Of a stretch of 64,000 nt of DNA, positions 1 through 64,000 are shown in pieces (position 1 is the stretch's first letter; every line of letters starts with the position of its first letter). Location of the stretch: the NCBI RefSeq assembly GCF_030687395.1, contig NZ_CP117430.1:3162001-3226000 (forward strand), in the 5' to 3' direction. This DNA is from Pseudomonas wuhanensis. GTDB taxonomy: Bacteria; Pseudomonadota; Gammaproteobacteria; Pseudomonadales; Pseudomonadaceae. Under the pieces are notes generated by a model. That model did no database searches and was not told the DNA's origin. It saw nothing but the letters and a program-made list of their open reading frames with translations. Both the position numbers and the translations under genes were made by a program.

Positions 1-1960
<1,960 letters not shown>

Positions 1961-1969
1961 TCAGGGGGG

Positions 1970-3328
1970 TTAGACGCTGAGCAGCAGGAACTCCCGCTCC
2001 CAGGAGCTGATCACGCGCTTGAAGTTTTCGTGTTCGGCACGCTTGACCGCGACATAACCCCGGACGAATTTGCTGCCCAGATAACGCTCGATGGTTTCGC
2101 ACTCTTCCATGCGCGTCAGTGCGTCCTCGATGGTGATCGGCAGGCGCAGATTGCGTCGCTCGTAGGCGCGGCCCTGCACCGCGGCGCTCGGTTCGACCTT
2201 TTCGACCATCCCCAGGTAGCCGCACAACAGGCTCGCGGCAATCGCCAGATAGGGGTTGGCGTCAGCGCCCGGCAAGCGGTTTTCCACGCGCATGGCGTCT
2301 GGGCTTGAGGTCGGCACGCGCAGGCCGACGGTGCGGTTTTCTTCGCCCCATTCAACGTTGACCGGTGCCGAGGTGTCCGGCAGGAAGCGGCGGAACGAAT
2401 TGACGTTGGGCGCGAACATCGGCAGCACTTTGGGAATGTACTTTTGCAAGCCGCCGATGTGGTGCAGGAACAGCTCGCTCATCTGTCCGTCGGCATCGGC
2501 GAAAATCGGCTGGCCAGTGGCGATGTCCACCACGCTTTGATGGAGATGCATGGCACTGCCAGGTTCATCACCGATGGGTTTGGCCATGAAGGTCGCGGTG
2601 ACGTTGTGCTTGAGCGCCGCTTCGCGCAGGGTGCGTTTGAACACAGTGATCTGGTCCGCCAGGTCCAGCGCATCGCCGTGACGGAAGTTGATCTCCATCT
2701 GTGCCGGGCCGTCTTCGTGGATCAGCGTGTCGAGGTCCAGGCCCTGGAGTTCGCACCAGTCGTAGACGTCTTCAAACAGTGGATCGAACTCGTTGGCGGC
2801 GTCGATGGAAAACGACTGACGACCGCTTTCTGCACGGCCCGAGCGTCCCAGTGGCGCCTTGAGCGGCAAGTCCGGGTCTTCGCAGCGCTGGGTCAGGTAG
2901 AACTCCATTTCCGGCGCGACAATCGGCTTCCAGCCTTTGTCGGTGTAGAGCTGCAGGACCTTCTTCAACACGTTGCGTGGCGACAACTCGATGGGATTGC
3001 CGAACTTGTCGAACGTGTCATGGATCACGATGGCGGTCGGCTCGATGGCCCATGGAATGACGTAAACCGCGTCGGCGACGGGCTTGCAGACCATGTCGAT
3101 GTCGGCCGGGTCGAGCAGGTCGTAGTAGATGTCATCGTCGACAAAGTCCCCGGTTACCGTTTGCAACAGCACACTTTCCGGCAGGCGCATGCCTCGCTCA
3201 TGCAGGAACTTGTTGGTGGGTGCAATCTTGCCGCGAGCAATGCCGGTCAAGTCGCTGACCACACACTCGACCTCGGTAATCTTGTGATCTTTCAGCCACG
3301 TGAGCAGCTGATCGAAAGGGACATTCAT
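1970..3328 (-). CDS. puuA: Glutamine synthetase family, gamma-glutamylpolyamine synthetase (PuuA/SpuI type)
   Basis: ATP-dependent ligase that joins glutamate to putrescine or another polyamine, the first step of the gamma-glutamyl route. From the ATG at 3326-3328 it is 452 residues, the normal length for this branch. The start is supported by a GAGG site 5 nt upstream. The catalytic core shows MEINFRHGDALDLADQ, GSAMHLHQS and the C-terminal NRLPGADANPYLA. An in-frame extension upstream lacks a ribosome site and was rejected. It is first in a puuA-potF-puuB operon divergent from an AraC regulator. Confidence 0.92.
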   Translation of the reverse strand: MNVPFDQLLTWLKDHKITEVECVVSDLTGIARGKIAPTNKFLHERGMRLPESVLLQTVTGDFVDDDIYYDLLDPADIDMVCKPVADAVYVIPWAIEPTAIVIHDTFDKFGNPIELSPRNVLKKVLQLYTDKGWKPIVAPEMEFYLTQRCEDPDLPLKAPLGRSGRAESGRQSFSIDAANEFDPLFEDVYDWCELQGLDLDTLIHEDGPAQMEINFRHGDALDLADQITVFKRTLREAALKHNVTATFMAKPIGDEPGSAMHLHQSVVDIATGQPIFADADGQMSELFLHHIGGLQKYIPKVLPMFAPNVNSFRRFLPDTSAPVNVEWGEENRTVGLRVPTSSPDAMRVENRLPGADANPYLAIAASLLCGYLGMVEKVEPSAAVQGRAYERRNLRLPITIEDALTRMEECETIERYLGSKFVRGYVAVKRAEHENFKRVISSWEREFLLLSV

Positions 3329-3488
3329 AAAGACCTCGTTGTTGGTTTTATTGACGCCGGGGAAAACGGCTTCATCCACCGAACACTTCCCCTGTGGCGC
3401 GTTGACGACTATCTTGGGCGAGCCTTGCCGTTCCATCTATCCACTTTAAACAGCACAAAGCGCACCAAAAGAGTGCGTAAGGCGCCCC

Positions 3489-4415
3489 ATGACAGCGTGC
3501 AATCCGTTACAGGTTCAAGCGTTCAACACCGCCGACGTGGCCGAGCAAATCCGCGCCACACCGGGTTGGGTGCAGCACTATCAGCAGATGTCTCCGGGGC
3601 ATTTCGCCGGGCGGGTGCGCTATCTGGACTTGCAAGGCGTAGAGATTTACGAGGAACAGATGAACACCCGCGTCGAGCAGAATTTCAGCGCCCCCGATGG
3701 CACGCTGGCGTTCTGTTTCGATCGCAGCGACAACTCGCTGTACGTGTTGAACGGTGAAAGCCGCAACATCTGGATCACCCCGGAGAACTACCAGGAAATT
3801 GCTGTGGTGTTCGGTCCGCAATTCGTTCAGCGGCATGGCCTGGACGTGGCGCGACTCGAAGGCTTGTTCATGTCGCCGCTCAACTCAGGCCAGAACGCGC
3901 TGTTCAGCCGCTGGTTGAGCGGGACGTTGACGCGGTTGACGCAGACGCTGGATCCGCCGAGCAAGGACGCGTTGACCCAGCAACTATTAGAGGACTGTTT
4001 GTACATCCTCGATAACGCCTGTGTGTGCCTTGATCGCGCAGGTTTGCAGCGTCGGGCAGACGAGCGAACGATCATGAAACGCGTCGCCGAATGGGCCGCC
4101 GATACACCGGAAGAAACCCTCAATTTGCTGGAGCTGTCCCAGGTGGCGGGGGTTTCGCTGCGTCAGTTGCAGCATGCGTTCAAGGCGTATACCGGAATGA
4201 CACCCACGCATTGGTTGCGCTTGCGTCGACTCAACAGCGCGCGGCGCGAATTGCTCAGGCGAACGCCTGGGGAAACGACGGTCGCGCAAGTGGCGATGGA
4301 TTGGTCGTTCTGGCATTTGGGGCGGTTTTCCAGCAGTTATCGAGCGTTGTTCCAGGAACTTCCCAGCCAAACGCTCGCCCGCAAACACAGTGAGCCTTGT
4401 CGGAGGTCATCATGA
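3489..4415 (+). CDS. AraC-family transcriptional regulator
   Basis: 308 residues. An N-terminal sensory region of about 200 residues has no domain I can name. A C-terminal AraC double helix-turn-helix covers about residues 210-300: LLELSQVAGVSLRQLQHAFKAYTGMTPTHWLRLRRL, then VAQVAMDWSFWHLGRFSSSYRALF. It is divergent from puuA across a 160-bp gap, so control of the polyamine operon is the natural inference. The start ATG is preceded by TAAGG. Its stop overlaps the next ATG (ATGA). Confidence 0.88.
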   Translation: MTACNPLQVQAFNTADVAEQIRATPGWVQHYQQMSPGHFAGRVRYLDLQGVEIYEEQMNTRVEQNFSAPDGTLAFCFDRSDNSLYVLNGESRNIWITPENYQEIAVVFGPQFVQRHGLDVARLEGLFMSPLNSGQNALFSRWLSGTLTRLTQTLDPPSKDALTQQLLEDCLYILDNACVCLDRAGLQRRADERTIMKRVAEWAADTPEETLNLLELSQVAGVSLRQLQHAFKAYTGMTPTHWLRLRRLNSARRELLRRTPGETTVAQVAMDWSFWHLGRFSSSYRALFQELPSQTLARKHSEPCRRSS

Positions 4416-4732
4416 GTCGGTTATCGTCTTTCAGCCTGTGTGTCCTAATGTCGATGGTCTATACGCAGGTGCAAGCCGAAACGGTCGTGCCCTTGAACGG
4501 GCAGAACTCGCAACAAGTCCAGCTGGACATCAACGATTGCAGCAACGTCACGGCCAGCCAGAGCACCTCAAACCCGCCACCCTCGGAGGGTGCTGCGGTG
4601 GATGCTACTGCCGGGGCGATGGGTGCGGAAGTACGAGGACGTCAACATGACGAGTTTTATGAGCCGGTCGAGGACGTGAAACAGGACTATCACGGTTGCC
4701 TGCAACGGCGGGGTTATCAGGTAACCCCGTGA
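4412..4732 (+). CDS. Small exported protein, truncated relative of the YMGG/glycine-zipper protein at 59161-59616
   Basis: 106 residues with a signal peptide ending QVQA, then ETVVPLNGQ, GRQHDEFYEPVEDVKQDY and a closing CLQRRGYQVTP. These blocks match the protein encoded at 59161-59616 (ETVTPLKGQ, GRQHDEIYDKVDDDVKQEY, CMQQRGYQITP), but the two glycine-zipper stretches between them are lost. GGAGG precedes the ATG at 4412, which overlaps the AraC stop. The function is unknown. The 3' end overlaps the convergent DUF2955 gene by 16 bp. Confidence 0.75.
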   Translation: MSRLSSFSLCVLMSMVYTQVQAETVVPLNGQNSQQVQLDINDCSNVTASQSTSNPPPSEGAAVDATAGAMGAEVRGRQHDEFYEPVEDVKQDYHGCLQRRGYQVTP

Positions 4733-5766
4733 GTGTCAGTGATCGTACGCTGCCGCTGATCGAGTAGATAAACCATCAGGCAAGCATAGAGCGTGAGGGC
4801 GATAAACAATCCCATGCGCACGGCGAAGGCGGTATAGACGTCTTTCCCGGCTAGGCTGTCCTGAACTGACTGACCCAGCAGGATGATCAACGTGACCAGG
4901 GTGTTGAGCCAGAACCCCGGGGTTTGTCGGGTCGGGCTCAGGGCATAAAGCTTGCGCGCCAATAGCAAGCCGAACAGGAGCATCCACAAAAAGAACATCC
5001 ACAGGTGCACAAACAGGCTGAGCGCGCACCAGAACATAATAGCCAACAGCCCCCCCATGAAGGTTGAGCCGAGCAGTTCATGAGCCGCATTGCGCGCCGT
5101 TGTCGTCGAACTCTGCTGGCCAAGACTGACCGCTTTCAAAATGATCGGCAGATAGCTCGCCGGATCGATCAGCGCCAACAGGAACGCCGGTACAACAATC
5201 AGGGTTGCACGCAGTGCAACCCGATCCACCTCTTGCGCCGGCAGAGCGCTGGCGGCGGGTGGAGAGGGTGCATCGGCGGGTTCAGGAAACAACCAGTGAC
5301 TGAACGCCACAACGATGACGGCAAGGATCAGGCCCTTGACCAAGGCGCCAATGACCATCATTGCCAGATCGAACTCGGCGACGCCGGCTGAGGAGATCAT
5401 GGTCAGGCCAATGATCAGGAAGGTCATGATCAAGGTGTTGCCGCCGCGCAGACCAAAGCCAAACGCCAGGAACAGACTGACTCCAATCAGCAGCACACCG
5501 CAGAAGGGGTAATAGCGCAGGACAGGGATCAGCAACAGGCCGATGCCGGTGGTCAGCATCGCGGCCACCGCAAGCACCAGTGCGGCCTTGAACGGCAAAG
5601 GCCGATTGAGCGAGGCCAACAGCAATACGGCGAGCACTGGCGAAATAAAAGGGATCGGCAGCGCCAGACCGAAGCTGATGGCCAGGCATAACGCCGTGCC
5701 TGTGGCCAGACGCAACGCCCGTTGAACGCGAGGCGTGCGCTGAGTAGGCGCGCCCTTAATAGGCAT
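4717..5766 (-). CDS. DUF2955 family inner-membrane protein, FUSC-like efflux component
   Basis: 349 residues with about ten hydrophobic segments in two halves separated by a charged linker near residues 165-185 (FPEPADAPSPPAAS). This is the FUSC/aromatic-acid exporter layout. It is last in a three-gene operon (OMF, HlyD, DUF2955), overlapping the HlyD gene by 11 bp. It probably forms the inner-membrane channel of a tripartite exporter of the AaeAB or MdtNOP kind. The substrate is unknown. Confidence 0.85.
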   Translation of the reverse strand: MPIKGAPTQRTPRVQRALRLATGTALCLAISFGLALPIPFISPVLAVLLLASLNRPLPFKAALVLAVAAMLTTGIGLLLIPVLRYYPFCGVLLIGVSLFLAFGFGLRGGNTLIMTFLIIGLTMISSAGVAEFDLAMMVIGALVKGLILAVIVVAFSHWLFPEPADAPSPPAASALPAQEVDRVALRATLIVVPAFLLALIDPASYLPIILKAVSLGQQSSTTTARNAAHELLGSTFMGGLLAIMFWCALSLFVHLWMFFLWMLLFGLLLARKLYALSPTRQTPGFWLNTLVTLIILLGQSVQDSLAGKDVYTAFAVRMGLFIALTLYACLMVYLLDQRQRTITDTHGVT

Positions 5767-6895
5767 AGCTCAGCCAGCTCATCAACCCCACAAACAAACG
5801 GCCGAGCAGATTCAGCGGATTGTCTTCGGTAGGGAACGCCATGACTTCAGCCTGCCCACCGGCACGGATGGCGCGACTGTCGAACAGTGTTTTCATTGAG
5901 TCCTCGGAAAACTCGATAATCACCGGAAAACGCTGGGCCGGACGCAGCCAGTCACGGCTGTTCTGCACACTGGGGAGGCTGCCGGGCGCAGGTGGCTGGC
6001 CGACGCTGACACCGTAACCGACACTGCGCACACGGCCTTCGAAAATCTTCCCCGGCAGGGCATCCAGAACGATCGAAACAGGTGTGCCGACCTCGACCAG
6101 GCCGAGGTTGTTTTCGGTCATGTCCGCGCTGATCCACACATCGTGGATGGCAATCAGGGTCATGACCGGGCTGCCGGCAGTGGCGAACTGTCCGACATCG
6201 GTGCGCAGATCGGTGATCAGTCCCGCCGACCGTGCGCGTATCTGCGTGTTGGACACGTCCAGTTCGGCTTTTGACAACGCCGTGGCGGCGCTACGCAACA
6301 GCGCGTTGTCTTCCTCGCTGCCGCCTTCCTGTTCCCGTGCCCGCTGGACTTCGGCATGGGCTGCGGCGACCTGACTGACGGCCTGTTCACGGTTGGCCCG
6401 AGAGACTTCCAGCAGGCGCACGGAAATGGTGCCGGGATCTTCGCGGTACAAACCTTCAAGCCGCTGATTGTCCTGCCGCGCCTTGAGTTCATTGGCCTGG
6501 GCGGCGCGCAAATTGGCTTGCGCCGAAGCAATGCCGGCGGTGCTGGCACCGATCTGTCGGCGTGTCGATTCAAGGTCTGCGCGTGCACGGTCGACGGCTA
6601 TCTGATAGGGCTGCTGATCCACCTCAAACAGCACATCGCCCGCCTTGACATCCTGATTGTTGCGCACATTCACACGGGTCACCCGACCTGCCACTTCGGA
6701 TGCCACCGGAATGACAAAGGCGCCCACCCGAGCCTGTTGCGTATACGGCGTGAAACGGTCAGCCAACAAGTACCAGGCCAGGCTCAATACGATCAGCAGC
6801 ATCACCCATTTGATGCCTTTTTTTGCAGGATCGGCGGCAGGCTCGGGAGCCTTGGGGGAGGGCGCCTCAGTGACGGGCGGCGACGGTTCAGTCAT
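5756..6895 (-). CDS. HlyD/EmrA-type periplasmic adaptor (membrane fusion protein)
   Basis: 379 residues. A short proline-rich cytoplasmic tail is followed by one membrane anchor (about 28-46), then the lipoyl half RVTRVNVRNNQDVKAGDVLFEVD, a long coiled-coil hairpin (about 90-210), and the returning beta-barrel region ending in WLRPAQRFPVIIEF. It bridges the OMF and the DUF2955 protein. Its ATG overlaps the stop of the OMF gene (ATGA). Confidence 0.92.
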   Translation of the reverse strand: MTEPSPPVTEAPSPKAPEPAADPAKKGIKWVMLLIVLSLAWYLLADRFTPYTQQARVGAFVIPVASEVAGRVTRVNVRNNQDVKAGDVLFEVDQQPYQIAVDRARADLESTRRQIGASTAGIASAQANLRAAQANELKARQDNQRLEGLYREDPGTISVRLLEVSRANREQAVSQVAAAHAEVQRAREQEGGSEEDNALLRSAATALSKAELDVSNTQIRARSAGLITDLRTDVGQFATAGSPVMTLIAIHDVWISADMTENNLGLVEVGTPVSIVLDALPGKIFEGRVRSVGYGVSVGQPPAPGSLPSVQNSRDWLRPAQRFPVIIEFSEDSMKTLFDSRAIRAGGQAEVMAFPTEDNPLNLLGRLFVGLMSWLSYAY

Positions 6896-8424
6896 CGGCT
6901 TTGACCTTCTGGCACGGGATAAGAGGCTTGCGAGGGGACCGGCTCATTCAGCAGGTTGCCCCAATCGGTGCGTTGTTCCATTTGCCGGCGAGTGTCTTGA
7001 TCGACTGTCGGCTGGGCGCTGTACCATCCACCGCCAACGGCTTTGTACAGGGCGATCAGGTTGCTCACCGCGTTACTGCGGCTGAGCAGGTAATTGTCTT
7101 GCTGTTCGAGCAATGCGCGTTGAGCGTCCAGCACGCGCTGGAAGTCCGAGTAACCCTCCCGGTATTGGGTGCTGGCCAGGTTCAACGAGCGCGCGGCGGC
7201 GACCTGCGCTTCACCCAGGATGCGCTCGCGTTCCAGTGATTTGATCAGACTGCTGGCGGCATCATCGGCCTCCCGTGCGGCCTGGCGGACTTTGTCGCGA
7301 TAAACCTCAATCAACTGCTGCAACCGCGCATCCTGTACACGCACGTTGTTGCTGATCTGGCCATGGTCGAACAGGTTCCAGCGCAAACTGGGGCCGCCGA
7401 TCAGGTCCAGGCTGTTGGAGGTGCCGCTCAACGTGTCGGTGGTCCAGACGATGCTGCCCAGCAAGGTCAGCGACGGATAGAAGTCGGTTTCCGCCACACC
7501 GATCAATGCCGACTGGGCCGCGACATTGAGCTCGGCGGCGCGCACGTCCGGTCGACGCAACAACAGGCTGGCCGGCACGTCTTGCAGCACGGCTTGGTCC
7601 ACCAGCGGAATCAGTCCCTCGTTTGTGAGCAATTGGGGCAGGGCGCTGGGTGGCTGTCCGATCAGCACAGCCAACGCGTTACGGGTGCGCAGTACTTGCG
7701 CCTCAAAATCCGGAATGCTGCTCAAGGTGCCCAGATATTGGGTCTTGGCTTGTTGCAAGTCGAGTTCGGCACTCTGGCCACTGTTGAACAGTTTTTCGGT
7801 GATTTCAAAGTTGCGCTTTTGCTGCTCGGCGTTTTCACGGGCGACGCGTAAACGCGCTTCGGTAGTGCGCAACGAAAAGTAAGTGTCGGCCACCTGGGCA
7901 TGTAGCAATACAAGTGCGTCTTCATAGTTGGCTTGAGCCGCGAAGTAACTGGCATCGGATGATTCGATGGCCCGACTGAAACGCCCCCAGAAGTCCAGTT
8001 CCCAACCGACGTCAAAGCCTGCGCTGTGTTGCCAGAAATGGCTGTCTTGCGGGTTGTTGCCGCCGGACTGCTTGCGGTTGAAGTACAGGCTGTCAGCGCT
8101 GGCCTGTTGCAGTTGCGGATAGCGCCCGCTTTGCGCAATACCCAACCGGGCACGGGCTTCCATGACGCGAAGGCCGGCAATTTTCAGGTCTGAATTGTGC
8201 GCATCCGATTCGGCGATCAGGCCGTCGAGGACCGGGTCGGCGAACACTTGCCACCACTGGCGAACGTCGGGATTCAGGCTTCGTTGGCTAGCCTGCTCTA
8301 GCGCAGGGCTGCTCCAGAGTTTTGTCCAGGCTTCGCCGGGGGCCTGAAAATCCGGCCCCAGACGGACACAACCGCCAAGGCCAAGGACGACCAGCAGAAG
8401 CAGCCGACCCGAGCGCGTCAGCAT
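6892..8424 (-). CDS. NodT-family outer-membrane factor lipoprotein of an efflux system
   Basis: 510 residues. The N-terminus MLTRSGRLLLLVVLGLGGC ends in a lipobox, followed by VRLGPDFQAP, the standard NodT/OprM beginning. Two repeated TolC halves are visible, each with a long helical hairpin. It is the first gene of the operon that continues with HlyD and DUF2955. The 190-bp gap to the divergent gene at 8617 should hold the promoter; I see no clear operator there. Confidence 0.92.
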   Translation of the reverse strand: MLTRSGRLLLLVVLGLGGCVRLGPDFQAPGEAWTKLWSSPALEQASQRSLNPDVRQWWQVFADPVLDGLIAESDAHNSDLKIAGLRVMEARARLGIAQSGRYPQLQQASADSLYFNRKQSGGNNPQDSHFWQHSAGFDVGWELDFWGRFSRAIESSDASYFAAQANYEDALVLLHAQVADTYFSLRTTEARLRVARENAEQQKRNFEITEKLFNSGQSAELDLQQAKTQYLGTLSSIPDFEAQVLRTRNALAVLIGQPPSALPQLLTNEGLIPLVDQAVLQDVPASLLLRRPDVRAAELNVAAQSALIGVAETDFYPSLTLLGSIVWTTDTLSGTSNSLDLIGGPSLRWNLFDHGQISNNVRVQDARLQQLIEVYRDKVRQAAREADDAASSLIKSLERERILGEAQVAAARSLNLASTQYREGYSDFQRVLDAQRALLEQQDNYLLSRSNAVSNLIALYKAVGGGWYSAQPTVDQDTRRQMEQRTDWGNLLNEPVPSQASYPVPEGQSR

Positions 8425-8616
8425 CGGTGCACTGATAGTAGATCTTGGGAAAACGTCATCCGAACATACCTGATATTGAAATGGCGTTGGTTACCGGTTC
8501 GCTTAGGTTAGTACAGCTTGGACAAATACAAGGTCATGTTGAATGATCATGGGATCGACCAACTGCTACGCTTCTGAAGATCTATTAATCCAGGCCAAAA
8601 AAAGGTTAAGAAGACC

Positions 8617-9138
8617 ATGAGCAACCCTCAGGATGACAATGCACCTAGTTCCGCTGGTTGGCGCTTCAAACTGGGCATCGCGATTATCTGTTTGATGCTG
8701 GGATCGTGGCTGATGGTGCCTCTCGCTGCCACAGCGGGTGTGTCAGGTTCAAAGGTCGCGGCACTGACAGGCGTTTTGTTTATCAGTAACAAGATTCTGT
8801 TGATTCTCGCCATTGCCATCATGGGCAAATCCGGCTTTCAGCAACTCAAGCGCAGTATGTTTGGTTACGTCTCCTCGCTTGCACCGGCAGACGTGGAAGT
8901 GGGCCCGGCTCGCCATCGCATTGGTCTCGTGATGTTTTGCCTGCCGCTGATCTCGGGATTTCTCGAACCTTACATAGACACTCTTTGGCCGGGGCTGAGA
9001 CCGAATATCTGGCAGCTCCAGGCGCTGGGCGATGCCATGTTGATCGGCAGCTTTTTCGTGCTTGGCGGGAATTTCTGGGACAAGGTGCGCGCGTTGTTTA
9101 TTCGCACGGCACGCGTCGTTAATACGAGTGCGGTGTGA
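8617..9138 (+). CDS. Transporter-suffix-domain integral membrane protein
   Basis: 173 residues with four membrane spans (about 18-40, 47-68, 104-121, 134-153). The sequence resembles the small 'transporter suffix domain' proteins of pseudomonads; their role is unknown. The ATG is preceded by AAGAAG. It is divergent from the efflux operon and convergent with the response-regulator gene (7-bp gap). Confidence 0.75.
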   Translation: MSNPQDDNAPSSAGWRFKLGIAIICLMLGSWLMVPLAATAGVSGSKVAALTGVLFISNKILLILAIAIMGKSGFQQLKRSMFGYVSSLAPADVEVGPARHRIGLVMFCLPLISGFLEPYIDTLWPGLRPNIWQLQALGDAMLIGSFFVLGGNFWDKVRALFIRTARVVNTSAV

Positions 9139-9145
9139 ATCGCCT

Positions 9146-9787
9146 CTAACGGGAAATGATTCCGTGATCGATCGCGTACTTTACGAGGGCGGCGGGTTTG
9201 TCGATGTTGAGCTTGCGACGGATGCTCAGGCGATGGGTTTCTACCGTCCGGACACTGATGTCCAGTTCGCGAGCCATTTCCTTGTTGTTCAGCCCCTGAG
9301 CCATCTTGTACAGCACCTGGCTTTCGCGCGGAGTCAGCTCATTGTCGGTACTTTTATCGGCAATGAGCCGCTGCGCGATTTCGGCACTGTAGAACGTCCC
9401 GCCACTGACAATGGCTTCGATCGCCGCAATGATTTCCCGTGAAGGCGCGTTCTTCAGCACATAGCCGCTGGCACCCGAACGAACGGATTCACTCACGTAT
9501 TCATAGTTGTCGTACATGCTCAGCACCAGCACTTTGAGCGATGGGTACTGGCTGCGTAACAACCGGGTCAGTTCGAGGCCGTTGATGTCCTTCAGGCTGA
9601 TATCGACCAACAACAGATCCGGCTGGCAACGCCCGACCATCTCAATGGCATCGGCGCCATTCTCGGCTTCTCCCACCACTTCCAGCTGCGCCATGACCGC
9701 CAGCAGCGATTTGATTCCGTCGCGGACCAGGGAGTGATCGTCGACCAGGGCGACGCGGATCGGGTAGGGCAGGTTCATCGCAGGCAT
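9146..9787 (-). CDS. LuxR/NarL-family response regulator
   Basis: 213 residues. The receiver domain (about 10-125) has the acidic pair VDDH and the phospho-acceptor aspartate in LLLVDISL; the closing lysine is in YVLKNA. The LuxR helix-turn-helix covers about 150-205 (LTPRESQVLYKMAQGLNNKEMARELDIS). The start at 9787 follows TAGAGTGA; an internal ATG at 9778 is possible but lacks a site. It is paired with the upstream histidine kinase and lies next to cstA, so control of pyruvate or acetate uptake is the working inference. Confidence 0.92.
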   Translation of the reverse strand: MPAMNLPYPIRVALVDDHSLVRDGIKSLLAVMAQLEVVGEAENGADAIEMVGRCQPDLLLVDISLKDINGLELTRLLRSQYPSLKVLVLSMYDNYEYVSESVRSGASGYVLKNAPSREIIAAIEAIVSGGTFYSAEIAQRLIADKSTDNELTPRESQVLYKMAQGLNNKEMARELDISVRTVETHRLSIRRKLNIDKPAALVKYAIDHGIISR

Positions 9788-9812
9788 TCACTCTAATTGT
9801 TATGGGGGTGAG

Positions 9813-11174
9813 TCAGCGTTCCGTACCGGGCAGTTTCATCGGCAGCAGCACGTCCAGCTCACTTCTTCCCGGCATCGATGTCAGGTCGAATCGACCGCCA
9901 AAATGTTCGACACGCTCACGGATATTACGCAGGCCAATGCCGGCGTGACGACGTTCGACCTGGGCGACGTTGAAACCGATACCGTCATCGACCACCGTCA
10001 AGCGTACGGATTTTTCAGAACCGTGCAGGGTAATGATGACGTTTTTCGCTTGTGCGTGGCGTTCGATATTGGTCAGGCCTTCTTGCACAATGCGAAACAG
10101 CGAGGCGGCGGCGCCATCGGCCAGGTGACAATCGAATTCGTTATCGTTGAAGGTCACGACAAGACCGCTGCGTTGCTCGAACTCGGCGGCGAGTTGACCG
10201 ATCGCCGCCGGCAGGCCGAGGGTGTCGAGCAGCGACGAGCGCAGGTCGTGGGAGAGGCTGCGAACCTCGCCGATCGCATCCCCCAGTCGTTCCGTGGCGT
10301 CTCTTAAAATGCTCAAACCCTTGTCTTGCCCGTTCTCCAACACATGGCTGGCCAGTTCGAACTGAAACTTGATAGAGACCAGTAGCTGGCTGATGCCGTC
10401 GTGCAGCTCTCGGGAAACCCGGGATCGCTCTTCCTCCTGCAGGCTGACGATGCGTTGGGTCAGGCGCTGGAGTTTTTTGTCGGCCAGGCGATGTTCACTG
10501 ACATTCAGCGTCATGCCGCTGGCGAAGACAAACAGCACTGCCACAAGGGCCACCGCGGCGATCGCCAGCATGGTTTTGCGGATACCCTGAGCCACCTCAG
10601 CACGCGCTTGTTGGGTGGCGCGTTCGACGTCTTCAAGGTAGATGCCAGTGCCGAGCATCCAGCCCCAACGGTCCAGCATCACCACGTAGGCAAGCTTGTC
10701 GGTCACTTGGCCGGAAGAGGGTTTGTTCCAGGCGTAACGTTGAAAGCCTTCGCCGGATTGCGCACTTTTGAGCAGCGCCTGGATCACTGGTAAACCGTGA
10801 GGATCCGTCATGTCCCACAGGTATTTGCCCACCAGTTCTGACTGGCGCGCGTGCATCAGGCTGCGACCCTCGCGGTCGTAGACGAAGAAGTAGCCGTTGA
10901 TGCCAAAGCTGAGCTTGCGCAGTTCTTCGAGCACTTGTTGCTGAGCACGCGCGTCCCCCCGGCCGTTGTCGTATAGCGGCGCGATCAGGCTCTGCGCCAT
11001 TTCGACGTAGTTTTTCAGTTCTGCGCGCTTACTGGCCAGAATGCTGTCTTCGATCAGTTGCGCCTGTTGATCACCCAGTTGACGGTTCAGGGAAATCACC
11101 AGCGCGCAGATGACCGCGATCGCCAACACCAGCGGAAGAATCCCGAGCGCGACGATTTTGTGTTTGAGCTGCAT
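9813..11174 (-). CDS. Membrane histidine kinase with periplasmic cache domain (HisKA_3 type)
   Basis: 453 residues from the ATG at 11172-11174, which has GGAG upstream; a longer in-frame version lacks a site. A first span (about 5-28) is followed by a single-cache sensor (about 40-190, with GINGYFFVYDREGRSLMH), a second span (about 197-217), the dimerisation box ERSRVSRELHDGISQ with the phospho-histidine, and an ATPase with NIERHAQA and GIGLRNIRERV. Cache domains of this type bind small carboxylates. The gene is about 380 bp from the divergent cstA and upstream of its response regulator. Confidence 0.9.
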   Translation of the reverse strand: MQLKHKIVALGILPLVLAIAVICALVISLNRQLGDQQAQLIEDSILASKRAELKNYVEMAQSLIAPLYDNGRGDARAQQQVLEELRKLSFGINGYFFVYDREGRSLMHARQSELVGKYLWDMTDPHGLPVIQALLKSAQSGEGFQRYAWNKPSSGQVTDKLAYVVMLDRWGWMLGTGIYLEDVERATQQARAEVAQGIRKTMLAIAAVALVAVLFVFASGMTLNVSEHRLADKKLQRLTQRIVSLQEEERSRVSRELHDGISQLLVSIKFQFELASHVLENGQDKGLSILRDATERLGDAIGEVRSLSHDLRSSLLDTLGLPAAIGQLAAEFEQRSGLVVTFNDNEFDCHLADGAAASLFRIVQEGLTNIERHAQAKNVIITLHGSEKSVRLTVVDDGIGFNVAQVERRHAGIGLRNIRERVEHFGGRFDLTSMPGRSELDVLLPMKLPGTER

Positions 11175-11300
11175 CTCTACTCCTGGCCAGACCGAGGGAA
11201 GGCGATGGCCCGGCATCATATGCCAAAGATGCGCGCCTCCAGTAGCAGTGCTGGACAGAATGACCTGCGGCGGTGATGTCAGTCAGGAGTATGCAAACCC

Positions 11301-11392
11301 CGTGGGAGCGGGCTTGCCCGCGAAGAGGCCGGTACATTCAACATCATCGTTGACTGACAGACCGCTATCGCGGGCAAGCCCGCTCCCACGGG
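11301..11392. repeat. REPIN: two REP elements in inverted orientation
   Basis: The left element, GTGGGAGCGGGCTTGCCCGC, begins at 11302. The inverted copy GCGGGCAAGCCCGCTCCCAC ends at 11389. About 50 bp separate them. This is the classic P. fluorescens REP doublet. Confidence 0.9.
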
Positions 11393-11404
11393 TTTTGCAT
11401 CGGC

Positions 11405-11432
11405 GGCATCTACGTAGAACTACGTAGATGCC
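11405..11432. promoter_or_regulatory. Perfect 13-bp inverted repeat, candidate operator upstream of cstA
   Basis: GGCATCTACGTAG at 11405-11417, two bases AA, then the exact complement CTACGTAGATGCC at 11420-11432. A further ACGTACGTAG follows at once. It lies about 120 bp before the cstA ATG and 230 bp before the kinase gene. The symmetric TACGTAG half-sites suit a dimeric NarL/LuxR-type regulator such as the one encoded next door; that assignment is inference. Confidence 0.6.
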
Positions 11433-11554
11433 ACGTACGTAGTAACGCGGATTTATTTGTCGACAGCATGGGCGGATATTGGGCCCGCTCCGCAATGCGG
11501 ACACAATTATAATAATTACCGCCGCAGCCACTGGCTGTCGGCAGGAGACACGCT

Positions 11555-13612
11555 ATGCCCCGTCTGGCTAAACACCTCGCCTGGTTTGCCGTGGCTGTCC
11601 TGGGAGCGTTTGCGCTAAGTGTCGTGGCCCTGCGCCGCGGCGAAGCCATTAACGCCCTCTGGATCGTAGTCGCAGCAGTCGCAATTTATCTGGTCGCATA
11701 CCGCTATTACAGCCTGTTCATCGCCACCAAGGTGATGCAACTCGATCCCAATCGAGCCACTCCCGCCGTACTCAATAATGATGGTCTGGACTACGTGCCG
11801 ACCAACAAACACGTGCTTTTCGGTCACCACTTTGCGGCCATCGCTGGCGCGGGGCCGCTGGTCGGTCCGGTGTTGGCGGCGCAGATGGGCTACCTGCCCG
11901 GTACGCTGTGGCTGATTGCCGGCGTGGTGCTGGCCGGTGCGGTTCAGGACTTCATGGTCCTGTTCCTGTCCACCCGCCGCAACGGCCGCTCCCTGGGCGA
12001 CATGGTTCGTGAAGAAATGGGCCGGATTCCCGGGACCATCGCGCTGTTCGGCTGCTTCCTGATCATGATCATCATCCTCGCGGTGCTGGCGCTGATCGTG
12101 GTCAAGGCCCTGGCCGAAAGCCCGTGGGGCATCTTTACCGTGATGGCGACCATCCCGATCGCGATGTTCATGGGCATCTACATGCGCTACATCCGCCCGG
12201 GCCGCATCGGTGAAATCTCGGTGATCGGCGTGGCGTTGCTGCTGGGTTCTATCTGGCTGGGCGGGCAGATTGCCGCTGACCCAGTGTGGGCCAAAGCCTT
12301 TACCTTCACCGGAATCCAGATCACCTGGATGCTGATCGGTTACGGTTTCGTCGCCGCAGTGTTGCCGGTATGGCTGATTCTGGCGCCGCGTGATTACCTG
12401 TCCACCTTCCTCAAAATCGGCACCATCGTTGCGCTGGCGATCGGCATCCTGATCACCATGCCCGACCTGAAGATGCCGGCATTGACCCAGTTCATCGACG
12501 GCACCGGGCCGGTATGGAAAGGTGGGTTGTTCCCGTTCCTGTTCATCACCATTGCCTGTGGCGCGGTGTCCGGTTTCCACGCATTGATTGCTTCCGGCAC
12601 CACGCCGAAGTTGCTTGCCAATGAAGGCCATGCCCGTTACATCGGTTACGGCGGCATGCTGATGGAGTCCTTCGTCGCCATCATGGCGATGGTGGCTGCG
12701 TCGGTGATCGAGCCAGGCGTGTACTTCGCCATGAACAGCCCCGCAGCCCTTGTAGGCTCCGATACTGTTTCGGTGGCTCAAACGGTCAGCAGTTGGGGGT
12801 TTGCAATTACCCCGGAAGCCCTGCAAACGGTGGCCAAGGACATCGGTGAAACCACCATCCTGGCCCGTGCCGGCGGTGCACCGACCCTGGCGGTCGGTAT
12901 CGCGCAGATCCTGCATCAACTTCTGCCGGGTGAAAACACCATGGCGTTCTGGTACCACTTCGCGATCCTGTTCGAAGCGCTGTTCATCCTGACTGCGGTG
13001 GATGCCGGTACCCGTGCCGGGCGTTTCATGCTGCAGGACTTGCTCGGCTCCTTCGTGCCGGCGCTCAAACGCACCGAATCCTGGACCGCCAACCTGATCG
13101 CGACCGCCGGTTGCGTGGCGATGTGGGGTTACCTGCTGTACCAAGGCGTGATCGACCCGCTAGGTGGCATCAACACCTTGTGGCCGCTGTTCGGTATCTC
13201 CAACCAGATGCTGGCCGGCATCGCGCTGATGCTGGCGACCGTTGTGCTGATCAAAATGAAACGCCAACGCTACGTCTGGGTGACCATGCTGCCAGCGGTC
13301 TGGCTGCTGATCTGCACCACCACCGCAGGCTTCATCAAACTGTTCGACGCCAACCCGGCGATCGGTTTCCTGGCGCTGGCGAAGAAATACAGCGATGCGT
13401 TGGCCAACGGTCAGGTCCTGGCGCCGGCCAAGAGCATCGAGCAGATGCAGCATGTGATCTACAACGCCTACACCAACGCAACGCTGACGGCGCTGTTTTT
13501 GCTCGTGGTGTTCAGCATCCTGTTTTTTGCACTCAAGGTCGGTATCGCCGCCTGGGGCACGAAAGAACGTACGGATAAAGAAGCGCCATTCCAGGCTCTG
13601 CCGGATGCTTGA
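11555..13612 (+). CDS. cstA: CstA-family carbon starvation protein, probable pyruvate/H+ symporter
   Basis: 685 residues with about 16 hydrophobic spans. Family hallmarks include the GHHFAAIAGAGPLVGPVLAAQMGYLPG block near residues 90-116, SGFHALIASGTTPK, and LFILTAVDAGTRAGRFMLQD. CstA and BtsT proteins take up pyruvate and related substrates. GGCAGGAG precedes the ATG. The gene is followed 15 bp later by the small ybdD-type partner, and a two-component pair lies upstream on the other strand. Confidence 0.93.
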   Translation: MPRLAKHLAWFAVAVLGAFALSVVALRRGEAINALWIVVAAVAIYLVAYRYYSLFIATKVMQLDPNRATPAVLNNDGLDYVPTNKHVLFGHHFAAIAGAGPLVGPVLAAQMGYLPGTLWLIAGVVLAGAVQDFMVLFLSTRRNGRSLGDMVREEMGRIPGTIALFGCFLIMIIILAVLALIVVKALAESPWGIFTVMATIPIAMFMGIYMRYIRPGRIGEISVIGVALLLGSIWLGGQIAADPVWAKAFTFTGIQITWMLIGYGFVAAVLPVWLILAPRDYLSTFLKIGTIVALAIGILITMPDLKMPALTQFIDGTGPVWKGGLFPFLFITIACGAVSGFHALIASGTTPKLLANEGHARYIGYGGMLMESFVAIMAMVAASVIEPGVYFAMNSPAALVGSDTVSVAQTVSSWGFAITPEALQTVAKDIGETTILARAGGAPTLAVGIAQILHQLLPGENTMAFWYHFAILFEALFILTAVDAGTRAGRFMLQDLLGSFVPALKRTESWTANLIATAGCVAMWGYLLYQGVIDPLGGINTLWPLFGISNQMLAGIALMLATVVLIKMKRQRYVWVTMLPAVWLLICTTTAGFIKLFDANPAIGFLALAKKYSDALANGQVLAPAKSIEQMQHVIYNAYTNATLTALFLLVVFSILFFALKVGIAAWGTKERTDKEAPFQALPDA

Positions 13613-13627
13613 TGGAGGAGGGTGCCC

Positions 13628-13825
13628 ATGTTCAATGACCTGAGTCGCCTTGGTAAATACCTCGGTCAGGCTGCACGCTTGATGGTTGGCATGCCTGACT
13701 ACGACACTTACGTTGAGCATATGCAAACCAAACACCCGGACAAACCGGTGATGAGCTATGAGGTGTTCTTTCGCGAACGTCAGGAGGCTCGTTACGGCAG
13801 CAAGGCGGGACCGAAGTGCTGTTGA
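13628..13825 (+). CDS. YbdD/YjiX (DUF466) family small protein
   Basis: 65 residues, the normal length. Family motifs [18 protein letters not shown] and [11 protein letters not shown] are present. GGAGGAGG lies 6 nt before the ATG at 13628; a GTG at 13622 would add two residues and is less well placed. Genes of this family sit directly after cstA or btsT and are thought to act with the transporter. The C-terminus ends in two cysteines. Confidence 0.9.
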
Positions 13826-13859
13826 TACGAAACATTTAAGCGGCATTTTGCTTTAGGAG

Positions 13860-13917
13860 CCCGGACTGCCGGTGATAGCGATCTTCGAGACGCTACTGTC
13901 GGCAAGCCGGGTTTTTT
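13860..13917 (+). terminator. Rho-independent terminator of the cstA operon
   Basis: CCCGGACTGCCG at 13860-13871 pairs with CGGCAAGCCGGG at 13900-13911 (two internal mismatches), followed by six T. The loop is long (28 bases). Confidence 0.65.
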
Positions 13918-14084
13918 ATTGCGATCGTCTGCGCGATTGCCTGTAGTTTGGAATGGCGTTGCAGGTGGTTTGCCAACGATTGGCTGGGGACTCAACCTCC
14001 TTACAGCCGTGGAAATGACCAGGGGGAACACGGTACTGGTGTCCGACGTGTGGTCACGTCAATGGGCGCCAAAAGCCCGGATTC

Positions 14085-14098
14085 TTGACCATGATCAA
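14085..14098. promoter_or_regulatory. ANR/FNR-like box
   Basis: TTGACCATGATCAA matches TTGATnnnnATCAA at 9 of 10 fixed positions. It lies in the 437-bp gap between ybdD and the small gene at 14264, in which I see no other gene. The 40 bases from this box onward resemble those at 34205-34245, including CCGGCGCAGTCTG. Confidence 0.5.
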
Positions 14099-14263
14099 CC
14101 TTTCGACTGTTATCCGGCGCAGTCTGTATTGATTCATGAAACGTAATGCGCCGCTTTTATTTGGGGGGCAGAAGAAATCGCCATACACAGTAAGACATCT
14201 GCAATCTGTTAGCAGGGAGGCCGTTTTCCCATACCCCGAATGGGGGCGAACAGAGGACTTGTG

Positions 14264-14503
14264 ATGATCATTGAAATACATAAACAGCATTCAAGGAATC
14301 GTTGGTCGGTGCATATGGACGCTTGGGAGGCGGGTTTCAATAGCCTTGGTGAAGCCGAGTCATTCGTCAGGCTGCTCAAGGCTCGGATTGATGCGCCTCA
14401 TGACTTGCCGGCCATACGCGAAGCTGCATTGTCTGGGCATCTACCGGTTGGCATATCACCCAGACCTCCAGTATCGCGAGGCTTGCACGCAGACGGTGCT
14501 TGA
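14264..14503 (+). CDS. Small hypothetical protein
   Basis: 79 residues beginning MIIEIHKQHSRNRWSVHMD, then a segment with regularly spaced aromatic and leucine residues (AGFNSLGEAESFVRLLKARIDAPHD). AGAGGA lies about 8 nt before the ATG. I do not recognise the family. An ANR-like box lies about 165 bp upstream. Support is coding-like composition and the ribosome site only, so it is moderately uncertain. Confidence 0.5.
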   Translation: MIIEIHKQHSRNRWSVHMDAWEAGFNSLGEAESFVRLLKARIDAPHDLPAIREAALSGHLPVGISPRPPVSRGLHADGA

Positions 14504-14608
14504 TTCCCCAGGGCAAAACCATCAGCTCTACCATCAGCCGCAAGCGATAGGCTAAAAGGCAAGGCTTAGGAGTACGTCCTGAGTTAACGTAGAACGCACT
14601 CCTCGATC

Positions 14609-14641
14609 AAAAAAAGCCAGCAAGCATCTACTTTGCTGGCT
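14609..14641 (-). terminator. Hairpin plus T-run, active on the minus strand
   Basis: AGCCAGCAA (14615-14623) pairs perfectly with TTGCTGGCT (14633-14641). Reading leftward it is followed by seven T (14609-14615). No minus-strand gene is evident to its right, so either a short unannotated transcript ends here or it limits antisense reading. Confidence 0.6.
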
Positions 14642-14751
14642 TAGCCGGTGGCAGTTTCTTCCATCCATTGGTTTGACTTTGATCAACATCTTCATTGCTT
14701 TGCTAGCTACACTGAAAATTAATCCGACGTAATAAGTCGAGGTTGTGCTTC

Positions 14752-15147
14752 ATGTACTGGTTCCGCCGTCACCGCCGAAGCCTATTGCACCTCACCCTCG
14801 TGGTATGGGTGTTAGCTGTGGCCGTGATGGCAATCCAGGGTTGTTTGGTGCAGCCGAATCACAATTTAGCCGCGCCACACCATGCCGAGCAGTACGTGGT
14901 GGATGGGCATGCTCTCCATACCAGTGGTTGCCTTCAAAACTGTGAGGACACTGCCACGGCGATAAAACCTGCATTGCAGACACCCGCATTGAACCCCATC
15001 CAGTGGGCCGCCCTTTTGCTGTTAACTGCGGCAGTATTAATGGTGCTTAATCCCAAGGAAAAATCCTCCTTTGCCGCTCTTGCGCTGACGCGCCCCGCAC
15101 CGCCAGAAGGCCCAGCCCGCCTGATTTTCGTCCGTCTCAACGATTAA
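14752..15147 (+). CDS. Small membrane protein of the copper operon, uncharacterised
   Basis: 131 residues. One hydrophobic segment near the N-terminus (about 13-32) and a second at about 85-100 flank a loop with histidines and cysteines (PHHAEQYVVDGHALHTSGCLQNCED) that could bind metal. It is the first gene of a seven-gene metal-resistance set, and its position argues for a role in periplasmic copper or silver sensing or handling. I do not recognise a named family. The ATG at 14752 is preferred over a TTG nine bases earlier. Confidence 0.6.
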   Translation: MYWFRRHRRSLLHLTLVVWVLAVAVMAIQGCLVQPNHNLAAPHHAEQYVVDGHALHTSGCLQNCEDTATAIKPALQTPALNPIQWAALLLLTAAVLMVLNPKEKSSFAALALTRPAPPEGPARLIFVRLND

Positions 15148-15251
15148 CCCCTACCTCAGCGTGGCAGAGCACTGGTTGCTCCTTCCTGCTGCGCCGCTTT
15201 TTCGTGTTTCAGTTATTCCTGCTTATCCACTCACAACCTCAGGAGTACATC

Positions 15252-15659
15252 ATGCATAAGCATTCTAAATTCGTTCTGGCTGCCGTCTTGGCCAGCGTTG
15301 CACTCATGGCCTCTGCCGAGGATGCGCATCATCCAGCTGACGCACCAGGCGACGCAACTGAGAGCACTGCTCCAATGTCGACGGCCGTGACTAAAGCCAT
15401 GACCGAGCAAATGGAGAAAATGCAGGCTGCACATGACAAAGCGGCAGCGGCTAAAACTCCCGCCGAGCGCCACGCCGCCTTGCAAGAAGGCATGAAAGCG
15501 ATGAAGGACAGCATGGCCATGATGAGCAACGAGCAGAGTGCAATGGGTTGTATGGGTATGCCTGGTGCCAAGGACGGCGCAGGCAAAGGGATGATGGGCA
15601 TGATGATGCAAATGATGGAGCAGCAGTCGTCCATGATGGAAATGCCAATGAAACAATAA
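15252..15659 (+). CDS. Methionine-rich periplasmic protein, probable copper binding
   Basis: 135 residues with a signal peptide ending ASA and an HHPAD segment after cleavage. A helical middle carries many methionines, and the C-terminus is extremely Met-rich (MMGMMMQMMEQQSSMMEMPMKQ pattern, with one CMGMPG). Such clusters bind Cu(I) or Ag(I). CTCAGGAG lies upstream of the ATG at 15252. It fits as a periplasmic metal sponge for the CopA encoded downstream; the exact family is not recognised. Confidence 0.75.
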   Translation: MHKHSKFVLAAVLASVALMASAEDAHHPADAPGDATESTAPMSTAVTKAMTEQMEKMQAAHDKAAAAKTPAERHAALQEGMKAMKDSMAMMSNEQSAMGCMGMPGAKDGAGKGMMGMMMQMMEQQSSMMEMPMKQ

Positions 15660-15747
15660 ATGTGCGGTAGCGCTGCTGCAAATTACCTGGTTCTGGTGAC
15701 TGCAGACCGCACCCGTCCGATGTGTGTGTTGTTAAGGAGCACTCACC

Positions 15748-16434
15748 ATGAACCATACTGAATCGGCCTACGGCCTCTGGTCACTGGTTATCATTAATTC
15801 ATTGGTGTTTATCTTGTTTGCCTTCAGTTTCACCCGGCCCAGGACGAGCCGCGACTGGCGCTCATTCGGTATGTTCTCGGCATTCCTGGTGGCGCTGTTT
15901 ACCGAGATGTACGGTTTCCCGCTGACGATCTACCTGTTGATGCCTTGGCTCACTCGTTACTTCCCTGGCATCGACTTCCTCTCGCACGACGCTGGGCATT
16001 TGCTCGAAACAGTGATGGGGTGGGAGGTCAATCCACACTGGGGTCCATTCCACATTGTCAGCAACCTGCTGATCGCCGGCGGCTTCTGGTTATTAGCGGC
16101 CGCCTGGCGTGTGCTCTACAAGGCCCAAAGCACTGGCCAACTGGCACTCGACGGACCCTATGCCCGGATCCGTCACCCGCAGTACGTCGGCTTCGTGCTG
16201 ATCATGTTTGGCTTTTTGCTGCAATGGCCGACATTGATCACCCTGACAATGTTTCCAATTCTGCTGTTGGTCTACGCCAGGCTGGCGAAGCGCGAAGAGC
16301 GGGAGATGCTTGTGCACTTCGGTGATGCCTACCGAACTTACTGTGAACAAACTCCGGCTTTCCTGCCCTGGTCAACCCCTCATAGCCCCAACACGCCTAC
16401 TGGTGTCCCTCCAAGCTCAGGAAAACAACCATGA
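15748..16434 (+). CDS. Isoprenylcysteine carboxyl methyltransferase/PEMT-like membrane methyltransferase
   Basis: 228 residues with about five spans. The C-terminal half carries the ICMT/PEMT cofactor signature [27 protein letters not shown] and the later [26 protein letters not shown]. Homologues are frequent in bacterial copper and silver islands, where the substrate is unknown. AAGGAG precedes the ATG. The stop overlaps the next gene (ATGA). Confidence 0.85.
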
Positions 16435-16700
16435 ACGCTCCCTGGAAAACCGGCATTTCTCTGGCCTTGACCATGGCCATTTCCTACACTATCTGTGCGT
16501 TGCTCTATGCGCTATGGCCGGCGCAGGGTATTGCCTTTCTCAACGCCTTGTTTCATGGACTCGACTTCGGTCGTCTTCAAGCTCCGCAAGACTACAGTGT
16601 GACGACTTTCGTCGGACCACTGCTGGTCTTGAGTGTATGGGGCGCGGTGGTCGGTACCTTGTTTGCGTGGCTGTCCGCCAAGCTCCATGGCAGGCCTTGA
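16431..16700 (+). CDS. DUF5676 family small membrane protein
   Basis: 89 residues with two spans (about 8-32 and 60-80) and the family-like middle [12 protein letters not shown]. It is translationally coupled to the methyltransferase gene. DUF5676 proteins sit in heavy-metal resistance operons next to CopA; their biochemical role is unknown. Confidence 0.8.
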
Positions 16701-16725
16701 TAGCCGCTTCGAGTAGGAGGCCGCG

Positions 16726-18909
16726 ATGAGCGAATCACACATGCAGCACAGCCAGCACCAGCAGGCGCTTGCATCAGGGAAAATGGCGAAGGATCCGATC
16801 TGCGGGATGATGGTTGATACGACCATGGCGTTGTCACGAGAACGTGGCGGGCGCACCTATTACTTTTGCAGCGATAGCTGCCTGCGCATCTTCGAGTCGC
16901 CAGAAAATGAACTGAAGGCGATGAAAACCCGCGTGACTATTGCCCTGACCGGAGTACTGGCCTTGGCGCTGCTGCGTGCGGGCGCCTTCATCGCGCTGGC
17001 CGCGGGTGCCACATTGCTGACGTGGGTGCCGATCCCGGCACTCCCTTGGTTCACGTGGGGTATCTGGCTATTCCTGCTGGTAACACCGGTGCAGTTCATC
17101 GGTGGCTGGAGTTTCTATAAGGGGGCGTGGAACGCCATTCGCACCCGTAGCATCAACATGGATTTTCTGATCGCCCTCGGCACGTCGGTCGCCTATTTCT
17201 ATAGTGTCGCGGTGTTGTTCTTCCCGGACGTCCTGCCCGTCAAGGTCGCCGAGCGCGACGTCTATTTCGAGGTGTCGGCGGTGATCATCGCCTTCGTACT
17301 GCTTGGCAGGTACATGGAGGAGATCATCAAGAGAAAATCCTCTGCGGCGGTACGGCGCTTACTCGATCTCAAGCCTGCGATCGCGCATGTGATTCGTGAC
17401 GGGCAAGAGGTCGACTTGCCCGCTGAAAACGTCATGGCCGGCGAGTTTCTGGTGGTCAAGCCTGGCGAGAAAATCCCCACCGATGGTGATGTCAGTGAAG
17501 GTCAGTCAACGGTGGATGAGTCCATGCTGACCGGCGAGTCGATGCCGGTCGACAAACACCCGGGCAGTCCGGTGATCGGAGGGACGCTCAATGGCAGTGG
17601 GGTGCTCACTTTCAAGGCGAGCAGGATCGGTGCCGATACCGCACTGGCGCAGATCATCAGGATGGTTGAGGAGGCACAGACCAGCACGGCACAGATCCAG
17701 CGGTTGGCCGATCAAGTCACGGGCTACTTTGTGCCTGCGGTGGTGACGGTCGCGATACTGGCCCTGATCGGCTGGTCTGTTGCGGGGAGTTTTCCGCAAG
17801 GGCTGTTGGCCTTTATCGCGGTGCTGATCATTTCCTGCCCGTGCGCCCTGGGCGTGGCGACGCCCGCCGCGTTAATGGTTGGTGTTGGCAAGGGGGCCGA
17901 TAACGGCATCCTGATTCGCGGCGGCGAAGTGCTGGAGCGAGCAGAAAAACTCAGTACGGTGGTGTTCGACAAAACCGGCACGATTACCCGGGGAGAACCC
18001 AACGTCACCGATGTGATTTCGCTAGGCACAGCGTCGGAACACGAGGTTTTGATGCTCGCCGCCGCCGTGGAGTCCGGTTCAGAACACCCGCTTGGTGCAG
18101 CGATAGTGCGCGCCGCTCGGCATCGCGATATCAGCCTGCCGAAAGCGAGCGACATCAATGGGATCGCCGGTCACGGCATCGAAGGCAGAATCGACAATCG
18201 CACCCTCTGGCTGGGCAACCGGCGTTTATTCGCCCGCCAAGGCATTTCGACCGAGGCTGCCGAGGAGCACCTCATCCGTCTGGAAGCCGATGGCAAGACC
18301 GCCATGCTGGTCGGAGTCGACGACCGTTTGGTCGGTGTGATTGCTGTGGCCGATACCATTAAACCTGAGGCGGCTGAAGCCGTTGCGGCGTTGCAGGCAA
18401 GCGGCATCAAGATTGTGCTGCTGAGCGGTGACAACCACCGTACTGCCGAAGCGGTTGCACGCCAGGTGGGTATCGAGCGCGTGATTGCCGAGGTCTTGCC
18501 GAACGACAAGGTCGCAGTGATCCGTCAATTGCAAAACGAAGGGCAGGTCGTGGCAATGGTGGGTGATGGTGTCAACGATGCGCCTGCCCTGGCCACCGCG
18601 GACATCGGCATCGCCATCGGCTCGGGTTCCGATGTCGCCAAGGAAACCGGCGGCATCATCCTGCTCAAGAACGATGTACGCGACGTAGTCACCGCGATCA
18701 AGCTGTCACGCGCAACCATGGTCAAGATTAAACAGAACCTGTTCTGGGCATTCATCTACAACAGTATCGGCATTCCAATTGCGGCGTTCGGTCTGCTGAA
18801 TCCCATCATTGCCGCCGCCGCTATGGCACTCAGCTCCTTGTCGGTAATCGCCAACTCCGCGCTGCTCAAACGTGCCCGTATTGGCTTAAGTCAGGAGGCC
18901 AAATCATGA
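16726..18909 (+). CDS. copA: Cu(I)/Ag(I)-exporting P1B-type ATPase with N-terminal YHS domain
   Basis: 727 residues. A His-rich tail is followed by a YHS domain (about 21-65, DPICGMMVD and YYFCSDSC) instead of the usual HMA domain. The pump core has CPC at residues 371-373, phosphorylation aspartate D415 in DKTGT, the SEHPLG loop and GDGVNDAP near 613. YN in TM7 and MALSS in TM8 mark the copper/silver class. GTAGGAGG precedes the ATG. It is the main effector of the operon, expelling monovalent metal from the cytoplasm. Confidence 0.93.
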
Positions 18910-19124
18910 AGCGCGAAGTTCTGATTATCTGCCTCCTGGTGAGTGTTGTGGGTATCGCAACGGTGGTTTACCTGTTGGGGCTGACTGGCAAATCGTTGGC
19001 CATCGCCGCGATTTTTCTAGTGTGCCCGGTCTTGGTCGGGGTGCAACTTTTTCGCGGAGTCCGCCAATTCGATAAGGACATGGCCGAGGCTCGTCGCCAA
19101 CTGGAAAGGAAGAAACTGCCTTGA
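18906..19124 (+). CDS. Small two-span membrane protein in the copper operon
   Basis: 72 residues with two hydrophobic segments (about 5-25 and 30-48) and a charged C-terminal helix ([16 protein letters not shown]). It is coupled to copA by an ATGA overlap. The family and function are unknown; its position suggests an accessory of the pump. Confidence 0.65.
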
Positions 19125-19154
19125 CACTTAATCCGACCTCCAAGGAGTGCCGTC

Positions 19155-19460
19155 ATGAATCAACATAATTTGCCCCAGCACCGCGCAAGGGGCACCAACT
19201 GGTACTTTTTAGGCTTCCTTGCCATCGTTGGTTATTTCCTGTTCACCGAGCACAGGGCCCACGTCATTCCGTATTTGCCATTCCTGCTATTACTGGCCTG
19301 TCCATTGATGCATTTTTTCATGCATCGTGGGCATGGGCATGGCGGACATGAACACGGTGAACGTGGTGAACATAGCAGCTGCTGTGACCATCAGCACACC
19401 CGTCAGGAGCATGAGGGTTTACCCGATAACAAGGCGAAATATCCCGATCGCCCTGTATAA
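19155..19460 (+). CDS. DUF2933 family small membrane protein, His-rich tail
   Basis: 101 residues with two spans (about 15-32 and 38-54). The tail carries HRGHGHGGHEHGERGEHSSCC and further histidines, a likely metal-binding segment. AAGGAG lies before the ATG. DUF2933 proteins are common near copper ATPases. It is the last gene of the operon. Confidence 0.82.
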   Translation: MNQHNLPQHRARGTNWYFLGFLAIVGYFLFTEHRAHVIPYLPFLLLLACPLMHFFMHRGHGHGGHEHGERGEHSSCCDHQHTRQEHEGLPDNKAKYPDRPV

Positions 19461-19610
19461 GCGATTCGTCGTATTTGAGTCATGCCATTTCTGTATCAGG
19501 TGCCCTGCAGCGTTCTGGCGGTCTAGGTTCGGGTCATCATTGAGCCCGATCTTTTGCAACGGGCTGGCGCAGAGCATCCGGTACGCGTGTTTCCGGTCAG
19601 GAGAACTCCA

Positions 19611-20261
19611 ATGTTTGAGCTTCGCTATCGAAAGCTGGACCTGGGAAGCGTGGAACTGTCCGCTGACCTGCGTCTGCCAATGAACGCTGGCGGCCTGGTG
19701 GTGTTCGTTCATGGCAGCGGGAGCGGTCGTTCAAGCCCGCGTAATCAACAAGTTGCACGGTCTCTGGCTGAGCGGGGGCTGGGGACATTGCTGTTCGATC
19801 TGCTCACGGAGCCGGAGCAGTACCTGGACAACCAGACCCGGGAATTGCGTTTCAATATTGCGCTGCTGTCCAACCGACTGGTGAAGGTGATCGACTGGAT
19901 TGCTCGGGACGCCGAACTGCAACCGCTACCGATCGGATTGTTCGGCGCAAGCACCGGTGCTGCGGCGGCGTTATTGGCCGCGGCCGAGCGGTCGGACGTG
20001 GTGCATGCGGTGGTGAGCCGAGGAGGGCGGACCGATCTTGCGGGTGCGGCGCTGCCTCGCGTGAAGGCGCCGACCTTGCAGATTGTCGGTGAGCTGGATC
20101 CGGTGGTGCTCAAACTCAATGTGCAAAGCAGTCGCGCCCTGCAGTGCGAGCAGCGTCTGGAAGTGGTGGCGGGCGCGACGCATCTTTTTGAAGAAGCAGG
20201 AACCCTCGAAGAAGTCGCCAGACTGGCGGGCGACTGGTTCGAGCAGTATTTGCGACGGTAG
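19611..20261 (+). CDS. Alpha/beta hydrolase, dienelactone-hydrolase-like
   Basis: 216 residues from the ATG at 19611, supported by CAGGAGA; a longer in-frame reading has no site. The fold shows VVFVHGSGSGRSSPRN, a nucleophile region GLFGASTGAAAALLAA (serine in GAST), an acid in IVGELDPVV and a histidine in GATHLFEE. Homologues are often joined to or next to phosphoribosyltransferase domains; that partner is absent here. The substrate is unknown. It begins the stress cluster. Confidence 0.85.
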   Translation: MFELRYRKLDLGSVELSADLRLPMNAGGLVVFVHGSGSGRSSPRNQQVARSLAERGLGTLLFDLLTEPEQYLDNQTRELRFNIALLSNRLVKVIDWIARDAELQPLPIGLFGASTGAAAALLAAAERSDVVHAVVSRGGRTDLAGAALPRVKAPTLQIVGELDPVVLKLNVQSSRALQCEQRLEVVAGATHLFEEAGTLEEVARLAGDWFEQYLRR

Positions 20262-20293
20262 TCATCCCACTCAGACAACCACCGTCTGGCCTG

Positions 20294-21661
20294 TCATATG
20301 CCAAATGGAAAGGTTTCGTCTTCCGGTTCCAGCGCCTGGCTTTTCGGCAGGGGCAACGCGGTTACCGGTTGCGTCTGTTCAATCCAGACCATGGCGTCGA
20401 ATTGTTCGCTCAGCACTGATTCGAAGTAATGGCTGCTACGCTCGCTGGCGGGTCGATAGATCACACCGATGGCCCGCTCCAGCAGCGGTTTGGACAGGGC
20501 CCGGCGCAGCTCTTTTCGCTGTGGATCCCGCCAGTCGGTCAATGAAGCCGGGACGCCGGCGTCGAGGAACTGGCGCTCCCAACTGTCTGGCCGGGACGGC
20601 CGGATGTCCTTGATAAGCATCTCGCCATCCCAGTCATCGGCTGCGGCCACCTGGCCACGGTCGGTGCTCATGCCGATCAGCACCACATCGCGCCCATAGG
20701 CACTGCGGCACAGCTGACCGATATTGAACTGACCTTTCCAGCCCATCTCTGTCGCGGCCGCATTGCCGATATGCGAGTTGTGCGCCCATACCACGGCCTT
20801 GGCTTGCGGGCCTCGGTGTTCGAGCAGCGCACGTAATGTGTCGAACATGTGCCTGTCACGCAGGTTCCAGGAGGCGGTCGAACCTCGATAAATCGCTCGG
20901 TAATATTGTTCCGCCGCCTGGATGACCCGGGCGTTCTGGGTTGCATCGAAAAACGCCTCATCGTCCTTGATAGCCCCGGTCAGTTGCTCGGCCAACATGG
21001 CATTGAGCTGTTCGACCACCGCATGTTCGCAGGGCATGATGCCGTCGCGTTCGACAAAGTGGCCGTACAGTGCAGGATCATCCTGCCACGGGGTTAAGCA
21101 GCCATAGCGACGCCGTGCTTCATGTGCCAGCTGCGGATCGACACGGTCCAGATAGCTCAGAACCTCGTGGATGGAGTTGCGCAAGCTGTAAACGTCCAGA
21201 CCGCGAAACTCGACGCGCTGTTCAGGCGCGTGTTGGTGGTTGTACTGATGCAGCCAATGGGTGAACGCTTTCACATCGGTGTTGCGCCACATCCAGGTCG
21301 GGAACCGGCTGAAAATGTGTCGTGCCCAGGCCGAGCGCGCCAGCCCCCGGGCATAACGGTCCACATGACCGGCGTCTGGCCAGTCTGCTTCAACGGCCAC
21401 GATATTGAACCCGTGCTGCTCGATCAGCCGTTGGGTAATCGCGGCCCGGGTCCGATAGAAATCACTGGTGCCATGGCTGGCTTCACCGATCATCACCACG
21501 CGTGCATCCGCGTAGCGGTCGAACATCTCACCAAAGGCTGGTGAATTCAGTTCCGGCAGGGGGTCGGCGTATTGACGCAAGAGCGGAACGATCGAGGCCT
21601 CGTCTATGTGGGTATGCGTGCCGTACAGGTGGTCCAGCATGTTTTGGGAAGGTGTGTTCAT
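20294..21661 (-). CDS. Erythromycin-esterase family protein
   Basis: 455 residues from the ATG at 21659-21661. Conserved catalytic-type segments are VVMIGEASHGTSDFYRTRAAIT near residue 60, NIVAVEADWPDA, WMWRNTDVKAF and WAHNSHIGNA. Only some members inactivate macrolides; chromosomal ones in pseudomonads are of unknown role. ANR-like boxes lie in the gap to the divergent polX, so low-oxygen expression is likely. Confidence 0.88.
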   Translation of the reverse strand: MNTPSQNMLDHLYGTHTHIDEASIVPLLRQYADPLPELNSPAFGEMFDRYADARVVMIGEASHGTSDFYRTRAAITQRLIEQHGFNIVAVEADWPDAGHVDRYARGLARSAWARHIFSRFPTWMWRNTDVKAFTHWLHQYNHQHAPEQRVEFRGLDVYSLRNSIHEVLSYLDRVDPQLAHEARRRYGCLTPWQDDPALYGHFVERDGIMPCEHAVVEQLNAMLAEQLTGAIKDDEAFFDATQNARVIQAAEQYYRAIYRGSTASWNLRDRHMFDTLRALLEHRGPQAKAVVWAHNSHIGNAAATEMGWKGQFNIGQLCRSAYGRDVVLIGMSTDRGQVAAADDWDGEMLIKDIRPSRPDSWERQFLDAGVPASLTDWRDPQRKELRRALSKPLLERAIGVIYRPASERSSHYFESVLSEQFDAMVWIEQTQPVTALPLPKSQALEPEDETFPFGI

Positions 21662-21821
21662 GAACGTCATCCCCATAAGGGTGGATTGCCCGACGTGCGA
21701 TGCGGCGCGGCATCACGTCGACTGTCAGGGCAGGGCTCGCACGGGGTTGTTTCGATCCATTCGACGTCGCGGGCCTGTATCGCCTCTTCAATCATTCCTA
21801 CGCCTGAATGCAGTCGACCAT

Positions 21822-21835
21822 TTGAGTTTTATCAA
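21822..21835. promoter_or_regulatory. ANR/FNR-like box between the esterase and polX genes
   Basis: TTGAGTTTTATCAA, 9 of 10 fixed positions of TTGATnnnnATCAA. It lies 160 bp before the esterase ATG and 116 bp before polX. Confidence 0.55.
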
Positions 21836-21876
21836 TAGTCGGTGCACGAAGTGGCCGATGAGTGTCCGGTTGCTGT

Positions 21877-21890
21877 CTGACTTATATCAA
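21877..21890. promoter_or_regulatory. ANR/FNR-like box upstream of polX
   Basis: CTGACTTATATCAA, 8 of 10 fixed positions, ending 61 bp before the polX ATG. That is close to the spacing seen before the usp genes further on. Confidence 0.45.
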
Positions 21891-21951
21891 TGCCGGGAAG
21901 GCTGGATCGGTAATGCTGATTTCATAAAGCCTGTGCGATGGGAATCACGCC

Positions 21952-23760
21952 ATGAAGCACACCGTCGTGCCTTTGCAGGCACCTTCGGCAGTCTTGCCGC
22001 CCCTGCCCAGTGGCAGTCAGGTGATCGACAATGATCATATCGCTGCGGTTTTTGATGAAGTCGCTGACCTGCTGGACATCGAAGACGCCAATCCCTTCCG
22101 GATCCGGGCTTACCGCAATGCAGCACGGACCTTGAGGGCGTTGACCTTTGACGTGGCGAAAACCCTTTCTCGTGGCGAGGCATTACCCAAACTGACCGGG
22201 ATCGGGGTTGATCTTGCCGGAAAGATCAATGAAATCGTGACCACCGGTGATTGCTCGCTACGCCAACGGTTGCGTTCGACATTGCCACCCGGGCTGGTCG
22301 GGCTGCTTTCCATTGCCGGGTTGGGACCCAGGCGCGTCAAAAACCTTTATCATGACCTGGGTATCGAAACTGCGCAGCAACTCTGTCTGGCCGCTCAACA
22401 GGGCCGCATTCGCCATTTGCCCGGCTTCGGTGAGCGGATGGAGGCGCGGCTGTTGAGCGCCGCGCAGAAGGGGATCGGAAAGGATCGCCGTTTGCCATTG
22501 GCTTTGGTTGAGCCGATGGCGCGCAGACTGACCGAATACCTGCAGCAGATTCCAGGTGTCGAGCAAGCAACCACTGCCGGAAGCCTGCGGCGTATGCGCG
22601 ACACCGTCGGCGACATCGATATTCTGGTGGTGGCAGCGCCTTCGGTGGATGTCACCACGCAGTTCATCAGCCATCCGGACATTTCCACCGTGCTGGTCAA
22701 GGGGCATGCGCGTGCAAGCGTCATGCTGAACTCAGGCATGCAAGTGGATGTGCGTATCGTCGAGCCGGCGGTGTATGGCGCTGCACTGGTGTATTTCACC
22801 GGCAGCAAGGCACATAACATCGCGATTCGTCAGAGGGCTCAGAAGCTGGGGCTCAAGCTCAATGAATATGGCGTGTTCCGAGCCAAAAATCGCCTGGCCA
22901 GCACCACCGAGGTATCGGTCTATCAGGCATTGGGCTTGCCGTGGATCACGCCGGAACTGCGCGAAGACCGTGGCGAAGTCGCTGCGGCATTGGCCGGCCA
23001 TTTGCCTGGGCTGATTGAGCTGACCGACCTCAAAGGCGACCTTCATGCGCATACCCACGCTTCGGATGGAGGCAACAGCCTGGAAGAGATGGCGTTGGCG
23101 GCCCAGGGGGCCGGGCTGGAATACCTGGCGATCACCGACCATTCACAGTCCCTCAGGGTGGCCCATGGGCTGGGTGTCGAGCAATTGTTGAAGCAGATCG
23201 ACCAAATCGATGCGCTTAACAGCCGCTTGCAGGGCATGACGTTGCTCAAGGGTATCGAGGTGGACATTCTCGAAGACGGCAACCTGGATTTACCCGACGA
23301 TATTCTGGGACGTCTGGATCTGGTGGTGGGCGCCGTCCACAGTCATTTCGGCCTGACGCTGCGTCAACAGACCCAACGCCTTCTGAGGGCCATGGATCAT
23401 CGCTACTTCACCATCCTGGCCCACCCCCTGTGTCGCCTGATCAATGAACGCGACCCGCTGAACCTGGACCTGCCGGCAATCATCAAGGCTGCCGCTCAGC
23501 GCGGTTGCTGCCTGGAACTCAACGCGCAACCGCCACGCATGGATCTGTTCGACCTGCAGTGCCAATACGCCAAGGATGAAGGTGTGCTGATCAGCGTCAA
23601 TTCAGATGCACACCGCACCGCTGATTTCGCCAACTTGCGTTATGGCGTCGCTCAGGCACGCCGTGGCTGGCTGGAAAAACACAACGTGATCAATACCCGC
23701 TCGCTGACCGAGCTCAAGGCTTGGTTGGTCATTAAGAGCCCCACAACGTTCAGGGGATGA
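21952..23760 (+). CDS. polX: DNA polymerase/3'-5' exonuclease PolX
   Basis: 602 residues. An N-terminal helix-hairpin-helix region (FDEVADLLDIEDANPFRIRAYRNAARTL) precedes the family-X nucleotidyltransferase core at about 205-330 (GSLRRMRDTVGDIDILVVA, with the metal-binding GDIDI aspartates). The C-terminal PHP domain from about 360 begins DLHAHTHASDG (H365 and H367) and later has VVGAVHSHF and SVNSDAHR. It works in base-excision or double-strand break repair. The organisation is full length and intact. Confidence 0.92.
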   Translation: MKHTVVPLQAPSAVLPPLPSGSQVIDNDHIAAVFDEVADLLDIEDANPFRIRAYRNAARTLRALTFDVAKTLSRGEALPKLTGIGVDLAGKINEIVTTGDCSLRQRLRSTLPPGLVGLLSIAGLGPRRVKNLYHDLGIETAQQLCLAAQQGRIRHLPGFGERMEARLLSAAQKGIGKDRRLPLALVEPMARRLTEYLQQIPGVEQATTAGSLRRMRDTVGDIDILVVAAPSVDVTTQFISHPDISTVLVKGHARASVMLNSGMQVDVRIVEPAVYGAALVYFTGSKAHNIAIRQRAQKLGLKLNEYGVFRAKNRLASTTEVSVYQALGLPWITPELREDRGEVAAALAGHLPGLIELTDLKGDLHAHTHASDGGNSLEEMALAAQGAGLEYLAITDHSQSLRVAHGLGVEQLLKQIDQIDALNSRLQGMTLLKGIEVDILEDGNLDLPDDILGRLDLVVGAVHSHFGLTLRQQTQRLLRAMDHRYFTILAHPLCRLINERDPLNLDLPAIIKAAAQRGCCLELNAQPPRMDLFDLQCQYAKDEGVLISVNSDAHRTADFANLRYGVAQARRGWLEKHNVINTRSLTELKAWLVIKSPTTFRG

Positions 23761-23784
23761 AGGGCGAGGTTGTCCGGCACCCAT

Positions 23785-23816
23785 AAAAAACCCCTTGTCG
23801 GTTTCCCGACAAGGGG
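23785..23816 (-). terminator. Rho-independent terminator of hsp20
   Basis: CCCCTTGTCGG (23791-23801) pairs perfectly with CCGACAAGGGG (23806-23816) around a TTTC loop. Reading leftward it is followed by six T (23785-23790), 13 bp after the hsp20 stop. Confidence 0.9.
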
Positions 23817-23828
23817 CAGGCCCGGGAC

Positions 23829-24371
23829 TTAGCTGCCTTTGATCGGCACGACCTTGTCAGCCTTCAGTGCTTCAGGTTTTTTTGGCAACGAGATGCTCAG
23901 TACGCCTTTGCTGTAACTGGCTTCGATCTTATCGGCATCCACCTCTTTGGGCAGGTTGAACATCCGTTCGAAGGAGCCATAGCTACGTTCGCTAAGATAG
24001 TAGCCTTTCTTTTTTTCCTCTTTCTCTTCTTGTTTTTCCCCTTTGATTATCAGGCTGCCATTGGACAGCTTGATCTCAATGTTCTTCTGATCCATGCCGG
24101 GTAGTTCGGCAGTGATTTCGAAGCTTTTATCTTTCTCGACGATGTCTACTGCAGGCATGCTCTGACCGATCAATTCCCGACCCCACAAGGGTTCGACATC
24201 GAACAGTCCACGGTTGAACAGCGACAATCCTGAGCCAAGACTGAAGTCTTCGAACAGATGGTCGACCTGTTGCCGAAGCTTTTCGAAGGGGCGCATCAGA
24301 TCATTTGTCTTTGGGCGCAGAGCGGTTTTCGCTTCGGTATGAACGGGTACTTTCTTCACGGAGTTGCTCAT
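23829..24371 (-). CDS. Hsp20/alpha-crystallin family small heat-shock protein
   Basis: 180 residues from the ATG at 24369-24371, which has AGGAG about 11 nt upstream. The alpha-crystallin domain runs from about 75 to 170: MPAVDIVEKDKSFEITAELPGMDQKNIEIKL, SERSYGSFERMFNLP, then YSKGVLSISLPK. A Lys/Glu run (EKQEEKEEKKKGYY) sits in the middle. It is an ATP-independent holdase. It lies 77 bp behind the antiporter gene on the same strand and has its own terminator. Confidence 0.93.
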   Translation of the reverse strand: MSNSVKKVPVHTEAKTALRPKTNDLMRPFEKLRQQVDHLFEDFSLGSGLSLFNRGLFDVEPLWGRELIGQSMPAVDIVEKDKSFEITAELPGMDQKNIEIKLSNGSLIIKGEKQEEKEEKKKGYYLSERSYGSFERMFNLPKEVDADKIEASYSKGVLSISLPKKPEALKADKVVPIKGS

Positions 24372-24448
24372 TTTCTTTTCTCCTCTTGGCGAATAAGGTG
24401 AGCCGAAACATTGGTTTTGCGGCCCACCACGACAAAACAAGAACATCC

Positions 24449-25942
24449 TCACAAGGCCAATGTTCCGGACCACAACATCCAGCCGGCGATGGCTGCCGCC
24501 ACCCAGATAATGATCAACAGTCCCGTCTCGGGGCCGTTGAGCGCTTGCCCCTGGCGAGCCTTCAGGGTGCCCAGGTAAATCAACGAGCCGGGGGCGTAGA
24601 GCAACGCGCTGAGCAACATGTATTTAGGCCCGGCGGCATACAGCAACCACAGGCAATACAGCGTGGCGACCGAGGCAATGACCATGTCGCGCAGTTGCAG
24701 GCCTCGGTGGCCGGCGTAGGTCTGGCCCTGCCAGGTCAGTTTCAATGCGTACAAACCGCTGAACAGGTACGGCAGCAGAATCATCGAAGTGGCCAGGGAA
24801 ATCAGGGTCAGGTAAGTGGCGCTCGAGTACAGCGTCAGCAGCAGGAACAGCTGTATGCAGCCGTTGGTGATCCACAGCGCATTGGCGGGCACGCCACGGG
24901 TGCTCTCCACCGCGAGCGTACCCGGCATGACCTTTTCCTTGGCGGGGGTGAATATCGATTCGGCTGCCAACAGCGTCCAGGCGAGCAGGGCGCCACCGAC
25001 TGAAATGATCAAGCCGATGCTGATCAACATCGCACCCCACGGCCCGACAACTGCCTCAAGTACCCCCGCCATCGAAGGGTTTTTCAGGGTCGCCAGCTCC
25101 GGTTGTCCGAGAATGCCCAGCGATAACAGGGACACCGCAATCAGCAGCAACAGGGTAATGACGAAACCGATAACGGTGGCGCGGCCGACGTTGACGCGTT
25201 CGGCCGCACGGGCGGAAAACACGTTGGCACCCTCGATCCCGATGAACACCCAGACGGTCACCAGCATGGTGCTTTTGACCTGATCCAGCGTGCTGCCCAG
25301 TGCAGGAGAACCCCAGAAGTCGGCCATGAAGGTTTTACGCTGGAAGGCCGCGATCACCAGCCCGATAAACAGCAGCAAGGGCACGACTTTGGCCAGTGTG
25401 GTCAGGGCGTTGGCTTTGGCCGCGGTGCGCATGCCCCGCAGGATCATCCAGTGCAATGACCAGAGCACCACGGACGCCCCGACAATCGCCGCTTTGTTGT
25501 TGCCTTCGCCAAACAGCGGGAAGAAAAAACTCAGCGCGGAAAACAGAATCACCATGTAACTGACGTTGCCGACCCAGGCGCTGATCCAATAACCCCAAGC
25601 GGAGTTGAAGCCGAGGAACTCACCGCCCAACGCCCGGGCATAGGCAAACACGCCGTTGTCCAGGGTCGGTTGACGGCTGGACAAGGTTTGATAAACCAGT
25701 GCCAGCGACAGCATGCCGACGCCGGTGATCAGCCAGCCAATCAGGATGGCGCCGGCACCCGCACTGGCGGCCATGTTTTGCGGCAGGCTGAAAATGCCGC
25801 TGCCGATCATCGAGCCGATCACCAGAGCCGTCAGCAGGCTCAGGGACAGGCGTTTAGGCTCCAGTTGTCGCCAGCTACCGGCCAAGGGTTGGGGGGCAGT
25901 CGGCGGGAGAATCGGTTGCGTGCCGTGCAGATGAGTCGCCAT
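24449..25942 (-). CDS. APC-family amino-acid antiporter, ArcD-like (arginine/ornithine type)
   Basis: 497 residues with 12-13 spans. It begins after a soluble tail with LSLLTALVIGSMIGSGIFSLPQNM, the basic-amino-acid antiporter signature, and carries VFIGIEGANVFSARA in TM6. P. aeruginosa ArcD serves anaerobic arginine fermentation under ANR control. Here no arcABC genes are adjacent, so it is a paralogue or serves another exchange. An ANR-like box lies 96 bp upstream. Confidence 0.85.
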   Translation of the reverse strand: MATHLHGTQPILPPTAPQPLAGSWRQLEPKRLSLSLLTALVIGSMIGSGIFSLPQNMAASAGAGAILIGWLITGVGMLSLALVYQTLSSRQPTLDNGVFAYARALGGEFLGFNSAWGYWISAWVGNVSYMVILFSALSFFFPLFGEGNNKAAIVGASVVLWSLHWMILRGMRTAAKANALTTLAKVVPLLLFIGLVIAAFQRKTFMADFWGSPALGSTLDQVKSTMLVTVWVFIGIEGANVFSARAAERVNVGRATVIGFVITLLLLIAVSLLSLGILGQPELATLKNPSMAGVLEAVVGPWGAMLISIGLIISVGGALLAWTLLAAESIFTPAKEKVMPGTLAVESTRGVPANALWITNGCIQLFLLLTLYSSATYLTLISLATSMILLPYLFSGLYALKLTWQGQTYAGHRGLQLRDMVIASVATLYCLWLLYAAGPKYMLLSALLYAPGSLIYLGTLKARQGQALNGPETGLLIIIWVAAAIAGWMLWSGTLAL

Positions 25943-26037
25943 GTCAGGCCTCCACGAAACGAAAGAATGAGCGCTGACCGCAGATACGGCGGTATGAACG
26001 CTGACTCTAAATGTCTACGTGAACGGCCCCTGGCTGT

Positions 26038-26051
26038 TTGATTTAAATCAG
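26038..26051. promoter_or_regulatory. ANR/FNR-like box between the antiporter and the P-type ATPase
   Basis: TTGATTTAAATCAG, 9 of 10 fixed positions and nearly palindromic. It lies 96 bp before the antiporter ATG and 184 bp before the ATPase start. Confidence 0.6.
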
Positions 26052-26234
26052 AAAGAAAGCAGACAGCGATTTTGTCCCGCTGCCGCTATTGCGCTAACGC
26101 CAGGCGAAGCTTCAATTGATAACGCGCAGCGGACATGCCAGGCATTCGAGACCTAAGCTCTACCCATAACGGCGATGAGTCGCAGGCATTTGTACAACGA
26201 GGGCTGCGCAGCGTTTGTTGAGGAACCCACAGCG

Positions 26235-28517
26235 ATGTTCAGTAAGTGGCTGGACCCGGTTTTATTGCTGCTCACCACCCTGACCCTCCTGGCCGGGGGC
26301 ATTGCGCAGGTGGCTCAAAAGTCTGACTGGGCATCGATTTGCTGGGCCGCTGGCAGTCTGGTGATGGCCCTGGTGCTGCTCGTCGAGATTGTCAGGCGCC
26401 TGGCCCGGCGCGAGGCGGGTGTGGACCTGATCGCTCTGCTGTCGATTGCCGCCGCATTATTTTTTCAGCAGACGCTGGTGGCGGCGGTGATTGCCTTGAT
26501 GCTGGCGTCGGGGCGTATCCTGGAGTTCTTCACCCAACAACGCGCCGAACGCGAACTACGTGCACTGGTCGACCGTGCGCCACGCGTTGCCTGGCTACAG
26601 GAGAACGGCAATTTACGGCAGATTCCGGTCGAGCAGATCCAGCCACATCAGACACTGCTTGTGCGCCTGGGGGAGGTGGTGCCGGTCGACGGTCGTTTAC
26701 TCAGCCCCACGGCGATTCTCGACGAGTCGGCGCTCACCGGCGAGTCATTGCCGGTCACCCGCCGGGAAGGAGAGCTAGTGCCCAGCGGGGTGACCAATGT
26801 CGGCGCGCCAGTGCTGCTGACTGCCACTCGAACCGCAGCGCAGAGCACCTACGCCGGGGTAGTGCGCCTGGCTGAAGCCGCACGGCAATCGCGCGCGCCT
26901 TTCGTGCGTTTGGCCGACCGTTACGCGTTGTTCTTCATACCGCTGACATTGCTGATTGCCGGCATCGCCTGGTACATGAGTGGCGACTCTTTGCGCGCGC
27001 TGGCGGTTCTGGTGGTGGCCACGCCTTGCCCGTTGATCCTGGCCGTGCCGATTTCGATCATGTCAGGTATTTCCAGGGCGGCGCGGCGCGGGATTTTGAT
27101 CAAGGACGGCGTCACCCTGGAAGCGCTGGCCGAGGTCAAGCAAGTGTTTCTCGACAAGACCGGCACGTTGACCAGCGGTCACGCCCGTCTGCAGTCAATC
27201 GAGACCAACGGAGCGCTCGATCCGCGGCGTCTGCTGGGCCTGGCCGCTTCGCTGGCACAGGCCTCGACGCACCCCATCTCCCAGGCCATTGTCGAGGCCG
27301 CCTGTCAGCGTGGATTGCCGCTCAGCGTGCCGCAGGCGGTCGAGGAAAGCCCGGGCGCTGGTCTTTGCGGATTGATCGATGGCCTGCGGGTGCGTTTCGG
27401 CACGTTGTCCTTTGTTCAAAATGAGTCACCGGTTGGCGACTGGGCCGCCACCATGCTGCGCCGCATGGATTACCTGGCGTGCAGCGGCAGCTTCGTTGAA
27501 GTGGAGGGGGCGCTCGCGGGCCTGCTGATTTTCTCGGACAAACTGCGTCGGGAAACCCCGCTGACCCTGCGCCGACTGCGCAACAGAGGCATCGAGCGGA
27601 TCGTCATGCTCACGGGTGACCGTGTGGAAACCGCCGAGATGATTGCCTTGTCGGCCGGGATCGACGAGTTGCGTGCCGGGTTGAGTCCTGGGGACAAGGT
27701 GCGTGCGGTACAGGATGCCTGCCTGCACGCCAGCACGCTGATGGTCGGTGATGGCATCAACGATGCTCCCGCACTGGCGGCAGCGAATGTCGGGGTGGCC
27801 ATGGGGGCGAGCGGTGCCACGGCGTCCGCGCAAGCAGCGGGTGTGGTGCTGCTGGTGGATCGTCTGGATCGTCTGGTCGAGGCGTTGGACATCGCCCGTC
27901 AGACTCGCCACATCGCCCGTCAAGGTGTATTGGCCGGCATGGGCATGTCGGTGCTGGCCATGGGGGTAGCCGCCTTCGGCTACCTGCCGCCGCTGGTTGG
28001 TGCCGTGGTGCAGGAGGGCATCGACGTGGTGATCATCTTCAATGCCTTGCGTGCATTGGGGCCTTTGCCAGGTCTGCGCCAACGCAAGCTGGCCGCCGAG
28101 CATATCGATCACCTGCAAGACGAACACGACCAGCTCGCTTCGGTACTGAGCGATCTGCACCAACTGGCAAGCGACTTCGCCCAGCGCCCCCTCGAGCAAG
28201 CGCAGAGCGACTTGCTGGCGCTGGTAAAAAATCTGCAAGAATCGCTGGTCCGCCATGAACGGGACGACGAAAACACCCTGTACCCACTGTTGACGCAAAG
28301 CCTGCCCGGCGAGGACCCCATGTCGGCGATGAGCCACGTCCACCGCGAGATCTTTCGCCTGATCCATTTACTGGCGCGCATGAGCACGGATTTCAGTGCC
28401 GACCCGGCGACAGCTTCTGTCGATGAGATACAGCATCAGTTGATCCGCCTGGATACCCTCGTGCGGCTGCACTTCGATCAGGAGGAGGAGCTTTTTCGTT
28501 ACCTTGATAAGCGCTGA
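26235..28517 (+). CDS. Heavy-metal P1B-type ATPase fused to a C-terminal hemerythrin-like domain
   Basis: 760 residues from the ATG at 26235 (GAGGAA upstream); an in-frame ATG at 26175 would add 20 residues. There is no N-terminal metal domain. The TM6 motif is TPCPL (residues 263-267), the phosphorylated aspartate is D307 in DKTGT, and GDGINDAP follows. After the last span, residues about 620-760 form a hemerythrin/HHE domain: HLQDEHDQL, VRHERDDENTLYPLL, SHVHREIF and VRLHFDQEEELF. The domain should bind a di-iron centre and could sense oxygen, NO or iron. The transported metal is not predictable from the motif. An ANR-like box lies upstream. Confidence 0.88.
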   Translation: MFSKWLDPVLLLLTTLTLLAGGIAQVAQKSDWASICWAAGSLVMALVLLVEIVRRLARREAGVDLIALLSIAAALFFQQTLVAAVIALMLASGRILEFFTQQRAERELRALVDRAPRVAWLQENGNLRQIPVEQIQPHQTLLVRLGEVVPVDGRLLSPTAILDESALTGESLPVTRREGELVPSGVTNVGAPVLLTATRTAAQSTYAGVVRLAEAARQSRAPFVRLADRYALFFIPLTLLIAGIAWYMSGDSLRALAVLVVATPCPLILAVPISIMSGISRAARRGILIKDGVTLEALAEVKQVFLDKTGTLTSGHARLQSIETNGALDPRRLLGLAASLAQASTHPISQAIVEAACQRGLPLSVPQAVEESPGAGLCGLIDGLRVRFGTLSFVQNESPVGDWAATMLRRMDYLACSGSFVEVEGALAGLLIFSDKLRRETPLTLRRLRNRGIERIVMLTGDRVETAEMIALSAGIDELRAGLSPGDKVRAVQDACLHASTLMVGDGINDAPALAAANVGVAMGASGATASAQAAGVVLLVDRLDRLVEALDIARQTRHIARQGVLAGMGMSVLAMGVAAFGYLPPLVGAVVQEGIDVVIIFNALRALGPLPGLRQRKLAAEHIDHLQDEHDQLASVLSDLHQLASDFAQRPLEQAQSDLLALVKNLQESLVRHERDDENTLYPLLTQSLPGEDPMSAMSHVHREIFRLIHLLARMSTDFSADPATASVDEIQHQLIRLDTLVRLHFDQEEELFRYLDKR

Positions 28518-28531
28518 AAAGCCCTGCAGCG

Positions 28532-29278
28532 TCAGTGGAGGACCGCCGAATGGCAACCTACGACCAGCTGCTTGAGCCCGTGCATGTTCAGCACCTTGAC
28601 TTCACGGCCGGCTATTTCCACCAATTCCTGTTCCCGCAGATGAGCGATACCCCGGCAGATGGTTTCCAGGCGCAACCCCAGGTAGGAGCCTATTTCGTCG
28701 CGCCGCATCTTGAGTATGAATTCGCTGGATGAGTAGCCACGCATGCTCAAGCGCTGCGACAGGTTCAGCAGAAAGGCGGCCAGGCGCTCATCCGAGTTCA
28801 TGTTGCCCAACATCATCAGCAGATCGTGATCGCGGACGATTTCACGGCTCAGAAACCTGTTCAGGTTGTGTTGCAGTGCCGGCAGCTCCCGGGCGAGTTT
28901 TTCCAGCTGAGAAAAATGGATGGGGCAGACTTCACTGTCCTCCAGGGCAAACGCATTACAGGTGTGCTCATCGGCGCTGATGGCGTCCAGGCCGAGCATC
29001 TCGCCGGGCAGCTGGAACCCGGTGACCTGCTCGCGGCCATCGAGCGACAGCACACTGGTCTTGAATGAGCCGATACGGATCGCATACAGCAAGCGCAAGG
29101 GATCGCCCGCGCGGTAGAGGGGGGCGCCTTTCCTGACCTTGAACCGTTGCAAAATCAGCTTGTCCAGGCGCTCGAGTTCCTGTGTGTTGAGACCAAAAGG
29201 CAGGCAAAACTCTAATGCACTGCAATTGGAACAGGCAGCCTTGAGGTGTTGACCCTGAAGCAGGCGGACTTCAGTCAT
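28532..29278 (-). CDS. FNR/ANR-family oxygen-sensing regulator (paralogue)
   Basis: 248 residues from the ATG at 29276-29278; longer starts at 29293 or 29326 are possible because ribosome sites are weak. Cysteines C16, C19 and C25 (AACSNCSALEFCLP) and C118 (SEVCPIHF) match the four [4Fe-4S] ligands of FNR and ANR. A cyclic-nucleotide-type barrel and a C-terminal HTH follow. The recognition helix reads LETICRG, with cysteine where FNR and ANR have serine (ETISR or ETVSR). It is convergent with the hemerythrin ATPase gene. It is a good candidate to regulate the surrounding box-bearing genes. Confidence 0.9.
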   Translation of the reverse strand: MTEVRLLQGQHLKAACSNCSALEFCLPFGLNTQELERLDKLILQRFKVRKGAPLYRAGDPLRLLYAIRIGSFKTSVLSLDGREQVTGFQLPGEMLGLDAISADEHTCNAFALEDSEVCPIHFSQLEKLARELPALQHNLNRFLSREIVRDHDLLMMLGNMNSDERLAAFLLNLSQRLSMRGYSSSEFILKMRRDEIGSYLGLRLETICRGIAHLREQELVEIAGREVKVLNMHGLKQLVVGCHSAVLH

Positions 29279-29442
29279 GTCAATGGCGCCCATGGGGGTT
29301 ATATATAAAGCATAGGTGTTGTGCACTTGGGCACGGATTCCGTTCAGAAGATCGCCGGGAGCAATCGACGAACGGGAAGCCGTTTGGCCCGCCGCAAGTG
29401 CTTGGTATCCCGGGGAGTTATAGGTTCCCCGGGCTCATTGAT

Positions 29443-30090
29443 TCAGGCAATGCGTAGATGATCATCGACTTGCCTCACACCCGGTACTGACCAGGCGGCA
29501 CGTTCGACGATCTGACGTTCACGCCACAAATGAACCTTGCCTTCAAGCTTCACCACATCGCCTTCGACCTTGATGTGAATTGCCTTGGCATCGACTTCGG
29601 CGTTGCGTTTGAGGGCTTCTTCGATGCGACGCTGGATATCGTCCACGTTCACCTGCGGACGAAGGACGAGCCGATTGTCCACGCCTACCACTCCCGACAG
29701 CTTGCGCACAGCCATCTCGGCGGTTTCTTTCTGGTACTGCCAGTCCACTTCGCCCTCAAGGGTGATCCACCCCTTCTGCACAATGACTTTGATGTCCTGC
29801 TCGGGAATGTCGGAGCTCCAGGTGAGGATGTTCAAGGCGCGGGAGGCAATGGCGTCGTCTGCCGTGCCGGCGCTTTTCATCGGCCTGACCTGAATTTCTT
29901 CGGCCACGGCGCGTACCCCTTTTATGCTTTTTACCGCGCGTTCCGCGCTGATTTTTTGCGCGTAGCTTTTAACGTGCCCAGTGAGCGTGACGACGCCATT
30001 GTCCACGGTTACTCCAATGTTGACGGCATCGATCTCGGGCTGGAACTCAAGCTCGTCCATAATGCTCTGGCGCAGACTCAAGTCGTTCAT
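29443..30090 (-). CDS. Triple BON-domain protein
   Basis: 215 residues from the ATG at 30088-30090 (GAGG upstream). It has three BON repeats at about 5-75, 80-145 and 150-215, with the repeated signatures GVVTLTGHVKSY, GWITLEGEVDWQYQ and VVKLEGKVHLWRER. No signal peptide is visible, so it is probably cytoplasmic. The close paralogue is at 41336-41983. BON domains bind phospholipid or other partners; the role here is unknown. An ANR-like box lies 89 bp upstream. Confidence 0.9.
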   Translation of the reverse strand: MNDLSLRQSIMDELEFQPEIDAVNIGVTVDNGVVTLTGHVKSYAQKISAERAVKSIKGVRAVAEEIQVRPMKSAGTADDAIASRALNILTWSSDIPEQDIKVIVQKGWITLEGEVDWQYQKETAEMAVRKLSGVVGVDNRLVLRPQVNVDDIQRRIEEALKRNAEVDAKAIHIKVEGDVVKLEGKVHLWRERQIVERAAWSVPGVRQVDDHLRIA

Positions 30091-30178
30091 GGTGATGTCC
30101 TCTGTCTGATGCGTTGATGGCAATGGACCGCAAGCCCGGCCCGCTCAGTTTTTTCTACACTTGAACAGCGCAAGGACA

Positions 30179-30192
30179 TTGAGCTAAATCAA
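30179..30192. promoter_or_regulatory. ANR/FNR-like box between the BON gene and the cation ATPase
   Basis: TTGAGCTAAATCAA, 9 of 10 fixed positions. It is only 16 bp before the ATPase ATG, too close for activation in that direction, but 89 bp before the BON ATG, which fits. Confidence 0.55.
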
Positions 30193-30207
30193 CAAGGCTT
30201 CCAAGAG

Positions 30208-33054
30208 ATGAGCAGAACAGTTGAGTCTGGCAGCCCCCGTATCGCGCCCCCGTACCTTGAAGACGTGGAGACGATTGCCCGTGAGCTGGACACAGACATC
30301 GGCGTGGGCTTATCCAGCGCGCAAGCCCAGGCCCGGTTGAACCGTGACGGGCCCAATGAGTTACGGACCCAACCGGTCAAACCCGCCTGGCATTATCTTC
30401 TGGCGCAGTTTCGCGATCCGCTGGTGTATCTGCTGTTCGCCGCGGTAGCCATCACTTTGGCCACCTGGTTCCTGATGGATGGCCGCGATTGGCCTGTCGA
30501 TGCGTTGGTCATCGTGCTGATTGTGCTGGTTAATGCGTTTCTGGGGTTTTTCCAGGAAACCCGTTCACAACGAGCTGTTGCGGCGCTGGCCAAACTGACT
30601 CAAACCTCTTCTTCAATCATCCGCGACGGCACCGTGGCGCGTATCCCCAGTCATCACCTGGTGATCGGGGATCTGCTGGTGTTGTCCGAAGGCGACTCGG
30701 TAGGCGCCGATGCTCGCCTCATTCAGGCCAATGCCTTGCAGGTAATGGAAGCTTCGTTGACCGGCGAAAGTGAATCAGTTTGCAAAAACACGCTCCGTCT
30801 GGACAGCGAAGTGCCCTTGCCAGAGCGCGCCAACATGGTTTTCAAAGGCACGGCTATCGTTCAGGGTTCGGGGCTCGGCATTGTCACGGCGGTCGGCATG
30901 GCGACGGAAGTAGGGGCGATAGCGCACCTGATGGATGTCACACCCGAAGAGGTGACACCTTTGCAAAAGGAGGTGCGTGAGATAGGCAAGATGATTGGCC
31001 TCGCGGTGCTGGTTATCGCCTCGGTCGTCGTCGCGACCGTGCTGATGCTCACTGATATTCAGGGTGTCGACGATGTATTGCGGGTTCTCCTGCTGGGTGT
31101 GTCCCTGGCGGTGGCTGCGGTGCCAGAGGGACTGCCCGCCGTTCTGTCACTGGTGCTCGCGTTCGGCATGCTGCGGATGGCCCGCAACAAAGCCATCATC
31201 AAGCGACTGTCTTCAGTGGAGACCTTGGGCTCTGCATCGGTCATCTGCACCGACAAGACCGGCACGTTGACCCGTTCTGAAATGACCATCCAGCAAACCA
31301 TGACCGCCTCAGGCAAAGGGGTGGTCAGCGGTGTCGGTTACGCCCCGCAGGGGCAGATTCATCATCAGGACGTGCCCCTGAGCGGTGGTCCGGTGTACAG
31401 CGAAAACGTGCTGTTATTGCGCGGCGGAAGCTTGGCCGGCAATGCCACGCTTGCACAGCAGGAAGATGGCACCTGGGTGATTCAAGGCGATCCGACGGAA
31501 GGCGCCTTTCTGGTGGCGGAGCGCAAGCTGGATGCACCCGCACGCAGCCTGGAGCGCTTCGAGCGCGTGGCTGAAATACCATTTACCTCCGCTCGAAAAA
31601 TGATGTCGGCCGTGGTCATCGATCATGAACATAACGATGAGCGCTTGCTGATCAGCAAGGGTGCGCCCGATGTGCTGCTTCAACATTGCACACATATTCA
31701 AGTCGGCATGGACGTGGTACCTCTCACCGACGATTTGCGTGCAAAAGCCGTGGCTGATGTAAATGAGTTGTCGGGTGAGGCATTACGTACGCTTTCCGTG
31801 GCGTACCGTTCTTTGGCGCCTGGCGAGGATGTCACGGCCGGTGAAGCCCTTGAGGCAGCGCTCGTTTTCATCGGTACGGTGGGCATCAGTGATCCACCGC
31901 GTGAAGAAGTCGCGCCGGCCATCGCCCAGGCCCATCGTGCTGGTATCCGCATCATTATGATCACTGGCGACCATCCGCGAACGGCCGCCCGCATCGCCGA
32001 GGATCTGGGCATCATTCAGGCCGGTGCCGGGGCGTTGACCGGTGCCGATCTGGATAAGCTGGACGATGCGGCACTGGCCGAGGCCGTCAAATCGACATCG
32101 GTTTATGCACGCGTGGCGCCCTCGCATAAGCTGCGGATCGTCGATGCGCTTCAGGCCCAGGGGCATGTGGTGGCAATGACCGGGGATGGCGTGAACGATG
32201 CTCCGGCACTGAAGTCGGCCGATATCGGCATTGCCATGGGCATCACCGGCACGGAAGTGAGCAAGCAAGCTGGAAAAATGATTCTGGCTGACGATAACTT
32301 CGCAACCATCGTGTCGGCTGTTCGTGAAGGGCGCGGGATTCTGGACAATATCCGCAAGTTTCTCCGTTACTTGCTGTCTTCCAACATGGGGGAAGTACTG
32401 ACGGTCTTTTTTGCTGTCATCGGTGCGGGCGTCATCGGCCTGGTTGATGAACGGGGCGGGATCGTCTTGCCGCTGCTGGCCACCCAGATTCTGTGGATCA
32501 ATCTGATCACGGATGCGGCGCCTGCCATCGCCATGGGGCTTGATCCGCATGATGAGGGTGTGATGAGGCGTAGCCCGCGCAAGCCCACGGATCGAATCAT
32601 CGATGCAAACATGTGGCGTGGTGTGCTCCAGGTCGGTCTGGTGATGGCGTTGGCGAGTTTGCTGACGGTCGACTGGATGCTGCCCGATGGTTTGATACCG
32701 GGGCATGAATCGCTGGTTCAGGCACGCACTGCCGGTTTTACCGTCCTAGTATTGGCGCAGCTGTTCAATGCGCTGAGTGCTCGCTCAGAGTCGGCCAGTG
32801 CATTTATCGGGTTGTTCTCCAATCGGTGGCTCTGGGCGGCAATTGCGCTGGCGCTGACGTTGCAGGTTGCCGTGGTGCACTGGTCGCCACTCAATAAGGC
32901 GTTCAGCACGAGCGCATTGACACTGAGCCAGTGGGGGGGCTGTTTTGCCATGGCCAGTGCTGTTTTCTGGTTCAGTGAGCTGCGCAAACTGGTTATGCGT
33001 TCGAGGAACCCTGAGCATCATGTTGCTGTTCAGCGCCCGGCAGTACATCCGTAG
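30208..33054 (+). CDS. Cation-transporting P-type ATPase (P2 type, PA1429-like)
   Basis: 948 residues. The N-terminal cation-ATPase region (LSSAQAQARLNRDGPNEL) is followed by an actuator loop with SLTGES, PEGLP at residues 306-310 in TM4, phosphorylated D349 in CTDKTGT, and [20 protein letters not shown]. The C-terminal span bundle is complete. The PEGLP motif places it with Ca2+ and related divalent or monovalent pumps; the ion is not settled by sequence. A similar pump belongs to the ANR regulon in P. aeruginosa (from memory). Confidence 0.9.
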   Translation: MSRTVESGSPRIAPPYLEDVETIARELDTDIGVGLSSAQAQARLNRDGPNELRTQPVKPAWHYLLAQFRDPLVYLLFAAVAITLATWFLMDGRDWPVDALVIVLIVLVNAFLGFFQETRSQRAVAALAKLTQTSSSIIRDGTVARIPSHHLVIGDLLVLSEGDSVGADARLIQANALQVMEASLTGESESVCKNTLRLDSEVPLPERANMVFKGTAIVQGSGLGIVTAVGMATEVGAIAHLMDVTPEEVTPLQKEVREIGKMIGLAVLVIASVVVATVLMLTDIQGVDDVLRVLLLGVSLAVAAVPEGLPAVLSLVLAFGMLRMARNKAIIKRLSSVETLGSASVICTDKTGTLTRSEMTIQQTMTASGKGVVSGVGYAPQGQIHHQDVPLSGGPVYSENVLLLRGGSLAGNATLAQQEDGTWVIQGDPTEGAFLVAERKLDAPARSLERFERVAEIPFTSARKMMSAVVIDHEHNDERLLISKGAPDVLLQHCTHIQVGMDVVPLTDDLRAKAVADVNELSGEALRTLSVAYRSLAPGEDVTAGEALEAALVFIGTVGISDPPREEVAPAIAQAHRAGIRIIMITGDHPRTAARIAEDLGIIQAGAGALTGADLDKLDDAALAEAVKSTSVYARVAPSHKLRIVDALQAQGHVVAMTGDGVNDAPALKSADIGIAMGITGTEVSKQAGKMILADDNFATIVSAVREGRGILDNIRKFLRYLLSSNMGEVLTVFFAVIGAGVIGLVDERGGIVLPLLATQILWINLITDAAPAIAMGLDPHDEGVMRRSPRKPTDRIIDANMWRGVLQVGLVMALASLLTVDWMLPDGLIPGHESLVQARTAGFTVLVLAQLFNALSARSESASAFIGLFSNRWLWAAIALALTLQVAVVHWSPLNKAFSTSALTLSQWGGCFAMASAVFWFSELRKLVMRSRNPEHHVAVQRPAVHP

Positions 33055-33105
33055 TGACCGAGCGCTGGCGCAAGTTATGTGGTGGCGGCTGTGCGAAACA
33101 GCGCT

Positions 33106-34026
33106 CTACAGTACTTCAGGTGAAACCACCCAGACACTGCACGGCATCTTGTACAGCAAATGCTCCACCGTGCTGCCCACCAGTCGACCCACGCCTCGGT
33201 GGCCGACCCGGCCCATGACAATCACGTCGATGTCGTAGGCATCGGCGTATTGGCTAAGAACCTTGGTCGGGTTGCCCATGATCATGTGCTGTTGCTCTGG
33301 CGCAATACCATTGCGCTCGGCCAGTTCGCGGAAGGCATCGGCCTGAGCATCGAATAATGTCTTGGCTTTGCCTGGGGAAAACAGCGCCGAGCTACTGTCG
33401 AAATCGAACTCGCCCGCACTGAGGGATGAAAGATCGTGGGCATAGATCACGTCGAGCTGGGCGCTACAGGTGCTCGCCAGTTTTGCGGCCTCGCGCAAAA
33501 TCCTGTCGTTGAAATCCTTGTACTGAGTGTTGCTATGGAAGGGATCGACCGCGGCGACGATCTTGCGCGGCAGCACCTGCTTCACGTGGCTGACAAAATG
33601 CAGCGGCACCGGGCATTCGCGCAGTAAATGGATGTCCAGGGGCGTGAACATTATCCGTGATAGCAGCGACTCGTATTCCAGTGCCTTGATCAGTACCGCC
33701 ATGGGCTGTTCTTTGAGATGAATGAGGATTTCCTGCAAAGGTCGTTCAACCCAGATCACCTCCGTGGTGACGGGCACCCCGATTTTACGCAAGGGGCGGG
33801 CCTGTTCTTCGAGCCATTGCCGATGGCGCTCGACATACCCGAGCCGCATCTGCTCCAGCGCTTGTTCGTTGACCATGCTCGCCGTTGCCAGGCCTTCCAG
33901 GTAATCGAAGGCGACGATATGCAGGGCTGCGCCCGCAGCCTTGGCCAGTGCGGCGGCGCGGTCGAACGCGGGGCTGTTTTCCATAAGAGGCGAGACGACC
34001 AGCATGAAGCGTGATTGCTCAGACAT
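33106..34026 (-). CDS. Double-domain universal stress protein
   Basis: 306 residues from the ATG at 34024-34026, where the family N-terminus (RFMLVVSPLMENSPAFDRAA) begins. It has two UspA folds, about 1-150 and 155-306. The second ends with IDVIVMGRVGHRGVGRLVGSTVEHLLYKMPCSV, the nucleotide-binding loop. A perfect ANR box lies 103 bp upstream. It is convergent with the cation ATPase gene. It is one of four intact paralogues in this cluster. Confidence 0.93.
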   Translation of the reverse strand: MSEQSRFMLVVSPLMENSPAFDRAAALAKAAGAALHIVAFDYLEGLATASMVNEQALEQMRLGYVERHRQWLEEQARPLRKIGVPVTTEVIWVERPLQEILIHLKEQPMAVLIKALEYESLLSRIMFTPLDIHLLRECPVPLHFVSHVKQVLPRKIVAAVDPFHSNTQYKDFNDRILREAAKLASTCSAQLDVIYAHDLSSLSAGEFDFDSSSALFSPGKAKTLFDAQADAFRELAERNGIAPEQQHMIMGNPTKVLSQYADAYDIDVIVMGRVGHRGVGRLVGSTVEHLLYKMPCSVWVVSPEVL

Positions 34027-34128
34027 GACCAAACTCCCGTCAGAACCGTAGAAATTCCAGTGTCCACTGGCCCCCAGTGCTTGCGCAGGAGGCCAGGTTT
34101 TATCCTGCCGCCGACCGGGGGAGAGGGA

Positions 34129-34142
34129 TTGATCTTTATCAA
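34129..34142. promoter_or_regulatory. Perfect ANR/FNR box
   Basis: TTGATCTTTATCAA, 10 of 10 fixed positions. It lies 103 bp before the minus-strand usp ATG and 135 bp before the mgtC-like ATG. Confidence 0.8.
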
Positions 34143-34204
34143 CTTGGCGAGTGATGCAGCAGGCAGTCCGACGTGTGGTGAGTCGCGCGTCCATCTACAA
34201 AATA

Positions 34205-34218
34205 TTGACCATTATCAA
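34205..34218. promoter_or_regulatory. ANR/FNR-like box upstream of the MgtC/DUF4010 gene
   Basis: TTGACCATTATCAA, 9 of 10 fixed positions, ending 59 bp before the ATG at 34277. It shares a longer stretch with the element at 14085. Confidence 0.65.
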
Positions 34219-34276
34219 CCTCCCGTGCGTCATACCGGCGCAGTCTGGGGCTTGTGGCTTACCTGGACGCAATCGC

Positions 34277-35515
34277 ATGAACGACACCTTGGGCCTGGCA
34301 GGCGCGGCGGCTGCGCTGGGGATCGGCATGCTCATCGGCCTTGAACGTGAACGGCACAAGGGCCGTGGGGACAGTCGCGCCTGTGCCGGATTGCGCACGT
34401 TCGCGATCACCGCGTTGCTGGGTTATGTGGCGATGCAGGTCGGTGGTGGTTTGCTGGTGGGCATCATGGCGATTTCGGTGGCCTTGCTGGCCACCGTGGC
34501 TTACTGGCGAAGCCTGGGCACTGACCCTGGGGTCACCAGTGAAGTGGCGTTGTTCACGGTATTGGCCCTGGGGGCTTTGTGTGGCACCGCGCCCGAGTTG
34601 GCCATCGCCATTGGCGTGGTGGTGGCGGGGCTGCTGACGTATCGGCAAAAACTGCACCATTTTGCGCGCAGCCAATTGACCGAAGCGGAAATGCGCGACG
34701 GTCTGGTGTTGTTGATCGCCGCCCTGGTGGTGTTGCCCTTGGCGCCGGACCGCTTTATCGGCCCGTATGCCGCCATCAATCTGCGCACCATTTGCACCCT
34801 GACGGTGTTGCTGATGGCCGTCGGGGCGATAGGGCACATTGCCGTCCGTACCTTGGGTGCCCGTTACGGTTATGTGGTCAGCGCCGTCGCCTCCGGGTTT
34901 GCTTCCAGTATCGCGACCATCGCCGCGATGGGGCATCTGGTCGCCAAGGAGCCAGGCAACATCAAAGTCCTGAGCGCGGCAGCGATGCTGTCCAACCTGG
35001 CGACCATCATTCAGGTCGGCCTGATCCTGGGAGCGGTCGATCTCGGTCTATTGCGGCACATGTGGGGGCCGTTGTTGTTGGGTGCCGCCGCCACGGCGCT
35101 GTATGGCTTGAGCCTGATGTTGCCCAAACCTGCGAGTGGCGCCAATCAGCCGGTCAAGGTCGGCGGTGCGTTCAACCTCAAGCTGGCGTTGGTCATCGCA
35201 CTGACCATGACCGGCATCACGTTTGTGTCTTCGATGGTACTCAGCCACTTTGGTGAAGTGGGCGTGATGGTCACGACGACGCTCACCGGATTCGCCGATG
35301 CACATTCTTCGACGGCGTCCATTGGCGCCCTGGCCAAGGCCGGGCTATTGCCGTTCGACGCCATTGCCGGGCCCACGCTGGTTGCCGTCAGCAGTAACTC
35401 CCTGAGCAAATGTCTGGTGGCCTGGGTCAGCGGCGGGCGACGGTTCGCCGCGTATGTCATTCCCGGTCAGGTCTTGCTGACGTTGGCGATGTGGGCGGGC
35501 ATGTTGCTGCATTAA
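34277..35515 (+). CDS. MgtC/SapB-DUF4010 family membrane protein
   Basis: 412 residues. The N-terminal MgtC-type module (GIGMLIGLERERHKGRG and ACAGLRTFAITALLGYVA) is followed by a DUF4010 module of about eight spans. The MgtC region carries the conserved arginine and glutamate pair. The function in this family (magnesium, potassium or stress homeostasis) is unsettled. The ribosome site is weak; upstream in-frame codons overlap the ANR-like box and were rejected. Confidence 0.85.
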   Translation: MNDTLGLAGAAAALGIGMLIGLERERHKGRGDSRACAGLRTFAITALLGYVAMQVGGGLLVGIMAISVALLATVAYWRSLGTDPGVTSEVALFTVLALGALCGTAPELAIAIGVVVAGLLTYRQKLHHFARSQLTEAEMRDGLVLLIAALVVLPLAPDRFIGPYAAINLRTICTLTVLLMAVGAIGHIAVRTLGARYGYVVSAVASGFASSIATIAAMGHLVAKEPGNIKVLSAAAMLSNLATIIQVGLILGAVDLGLLRHMWGPLLLGAAATALYGLSLMLPKPASGANQPVKVGGAFNLKLALVIALTMTGITFVSSMVLSHFGEVGVMVTTTLTGFADAHSSTASIGALAKAGLLPFDAIAGPTLVAVSSNSLSKCLVAWVSGGRRFAAYVIPGQVLLTLAMWAGMLLH

Positions 35516-35535
35516 CGTGCATCCGCGCACTGTAG

Positions 35536-35549
35536 CTGACAAAGATCAA
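35536..35549. promoter_or_regulatory. ANR/FNR-like box upstream of a usp gene
   Basis: CTGACAAAGATCAA, 8 of 10 fixed positions, ending 73 bp before the ATG at 35623. Confidence 0.5.
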
Positions 35550-35622
35550 GTCGCCCGATTCTGCTGCGATCACTCTAGGGTTCTACTCACTTCATCGAGA
35601 TGGCCGCGTGCCGAGGTGTCCC

Positions 35623-36546
35623 ATGTCGCAGACTCAGCGTTTACTGTTGATCGCCCCCCAATCCATGACCCGTACTCCGGCGTTCGACCGGGCCGCCGCA
35701 TTGGCCCGCGCGATGCAATCACCGCTGCACATCGTGGCATTCGATTACTTGCAGGCCCTGGCCGTCGCCGGCCTGTTTGCCCCCGAGCAGATCGCCCAGG
35801 CCCGGGACGGTTATTTGCAAACCCATCGGCAATGGCTTGCCGAGCAGGCCGAATTGATGAAAAACCACGGTGTCGCGGTCACCAGTGAGGTGGTGTGGGT
35901 GCAGCACCCTTACGAGGAAATCCTGCACTTCGTCAATGAGATGCCGCTGAGCCTGATCATCAAGGATGCCCAGGAAGAATCGGCGTTGAAGCGGGTGTTT
36001 TTCACACCGCTGGATTGGCAGTTGTTGCGCAATTGTCCGGTGCCGGTGCATCTGGTGACCAACGCGCTGAATGCGCGGCCACGCAACGTGCTGGCCATCG
36101 TCGATGTGTTGCGCAGCGAAGAGCAGGACCTGGTATTCAATGACCAGATTATCGACGCCGCCACCAAGCTGGCTGAACAGTGTGAGGCGCAGATCGAGTT
36201 GGTGCATGTGTATGACTGGACAGCCGTGTATGCCCTGGACATGGGCGTTGGCGCACTCCCGTTGGCCTCCGGTCTTTATGAAGCCATGGGCACGGCGCAA
36301 CACCAAGCGTTTACGGCGCTGGCCGAACGTCACGGCGTGCCGTCGGAGCGTCGGCATTTTATCGAAGGTGCGCCGTTGCCGAGTATTTGCAAGTTCGCCG
36401 AAGACCATCGCATCGATGTCATCGTGATGGGGACCGTGCAGCACTCGGGGTTGAACAAGCTATTGGGGACGACTGCCGAACAGCTCTTGCACCGAGCCCC
36501 TTGCAGTGTGCTGGCGATCAAACCCGACAAGCTGTCGCCATCCTGA
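35623..36546 (+). CDS. Double-domain universal stress protein
   Basis: 307 residues. GAGG lies 6 nt before the ATG at 35623. It starts SQTQRLLLIAPQSMTRTPAFDRAAALARA and ends its second Usp fold with IDVIVMGTVQHSGLNKLLGTTAEQLLHRAPCSV. It is very similar to its neighbours at 37394 and 38420, so it arose by tandem duplication. In P. aeruginosa such Usp proteins support survival without oxygen. Confidence 0.93.
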   Translation: MSQTQRLLLIAPQSMTRTPAFDRAAALARAMQSPLHIVAFDYLQALAVAGLFAPEQIAQARDGYLQTHRQWLAEQAELMKNHGVAVTSEVVWVQHPYEEILHFVNEMPLSLIIKDAQEESALKRVFFTPLDWQLLRNCPVPVHLVTNALNARPRNVLAIVDVLRSEEQDLVFNDQIIDAATKLAEQCEAQIELVHVYDWTAVYALDMGVGALPLASGLYEAMGTAQHQAFTALAERHGVPSERRHFIEGAPLPSICKFAEDHRIDVIVMGTVQHSGLNKLLGTTAEQLLHRAPCSVLAIKPDKLSPS

Positions 36547-36602
36547 GCGTTGACTTGCCCCACGGCGGACCGTTGGCCGGTACGTCGCGGGGCAATCGGC
36601 TT

Positions 36603-37169
36603 TTACGACATATACAGACGATGAATGACCTGGCGGCTGTCGTCAGGATCATTGTGTCTATCAAAACCCAAGGCTTTGGCCAGGTCACGCATGGGGGCAT
36701 TGCTTGCGGCGTCGATCGAATACATCTGAATAAAGCCGTTTCTGCGGGCGGCCTTGATCAGATGTTCCATCAAAATGGTGCCCAGGCCCAGGTGCTGCCA
36801 TTCATCAGCGACCGTCACCGCGCACTCACACTCATGTTCCGCTGTGGCGGCGTAGCGGCTGACGCCGATTTCGATCAGTTTGCCGTTTTCGTGAACCAGC
36901 GCGATGTAGGCCATGCGCTGTTTGTTGTCGGTGTCCATCAACTGATCGAGCATGGCGCCGCCGGGTTCGTTGATCTGCGCGAGAAAGCGCATGTGCCGGG
37001 ACTCGGGCGACAGGCGTTTGATAAAGGCATATTCAAGATCGCGGTCCTTTTCCAACAGTGGCCTGATCAGCACATGGCGGCCGTCCCTGAGCGCTTCGAT
37101 CCAGTATTTTCCGGTGACCGAGGCATAGGCGGCCGCGGCCCGATCATTGTGTTCTTTGACTGAGAGCAT
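36603..37169 (-). CDS. GNAT-family N-acetyltransferase
   Basis: 188 residues from the ATG at 37167-37169 (GGAGG upstream). The GNAT core has RPLLEKDRDLEYAFIKRLSPESRHMRF, the acetyl-CoA loop WQHLGLGTILMEHLIKAAR, and a C-terminal APMRDLAKALGFDRHNDPDD. It resembles the acetyltransferase domain attached to NDP-forming acyl-CoA synthetase-like proteins that modify lysines in metabolic enzymes; the target here is unknown. An ANR-like box lies 89 bp upstream. Confidence 0.88.
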   Translation of the reverse strand: MLSVKEHNDRAAAAYASVTGKYWIEALRDGRHVLIRPLLEKDRDLEYAFIKRLSPESRHMRFLAQINEPGGAMLDQLMDTDNKQRMAYIALVHENGKLIEIGVSRYAATAEHECECAVTVADEWQHLGLGTILMEHLIKAARRNGFIQMYSIDAASNAPMRDLAKALGFDRHNDPDDSRQVIHRLYMS

Positions 37170-37257
37170 GGACGGTCCTCCATCCTGTTTGAAAAGCGCA
37201 AGCGTGGAAATCAGCCACGCGGTCGATTCCTTTTTACGCTGCTGGCAGCCGTTGAAT

Positions 37258-37271
37258 CTGATCTGGATCAG
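37258..37271. promoter_or_regulatory. ANR/FNR-like box upstream of the GNAT gene
   Basis: CTGATCTGGATCAG, 8 of 10 fixed positions and a perfect palindrome apart from its central bases. It lies 89 bp before the GNAT ATG on the minus strand. Confidence 0.5.
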
Positions 37272-37304
37272 ACACCCGTCACGACGGCGCTCATTGGCGG
37301 GTAT

Positions 37305-37318
37305 TTGATGTAAATCAA
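37305..37318. promoter_or_regulatory. Perfect ANR/FNR box upstream of a usp gene
   Basis: TTGATGTAAATCAA, 10 of 10 fixed positions, ending 75 bp before the ATG at 37394. Confidence 0.82.
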
Positions 37319-37393
37319 CCTGGGGGAGGGGGCAACGGGCGCAGTCTTGGCCCATGCCGGCGCGTAAGGCCCGGTTTCGAGCGGAGGTGTGAG

Positions 37394-38299
37394 ATGGGTC
37401 AATATCAACGTTTGTTGCTGATTGCCGACCGAACCCTGCATCAGTCCCCGGCCTTGCTCCGTGCCGTCGCGCTGGCCAAGGCGAGCGGGGCCGCGCTGGA
37501 TGTGCGGGCCTTTGTCGATCCGGCACCGATTGTTCACCTGTGGGATGAAAAAATCGATGAGGCAGGGTATCAGCGCTATCTGCGCCATTGTCATCGATGG
37601 GTGGCCGACGAGGTCGAGCGGCTCAGCGGGCAGGGTGTGGCAGTGACGGTTGAAGCCATCTTCACCACCCATCCGCTGCTGGATATTTTGAAGACCGTCG
37701 AAGACCTCAAGCCCGACCTGCTGATCAAGGACGTCACCCTGGAACCGGCGCTCAAACGGGTGTTCATCACCCCGCTCGATTGTCACCTGCTGCGCGAATG
37801 CCCGATCCCCGTGCACTTGGTCAACCAGGTCCGTTACGGGCTGCCGCACCGGGTCGTGGCCGCCGTGGACCCGTTCGATCCGGCAACGCAAATCAGTGGC
37901 CTGAACGACACCATCATCCAGACGGCCAACGCACTGGCGCTGCAATGCGACGCACCGCTGCACCTGCTGTACGCCTACGACTTGTCGCCTGCATTCAACG
38001 GCGATGCGCCGCTGATCGCCGGGGGCTGGAGTGTGGACTTCGTCGAGGAACTGCGCGAATCCCTGCACCGGGCGTTTATCACCCTGGCGGACCGCTACGG
38101 TGTTCCTCCCGAGCGTCGGCACTTTGTCATGGGCCTGCCGGTGCCGGTCATCAGTGAGTTTGTCGAGCAGTACCTGGCGGATGTGGTGGTGATGGGCACG
38201 GTGCATCGCGTGGGGATCGACCGCCTGATCGGCAGCAATACCGAGCGGGCGCTGTACTCGGTGCCGGGCAGCATTCTGGCGGTCAGGCAGCCGGGCTAA
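37394..38299 (+). CDS. Double-domain universal stress protein
   Basis: 301 residues with GCGGAGG before the ATG. It starts GQYQRLLLIADRTLHQSPALLRAVALAKA and ends with DVVVMGTVHRVGIDRLIGSNTERALYSVPGSILAV. It is the closest intact relative of the Usp fragment at 40846-41112. Strong ANR box upstream. Confidence 0.93.
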   Translation: MGQYQRLLLIADRTLHQSPALLRAVALAKASGAALDVRAFVDPAPIVHLWDEKIDEAGYQRYLRHCHRWVADEVERLSGQGVAVTVEAIFTTHPLLDILKTVEDLKPDLLIKDVTLEPALKRVFITPLDCHLLRECPIPVHLVNQVRYGLPHRVVAAVDPFDPATQISGLNDTIIQTANALALQCDAPLHLLYAYDLSPAFNGDAPLIAGGWSVDFVEELRESLHRAFITLADRYGVPPERRHFVMGLPVPVISEFVEQYLADVVVMGTVHRVGIDRLIGSNTERALYSVPGSILAVRQPG

Positions 38300-38337
38300 A
38301 GCGTTGGGCGCCAAGCCGATGGCTGGCCGGCCATTAT

Positions 38338-38351
38338 TTGATAAAAATCAG
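38338..38351. promoter_or_regulatory. ANR/FNR-like box upstream of a usp gene
   Basis: TTGATAAAAATCAG, 9 of 10 fixed positions, ending 68 bp before the GTG at 38420. Confidence 0.7.
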
Positions 38352-38419
38352 AGCCTCACGGCCAGAGCCCCCCGATACTTGAGCCACAACCTGAAGCTAT
38401 CCAGATGAGGTGGGTGAGG

Positions 38420-39337
38420 GTGAAAATTCGACGTTTGCTATTGATTGCCCCGACCGAAATGATCCGCACCCCGGCGTTCGAACGGGCTCGGGCTGTGGCC
38501 TGCGCCACCGGTTCAATGCTGCACATTGTCGCTTTCGATCATGTTCAGGCGTTGGCGGTGGCGGGGCTGTTTGACCACGACGCGATGGCCCAGGCGCGGG
38601 AAGGTTACTTGCAGGTGCATCGCCACTGGCTGGAGCAGCAAGCCCGGTTTCAACGATGCGAAGGCGTGCAGGTGAGCACTGAGGTGGTGTGGGCCAGACC
38701 GACCCTGGCGCATCTGCTGGAGTACGTGAATGATTTCCATGCGGACCTGGTGATCAAGGACACCCACCGCGTATCGGCGCTCGATCGCGCCTTCCATCGG
38801 CCCCTGGACTGGCAGTTGCTGCGCGACTGTCCGGCGCCCTTGCACCTGGTCATCGATGCCACAAATCCCAAGCCGTTGAGCATACTCGCGACCATCGATT
38901 TGTCTCATCTGGAGGAGCTGACCCAAGGGCTCAATGACCGGATTCTCGACCTGGCCTCGAGCCTGGCCGAACCTTGTGGCGCCACCTTGCACCTGCTCAA
39001 TGTCAGCGGCTGGTCGGAGCTGGGGGAGGCTGAAGTGAACATACCGACGGCGACACTGGATGGCAGTTTGAGAGACGCGGTCAGCGATGCTCAGCTGGAG
39101 GCTTTCGAGGCGCTTGCCGAACGCTACGGAATCGAGAAACAACAGCGCCATCTGCTGCCCGGCACTCCCGCCGAGGTGATTACCCGTTTCGCACAACAAC
39201 GTGCCTTCGACATGGTGGTGCTGGGAACGACCTACCATCGCGGGATCGATCTATTCATCGGCAGTACGGCAGAAAGTGTGTTGAACCGGTCACCCTGCAG
39301 CCTGACGATCGTCAAGCCATTGCCCCGGCTCGACTGA
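38420..39337 (+). CDS. Double-domain universal stress protein
   Basis: 305 residues from a GTG at 38420, giving MKIRRLLLIAPTEM, which aligns with the paralogues. GAGG at 38407-38410 is 9 nt upstream. An ATG at 38405 would add five residues but has no site. The second fold ends FDMVVLGTTYHRGIDLFIGSTAESVLNRSPCSLTIV. The distance to the ANR box also matches the paralogues better with the GTG start. Confidence 0.88.
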   Translation: MKIRRLLLIAPTEMIRTPAFERARAVACATGSMLHIVAFDHVQALAVAGLFDHDAMAQAREGYLQVHRHWLEQQARFQRCEGVQVSTEVVWARPTLAHLLEYVNDFHADLVIKDTHRVSALDRAFHRPLDWQLLRDCPAPLHLVIDATNPKPLSILATIDLSHLEELTQGLNDRILDLASSLAEPCGATLHLLNVSGWSELGEAEVNIPTATLDGSLRDAVSDAQLEAFEALAERYGIEKQQRHLLPGTPAEVITRFAQQRAFDMVVLGTTYHRGIDLFIGSTAESVLNRSPCSLTIVKPLPRLD

Positions 39338-39361
39338 AAATATGACCCCGTGTGGCCTCGG

Positions 39362-39375
39362 TTGATAAAAATCAA
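39362..39375. promoter_or_regulatory. Perfect ANR/FNR box upstream of the metallo-beta-lactamase gene
   Basis: TTGATAAAAATCAA, 10 of 10 fixed positions, ending 59 bp before the ATG at 39435. Confidence 0.82.
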
Positions 39376-39434
39376 CTGCCCATGGGTGTATAGGCGCGAT
39401 CAATAGCGCTCCATGAGTGCGCAAGGAAACGGCC

Positions 39435-40802
39435 ATGCGAATGACATTTCTCGGTGCTGCGGGCACGGTTACGGGCAGCAAGTACCTGCTGGAACATCGC
39501 GACCAGCATGTGCTGATCGATTGCGGCCTGTTCCAGGGCTATAAACAACTGCGCTTGCACAACTGGGACCCGTTCCAGCTGCCGGTTCGCGACCTCGAAG
39601 CCATTGTGCTGACCCACGCTCATCTGGACCACAGCGGCTACCTGCCGGTGTTGGTGCGCAACGGTTATCGCGGCCCGGTGTATGCCACGCCAGCCACCTG
39701 TGAACTGGTGAAAATCCTGCTGCGCGACAGCGGCCGCTTGCAGGAAGAAGAGGCCGAATTCGCCAATCGCCATGGCTTTTCCAAACACTCTCCGGCCTTG
39801 CCGCTGTACACCGAGCAAGACGCTGAGCGGGCATTGAAATTACTGCGGCCGGTGCAGTTGCACCACCGGGTCGATATCGTTCCGGGGATGAGCATTCTGT
39901 TGCGCGGTGCCGGGCATATTCTGGGCGCAGCGACGGTGGAAGTCGTTGCCGATGGCGTCACGCTTGTGTTCTCCGGGGATCTGGGGCGGCCGAACGATCC
40001 GTTGATGTTTGCCCCGGAGACGATCGAGCAGGCCGATTATCTGCTGGTGGAGTCGACTTACGGTGACCGTCGGCATCCCGACGAATCCCCGGAGGATCAA
40101 CTGGCCGAAGTCATCACCCGTACCGCGCTGCGCCATGGCATCACACTGGTACCATCGTTCGCGGTCGGTCGCGCGCAGTTGCTGATGTACCACCTGTATC
40201 GCTTGCAACAGAAACATGCGATTCCCGACCTGCCGATCTACCTCAACAGCCCCATGGCCACCGACGTCACGCGTTTGTATCAGCGCTTTCGCAGTGAGCA
40301 CCGGTTATCCCTGGAAGAGTGCGAAGGCATGTGCCATGTCACGCGTTTTGTGCGCTCCACCCGAGATTCCATCGAGCTGGACCAGCAGCGCACACCGGCG
40401 GTGATCATCGCCGCCAGCGGCATGGCCACGGGCGGGCGGGTGCTGCACCACCTCAAGGCGCTGGCGCCCAACCCGATCAATACGCTGCTGGTGCCGGGTT
40501 TTCAGGCGGGCGGCACCCGCGGCGCACAGATCATCGCAGGCGTTCCATCAGTACGTATCCACGGTAAAGACGTGCCGATCCGCGCCGAAGTGGTGCCGAT
40601 GCAAACCCTGTCCGCCCACGCCGATGCCGATGAAATCATGGCGTGGTTGCGCGGCTTCAAGCGGCCACCGAAACACACCTATGTGGTGCACGGCGAACCC
40701 AACGCTTCGGATGTATTGCGCCGGCGCATCAGCCTGGAGCTAGGCTGGTCGGTCTCGGTGCCGGAGTACCATGACAGCGTGGAGCTGACGGGTTCTCTTT
40801 AG
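39435..40802 (+). CDS. Metallo-beta-lactamase/beta-CASP RNA-processing exonuclease-like protein
   Basis: 455 residues from the ATG at 39435 (AAGGAAAC upstream). The metal site HAHLDH is at residues 61-66, followed by HILGAATVEV and VFSGDLGRPNDPLM. The beta-CASP insert carries ASGMATGGRVLHHLK, and a C-terminal Zn-dependent RNase motif TLSAHADADEIMAWL follows. It is related to CPSF-type RNases. It lies inside the usp cluster behind a perfect ANR box, so it may remodel RNA under low oxygen (inference). Confidence 0.9.
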   Translation: MRMTFLGAAGTVTGSKYLLEHRDQHVLIDCGLFQGYKQLRLHNWDPFQLPVRDLEAIVLTHAHLDHSGYLPVLVRNGYRGPVYATPATCELVKILLRDSGRLQEEEAEFANRHGFSKHSPALPLYTEQDAERALKLLRPVQLHHRVDIVPGMSILLRGAGHILGAATVEVVADGVTLVFSGDLGRPNDPLMFAPETIEQADYLLVESTYGDRRHPDESPEDQLAEVITRTALRHGITLVPSFAVGRAQLLMYHLYRLQQKHAIPDLPIYLNSPMATDVTRLYQRFRSEHRLSLEECEGMCHVTRFVRSTRDSIELDQQRTPAVIIAASGMATGGRVLHHLKALAPNPINTLLVPGFQAGGTRGAQIIAGVPSVRIHGKDVPIRAEVVPMQTLSAHADADEIMAWLRGFKRPPKHTYVVHGEPNASDVLRRRISLELGWSVSVPEYHDSVELTGSL

Positions 40803-40845
40803 TAAGGCAGGCCATTTGTTGCGTTACCTGCAAAATGGTGAATGA

Positions 40846-41112
40846 TCGGAGGAGCTGCGCCAACCACTTCATCAGGCGGTTGTCACTCTTGCTGACCGCT
40901 ATGGCGTGCCGCCGGAACGCCGGCAGTTCATCGACCTGCCAGCTCCGGTGCTGAGTGAGTTTATCGAGGAGTATCTGGTCGATGTGGTTGTGATGGGTAC
41001 CGTGCACCGGGTGTGGTTCGACCGCTTGATGGGCAGCAACACGGAACGGGCACTGTACTCGGTGCCGGGAAGCATTCTGGCGATCAAGCAGCCGGGGGAG
41101 CTCGTCAGGTGA
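40846..41112 (+). pseudogene. C-terminal fragment of a universal stress protein
   Basis: From 40849 the frame reads EELRQPLHQAVVTLADRYGVPPER and on through VVVMGTVHRVWFDRLMGSNTERALYSVPGSILAIKQPG. It aligns with the last ~85 residues of the Usp encoded at 37394-38299. An in-frame TGA at 40843 blocks any upstream extension, and the first ~215 residues are missing. An ATG at 40906 could give a short peptide but lacks a ribosome site. Decayed paralogue. Confidence 0.8.
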
Positions 41113-41197
41113 TGAGTACGATCGCCCCTTTTACCTGACCGGTCCTCAGGCTTGCCAACGCCTGATTGGCATCGTCCAGGGCGAAACGGGTGACACA
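41105..41197 (-). pseudogene. C-terminal stub of a zinc-type alcohol dehydrogenase
   Basis: Reading left from 41194: VTRFALDDANQALASLRTG, then QVKGAIVLIT and a stop at 41105-41107. This is the typical ending of AdhP-like medium-chain alcohol dehydrogenases. A TAA in frame at 41198-41200 cuts it off, and the rest of the gene is absent. It overlaps the end of the Usp fragment. Confidence 0.6.
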
Positions 41198-41335
41198 TTA
41201 GGCGCTATGACGCCAGTTTTGAGCCCGCGCTATCGACACTGCAGTGCATTGCAGACATTGACAGAGATGATGCGAGGCGGGGAGTTGGAAAACCGACGCT
41301 TCTGTTGCACTGAATGATCAACGTTTCAGGTCGGA

Positions 41336-41983
41336 TCAGGCGATGAGTATGTGGTTTTCCACATGCATCACCCCCGGGACCGCCCAAGCCGCATGTTCAG
41401 CAGCCTTCCTCTCTCGCCACAGATGAACGCAGCCTTCGAGTTTTACCGTCGTTCCCTCCACCGTAACGCGGATGTGGCTGGTATCCAGCTCTGCATTTCG
41501 CGCCATCGCATTTTCTATGCGGCGTTTGATATCTTCCAGACTGACCTTGGGTTTGACGATCAACAGATTGTTGATGCCGACGACCCCTGCCAGCTTACAC
41601 ATAGCCCTTTCAGCGTCTTCTTTCTGATATTGCCACTCCACTTCACCTTCAAGCGTGACCCATCCTTGCTGTACCTTGACCTGTATCTGGTCTTCTGGAA
41701 TGTCGGCATTCCAGCGGATGATGTCCAGGCAGCGGGACGCTATGACGTCATCTGCGACATCAGCATCGCCTGGTATCCGGACTTCGATTTCTTCGGCAAC
41801 AGCATGTACGCCTTTAACGCGCTTTACCGCGCGTTCGGCAGCGATTTTTTCAGCGTAGGTCCGGACATGTCCGGTGAGGCTGACAACCCCATTTTCTACA
41901 GCGACACCTATAGCCGCAGCATCAATGTGGGGTTGAAACTCAAGCTCATCGAGAATATCTCGGCGCAACTTTAAATCGTTCAT
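41336..41983 (-). CDS. Triple BON-domain protein (paralogue of 29443-30090)
   Basis: 215 residues from the ATG at 41981-41983. The three-BON layout matches the first copy, with GVVSLTGHVRTY, GWVTLEGEVEWQYQ and TVKLEGCVHLWRER. Identity is high across the whole length, so it is a duplication. I found no ANR box upstream. It sits among decayed genes but its own frame is intact. Confidence 0.88.
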   Translation of the reverse strand: MNDLKLRRDILDELEFQPHIDAAAIGVAVENGVVSLTGHVRTYAEKIAAERAVKRVKGVHAVAEEIEVRIPGDADVADDVIASRCLDIIRWNADIPEDQIQVKVQQGWVTLEGEVEWQYQKEDAERAMCKLAGVVGINNLLIVKPKVSLEDIKRRIENAMARNAELDTSHIRVTVEGTTVKLEGCVHLWRERKAAEHAAWAVPGVMHVENHILIA

Positions 41984-42159
41984 GATGATCCTCACTCATA
42001 GGGCTGACGTTCAAGGCCAGAAAATCAGCCAGTTATGCCAATTCAACCGGTATCCCAAAGTAAAAAGCTGAGTTTTGTCATGGTTTGACTCGAAAGATTA
42101 GCTCAGAGCTGGCTTCATCGATTTGGTTCGGTCAGGCTGTGGGCAGCGAGCGTCATGCC

Positions 42160-42309
42160 TCATTCTTCGTTTGTGGGTTCGACCACCACCTTGACTCGGC
42201 TGGCCGGGGTCGAGATTACGGCGGCATTGGCCAGATTGGCGGTTTCGTCCAGTTTGATGCCCAGATACTGCAGGCCCGCACACATCCGGAAGCGAATTGC
42301 CGCGTCCGA
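42160..42309 (-). pseudogene. C-terminal stub of acetate kinase
   Basis: Reading left from 42309: SDAAIRFRMCAGLQYLGIKL, then DETANLANAAVISTPASRV, KVVVEPTNEE and a stop at 42160-42162. This is the conserved end of AckA, about 49 residues of a ~400-residue enzyme. Immediately upstream (42309-42390) another frame reads GPVVLTSRA, which may be the end of a phosphate acetyltransferase-like gene. The rest of both genes is gone. Confidence 0.7.
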
Positions 42310-42644
42310 TAGTAGTGATGGACGATCTGCGCGGCGTTGGCAAAAGACGTGATGGCGCGGCTGGTCAGGACAACCGGGCCCATCCTGAAATACTTTGTTA
42401 CGCGTAATGTATATTATGTTAAATCATGTGTCTGTGCGGAACTTTCTATGCTTGTGCTTGAGGTCACGCGCCACCACTTTCCGATTTTTGCAGACGTTCA
42501 GGCTCTTCTCGTTGGACGTCCTTCCTGACTTCGGTCCCTGATGTATGCATGAAAGTTTTGCTCCGTCTGTACAAGAACTCCAGACGGATATACAGATATC
42601 GCCTTTGAGGCGTTCAAGCACGCCTCATCGATAAAGACGAGCGT
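42310..42644. other. Gap of 335 bp between the ackA stub and the 772-residue gene
   Basis: It holds a possible fragment of a phosphate acetyltransferase-like gene on the minus strand (PVVLTSRA near 42375) and one copy of the 28-bp direct repeat at 42418-42445. A 7-bp hairpin (GAGGCGT/ACGCCTC) at 42607-42626 lies just after the stop of the minus-strand gene. It is more AT-rich than the neighbouring genes. No intact gene is seen. Confidence 0.5.
42418..42445. repeat. Left copy of an imperfect 28-bp direct repeat flanking the accessory module
   Basis: GTTAAATcATGTGTCTG followed by three variable bases and GGAACTTT. It matches 45347-45374 at 24 of 28 positions in the same orientation. The sequence outside the 28 bp does not match. 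The two copies bracket the tRNA-like gene and the 772-residue gene. Confidence 0.6.
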
Positions 42645-44963
42645 TTAACTAATGCCATTCGTTTGCGGCGGTAACAACCAATGTCGTTCGGTGGTCCATC
42701 CGAGAAAAACCTGAGCCCCCTCACTTTTCTGGCGGTTCAGGGTCAACGGGAGCCCGGAAGCTGCCACACGCAACCCCATAATTGCCGGTAGAAATCTCTC
42801 CCGGAATGCATTGGGTTGAGCCGCGAAATGAGCTTCGATGCTATCGATTGCGCAATGCCTCTCGGCGTCATCCTGCAAGGATAAATAAAACACCATCTGG
42901 CGCCAGGCATAAGCGGTATTTTTGAGCATCACCAAGCTTGAGTGATAGAACTTGATTTTCATCTGCTGCCGCATGCATATCCATTGGAAGCACTCCTGAG
43001 CAAGTGCACCCAAGCGATGATGTAGCAGCGCTTTCAAACCGAGATCACCAAATAGAAGCGAAAGGTTTTGCGTCGTCAAAATCTGTTGTTGCTCGATGAT
43101 CCTGCCGTTGGTTGCTGAATGCCACCCACCCAAGGGTGCATTAGCCCGCTGTGCGCACAGGTTCCCCAATGCATCACTGGTATCCAAGTCACGCTGGAAA
43201 TAGTTTCTGCTCTTTGATTTCGGCTTATCGGGAAGGATCGCCAGTTGGTTCGTGTCGATGTCGTAATAATGGGCGTAAAGGGTGCCATCTATCAACGAGG
43301 CTGCTCGCCTGGCTGCTTCCACGAATTTATTCGAAAAGGTTCCCATGAAAATGTCCGCCGCGACCTCCTCCACAAAAGGAAGATCCAGCTTCGCCGTGAC
43401 AGCAAGCGAACCAAACTCCTGAAGTAGCTTGTTCGGAAGGATTGCCTGGGGGAAAGCAGCGAGGGTTGTTGCCGAGGATTCGATCAAGGCTTGTCTGGCT
43501 CCCTCAACGGCGACAGTGTGTGCCTCTCGTTCACCTTCAACGGCCGCCACCCAAGGCAACTCACTGATTTTGACTTGGCTCTGTAGGTTGAGCAGCAGCA
43601 ATGAACGGCGTCGCCGAAAAGCACGATACGTTGCGATAGACAACGTGCGCAGTGTCGTATCGCGAAATCCAGCACTGCAGATTTCGGCCGTCATCGCTGG
43701 CAGTACTCGCGCCACGGTATCCCCAGATGTGATCAATCCCTTGTCAATCAACTGACTGATGGTTCCCTTTCGACAGCGCTCGAGGCGTCGGCTAACTGCT
43801 GGTGGAATGGCGACACCTGTTTTCAGCGAATATGCCTTCGCCTCCTCACTGGTAATCGGTTCCAACAGGGACGAAAAATCAGAGATGCCTTCCGAGCTCG
43901 TATAGCTGGTCAGACGCTCAGAAACCGCCTTGGCGATCAGATGATGCTCGGGCGCGGCCACCTGATGGCGCTGTATGGCTCGGCTCTGTAGATGATCTTC
44001 GGATTCGGGATGACCATGTTTGCACACGAAATCATTGACGATCCGCCGAATACGTCCGACTTGACGCCCTGTCAGCGAGGCTGGGTCACGGGAGCAGAGC
44101 CTTAGCAACGCGTACAACTCCCCTACCCGGCCCCTGAAAGGTTCAACGTTGAGGAGGTCATTGCTACCGGTGGCATCGAACTTACTACTTAGCGCATTCG
44201 CCTGCTCAAGCCAGCCTTCAGGATATTGCCGACAAGGCCAATCATCCTGGTACGTTAAGAGGAAGAGCGAGATAGCTGCATCGTAGAAAGGCAACCGAGT
44301 CACGACCACATGTTTTAGCACCGCCAGACGCTGCTGCGCAGGGAGTTTTGAAAGCAGCTTTTTGATATCGCCGACATCGAAGATCTGCACTTCCACCGCC
44401 GCGAGCGGTAGTCCGTCAGAAGCCATTGGAAAGAAACGCAGTTGCTCAAAAAAAGGGGCGATCGACTCAATCAATCTGCGTGCGTCCTCCGTGCGCTGCT
44501 GTCCCAACAGCCAAGCCACGTACAGTAGCGCTGCCTCTTCTGGTACATCGATCCGATAGTCGCTGTTCACCAGTTGCTTTTGCAGTGCTTCGATCCCCTC
44601 ATCCGTAAGGTGCCAGGTGTTGAGATCAAGTCGTTGAAAACCAGGGCGGATGCCTGGGATTGAGGCGGCCAGCCGCCGCTCGTACTCGGTCAGTGCACCA
44701 CCGGCCAGATACTGTCCAGTGGCAAAACCACCCGTGACCACCTCCAGTGTGACCCATTCAGGCACATCCACGAGTGGTATACGCGAGCCATACAGCGCGG
44801 TGCCCTGCACCATGTGTTCGACCACCTGCTGCCAGCGCTCAATCCGTTCGCGCGCTTTCTCAGTGTCTAGACCCGATGCGGTCAATGCTCGAGATAACTG
44901 AAAGACCGCATAACCGGCGTTTATGCCGGCCATAGCATCCGATTCCCTATCGTGCCTGGACAT
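42645..44963 (-). CDS. Large protein of unknown function, cotranscribed with a tRNA-like gene
   Basis: 772 residues with no family I recognise. No signal peptide or membrane span is evident; it is mostly helical, with Leu/Ala-rich stretches. An N-terminal block (MAGINAGYAVFQLSRALTAS, then VTLEVVTGGFATGQYLAGG) looks like a defined domain. A central basic run (YRAFRRRRSLLLLNLQSQ) follows, and the C-terminal half has many Gln, Cys and His (QECFQWICMRQQMKIKFYHSS). AAGGACAT lies directly before the ATG. The start is only 25 bp from the 3' end of a tRNA-Lys-like gene on the same strand, so the tRNA would sit in its leader. A cytoplasmic RNA-related role is a guess. Confidence 0.8.
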   Translation of the reverse strand: MSRHDRESDAMAGINAGYAVFQLSRALTASGLDTEKARERIERWQQVVEHMVQGTALYGSRIPLVDVPEWVTLEVVTGGFATGQYLAGGALTEYERRLAASIPGIRPGFQRLDLNTWHLTDEGIEALQKQLVNSDYRIDVPEEAALLYVAWLLGQQRTEDARRLIESIAPFFEQLRFFPMASDGLPLAAVEVQIFDVGDIKKLLSKLPAQQRLAVLKHVVVTRLPFYDAAISLFLLTYQDDWPCRQYPEGWLEQANALSSKFDATGSNDLLNVEPFRGRVGELYALLRLCSRDPASLTGRQVGRIRRIVNDFVCKHGHPESEDHLQSRAIQRHQVAAPEHHLIAKAVSERLTSYTSSEGISDFSSLLEPITSEEAKAYSLKTGVAIPPAVSRRLERCRKGTISQLIDKGLITSGDTVARVLPAMTAEICSAGFRDTTLRTLSIATYRAFRRRRSLLLLNLQSQVKISELPWVAAVEGEREAHTVAVEGARQALIESSATTLAAFPQAILPNKLLQEFGSLAVTAKLDLPFVEEVAADIFMGTFSNKFVEAARRAASLIDGTLYAHYYDIDTNQLAILPDKPKSKSRNYFQRDLDTSDALGNLCAQRANAPLGGWHSATNGRIIEQQQILTTQNLSLLFGDLGLKALLHHRLGALAQECFQWICMRQQMKIKFYHSSLVMLKNTAYAWRQMVFYLSLQDDAERHCAIDSIEAHFAAQPNAFRERFLPAIMGLRVAASGLPLTLNRQKSEGAQVFLGWTTERHWLLPPQTNGIS

Positions 44964-44988
44964 ATGTCCTTCTGACCCTGCGATGTAG

Positions 44989-45063
44989 TGGGGCCGGGGG
45001 CTGGATTCGAACCAGCGCCCACCCGGTTAAGAGCCGAGTGTTCTACCGCTGAACTACCCCGGA
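44989..45063 (-). tRNA. tRNA-Lys(CUU)-like gene, atypical
   Basis: 75 nt including an encoded CCA end. Arms seen: D stem GTTC/GAAC with a 7-nt loop, anticodon stem CTCGG/CCGGG with loop CTCTTAA (anticodon CTT, lysine), 5-nt variable loop, and T stem GCTGG/CCAGC with loop TTCGAAT. Oddities: the first acceptor pair is T-C, the discriminator is C instead of A, and the acceptor has only six pairs. It may be a divergent tRNA or a tRNA mimic rather than a housekeeping tRNA. Confidence 0.75.
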
Positions 45064-45173
45064 ACAGAGCGCACATTGTCTACTCGCAACGAACGAATGT
45101 GAAGATTGAAAACGTTGCCGCTCGTGACGCATATAGAGATTACTCCCGCTCGAAAATATTGGTGTAACTTCCT

Positions 45174-45183
45174 CCCCCCCCCC
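45174..45183. repeat. Homopolymer of ten C
   Basis: Ten consecutive C (G on the transcribed strand of the tRNA/772-residue unit), about 110 bp upstream of the tRNA-like gene. Such tracts slip during replication and could vary expression, or may be an assembly-length uncertainty. Confidence 0.7.
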
Positions 45184-45346
45184 GCTGCAATGCCAGAGGC
45201 ACTGGATTTGCGCAGATAACCACTGTTTGCACCGCTGCGGTCTGAACAGTCGGTCATGAACAAGTTTTGGAGAGCATGCGCTTTGTCTTTCTAATCCAAG
45301 CCCTTATTTCAAAAGGACTTATTGGAGCCATGGACATCTGACATAA

Positions 45347-45374
45347 GTTAAATAATGTGTCTGGATGGAACTTT
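45347..45374. repeat. Right copy of the imperfect 28-bp direct repeat
   Basis: GTTAAATaATGTGTCTG followed by three variable bases and GGAACTTT; see the copy at 42418-42445. The centre-to-centre distance is about 2.93 kb. Confidence 0.6.
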
Positions 45375-45647
45375 GCCATAAGCCATCTCCTACACAGCGC
45401 TCCGAACTAAATCTGTGGTTTTTTGCGAAGTAAAGATTGGAAATCGAGACCCTGTCCTATAAATGAATAATTAGTTCGCGTATCTCAGCCACCAGAAACA
45501 ATGCTCTTGTCCAGCTTGGAGGGAGACTGTCTGTGTGTCTTTTCCTGTGTTTGTGCCAATTAGAACCATACCCACCACTCAACATAACCCTCAACGCCAC
45601 CTTTAAATGGCAGAATCGCCTTAACTTGATCGTTTTTGGAGACCACC

Positions 45648-47507
45648 ATGCTTCGCGTATTCGAACGAAGACTCGACCCCTTCCCGCCCGACGAGTTACC
45701 ACCGCCACCCGAAGGCCTGGCTCGGTTCCTTTGGGCGTGCACGCGGGGGGCGCGCGGCTATATTCTTGTGTTTGCGCTGCTCAGTGCCGGTGTGTCGATC
45801 TACGAAGCCTGGCTGTTTTCTTTCCTCGGTCAGGTCGTGGATCTGCTCTCGACCTGGCAGGCCGGTGGGGATGCGGCTGCGCAGGAAAGTCGCGTGTTGT
45901 GGGGCATGGGCATCGTAATGCTGACCAGCATCGGGCTGGTGGCGTTGCGTACCATGGTGCAGCACCAGATATTGGCGATCAATCTGCCGTTGCGGCTGCG
46001 TTGGGACTTCCACCGCCTGATGCTGCGGCAAAGCCTTTCGTTTTTTTCCGATGAGTTCTCCGGTCGGGTCACCACCAAGGTGATGCAGACTGCGCTGGCC
46101 GTGCGCGACGTGTTGTTCACCCTTATCGAGATCGCACCCGGAATCGGGGTGTATTTCATCGCGCTCATCGCACTGGCCGGCGGCTTCGCTCTGAAACTGA
46201 TGCTGCCCTTCGTTGCCTGGATCGTGTTGTTCGGGCTGGCCATGCTCTATTTCGTCCCCCGCTTGGGGAAAGTCGGACAGGAACAGGCCCATGCGCGCTC
46301 CTCGATGACCGGACGTATCTCAGACGCCTACACCAACATCACGACAGTGAAACTGTTCTCCCATTCCAATCGTGAAGCGCACTTCGCGCGCGCGGCCATG
46401 GAAGATTTCAAGCAAACGGGCTTCCGCCAGATGCGCCTGGTCAGCCAATTCGAGATCGTCAACCAAGCGTTGGTGGTGGCGTTGATCATGGCAGCAGGCG
46501 GTTATGCGCTTTGGCTGTGGCACTTGGGCGAAGTCGGCACAGGTGCCGTGGCGGCGATTACCGCCATGGCGTTGCGTATCAACGGCATGTCGCACTGGAT
46601 CATGTGGCAAATGACCTCGCTGTTCGAGAGCATCGGCACCGTGCAGGATGGCATGGCAACCCTTACCCGCGGCCCCAAGGTGCAGGATGCGCCGAACGCG
46701 GGCGTCCTGGTGACCTCCGGCGGCGCGGTAACTTTCGACAACGTGAGCTTCAACTACAATGGCGAACGCCAAGTGCTCGATGGCCTGAGCCTGAACATTC
46801 GTCCGGGCGAAAAAATCGGCCTGGTGGGCCGCTCCGGCGCGGGAAAATCCACGCTCATCAACTTGCTTCTGCGCTTCTATGACGTCGACAGCGGGCAGAT
46901 TCGCATTGACGGGCAAGACATTGCGCACGTGACGCAAGACAGCCTGCGCAGTGCCATCGGCATGGTCACCCAGGATACCTCCCTGCTGCACCGCTCCATT
47001 CGCGACAACATCGCCTACGGCCGACCCGATGCAAGCGACGCCCAAATCCGCAGTGCCGCGGCCAATGCCCAGGCCGATGAGTTCATCAGCCAACTGAGCG
47101 ACCGGCAAGGCCACACCGGCTACGACACCTTGGTGGGCGAACGCGGCATCAAGCTGTCGGGCGGCCAGCGCCAGCGCGTCGCGATTGCCCGAGTGATGCT
47201 CAAGAACGCCCCGATCCTGCTACTTGACGAGGCTACCAGCGCGCTGGATTCGGAAGTCGAAGTGGCCATTCAGGAAAGCCTCGATGAAATGATGCAGGGC
47301 AAAACCGTAATCGCCATCGCCCATCGGCTGTCCACGATTGCGGCGATGGATCGACTGATTGTCATGGATGATGGACGCATCATCGAACAAGGCACCCACA
47401 CCGAATTGCTCGCTAAAAACGGCATCTATGCACGGCTGTGGCACCATCAGAGTGGCGGGTTCCTGGGTGAGGATCGGGGGGTGACCGAGGCTATGGATCA
47501 GGCATGA
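45648..47507 (+). CDS. ABC exporter, fused membrane and ATPase half-transporter (MsbA/ABCB type)
   Basis: 619 residues from the ATG at 45648 (GGAG upstream). Six spans lie in residues about 30-330. The ATPase has Walker A GRSGAGKST, the Q-loop VTQDTSLLHRSIRDNIAYG, signature LSGGQRQR, Walker B ILLLDEATSALD and the switch histidine in AIAHRLSTI. It works as a dimer. The substrate is unknown; no partner genes are adjacent. Confidence 0.92.
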   Translation: MLRVFERRLDPFPPDELPPPPEGLARFLWACTRGARGYILVFALLSAGVSIYEAWLFSFLGQVVDLLSTWQAGGDAAAQESRVLWGMGIVMLTSIGLVALRTMVQHQILAINLPLRLRWDFHRLMLRQSLSFFSDEFSGRVTTKVMQTALAVRDVLFTLIEIAPGIGVYFIALIALAGGFALKLMLPFVAWIVLFGLAMLYFVPRLGKVGQEQAHARSSMTGRISDAYTNITTVKLFSHSNREAHFARAAMEDFKQTGFRQMRLVSQFEIVNQALVVALIMAAGGYALWLWHLGEVGTGAVAAITAMALRINGMSHWIMWQMTSLFESIGTVQDGMATLTRGPKVQDAPNAGVLVTSGGAVTFDNVSFNYNGERQVLDGLSLNIRPGEKIGLVGRSGAGKSTLINLLLRFYDVDSGQIRIDGQDIAHVTQDSLRSAIGMVTQDTSLLHRSIRDNIAYGRPDASDAQIRSAAANAQADEFISQLSDRQGHTGYDTLVGERGIKLSGGQRQRVAIARVMLKNAPILLLDEATSALDSEVEVAIQESLDEMMQGKTVIAIAHRLSTIAAMDRLIVMDDGRIIEQGTHTELLAKNGIYARLWHHQSGGFLGEDRGVTEAMDQA

Positions 47508-47549
47508 ACTGAACGGCCCGGGGATGATCTGCAAGCGGCTGCTTGGAGT

Positions 47550-47581
47550 CGATTTCTGCCCGTCACGACAGGCAGAAATCG
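47550..47581. terminator. Perfect 11-bp hairpin after the ABC exporter gene
   Basis: CGATTTCTGCC (47550-47560) pairs with GGCAGAAATCG (47571-47581) around a 10-nt loop, 43 bp after the stop. No T-run follows, so intrinsic termination is doubtful; it may instead protect the 3' end. Confidence 0.45.
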
Positions 47582-47597
47582 GCCGTGTTAGCCGCCA

Positions 47598-47738
47598 TCA
47601 CTCCAGCTTAAGCTCATCCAAACGCCGTATTACAAACAAGCTGACAATCAGGTCCAGGTGCGCACCACCAGCATTCTTGTATACGGTGATCTCCTCTTCC
47701 AGTACTGATTGAATCTTTCGCGCGCTGATCATTTGCAT
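47598..47738 (-). CDS. Possible small protein, unknown
   Basis: 46 residues: MQMISARKIQSVLEEEITVY, then KNAGGAHLDLIVSLFVIRRL and a short acidic end. The composition looks coding-like, but no good ribosome site precedes the ATG. It could be a remnant. Between it and 48031 I see no intact gene; a stretch near 47835-47905 on the minus strand reads like the end of an oxidoreductase (ILGKPVLVIGG) but is too short to name. Confidence 0.3.
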   Translation of the reverse strand: MQMISARKIQSVLEEEITVYKNAGGAHLDLIVSLFVIRRLDELKLE

Positions 47739-48030
47739 TGTGTGTTTCCCAAGCATGAATCAGGCAGGGCTTGCTGCTCGCAAGTCCAGCCTGATTGTTC
47801 AGGTTGCCGCTGGACGATCGGGCATTATCCGCCGATCACCAGCACCGGTTTACCAAGGATCGCCCTGTCAGGCGTCACCCCCAAAACCGCGCGAACGAGG
47901 CGACCATGTAGCCGTCCTTGAGTACCGGCGTTAGTATCCGGAAACCCTTTACTCAGAAATACCTCATGTGATTTATACATTTCCCTTAGAAGAAAAGTTG
48001 GCCACGCATAGAATGCACATTGAAAACACT

Positions 48031-48579
48031 CTATTCGCCTTTCAGATGCGCATAGCTATCAACGAAACGCTTAAATTTGTGTTCGCCACAAGTGTACGCT
48101 TCATACTTCGCGGGCAAAGCCTCACTTACACAGGTTGGTACAGGCGCAACAACTGCATCGAAGTCCAAATCAATAAAGAAAGGTATTGAATAGCGCTCTA
48201 GACCGCTAGTATTTATGACGCGATGCATTGTCGAGGTGTAGCGATCGTTGGTGAGGGTTTGCACCAGATCACCGATATTGACGATAAAAGTGCCTTCAAC
48301 GGGTGGGGCGGTAACCCACTCCCCTGCCCGGTTCTTGACTTGTAAACCGCCAACTGTGTCTTGAGACAGGACTGTCAGGAAGCCGTCATCCGTGTGAGCA
48401 CCAATACCGATCTCTTCCAGGGAGACCTTTCCTATCTGAGGCGGATAACGCAAAACTCGCTGAATGGTGATGGGTTTACGTTGGCGTTGTTCAAAATAAT
48501 TTTTCGGCAAGTCCAGACTCAGCGCGATGCCGCCGATGAGCGTTCTCGCGATTGCGACCGGCTTCTGTAGTTTCGCCAA
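48031..48579 (-). pseudogene. 5'-truncated 2-oxoglutarate/Fe(II) oxygenase (isopenicillin N synthase family)
   Basis: The C-terminal ~175 residues are intact: YFEQRQRKPITIQRVLRYPP, the metal site GIGAHTDDGFLTVLSQD, the distal histidine in TSTMHRVINTS and the oxoglutarate arginine in ERYSIPFFIDLD. Family members are ~310-340 residues. Here about 150 N-terminal residues are missing, and the only start is a TTG at the edge of homology. The upstream sequence to 48720 shows no matching N-terminus, so it is probably non-functional. Confidence 0.75.
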
Positions 48580-48750
48580 CTTCCATATGCGCTTTCGTGA
48601 CTTCTTTGGCGTCGCGCCGAGTAGTTATAGAGCGACGTATGAGCGCAGGCGCTAAGTTTCCGAAACCCGGGCCCGCAAAAAACAAGAAACCCGCACGATC
48701 CAAGGCTAGCGAATGATGGCCAGCATCATCGATAAGGATTACCGAGAATT

Positions 48751-49901
48751 ATGAATGCTCCATCGTCAGTGTTGATACCCACGGCTAACCATAGCGAGCG
48801 GATGTCTACACGCATCGCCTTCCTTATCGCAGGCTTACTCATGTCCGCTTGGGCGCCTCTGGTTCCATTGGTTAAAGCCCGCACTGGTTTGGACGATGGT
48901 GGCCTGGGGTTGCTGCTGCTTGGCCTGGGCGGTGGATCTATTGTGGCCATGCCCTTTGCTGGGTATCTCACTGCACACTATGGATGCCGCCCGGTCGTGA
49001 TCTGGGCGACGATTGTCTTGTGCGCCGTTCTTGCGCTGTTGGCACCGTGGTATGGCTGCCGGGCTTGGTGATCGCTGTCATTATCTTCGGCGCCAGCATG
49101 GGCATGCTTGATTGCGCCATGAACATACAGTCCGTCATCGTCGAGAAAAACAGCGGGCAGGCACTTCAGTCCGGCTTCCATGGCCTTTACAGCGTCGGAG
49201 GCATAGTGGGCGCCGGGGCTATGACCGCTTTATTGACCTTCGGGCTGGACCCACTGATTGCGGCGCTCTGTATCGTTGCCACCGTTTTGGGATCGCTTTA
49301 CAAGGCTGCGCCTTCTTTGCTGACTTATGGCACTGAACGGGGTGGACCAATGTTCGCGGTGCCCAGGGGTATCGTGCTGTTTTTAGGGGCGCTCTGTTTC
49401 ATCGTCTTCCTCACTGAAGGCGCAATGCTCGACTGGAGCGCGGTCTTCCTTGTCTCGAACCGAGGGTTAGAGCCCAGCATCGCCGGTTTGGGCTACGCAT
49501 CCTTCGCCGCCGCAATGACGGTGGGTCGCCTGACAGGGGACGCCATCGTCAGCAAACTTGGGGGCGTGCGCGTCGTTGCGCTTGGCGGACTCTGCGCAGC
49601 CGCAGGCATGATCGTGTCGCTTGGAATCGATGGCTGGTCCGCGTCCTTGATTGGCTACGCTCTGGTCGGTGCTGGTTGCTCAAACATTGTCCCAGTGATC
49701 TTTACTGCTGTGGGCCGCCAGCAACGTATGCCACAGGCGGTAGCCATCCCCGCTGTCATCTCGATGGGCTACGCGGGAATTCTGATAGGTCCCGTATTTA
49801 TCGGGGCGGTCGCCCACCTGAGCACCTTGTCATTCGCGCTTGGCTGCGTGAGTGTTTTGCTGGTTTTTGTCAGTGCGACAGCTCGATTACTTCTAAATTA
49901 A
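48751..49901 (+). pseudogene. MFS transporter broken by a frameshift
   Basis: The first frame runs from the ATG at 48751 (MNAPSSVLIPTANHSERMST, about three spans) and stops at 49071. The second frame continues seamlessly from about 49048 with VVWLPGLVIAVIIFGASMGM to the stop at 49901. Joined, they give about 383 residues with 12 spans, a normal sugar-porter-like MFS size. The shift lies between GCACC and GTGGTATGG near 49040-49050. It is a recent mutation or a sequencing error, since the rest of the frame is clean. Confidence 0.85.
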
Positions 49902-50024
49902 CCGGATCTTTTCAGACGCGATTTCAGCATTGGTCACTACGAATCGAGCTCCTTCGGCCACTGCACCATCCATCGTTTCGAGGTGACCGTACATTGAATA
50001 ATAGAGAACCAGAACCTTCGCCAT
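49893..50024 (-). pseudogene. N-terminal fragment of WrbA-type NAD(P)H:quinone oxidoreductase
   Basis: From the ATG at 50022-50024, with CAGGAG upstream: [18 protein letters not shown], then [11 protein letters not shown]. This matches the flavodoxin-like start of WrbA. The frame leaves the family after ~29 residues and stops at 49893, inside the 3' end of the MFS gene. WrbA is ~200 residues, so most of the gene is deleted. Confidence 0.7.
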
Positions 50025-50260
50025 GATTTGCTCCTGGATTAAGCGCCATTCGATGGATCAGGAAGATCTTGGATTACACGGCATGGGACTTAACACTAGC
50101 AGTTCCGTATATATCGCCTGCTGGCAAACAGAGACGCTTTTATTGCCCCTCCCCCGTCCCAGAGCAGGCTGCCAATCAGCTGCTAGTGTTAAAAGTGCGC
50201 ACAAGGCTTCAATACCAGACTTACTTGCGCATCCTCTCTCGCGTCCACAGGCGGAACACT

Positions 50261-50674
50261 ATGAGATACAACCTGTTTGAGAATCAGAGAAACGAGATCA
50301 TCCTGCTCGCCCGCATCCTTCTAATGATTCTTTTCATCATTTCCGGCTGGGGCAAGATGACCAACTTTGGCGGTACCGTTGCTTACCTAGACTCACTCGG
50401 TGCGCCCATGCCCATGGTCGCTGCGGGGGTTGCGGTCGTCATGGAGTTCTTTGTCGCTATAGCGATAGTCGTGGGTTTCTACACCCGTCCACTCGCATTT
50501 CTCTTCGCCTTGTTTGTACTCGGTACAGCGCTGATCGGGCATCACTTTTGGACTATGGTTGACCCGGAGCGCGCAACCAACATGGTCCAGTATTTCAAGA
50601 ACCTCAGTATCATGGGCGGCTTGCTGCTGCTGGGCATTACAGGTCCTGGCAAGTATTCGGTGGACGGCAGATAG
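50261..50674 (+). CDS. DoxX family membrane protein
   Basis: 137 residues with four spans. The family signature RILLMILFIISGWGKMTNFGGTVAYLDSLG is followed by AAGVAVVMEFFVAIAIVVGF and a last span before GPGKYSVDGR. The upstream in-frame extension is not coding-like. DoxX proteins act in redox or thiol stress responses. It has lost any neighbour it was coupled to, since the flanking genes are remnants. Confidence 0.85.
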   Translation: MRYNLFENQRNEIILLARILLMILFIISGWGKMTNFGGTVAYLDSLGAPMPMVAAGVAVVMEFFVAIAIVVGFYTRPLAFLFALFVLGTALIGHHFWTMVDPERATNMVQYFKNLSIMGGLLLLGITGPGKYSVDGR

Positions 50675-50794
50675 CAGCGCGCAACTGTTTGCTGGCGCAA
50701 CGCCCTTCACCTGAAACGGATTTAGGTGAAGGGCGTGGCAGCAAGGGTTCAGCCAAGGTGGATCGTGCCGAATAATTACATTCGGCAAGTGGGT

Positions 50795-51373
50795 TTAACG
50801 GGATGCAAGAACACCCTTCAACTTCGCCACTTGCGTAGCCAATGCGTCCATCAGGTCTGGCGACAAGCAATCATAAGGTTCCAAACCGAGCGCGCGCAGT
50901 TTTCCGCGGATTTCCTTCATGTCCTCCGGTGGGGTGCCGGTTTCGATGATCGACGAAACGAAAGCTGCAAAGCCCGGTGCAGCCCACCCTTTTTGCGGGG
51001 ATAGCTCGGTATGCACAAAATCCAGGCCATAGAACGCGTGGTCTTTATTTTCGATGCGACCGTACATATGTGCATGGCACTCTTTGCAGGCATGTCGTTG
51101 AATGGTCGCGCTCTCGTCGACGATGACCAGCTTTTCGGCGTTCGCGGTGACGCTGACTTTATCGCGAGGAACGACAGCAACGACCGCGAATTTCGCACCT
51201 GCGGGCTTCCAGCATTTGCTGCAGCCACAGGCGTGATTGTGCAGAGTCTGGGCGTCAATCCTGATTTCAACCTTATCGGTCGGACACAGGCATTGCAGGG
51301 TGCCGCCAGAGAAGTTTGCAGCGCTTGGCTCTATTCCGTTATCCAGTGAAGGATGAAGCTTCAAGTTGCTCAC
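50795..51373 (-). CDS. gfa: S-(hydroxymethyl)glutathione synthase/GFA family protein
   Basis: 192 residues, normal length for Gfa. Zinc-binding cysteines are in [20 protein letters not shown] and [14 protein letters not shown]. The C-terminal helix segment [21 protein letters not shown] is typical. It would speed condensation of formaldehyde and glutathione; no formaldehyde dehydrogenase is adjacent in the window. Confidence 0.9.
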
Positions 51374-51496
51374 GATAAACCTCCAGTATCAGAGAGTATT
51401 CGAACTGGACCTGGAGCCTGAGGGGCATTAGCCATCCTGGCCTTCCCGATATCTGGCTCCCTTCGTCACTCATACCATACTACTCCGCCCCGGAAT

Positions 51497-51547
51497 CTGT
51501 GGGAGCAGGTTTGCTCGTGCAAAGCGCTGTGCGAGCCGCTCCCACAG
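51497..51547. repeat. REP-type palindrome upstream of the epimerase gene
   Basis: CTGTGGGAGC at 51497-51506 pairs with GCTCCCACAG at 51538-51547, with internal GCTCG/CGAGC. It is the fluorescent-Pseudomonas REP family. It is the only structure I see in the 384-bp gap between gfa and the epimerase gene. Confidence 0.75.
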
Positions 51548-51757
51548 GGCATCGCTCGCTACCTGAGCAAGCGTCAACAGAACGTTACTTTTCAGAAATA
51601 TCTCAAAATCCCTCGCAACCGCTAATCAGTTAGTTCGGTTTTTTGACGCTTCCCCGATATGCGGTCACAACTTTTGCGCTCCGCTGGGTCATAACACGGT
51701 AGCTGTCGATGGAATATTGGCATTTACCGAGATTTCGCCTGATACGGAGATAAGCTC

Positions 51758-54700
51758 ATGATTTTCGATGTACAAAATTTTGGCGCCAAAGGAGATGGCA
51801 TCACTGACGACACGGCGGCAATACAAAGTGCAATTGATGCGGCGGCCGCTGCAGGCGGGGGGCAGGTGTATATGCCGACCGGAACTTATATCGTTTCGGG
51901 AGGCGAGGAACCGTCCGACGGCTGCCTGATGCTCAAGAGCAACGTCTACCTGTACGGCGACGGCATGGGCGCAACCACCGTCAAGGTCGCTGACGGCTCC
52001 GACACCAAAATCACGGGGGTCATCCGCTCCGCCTATGGCGAGCAAACCCACGACTTCGGCGTCAGCCACCTCACCATCGATGGCAACCGTGACAACACCA
52101 CGGGCAAGATCGACGGTTGGTTCAACGGCTACATTCCCGGCGAAGAAGGCTACGACTCCAACGTCACCCTCGACAGCGTCGAGATCAAGGATTGCTCCGG
52201 GTACGGTTTCGACCCTCACGAGCAGACCGTCAACATGGTCATCAAGAACAGCGTGTCCCACGGCAACGGCCTGGACGGCTTCGTTGCTGACTTCCTCAGC
52301 AATAGCACCTTCGAAAACAACATCGCCTACGACAACGACCGCCACGGTTTCAACATCGTTACCAGCACCCACGACTTCACGCTCACCAATAACGTTGCCT
52401 ACAACAATGGCGGCAACGGCATCGTGGTCCAGCGCGGCAGCGAGGACATCCCCTCCCCCAGCAACATCACCATCACCGGTGGCGAGGTGTACGGCAACGG
52501 CGCAGAAGGGGTGCTGATCAAAATGTCCAGCGAGGTGACGGTCAGCGGCGTCGATATTCACGACAACACCAGCGCCGGGATCCGCATCTACGGCAGCAAC
52601 CACGTCGAGATCATCGACAACACGCTCACCAACAACTCCCTGGGCAGCCCCGTACCAGAGATCATTATTCAGTCCTACAACGACACCCTGGGCGTGTCCG
52701 GCAAGTACTTCAACGGCAGCGATAACACCATCCAGGGCAACATCATTATCGGCAGCGACCTGTCGACCTACGGCGTCGCCGAACGCAATGAAGACGGCAC
52801 TGATCGCAACGCCATCATCGGCAATACCATCAGTCACACCAGCAACGGTGCCACGCTGGTCTATGGCGACGGCAGCTACGTCAGCGCCACGGTGCCGATG
52901 ACCACCGTACAAGGTACGGCTGGCAATGACACCTTGCTGGGCAGCGCCGCCAGCGAGATTTTCTACGGCGTTGCCGGCAACGACACCATCAATGGCGGGG
53001 CCGGTGGCGACATTCTGGTGGGTGGTGCAGGCATCGACAAACTCACCGGCGGAACCGGCGCCGATACGTTCCGTTTCACCGCACAGTCCGACAGTTACCG
53101 CAACGCAACCACAAGCTTCGATGACATCATCACCGACTTCGACGTCACCCAGGACAAGATCGACCTCGCCGACCTCGGCTTCACTGGCCTGGGCAATGGC
53201 CGTGGCGGCACCCTGCAGGTCAGCTACAGCGCCAGCAGCGACCGCACCTACATCAAGGACTTCGATGCCGACGCCAGCGGCAATCGCTTCGAGTTGATTC
53301 TCTCGGGTAACCTGACCAGCACCCTGACGGCCAATAACTTCATCTTTAATCGGGTGATCACCGGCACCAGCGGCAGCGACTCGCTGTTGGGCAGCGATTC
53401 GGCCGACACCCTCCTCGGCCTGGCGGGCAACGACAACCTCAGTGGCGGCGCGGGCAACGACAAGCTCGACGGCGGCGCAGGCATGGACACCCTCACCGGC
53501 GGTGCCGGGGCGGACACGTTCGTGTTTTCCAATCGTCTGGACAGTTACCGCAACTACAACACCGGCGGTGCCAACCTTGGTGACCTGATCACCGATTTCG
53601 ATATCACCGCCGACAAGATCGACCTCTCGGCCATAGGTTTCACCGGCCTGGGGGATGGCAAGAACAACACCGTGTACGTGGTGCTCAACAGTGCCGGCAC
53701 CAAGACTTACATTAAAACCCTGACCGCCGACGCCAATGGCAACCGCTTCGAAGTAGCACTGGACGGCAACTACCTCGGCAAGCTGACCAGCGCCAACTTC
53801 GTCTTCGCCACGTCGCCGACGGTCAACCATGCGCCGGTGGTGGCAACAGCATTGCTGGATCAGAATGCGACCGAAAACACCACGTTCAGCTACGCGGTGC
53901 CGGCCACCAGCTTCACCGATCCAGATAACGACAGCCTCAGTTACACCGCGACCCTGGCCGATGGCAGCGCCCTGCCCGCGTGGCTGAGCTTCAATGCCAC
54001 CAACCTGACCTTCACTGGCACGCCGACCAGCACCGCGTCCGGCAATTACAACGTGCTGGTCAAAGCCACGGACCCGGCCGGTGCGTCGGTCAGCGATAGC
54101 TTTGCCCTGGTAGTGGCCGATGCGCCCGTCAACACCATCACCGGCACCAACAATGCCGAAACCCTCAATGGCACGGCGGGTGCAGACCAGATCCTCGGCC
54201 TCGGTGGCAACGACACGATCAAGGCCGGCACCGGCGCGGACATCGTCGACGGCGGCGCCGGACGCGATTCGTTGTATGGCGGCGACGGTGCCGACACCTT
54301 CCGCTACACCAACGCGCTCGACAGCTACCGCGACTACGACACCGGTGGCATCACGGCCACCGACACGATTTATGACTTCACCGCCGGCGTCGACAAGATC
54401 GACGTTTCGGGCCTGGGCTATATCGGCCTGGGCGATGGCCACCATGGCACGTTGTACATCACCCTCAACGCGGCCGGCGACAAGACCTACATCAAGTCCG
54501 CCGAAGCGGATGCCGATGGCAATCGCTTTGAAATCGCCCTCAACGGCAACTACCTCAACACCCTGACCGCCAGTGACTTTGTGTTCGGCCAGAGCACCCC
54601 GCAGGAAATCCTCTACCTGCCCACCCTCGGCCAATCCAATACGCGCCTGCTGCGCATGACGGAGGACGACAATCAGTCCGGCACCTCAATGCTGGTCAAC

Positions 54701-56590
54701 GACCTGGACCGCTACACCCCCTATGACGTGCGCAGCCAGTTCACCGATGCCGATGGCAACGGCATCGACATCGCGGTGGGCGGCAGCACAGTCACCGGCG
54801 TGTCGACGCTCAGCGCCGAGGAACTCAAGTTGTGCTGGTGGCTGACCGACACCAACCAACCCGGGGCTGCGCTGTTGCGCGCCGTGACGCTGCTGCGCGA
54901 CCAACGCACCGAACTGCAATCGATCGATAACGTCACCATGGGCATCATTTGGGGCCAGGGCGAGGAAGCCGCCCAGGAGATCGCCCGCGCCACGGACAAA
55001 GCAGCGGCAGCAGCGGCCTACAAGGCCGCGACCCTGAAGGTGTTTGATTACCTGCATGCCCAGTTCGGCAACTTCAACGTGTATTTGATGGAAACCGGTC
55101 ACTACGAACAAGACGCGGCGCGTGCCCGTGGTTATTCGGAAGAAAAGATTGCCTCCATCGTCGAGGGGGTTGGCTATGTCCGCGCCGCCCAGGAAGCCAT
55201 CGCCGCCGAGCGCGCCGACGTCAAGCTGGCGGTGGACTACACCGACCTCCCCTTGCGCTACGATGTCGATCCGCTGACATATCCAGACGACGTCTGGCAC
55301 CTGCACGAGGAGTCGGCGGAGATCGTCGGTCAGCGCCTGGCCGACTACATTGCCAATGACCTTGGCTTCCAGGGCAACCCCAACGACAACAACAGCGTGC
55401 AGGCCATTTTCGACAACGCCCGGAACATGATTTCCGGTACCGACCAGGCGGATACCCTGGCGGGCAGCTCGGGCAACGACACGCTGGATGGCAAACTGGA
55501 CGCCGACACCATGACCGGTGGCAATGGCAACGACATCTATGTGGTCGATAACGCGCTCGACCGCGTGGTGGAAACCAACACCTCGACCTCGCAGATCGAT
55601 ACGGTGCAGGCCTCGATCAACTGGACCCTGGGCGCCAATCTTGAGAACCTGGTGCTCACCGGTGTGTCGGACATCAACGGCACCGGCAATGAGCGGCACA
55701 ACTTTATCACCGGCAATGCCGCCAATAACGTGCTCGATGGTGCCGCAGGGGACGACAGCATGAGCGGCGGCGATGGCAACGACACCTACTATGTCGACAA
55801 CGCCGACGACGCAGTGATCGAGACCGACAGCAATGCCGTTTCTGGAGGAGTCGACAGTGTGCACAGCAGCCTGGCGACCTATACCCTCGGCAACAACGTC
55901 GAGCGTCTGTCTATCGACAGCACTGGCGCTGCCAATGGCACGGGCAATGCGCTGGACAACACGCTGTTCGCCGGAGCCGGCAACAATGTGCTGGACGGGC
56001 GTGATGGCAATGACACGGTATCTTTTGAACGCGCCCTGTCCGGCGTTACCGTAAACCTCTCGACGTCAGCGCAACAAAACACCGTGAGTTCCGGGCTCGA
56101 CACCTTGAAACTCTTCGAAAACCTGATGGGAAGTGCCTACGCTGACAGTCTGTCAGGCGACAGTGCCGCGAACGTTCTGAACGGTGGTGCGGGCAACGAT
56201 ACGCTGGTGGGCGGTTCGGGTAATGATCGGCTGATCGGCGGTGCAGGCACCGACAACCTCACCGGTGGCACTGGCACGGATACCTACGCATTTGGTGCGC
56301 TGTCGGACATGGGCCTCGGGGCTTTGCGTGATGTGATCAACGGTTTCAAGAGCACCGAAGGCGATCTTCTGGATTTCACCGGCCTGGACGCCAACCCGCA
56401 GACCACCGCTGTCGACGCCTTCACCTTCATCGGCAGCAACGCCTTCGACCCTGCCGACGCCACGGGCCAACTGCGCTTTGCCGATGGCATTCTCTACGGC
56501 AGTGTCAACGCCGGGGCCACCCCTGAGTTCGAAATCCAACTGGTGGGCGTGCAGGAGCTGCACGCCAGCGATTTCACAGTTTTGAGTTAG
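51758..56590 (+). CDS. psmE: Secreted bifunctional mannuronan C5-epimerase and alginate O-acetylhydrolase (PsmE type)
   Basis: 1610 residues. The A-module (1 to ~385, right-handed beta-helix) has Y149, D152, H154 (YGFDPHE) and R195, the same residue numbers as the AlgE4 catalytic set. Then come two Ca-binding RTX modules (~390-680), an Ig/cadherin-like domain (~690-785, [18 protein letters not shown]), another RTX module (~790-945), an SGNH esterase domain (~949-1200; S960 in LGQSN, WGQGE at 1065-1069, D1178/H1181), and a long RTX C-terminus ending like type-I secretion signals. It would convert M to G residues and remove acetyl groups from extracellular alginate. P. syringae PsmE has this combination. 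GGAG precedes the ATG. Confidence 0.93.
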
Positions 56591-56600
56591 GCCCATATCC

Positions 56601-56624
56601 TGGGAGCGGACTTGTCCGCTCCCA
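56601..56624. terminator. Hairpin after the epimerase gene (REP-like)
   Basis: TGGGAGCGGA pairs perfectly with TCCGCTCCCA around CTTG, 11 bp after the stop. There is no T-run. It may act as a terminator or stabiliser for both convergent genes. Confidence 0.55.
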
Positions 56625-56651
56625 CGGGGGACTTGCAGTACCCAAGTAGAT

Positions 56652-57569
56652 CTACTCTTGATCTACAGTAACCACCTTCCAACTGTCATCTGGATCAAAG
56701 CGCTTCATCGACTGCGCCAACTTGTCACCACCGGGTCCCAAGTCTTTCTCGAACACTTGTCCTTCATGACTGATCATGAAACTCATCACCCCGGTGTCAT
56801 CGTATTTCGCCGGCCAGGCGATCAATGCAAAGCCACGGATCATCTTGTCACCGATGAGGTAGCTGTAGGCGCCGCCAGGTGCCGAAGGACCTTGGCCATC
56901 AAGGATACGGAACTGGTAACCATGCCAGTCTTCGCCAGCAATGGTTTTGCCGAACGCGGGGCCCAACGGGCTGATCTGACCGCTATCGTCGTCCGCCCAA
57001 TAGAGTCCGTCGTGCTTGCCGGCGGTGCTGAAGATTTTCTGCGCATAGGCCAGTGCGCCGTCACCGTCACGATCCACTGACGCATAATCCATCTGGACAT
57101 CGTGATAGGTCAGCACTGATTGCAACGCGGCGAGTTCGTTGCGGCCAATTCGACGTGCACGGACTTCCGCGCTACCGGCCTTGATGTCGAAGCGCCAACC
57201 GTTCGCGTCTTTTATCATCGGTATTGGCAGTGTCCAGTGATCACTGCCAACCGACAGTACCGCTTTGCGATCGCTGGTTTTTTCAATGGCGTGTTGCTCG
57301 CGGTATTGCTTCAAAAACGCATCCACATCACTGCGCTGCACGCCTTCGCGCGGGATGAAACTGCGCCATTCATTACCCAGCAACGCTGTCAGGCGTGCCT
57401 GATCGGCGTGTTCCGTACCCAATGCTTCGACGAACGCTTGAGCGGCCATTTCTGGCGTTGGAAATGCCTGCTGTGCCGTAACAATGCCCGACCACGCCAA
57501 GCCGGCAGCTATTGCCAGGACATGAAGGAGCAAGCCCATGAGTGCCTTCACTCGAGCATTGTTTTTCAA
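56652..57569 (-). CDS. DUF2950 family exported protein
   Basis: 305 residues from a TTG at 57567-57569, with GGGGAGG 8 nt upstream inside the DUF3300 gene; the stop of that gene overlaps it (TTGA). A signal peptide ends VTAQQAFP. Family segments are LLGNEWRSFIPREGVQRSDVDAFLKQY, GAYSYLIGDKMIRGFALIAWPA and the end KRFDPDDSWKVV. The function is unknown; it is always paired with DUF3300. An internal ATG 30 bp later is an alternative. Confidence 0.9.
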   Translation of the reverse strand: MKNNARVKALMGLLLHVLAIAAGLAWSGIVTAQQAFPTPEMAAQAFVEALGTEHADQARLTALLGNEWRSFIPREGVQRSDVDAFLKQYREQHAIEKTSDRKAVLSVGSDHWTLPIPMIKDANGWRFDIKAGSAEVRARRIGRNELAALQSVLTYHDVQMDYASVDRDGDGALAYAQKIFSTAGKHDGLYWADDDSGQISPLGPAFGKTIAGEDWHGYQFRILDGQGPSAPGGAYSYLIGDKMIRGFALIAWPAKYDDTGVMSFMISHEGQVFEKDLGPGGDKLAQSMKRFDPDDSWKVVTVDQE

Positions 57570-59041
57570 CGACGGCCTCCCCTTTGACGCGCTGGTGGAT
57601 TGGACGGCCGACTGATCTGATGGCCGGCTGATCGCGAGGCACTGGGACGCTGGGCGGATGCCTGGCTGGCCCGGCCACGACTGGCTTGTGCGTTGGTCTG
57701 TGACGGTGAGCGCGCGCCCGCGAATACATTGTTGGGGGCACTGCCCTTACTGGCGGACGGCCGTTTTTGCGCAGCCTGGCGCCCCGGCGAGTCGCCCTGC
57801 CCGCGCTGATTGACCTGAGCGGTCTGTTTCCTGGGTTGCTGACTCTCCCGAGTATTTCTGGCAGTGCCCTGGCTTCTGTCAGACGACTTCGGTCTGTCTG
57901 CACCTGCTTGCATCCGATTGCTGGCCGAGGTTCCGGACTGGGCGGCGCGCGCTCGATCACGGGCTTCGCGGTTGCTGGTGGCAGGTCGTTCGATACCGTG
58001 CTTGTCCATTGAACTGCGGGCTTTTTCACGAGCCTGGGCCCTCTGAGCATCGTCCCCACGATAGGCTACACGCTGATTGGCGCCGCCCAGTTGTCGGCCG
58101 TACTGTTCGCGGCTCTTGCTGTCTCGATAGGGAACACCATCGCGATGAACGGCGTTGTGCTGCCACTTGTTCTGATTACGGGTGATCTGGTTGTTGCGAT
58201 TGATGTTGTTGTAGCGATCGACGTCGATGTCGATGTCGTTATTGCCCCAGTCACATTCACCCCACAACGCACCGACGATAGCCACACCGGTACCGAACGC
58301 CAACCCAGCCATCAATGCCGAACCGGGGTAATAGGCTGGCGGCGGTGGATAGTACACGGGAGGCGACGCAGGATAGGGCCAGGTGCCGTAGGTGGTTGTC
58401 GGGTTATAACTGGGTACGTACACCACCTGCGGATCGGAGGGCTGAATGATGATGGTGGAGGTGCTGCTGGCAGGGGCCGGAGCTGTAGCGGTAGCTGCCG
58501 GTGCCGGTGCCGCAACAGCCTGAACCGTCACGTTCTGATATTGGTTGCTCTGCAGGTTGCCTGCTGCTTGCGCCTGATGACGCAAGCGTTGCACGCCCCC
58601 CATGACATCGTCGGGCTGCGCCAGGAAAGCATCACCCAGACGTTGTACCCAGACGGGATCCTGCCCCAGCGTTGCCAGGACCTGTGGGAAGGCAACCAGC
58701 GCCTGCACGCTCGGATCCCAGGGCTGGCTCGCCACTTGTTTGACCGCATCATCGCCCTTGGCATCCGGGTGTGCTTTAGACCAGGTTACCGCCTCGGCGA
58801 CTTCCCCAGGGTACGTGGTGGCCATCAGCACCTGTGCCAGCAACGGGTCCGGGTAAAGCGCAATGGGAGCCAGTATTTGATCCAGCTGCTCCTGGGTAAA
58901 CACGGCATCTTTGACCGCTGCCGTGACGGGCGCTGTGGCGGCAGCGTTGGCGGCCGCGGTCGCATCCAATGACTGCGCCAGGCAGGAGGATCCGCTCAAA
59001 AACAGTACCGCTGACACCGCGTAAAATAATGGAATGCGCAT
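57566..59041 (-). CDS. DUF3300 family exported protein
   Basis: 491 residues from the ATG at 59039-59041. A signal peptide ends CLAQS. The conserved N-terminal domain (about 50-180) has FTQEQLDQILAPIALYPDPLLAQVLMATTYP and ALVAFPQVLATLGQDPVWVQRLGDAF. A Tyr/Pro-rich linker and a long basic, Gln/Arg/Ser-rich disordered tail follow. It is translationally coupled to DUF2950. It is probably a cell-envelope protein; the role is unknown. Confidence 0.9.
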   Translation of the reverse strand: MRIPLFYAVSAVLFLSGSSCLAQSLDATAAANAAATAPVTAAVKDAVFTQEQLDQILAPIALYPDPLLAQVLMATTYPGEVAEAVTWSKAHPDAKGDDAVKQVASQPWDPSVQALVAFPQVLATLGQDPVWVQRLGDAFLAQPDDVMGGVQRLRHQAQAAGNLQSNQYQNVTVQAVAAPAPAATATAPAPASSTSTIIIQPSDPQVVYVPSYNPTTTYGTWPYPASPPVYYPPPPAYYPGSALMAGLAFGTGVAIVGALWGECDWGNNDIDIDVDRYNNINRNNQITRNQNKWQHNAVHRDGVPYRDSKSREQYGRQLGGANQRVAYRGDDAQRAQAREKARSSMDKHGIERPATSNREARDRARAAQSGTSASNRMQAGADRPKSSDRSQGTARNTRESQQPRKQTAQVNQRGQGDSPGRQAAQKRPSASKGSAPNNVFAGARSPSQTNAQASRGRASQASAQRPSASRSAGHQISRPSNPPARQRGGRR

Positions 59042-59160
59042 TGCACCCCCTATGTGGTCAGGCACGATTGAGCGCCTTGATCGTTCCGCCCTTCCCTGTA
59101 CCGTCGCGCCCTTCAAAGACGATACAGATCTTGCTGCAATTAACCCTTAGTTGTTCAGAT

Positions 59161-59616
59161 TCAAGGGGTTATCTGGTAGCCCCGTTGCTGCATGCAACTG
59201 CTGTAGGCGGAAGCAGTGGCAGCCGGTTCTGCCCGGCGGTCCTGACGACGATCCTGACGTTGCCGAGATCCACCTACAACCGCACCTGCCACAGCAGCAT
59301 CCTTGGCCTTGTTCTGTCGATATTCCTGTTTAACATCGTCGTCTACCTTGTCATAAATCTCGTCATGCTGACGACCGCGCGCTCCGGCAACCGCGGCACC
59401 GGCAACTGCGCCAGTAGCGGCACCACGGACACGTCCACCTGATTGAGGCGTTGTGCTGGTGCTTGCCGTGTTACCGGCCTGAGCCTGGCATGAGCTGATG
59501 TCCTGCTGAATGATTTCGGGAGACTGCCCTTTGAGCGGCGTTACGGTCTCGGCTGAAGCGCAAAGGCAAAATACCGAGACAATCGTAGCCAGACAGGGGG
59601 AAATGGATTTTTTCAT
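59161..59616 (-). CDS. YMGG-like glycine-zipper exported protein
   Basis: 151 residues. A signal peptide ends ASA, followed by ETVTPLKGQ. Two glycine-zipper stretches (GAATGAVAGAAVAGARG and AAVAGAVVGGS) flank GRQHDEIYDKVDDDVKQEY, and CMQQRGYQITP closes it. GGAGG precedes the ATG. It is the complete relative of the shortened protein at 4412-4732. A membrane-associated envelope role is likely. Confidence 0.85.
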   Translation of the reverse strand: MKKSISPCLATIVSVFCLCASAETVTPLKGQSPEIIQQDISSCQAQAGNTASTSTTPQSGGRVRGAATGAVAGAAVAGARGRQHDEIYDKVDDDVKQEYRQNKAKDAAVAGAVVGGSRQRQDRRQDRRAEPAATASAYSSCMQQRGYQITP

Positions 59617-59852
59617 AAAGCCTCCACTGCTATCAGTGTGCTTTGGATCTTTGAGTCTAGCTCAGCGTCTGGCGACTAACCCTGGAACAAAGTTCTAATG
59701 CTGCAACCTCTAATTCCATTTGCACTTTTACTCCCTCGAACTCAAACGGGAGCGGCAAGTTTTAAGCACTGACTTACACTGCGATACACCCAATGCGAAC
59801 AAATGACTGTTCAACGGATCAATAGATCCCACAGCAATCCGGGTATCAGGTA

Positions 59853-60515
59853 ATGAATCAGCCCAACATGAAAACGGTCACCTGCCTGTTCGCTACCAGC
59901 CTGTGCGCGGCGGCGAGCAGTTGGGTCAATGCTTCACCTGCTACGCCGACATTCCAGACCAGCTTCGACTGCGCCACGGCAAAGGTATCCGTCGAAAAGC
60001 TTATCTGTCGCGATCCACAACTGACGCAAATGGATATCGAACTGACGCGTCTTTATCGCCTGGCGCTCACGGATGATCATTCTGTACCGCGTCCAGACAA
60101 AGTCATGATCGACCAGCAGTTCTGGATCGAGGCTCGCAATCAGTGTGGCTCCGACCCTGCGCCCAAGGCGTGCGCGATCCGAAGTTATGCCGAGCGCGCG
60201 CACCAGCTACGCCAAGGCTCGGCCATTGTGAGAACCAAGGATCCAGACAGACTCACCGAAGGTCCCCTGGCTTTTCGGTGTACAGGGTTAAACGCATTGA
60301 TTGCCGCCACTTTCTTTAACACGCAGCCTGGTGTCGTGTACCTGAAATGGGCGAACAGCTCGATCACCCTGAGTCAGGTGCGGAATGATTCGGGAACCCA
60401 ATACACTGGCAAGGATTCCCAGGGGAGCTACAGCTTCTGGCAAGACGGCAACGTGGCTCTTTTCCAGAAACCAGGCTCAGGGGAAATGAGTTGTACGGCC
60501 GAGCCTGCTAGCTGA
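59853..60515 (+). CDS. LprI-like plus MliC-type lysozyme inhibitor fusion, exported
   Basis: 220 residues with a signal peptide ending VNA. An LprI/DUF1311 domain (about 35-115, FDCATAKVSVEKLICRDPQLTQMDIELTRLY) is followed by an MliC-like beta-barrel (about 135-218, with FRCTGLNALIAATFF, GVVYLKWANSSITLSQV and the closing AGEMSC-like GSGEMSCTAE). It would protect peptidoglycan against C-type lysozyme. The ribosome site is weak; an ATG at 59868 is an alternative start. Confidence 0.85.
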   Translation: MNQPNMKTVTCLFATSLCAAASSWVNASPATPTFQTSFDCATAKVSVEKLICRDPQLTQMDIELTRLYRLALTDDHSVPRPDKVMIDQQFWIEARNQCGSDPAPKACAIRSYAERAHQLRQGSAIVRTKDPDRLTEGPLAFRCTGLNALIAATFFNTQPGVVYLKWANSSITLSQVRNDSGTQYTGKDSQGSYSFWQDGNVALFQKPGSGEMSCTAEPAS

Positions 60516-60524
60516 GACCGTCTC

Positions 60525-61709
60525 TCACGTACTCGGCGATTTATGCCACGGATAGCCTTTGGCACTGAGTTCAAAGGCGTACTTGAACAAGCGCTTCATG
60601 TACTCACCATCGAATTTATGCAGGCGAGAAATGTGGAAGTCGGAGCCGATGTACGCCAGATTGAAGTCCGCCCCATCTTGCTGGGCAATTCGGTAAATTC
60701 GATCCAGATCGCTGATCCCCTGAGTCTGGATCAATGCGCTGATCGCTCGACCGCCAATGCTCAAGGTTCGGCGCTTCGTTCCGGACCATTGCAGTTCCAG
60801 TTTGCCGTTGCGAATGACATAGAAATGCCGTTCACGCCGCAAACGCGCCCCGGGTACCTGGTTCAGCGCCATCACGGTGCCGGGCGGGTAAAGGAACACC
60901 TGCGTAAGGACACCTCCGTCCACGTGCATTTCCTGAAACTGTTGGCCGTCAACCTCCACATCAATCATGACGGGTGAGACGGCACCGGGAATACTCATCG
61001 ACGCGACCATGATGTTGCGAAACAGCTCGAGCGCTCCCGGTGCCTGGCTGGAGGCAATAGCGCCCATGTTCCAGGTGACCGGGCGCCCTGAATCAAGGTC
61101 GGTTGTACCGATCATCAGGAGCCGTCCTTTGGCGTATTCCGCCGCGATCGCCGCAAGAATCTCGGCAGTGACGTACTGTGCAATGAGCCGCGACAGTGGC
61201 TTGCTGTGCGCCATACCATCGCTGGTAAGACGGGTCAGCATATTGCGCGCATGGAAAATGTCTTTTGGACCGACTGCATTGCAGATACGCACAATGACAT
61301 CGTCGTACTGGGGCCCCAGGTAAGCGAACGGGGCGACCAGGGCGCCAGCGCTAATGCCGGTGACAACTTTGAACACAGGACGAGTCCCATGCCGGGTCCA
61401 TCCGGCAATGATGCCCCCCGCGAATGTGCCGGCGTCGCCGCCGCCCGAAACGGCCAGCATATTTGCCCGCGGCAGGATGTCATTCGGTAGCCCTGCGCTG
61501 GCGAGCGCCTCAGCCTCTCGAAGGTTGGCCTGGCTCACATCCCGAATGAACGGAGTCAGGTCCTGGTCCAGCCAGTAGCGAGCATCTGGAATGCCCGGGA
61601 TCAGTGCTTGTTCCGTTAACGTTGGCGGCACCGCATCACGGCGTTGCAGGCACGCTTGACGCAACATGTTCAGGGTTGAGGCGCTAGGTCTGAGCTGGAA
61701 TGGTTTCAA
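60525..61709 (-). CDS. Patatin-like phospholipase family protein
   Basis: 394 residues from a TTG at 61707-61709, chosen because GGAGGAGG lies 4 nt upstream; a GTG at 61763 would lengthen it but has no site. The oxyanion loop is NMLAVSGGGDAGTFAGGIIAGW, the nucleophile serine is in VVTGISAGALVAPFAYLG, and the catalytic aspartate is in EMHVDGGVL. No clear signal peptide or lipobox is seen with this start, so the cellular location is uncertain. Convergent with the lysozyme-inhibitor gene. Confidence 0.85.
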   Translation of the reverse strand: MKPFQLRPSASTLNMLRQACLQRRDAVPPTLTEQALIPGIPDARYWLDQDLTPFIRDVSQANLREAEALASAGLPNDILPRANMLAVSGGGDAGTFAGGIIAGWTRHGTRPVFKVVTGISAGALVAPFAYLGPQYDDVIVRICNAVGPKDIFHARNMLTRLTSDGMAHSKPLSRLIAQYVTAEILAAIAAEYAKGRLLMIGTTDLDSGRPVTWNMGAIASSQAPGALELFRNIMVASMSIPGAVSPVMIDVEVDGQQFQEMHVDGGVLTQVFLYPPGTVMALNQVPGARLRRERHFYVIRNGKLELQWSGTKRRTLSIGGRAISALIQTQGISDLDRIYRIAQQDGADFNLAYIGSDFHISRLHKFDGEYMKRLFKYAFELSAKGYPWHKSPST

Positions 61710-62076
61710 CACGCCTCCTCCGGCCCTGCAACTGACAGAGCCCGTCACGCACACTCGACACACCCATGACCTGTGAAGTCAGGGCGAGTGGCCTGAACAT
61801 CTTTTATGCTAGCGCAAGCCCAGGCAGTCATGACGTTGGTGGGACGTCCGGTCTGTCAATGATCTTCCACCCATAGATGATCATTAGAAAACGCCAGCCA
61901 TCACCGCAACTTCAGCGGATCAATCTATGTAGCAGATGCCGAGCTCGCGAGGCTGCTGCTACGGATAACATTACGGCTTAACTATCTGCACGCAAAAAAA
62001 GTCCCGTGACCGAATGAGTCACGGGACAAAAAATTGGTTGGTTGCGGCCAACCAAAGGAGCATTTTTAAAAAGCGG
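61710..62076. other. Gap of 367 bp between the patatin and lipoprotein genes
   Basis: No gene seen. It holds the promoter of the patatin gene and the terminator of the lipoprotein gene. Confidence 0.5.
61994..62027 (-). terminator. Rho-independent terminator of the lipoprotein gene
   Basis: GTCCCGTGAC (62001-62010) pairs perfectly with GTCACGGGAC (62018-62027). Reading leftward it is followed by seven T (61994-62000). Confidence 0.9.
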
Positions 62077-62418
62077 TTACAGGCACTCCTGCGCGGCACG
62101 TTCGAAACTCGAAGGCATGAAGTTCGACGCCAGCAAGTGGCGCTCATACAAAAACACCTTGCCGCCATTCGGGGTCTTGTAGGCTTCGAGAACGTTGTCT
62201 GCCGCGACTTTGCTCGGCACCACGATCCGGTAGCTGCGCTGGGTTTGCGAGACCGTCGGGTTCAGTGCGCTGCCCTGCAACTTCGGTATCACGCAATCGG
62301 CGTACTCGGCAGGCGTTTTTTTCGTCTGAAAGGTCTGCGTCGGGTCGTTCGGCGCGGAGGCGCAACCGGCCAGCAGCAAGGAGGCGAAAGCCATGACAGG
62401 AACAAATAAAGGGCGCAT
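62077..62418 (-). CDS. Small lipoprotein of unknown function
   Basis: 113 residues. Signal sequence MRPLFVPVMAFASLLLAGC with a clear lipobox, then a compact domain with two further cysteines (YADCVIPKLQ and AAQEC at the end) that could form a disulphide. It has its own terminator. The family is not recognised. Confidence 0.8.
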   Translation of the reverse strand: MRPLFVPVMAFASLLLAGCASAPNDPTQTFQTKKTPAEYADCVIPKLQGSALNPTVSQTQRSYRIVVPSKVAADNVLEAYKTPNGGKVFLYERHLLASNFMPSSFERAAQECL

Positions 62419-62569
62419 CGGTGAAGTCCTGAAAATAAAAAGTCTGGTTCATTGGGCAATGTCTTCGATGGAGGAGATTTTCCACCTTTGCCCAACAAAC
62501 CAGAACTTGCGTTTCTTGATTGTCACTATTACTTGAACCGATAGTTGCGCCGCGCTATCGCTGGTCAGC

Positions 62570-62974
62570 TCAGCTCCTGATGGTTTCAGGAAGCTTGGCG
62601 ATCACCTTGATCTCGAACTCAAAGCCATACAGCCACGTTACCCCGACAGCAGTTAACGTTGGGTGCGGTGCGTTACCCCAGAACTCCGGCACTACCTTCC
62701 AGATCGTTTCGAACTTCGATTCGGGATCGACGATGAAGACCGTTACGTCAATCACGTCGTCGAAGGTGCAACCAGCAGAACCCAGGATCGCGTTCAGATT
62801 GTTGAACGCGAGCCGAACCTGAGTCTCCAGCTCGGGCTCGGGTGAGCCGTCTTCGGTACTACCGACTTGCCCCGAAACGAATAAAAAGCCATTGGACCGA
62901 ATCGCCGGCGAATAGCGATTGCGCTCATAAAGCGCTTGGCGTCCGGGAGGAAAAACAACATCACGCTGAGTCAT
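62570..62974 (-). CDS. RidA/YjgF family protein
   Basis: 134 residues. GAGGCAC precedes the ATG. RidA features are GFLFVSGQVG near residues 29-38, TQVRLAFNNLNAILGSAGCTFDDVIDVTVFI, and PTLTAVGVTWLYGFEFEIKVIA. The canonical arginine near the C-terminus that marks enamine deaminases is replaced (VGVTWL instead of the usual R-containing strand), so it may be a non-catalytic or differently specialised member. Divergent from a LysR gene, its likely regulator. Confidence 0.88.
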   Translation of the reverse strand: MTQRDVVFPPGRQALYERNRYSPAIRSNGFLFVSGQVGSTEDGSPEPELETQVRLAFNNLNAILGSAGCTFDDVIDVTVFIVDPESKFETIWKVVPEFWGNAPHPTLTAVGVTWLYGFEFEIKVIAKLPETIRS

Positions 62975-63117
62975 AAAGTGCCTCCATCAACGGGTCAAAG
63001 ACGACCCGCAATTAATGATGAAGAGACTTTAAGGACTTGTGCCTGCCCGATAAACGAGCAACTGTAGCCATCACTGTTTGTAAATCCCAAACAATCCAAT
63101 AGATATCCGGGGCAGAA

Positions 63118-64000
63118 ATGGACCGTTTCGATGCGATGCAGGCATTTGCTCGGGTGGTGGAAACGGGCAGCTTCACCAAAGCGGCCGAAACACTGCATAT
63201 GAGCAAGACGAGCGTGACGCAACTGGTGCAGCAGTTGGAGGCCCGGTTACGCGTCAAATTACTCAACCGCACGACGCGCAAGGTCAACGTAACGGCCGAC
63301 GGCGCCGTCTATTACGAACGCGTGATACGGCTGCTAGCCGACATGGACGATGCCGAGACTAGCCTGTCCAGCGCCTCGACCCTGCCCCGGGGCCGGCTGC
63401 GAGTGGATGTGCCCAGCCCGCTGGCCAGCATGATTCTGGTACCGGCGTTGCCTGCGTTTCATGCTCGATACCCTGACATCCAGATCGACATGGGCGTCAG
63501 CGATCGCATCGTGGATATGATTGGCGAGAATGTGGATTGCGTTGTGCGCGGCGGAGAACTAACCGATCAGTCTCTGATGGCCCGGCGGGTAGGCGACCTC
63601 CAGTTGAGCGTTTATGCGGCGCCGAGCTACCTGGAACGCGTCGGTACGCCGTCGCATCCACAAGAGCTGGAAGATTCGCATCATCGTGTCGTCGGTTTCC
63701 TGTGGGCACGCACAGGCAAAGCCGTGCCTTATGCCATGCGCAGCAACAGTGAGAGCGTGCATATCAAAGGTCGCTATGTGCTGGCGGTCGACGATGGCAA
63801 TGCCTATATCGCGGCCGGGCTGGCCGGCCTCGGAGTGCTTTGGCTGCCAGACTACATGTCCAGACCATACGAAGCGCGCGGCGAGTTGGTCCGTTTGTTC
63901 GAGGATTGGCGTCTCGATCCGATGCCGATCTACGTGGCTTTTCCGCCGAACCGGCATATCAGCTTCAAGCTGCGCGTGTTCATTGATTGGGTCGCTGAGC
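63118..64000 (+). CDS. LysR-family transcriptional regulator, 3' end outside window
   Basis: 294 residues visible. The HTH is at about 5-65 (FARVVETGSFTKAAETLHMSKTSVTQLVQQLEARLRVKLLNRTTRKV). The effector domain follows from about 90 (GRLRVDVPSPLASMILVPALPAFHARYPDI, later GLAGLGVLWLPDYM). It belongs to the CrgA-like branch. It is divergent from ridA, so autoregulation and control of ridA are likely. Confidence 0.9.
   Translation, partial: MDRFDAMQAFARVVETGSFTKAAETLHMSKTSVTQLVQQLEARLRVKLLNRTTRKVNVTADGAVYYERVIRLLADMDDAETSLSSASTLPRGRLRVDVPSPLASMILVPALPAFHARYPDIQIDMGVSDRIVDMIGENVDCVVRGGELTDQSLMARRVGDLQLSVYAAPSYLERVGTPSHPQELEDSHHRVVGFLWARTGKAVPYAMRSNSESVHIKGRYVLAVDDGNAYIAAGLAGLGVLWLPDYMSRPYEARGELVRLFEDWRLDPMPIYVAFPPNRHISFKLRVFIDWVAE

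Follow-up and report, generated by a model that had tools for sequence, protein, structure and literature searches.

The window analysed here is a 64-kb stretch of the Pseudomonas wuhanensis genome. It contains a single tRNA gene, on the minus strand, which ARAGORN names tRNA-Lys(CTT). The RNA matches RF00005 of Rfam with 61.4 bits (gathering score 29), and this is the only family that passes its gathering score in the window; no Y RNA family does so. ARAGORN, Rfam and the covariation of the stems all describe a cloverleaf with a tRNA score. Single-sequence folding energies are indecisive (z −0.9 to −1.6), and the minimum-energy fold of the window RNA is not the exact cloverleaf. An open reading frame for a protein of 772 residues starts 25 bp past the RNA on the same strand, with the motif AAGGA in between, as a sequence-only reading of this locus had described. 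The coordinates are collected in table 1.

Table 1. Features of the RNA–protein locus within the 64-kb window.
Feature	Position	Strand	Basis
Promoter-like site TTCACA-17-GACAAT, 11 bp before the RNA	45075..45103	-	9 of 12; conserved in Pseudomonas loci
tRNA-like RNA, complete cloverleaf, CCA encoded	44989..45063	-	ARAGORN, Rfam; family model R1, 92 bits
Hypervariable loop positions N34–N37, CTTA in the window	45028..45031	-	loop comparison across RNAs
AAGGA, ribosome-site-like, between the RNA and the start codon	44967..44971	-	sequence
772-residue protein, almost entirely helical, family unnamed	42645..44963	-	ORF, Pfam search, model

In the window alone, promoter-like sites are not in excess: the region has three, where chance alone would give 2.4. 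The site that precedes the RNA is, however, present in exact form, with identical spacing and at the same distance, in 22 of the 28 Pseudomonas loci, and near-matches occur in the remaining six (L002, L005, L006, L011, L021 and L082). The Streptomyces loci, read by eye, have a recurring promoter-like motif of their own before the RNA. No terminator was seen between the RNA and the gene in the window, the sole terminator-like site of the region lying inside the open reading frame. In the 70 loci with an RNA described below, RNA and protein match lie between 2 and 141 bp apart, with a median of 25 bp, and in 68 of them no more than 75 bp apart; no gap separates the RNA from the ATG in most of the Streptomyces loci displayed. 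The gap is too short for a second promoter, so that one transcript is the natural reading, and the RNA and the protein gene are probably transcribed together.

Judged from its homologues, the 772-residue protein is a member of a large unnamed family. Pfam gives no family for the window protein at E-values up to 1, TROVE and SPFH included, and the best PADLOC match (E = 0.065) assigns it to no known anti-phage family. Nothing above chance came from NCBIfam and PHROGs, searched with the window protein and with two homologues, or from the PDB sequences, searched with two profiles (best E = 0.37). The model of the 772-residue protein is confident and nearly all helical. Foldseek and VIA-align, run on two protein models (pLDDT 81.7 and 90.3), found no significant match to either, just scattered helical matches, and no usable match for or against a TROVE-like fold. 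No nuclease fold or nuclease motif was recognised in the protein. Structure prediction had also been proposed as a way of revealing an RNA-binding fold, and none was recognised on the two models.

Linkage and distribution of the unit

The genome scan gave 365 loci, of which the best 80, that is the best-scoring part of the family, were examined. These best 80 of 365 loci come from Pseudomonas, Xanthomonadales, Burkholderiales, Acidobacteria, Chloroflexi, Planctomycetes, Verrucomicrobia, Myxococcota, Actinobacteria, Melainabacteria and others. ARAGORN places a tRNA at most 400 bp upstream, on the same strand, in 68 of these best 80. One locus (L027) starts at a contig end, leaving 79 with upstream sequence; a covariance model of the RNA family, built from 53 RNAs, adds an RNA at L059 and L065 and brings the count to 70 of the 79. 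The sequence-only reading had proposed this very test, the presence of a tRNA-like gene upstream of the homologues, and passes it across phyla. The RNA is also found by the model upstream of the protein at all six actinobacterial plasmid loci, and lies beside the protein in the 16 near-full-length Streptomyces copies and in the 11 matching genomes from the family of a Massilia locus, without exception. Self-BLAST of 611 neighbour ORFs revealed no widely shared operon partner. Since homologues across phyla carry the RNA, we conclude from this comparison that RNA and protein form one conserved unit.

Nine homologues have no recognisable RNA (L041, L045, L051, L060, L061, L064, L072, L077 and L081), and they fall within two adjacent clades of the protein tree. 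In the whole genomes of L051, L060, L072 and L077, the top model scores are 68.5–68.7 bits, in the range of ordinary tRNAs. A divergent member of the RNA family could be hidden in these four genomes, because RNAs of the Streptomyces type score 61 to 76 bits; these low scores are also the reason why the Streptomyces-type RNAs were identified by position and sequence features and not by score. Elsewhere in this tree, the branch that unites L161 and L163 is too long to be plausible and probably stems from misalignment.

In 119 Pseudomonas genomes, model scores above 71 bits are confined to four genomes (92 to 96 bits), in each case next to the protein or to what remains of it; the other tRNAs score at most 70.8 bits. 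This result, together with the phylum-wide linkage to one specific RNA family, argues against a chance neighbourhood or a scar of integration at a tRNA gene. The unit does lie at the edge of an accessory region in the window, homology with eight relatives ending at 45582–45609; the explanation is nevertheless practically untenable, being already refuted by the RNA–protein linkage.

The unit is accessory and patchily distributed. A protein match is present in 8 of 199 Pseudomonas genomes: six copies are intact, one is reduced to a 23-residue remnant and one is broken into two pieces (genome G033), with a strong RNA match still beside it. The sample of the phylum gave 2 matching genomes out of 398, the window's own among them, and the family of a Massilia locus 11 out of 294. 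In Streptomyces, 23 of 150 genomes match, 16 with near-full-length copies (that of G935 aligned as two pieces of one open frame) and seven with partial copies. Some of the partial copies hold stops or are fragments, and an RNA match (49.5–65.8 bits) persists beside four of the seven. Six of 72,556 plasmid records match, all of them actinobacterial. There is no protein match in 50,697 phage records and none was confirmed in viral contigs, which also have no match to one exact RNA pattern. A phage origin was rejected on the basis of these phage records and viral contigs.

Tandem RNAs are present at 9 of 103 searched stretches (L039, L052, L054, L066, L071, L076, L080, L095 and L165). Each of these loci holds at least two different loops; at L095 two of the three copies share N34–N37, and at L066 one copy is located about 430 bp upstream.

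The tRNA body and the anticodon loop

The covariation of the stems was analysed in an alignment of 53 sequences with 500 shuffles. Standard pairs occupy 99.4 per cent of the pair cells and two-sided changes are found in 14 of the 21 pairs; none of the 500 shuffles comes near, and sliding the partners abolishes the signal. The contact between D-loop and T-loop changes in a coordinated manner as well. Of 87 distinct RNAs, 55 have G18 and U55, and all RNAs with U55 have G18. G55 is present in 31 RNAs, 26 of them with A18, in separate lineages; three with G18 and G55 have longer D-loops, where by eye an A–G makes the matching pair, and two have U18. The remaining RNA combines G18 with C55. The A18–G55 form occurs in Streptomyces, Embleya and Curtobacterium, and is also found at L053, L059, L071 and L079 from other phyla. 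In the Streptomyces-type RNAs, T54 and A58 are replaced by G and the CCA is mostly not encoded; the T-loop start U54-U/C55 is absent in 31 of the 87 RNAs. As the stems covary strongly and the D-loop/T-loop contact co-changes, these alignments lead us to conclude that a tRNA-shaped RNA is under selection.

Two features of the acceptor end had been described as odd. The first acceptor pair T–C is present in the window RNA, but it is a local trait: the nearest homologue (L002, with a 97% identical protein) has T–A, and C at that acceptor position is found in 2 of 102 RNAs (one per locus), the window included. The C discriminator is equally real and is not odd in this RNA family, in which the 102 RNAs have C (60), G (23) or T (19). 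C32 and U33 are constant among the 102 RNAs. According to the accessible portion of PMC9976931, C73 is in bacteria an identity determinant for histidine alone, in combination with G-1; the RNA family described here has a pyrimidine at residue 1 (87 of 87 RNAs) and mostly a pyrimidine at residue 73.

The changes at each position were counted by parsimony on the protein tree (102 RNAs, one per locus). Positions N34, N35, N36 and N37 changed 27, 33, 33 and 26 times, respectively, compared with 0 to 14 changes in the stems and at most core positions. The other fast sites are one T-loop position (16 changes) and tRNA positions 16, 20, 26 and 59 and the last base (23 to 27 changes). Since positions 16, 20, 26 and 59 are loop or junction positions usually free in tRNAs, the anticodon evolves as fast as the freest tRNA positions. 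Loci L007 and L022 (proteins 96% identical) share the same RNA body (positions 1–71 minus the loop) and differ in their anticodons; the same is true for L155 and L158 (proteins 88% identical). The anticodon constancy among orthologues that marks a canonical tRNA is thus not found.

The loops were compared in 87 distinct RNAs drawn from 113 rows, one ordinary tRNA-Val of L025 being left out. Seven-nucleotide loops are present in 77 of them, the window RNA included, with 33 different N34–N37 four-mers, and six-nucleotide loops in the other 10. A is never found at N34 (0 of 87 RNAs). In seven-nucleotide loops, G36 is followed by G37 in 33 of 33 cases, and A36 by A37 in none of 10, so that the loops are not simple copies of natural tRNA loops. 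The four-mers recur: column shuffling predicts 45 distinct four-mers instead of 33, and none of 5000 shuffles is as low, in a test that thins relatives only crudely. The bias at N34, the rules at positions 36–37 and this recurrence together argue that the four-mers represent a repertoire and not noise. No convincing specificity residues were detected in the protein. In Streptomyces, no protein column tracks the loop more closely than expected by chance (26 of 100 permutations reach the same value); in Pseudomonas one column does so nominally (2 of 100 permutations), in a group where the loop is confounded with descent.

A body that stays the same while its anticodon keeps changing is a misfit for decoding, which is therefore unlikely for this RNA, and the label tRNA-Lys(CUU) of the sequence-only reading is misleading, resting as it does on the least conserved part of the molecule. 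A working or suppressor tRNA that the protein helps to mature or to charge would explain the good cloverleaf, the constant U33, the absence of A at N34 and the G36–G37 combination, which is that of m1G37 methylation sites. That a single body carries anticodons for 13 or more amino acids, judged by ARAGORN names and by the loops, makes this very improbable, as do the 10 six-nucleotide loops, the pyrimidine at residue 1 of all 87 RNAs and the missing T-loop start in 31 of them. It could also be imagined that N34–N37 serve as a short guide pairing with target RNA or DNA. The constant scaffold with its variable loop and the tandem copies with different loops are what such a particle would need; three or four bases are, however, very few, and the lack of A at N34 and the fixed 36–37 combinations would be odd for a free guide, so that we consider this possibility quite improbable, somewhat less so than a working tRNA.

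The short distance between RNA and protein match (median 25 bp, minimum 2) and the RNAs abutting the ATG in Streptomyces raise the question of a cis-acting leader, either an mRNA operator bound by the protein for its own translation or an RNase P/Z cut that sets the 5′ end of the mRNA. Such a leader is improbable, if less so than a guide: tandem copies carry different loops, one of them about 430 bp away, distances reach 141 bp, the whole tRNA shape is selected, and the turnover of the loop would be left without a reason.

RNA-repair genes and possible function

A Pfam scan of 133 of the 159 neighbour proteins of 45 chosen loci gave one match each to RtcB, RTC and Hen1. The follow-up, by motif, Pfam and tblastn searches over 106 loci (1.22 Mb), identified repair genes (RtcA/RtcB, Hen1, or RNA ligase with HD-kinase) near 13 of the 106. 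The probes had been chosen after such genes were seen beside these loci; with the same probes, none of 60 stretches of 20 kb (1.20 Mb), taken at round coordinates in 14 host genomes, gave a match. None of 34 other stretches did either (0.21 Mb, window included), a control too small to mean much.

The 13 loci fall into seven groups of the tree; two of these, L031 and L039, are sister branches whose repair genes differ. In L031 (Chloracidobacterium), rtcB and then rtcA directly precede the RNA; the order in L063 (Undibacterium) is rtcB-rtcA-DUF6847-RNA-protein-rtcB; L147 has rtcA immediately ahead of the RNA and rtcB behind the protein; and in L041, one of the homologues without RNA, rtcB is directly 3′ of the protein gene. 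Hen1 lies 330 bp upstream, in divergent orientation, at L039, and about 4 kb upstream at L070. In L050 (Hahella), an RNA ligase and its HD-kinase partner are encoded some 2 kb upstream, on the far side of an ABC transporter gene. The RNA ligase/HD-kinase pair, or part of it, follows the protein gene on the opposite strand in six loci of the Massilia group (L062, L066, L075, L141, L144 and L145). Of the 21 host genomes tested, 18 encode RtcB somewhere, with between 1 and 4 matches per genome, and 9 of the 14 control genomes do so; by our estimate, about 0.3–0.4 chance cases of RtcB would be expected in 1.22 Mb, compared with the four loci, in three groups, that were found.

Like the window, most loci lack a repair gene in their neighbourhood. 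No homologue of rtcA, rtcB, Hen1 or RNA ligase was found in the window, in agreement with the reported absence of rtcA and rtcB, and the rtcB of this genome is about 460 kb away. The connection with RNA repair suggested earlier thus holds for some relatives and not for the window itself. A few of the 133 neighbour proteins match PADLOC models, with mads, AriA and PDC-S02 among the 25 of 35 families listed; nothing is claimed from these matches about defence islands.

The nearest published concept, in the part of the account accessible (PMC7790460), is YrlA, a tRNA-like Y RNA that occurs with Ro60/Rsr in rsr-yrlBA-rtcBA RNA-repair operons. In both cases a protein gene lies beside a tRNA-like non-coding RNA, sometimes next to rtcA/rtcB. 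Unlike Ro60, the protein described here has no Pfam TROVE match; unlike a Y RNA, the RNA encoded immediately ahead of its gene is a simple cloverleaf whose anticodon is hypervariable; and, unlike in those operons, repair genes are usually absent beside the unit. For SPFH/Band-7 modules of RNA-repair systems, Burroughs and Aravind (2016) reportedly described a ‘novel tRNA-like molecule’. Those modules likewise tie a tRNA-like RNA to RNA-repair loci, but the protein of our unit is not SPFH by Pfam. Their tRNA-like RNA may overlap with the family described here, and the pair would be new in kind only if the two are different. The tRNA shape serves other purposes in tmRNA and viral TLS, and would here too be put to another use.

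We tentatively favour, with somewhat less than even confidence, an accessory ribonucleoprotein in which the variable anticodon loop of a tRNA mimic would be offered to RNA-damaging agents as a bait or pseudosubstrate. The upstream promoter would yield a transcript that begins with the mimic and runs into the protein gene; the mimic would be excised, probably by tRNA-maturation enzymes, and held by the 772-residue helical protein as a ribonucleoprotein. The tRNA-shaped body would be the constant handle, and the anticodon loop an exchangeable bait or pseudosubstrate for anticodon nucleases, whether these come from phages, from rivals or from the host cell. Cutting or binding of the bait would lead the protein to absorb the attack or to signal it; in some hosts, RNA-repair enzymes are encoded alongside. 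This interpretation is favoured because the variable part is the very target of anticodon nucleases and some copies lie beside mending enzymes; it is supported by the conserved linkage, the selection of the RNA at the level of its fold, the hypervariability of the anticodon, the patchy distribution and the repair neighbours of some lineages. Several RNAs lack an encoded CCA or a canonical T-loop, which counts against the bait, as do the many loci with no repair gene close by, the choice of repair probes after the fact, the nine homologues without a recognisable RNA, the departure of the loops from natural tRNA loops and the want of a protein column that convincingly tracks the loop. The authors of the YrlA study suggest, in the accessible text, that YrlA may competitively inhibit an anticodon nuclease; in the Salmonella case given there, the tRNA-like YrlA is not cut, which counts against the bait reading (PMC7790460).

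A broader version, a sentinel common to many phyla, is possible, with lower confidence. One protein family would be combined with tRNA mimics whose diversified loops, one at a time or in short arrays, act as interchangeable baits for enzymes that cut anticodons, and various repair enzymes would be plugged in. Through the chemistry of RloC, tRNAs lose their wobble base, and in such a sentinel the six-nucleotide loops may mimic tRNAs of this kind.

The main rival is a pair resembling type III toxin–antitoxin or abortive-infection systems, in which the protein would be the toxin (perhaps a tRNA nuclease) and the mimic the antitoxin that occupies it, with a loop matching the toxin's target. In AbiF/RCd22 and type III systems, as far as the accessible portion of PMC12373285 describes them, a structured RNA, sometimes in tandem, is located directly upstream of the protein gene. 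Our unit has the layout of AbiF and ToxIN and is similarly accessory and patchy, with an RNA directly upstream that is probably on the same transcript, a single copy in most loci and tandem copies in nine of the 103 stretches, partial or decayed proteins, and RNA matches that persist beside four of the seven partial Streptomyces copies and the broken Pseudomonas one. It differs from AbiF/RCd22 in that the RNA is a tRNA mimic, the protein matches no family in the libraries searched and no terminator was seen in the window between RNA and gene, where type III systems have one according to the same portion of text (PMC12373285). The loops, moreover, differ beside proteins that are 88–96% identical, no nuclease motif or fold was recognised in the protein, and its best PADLOC match has an E-value of 0.065. 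We regard a toxin–antitoxin pair as unlikely, although less so than a cis-acting leader.

We know of no other tRNA-like structure with a constant body and a hypervariable anticodon that is linked to one protein family. No report was recognised as describing this RNA–protein pair in a literature search that left most subscription papers outside, and we make no claim that it is not in print. Gene finders count these RNAs as Lys, Gln, Arg, SeC or undetermined tRNAs. The unit has two parts, an RNA of about 75 nucleotides and one gene, and is directly testable. Its tRNA body is kept while the anticodon is rewritten, the reverse of normal tRNA evolution. Damage to tRNA is a main battleground of bacteria, phages and rivals, and the favoured bait reading points to an unrecognised way in which bacteria may watch or deflect such damage.

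Genes adjoining the system

Two of the loci with homologues of the 772-residue protein, L031 and L063, carry both RtcA and RtcB genes, and a DUF6847 protein is common to them. The RtcB that adjoins the system in L031 contains an intein (Pfam Intein_splicing). At L041, no tRNA-like RNA can be recognised with the homologue, and RtcB comes directly after it. An ABC transporter gene lies just upstream of the RNA, in divergent orientation, both in the window and in the homologous locus L050; the two proteins are 52% identical. The ABC match in a further locus, L040, is weaker and more distant than in these two.

Other features of the window

A run of ten G residues, about 70 bp upstream of the promoter-like site, might be a slippage tract. 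The 981-residue mechanical ORF lies antisense within the gene for an RTX-repeat, beta-helix protein and is probably not a gene.

Coordinates of the features
Feature	Locus	Position	Strand
RtcB with intein	L031	2735-4684	
RtcB	L041	8434-9810	
DUF6847 protein	L063	5062-5514	
DUF6847 protein	L031	615-1067	
ABC transporter	L050	3744-5579	
ABC transporter	window	45636-47507	
Ten-G run	window	45174-45183	minus
ORF, 981 residues	window	51689-54634	
RTX-repeat, beta-helix protein, 1610 residues	window	51758-56590	

Partial homologue in Streptomyces

L173 and L179 belong to the same Streptomyces genome. The open frame of its partial homologue has 563 codons, and the RNA match sits directly where the protein match starts (residue 168), as if a shorter version of the protein had retained the RNA in front.
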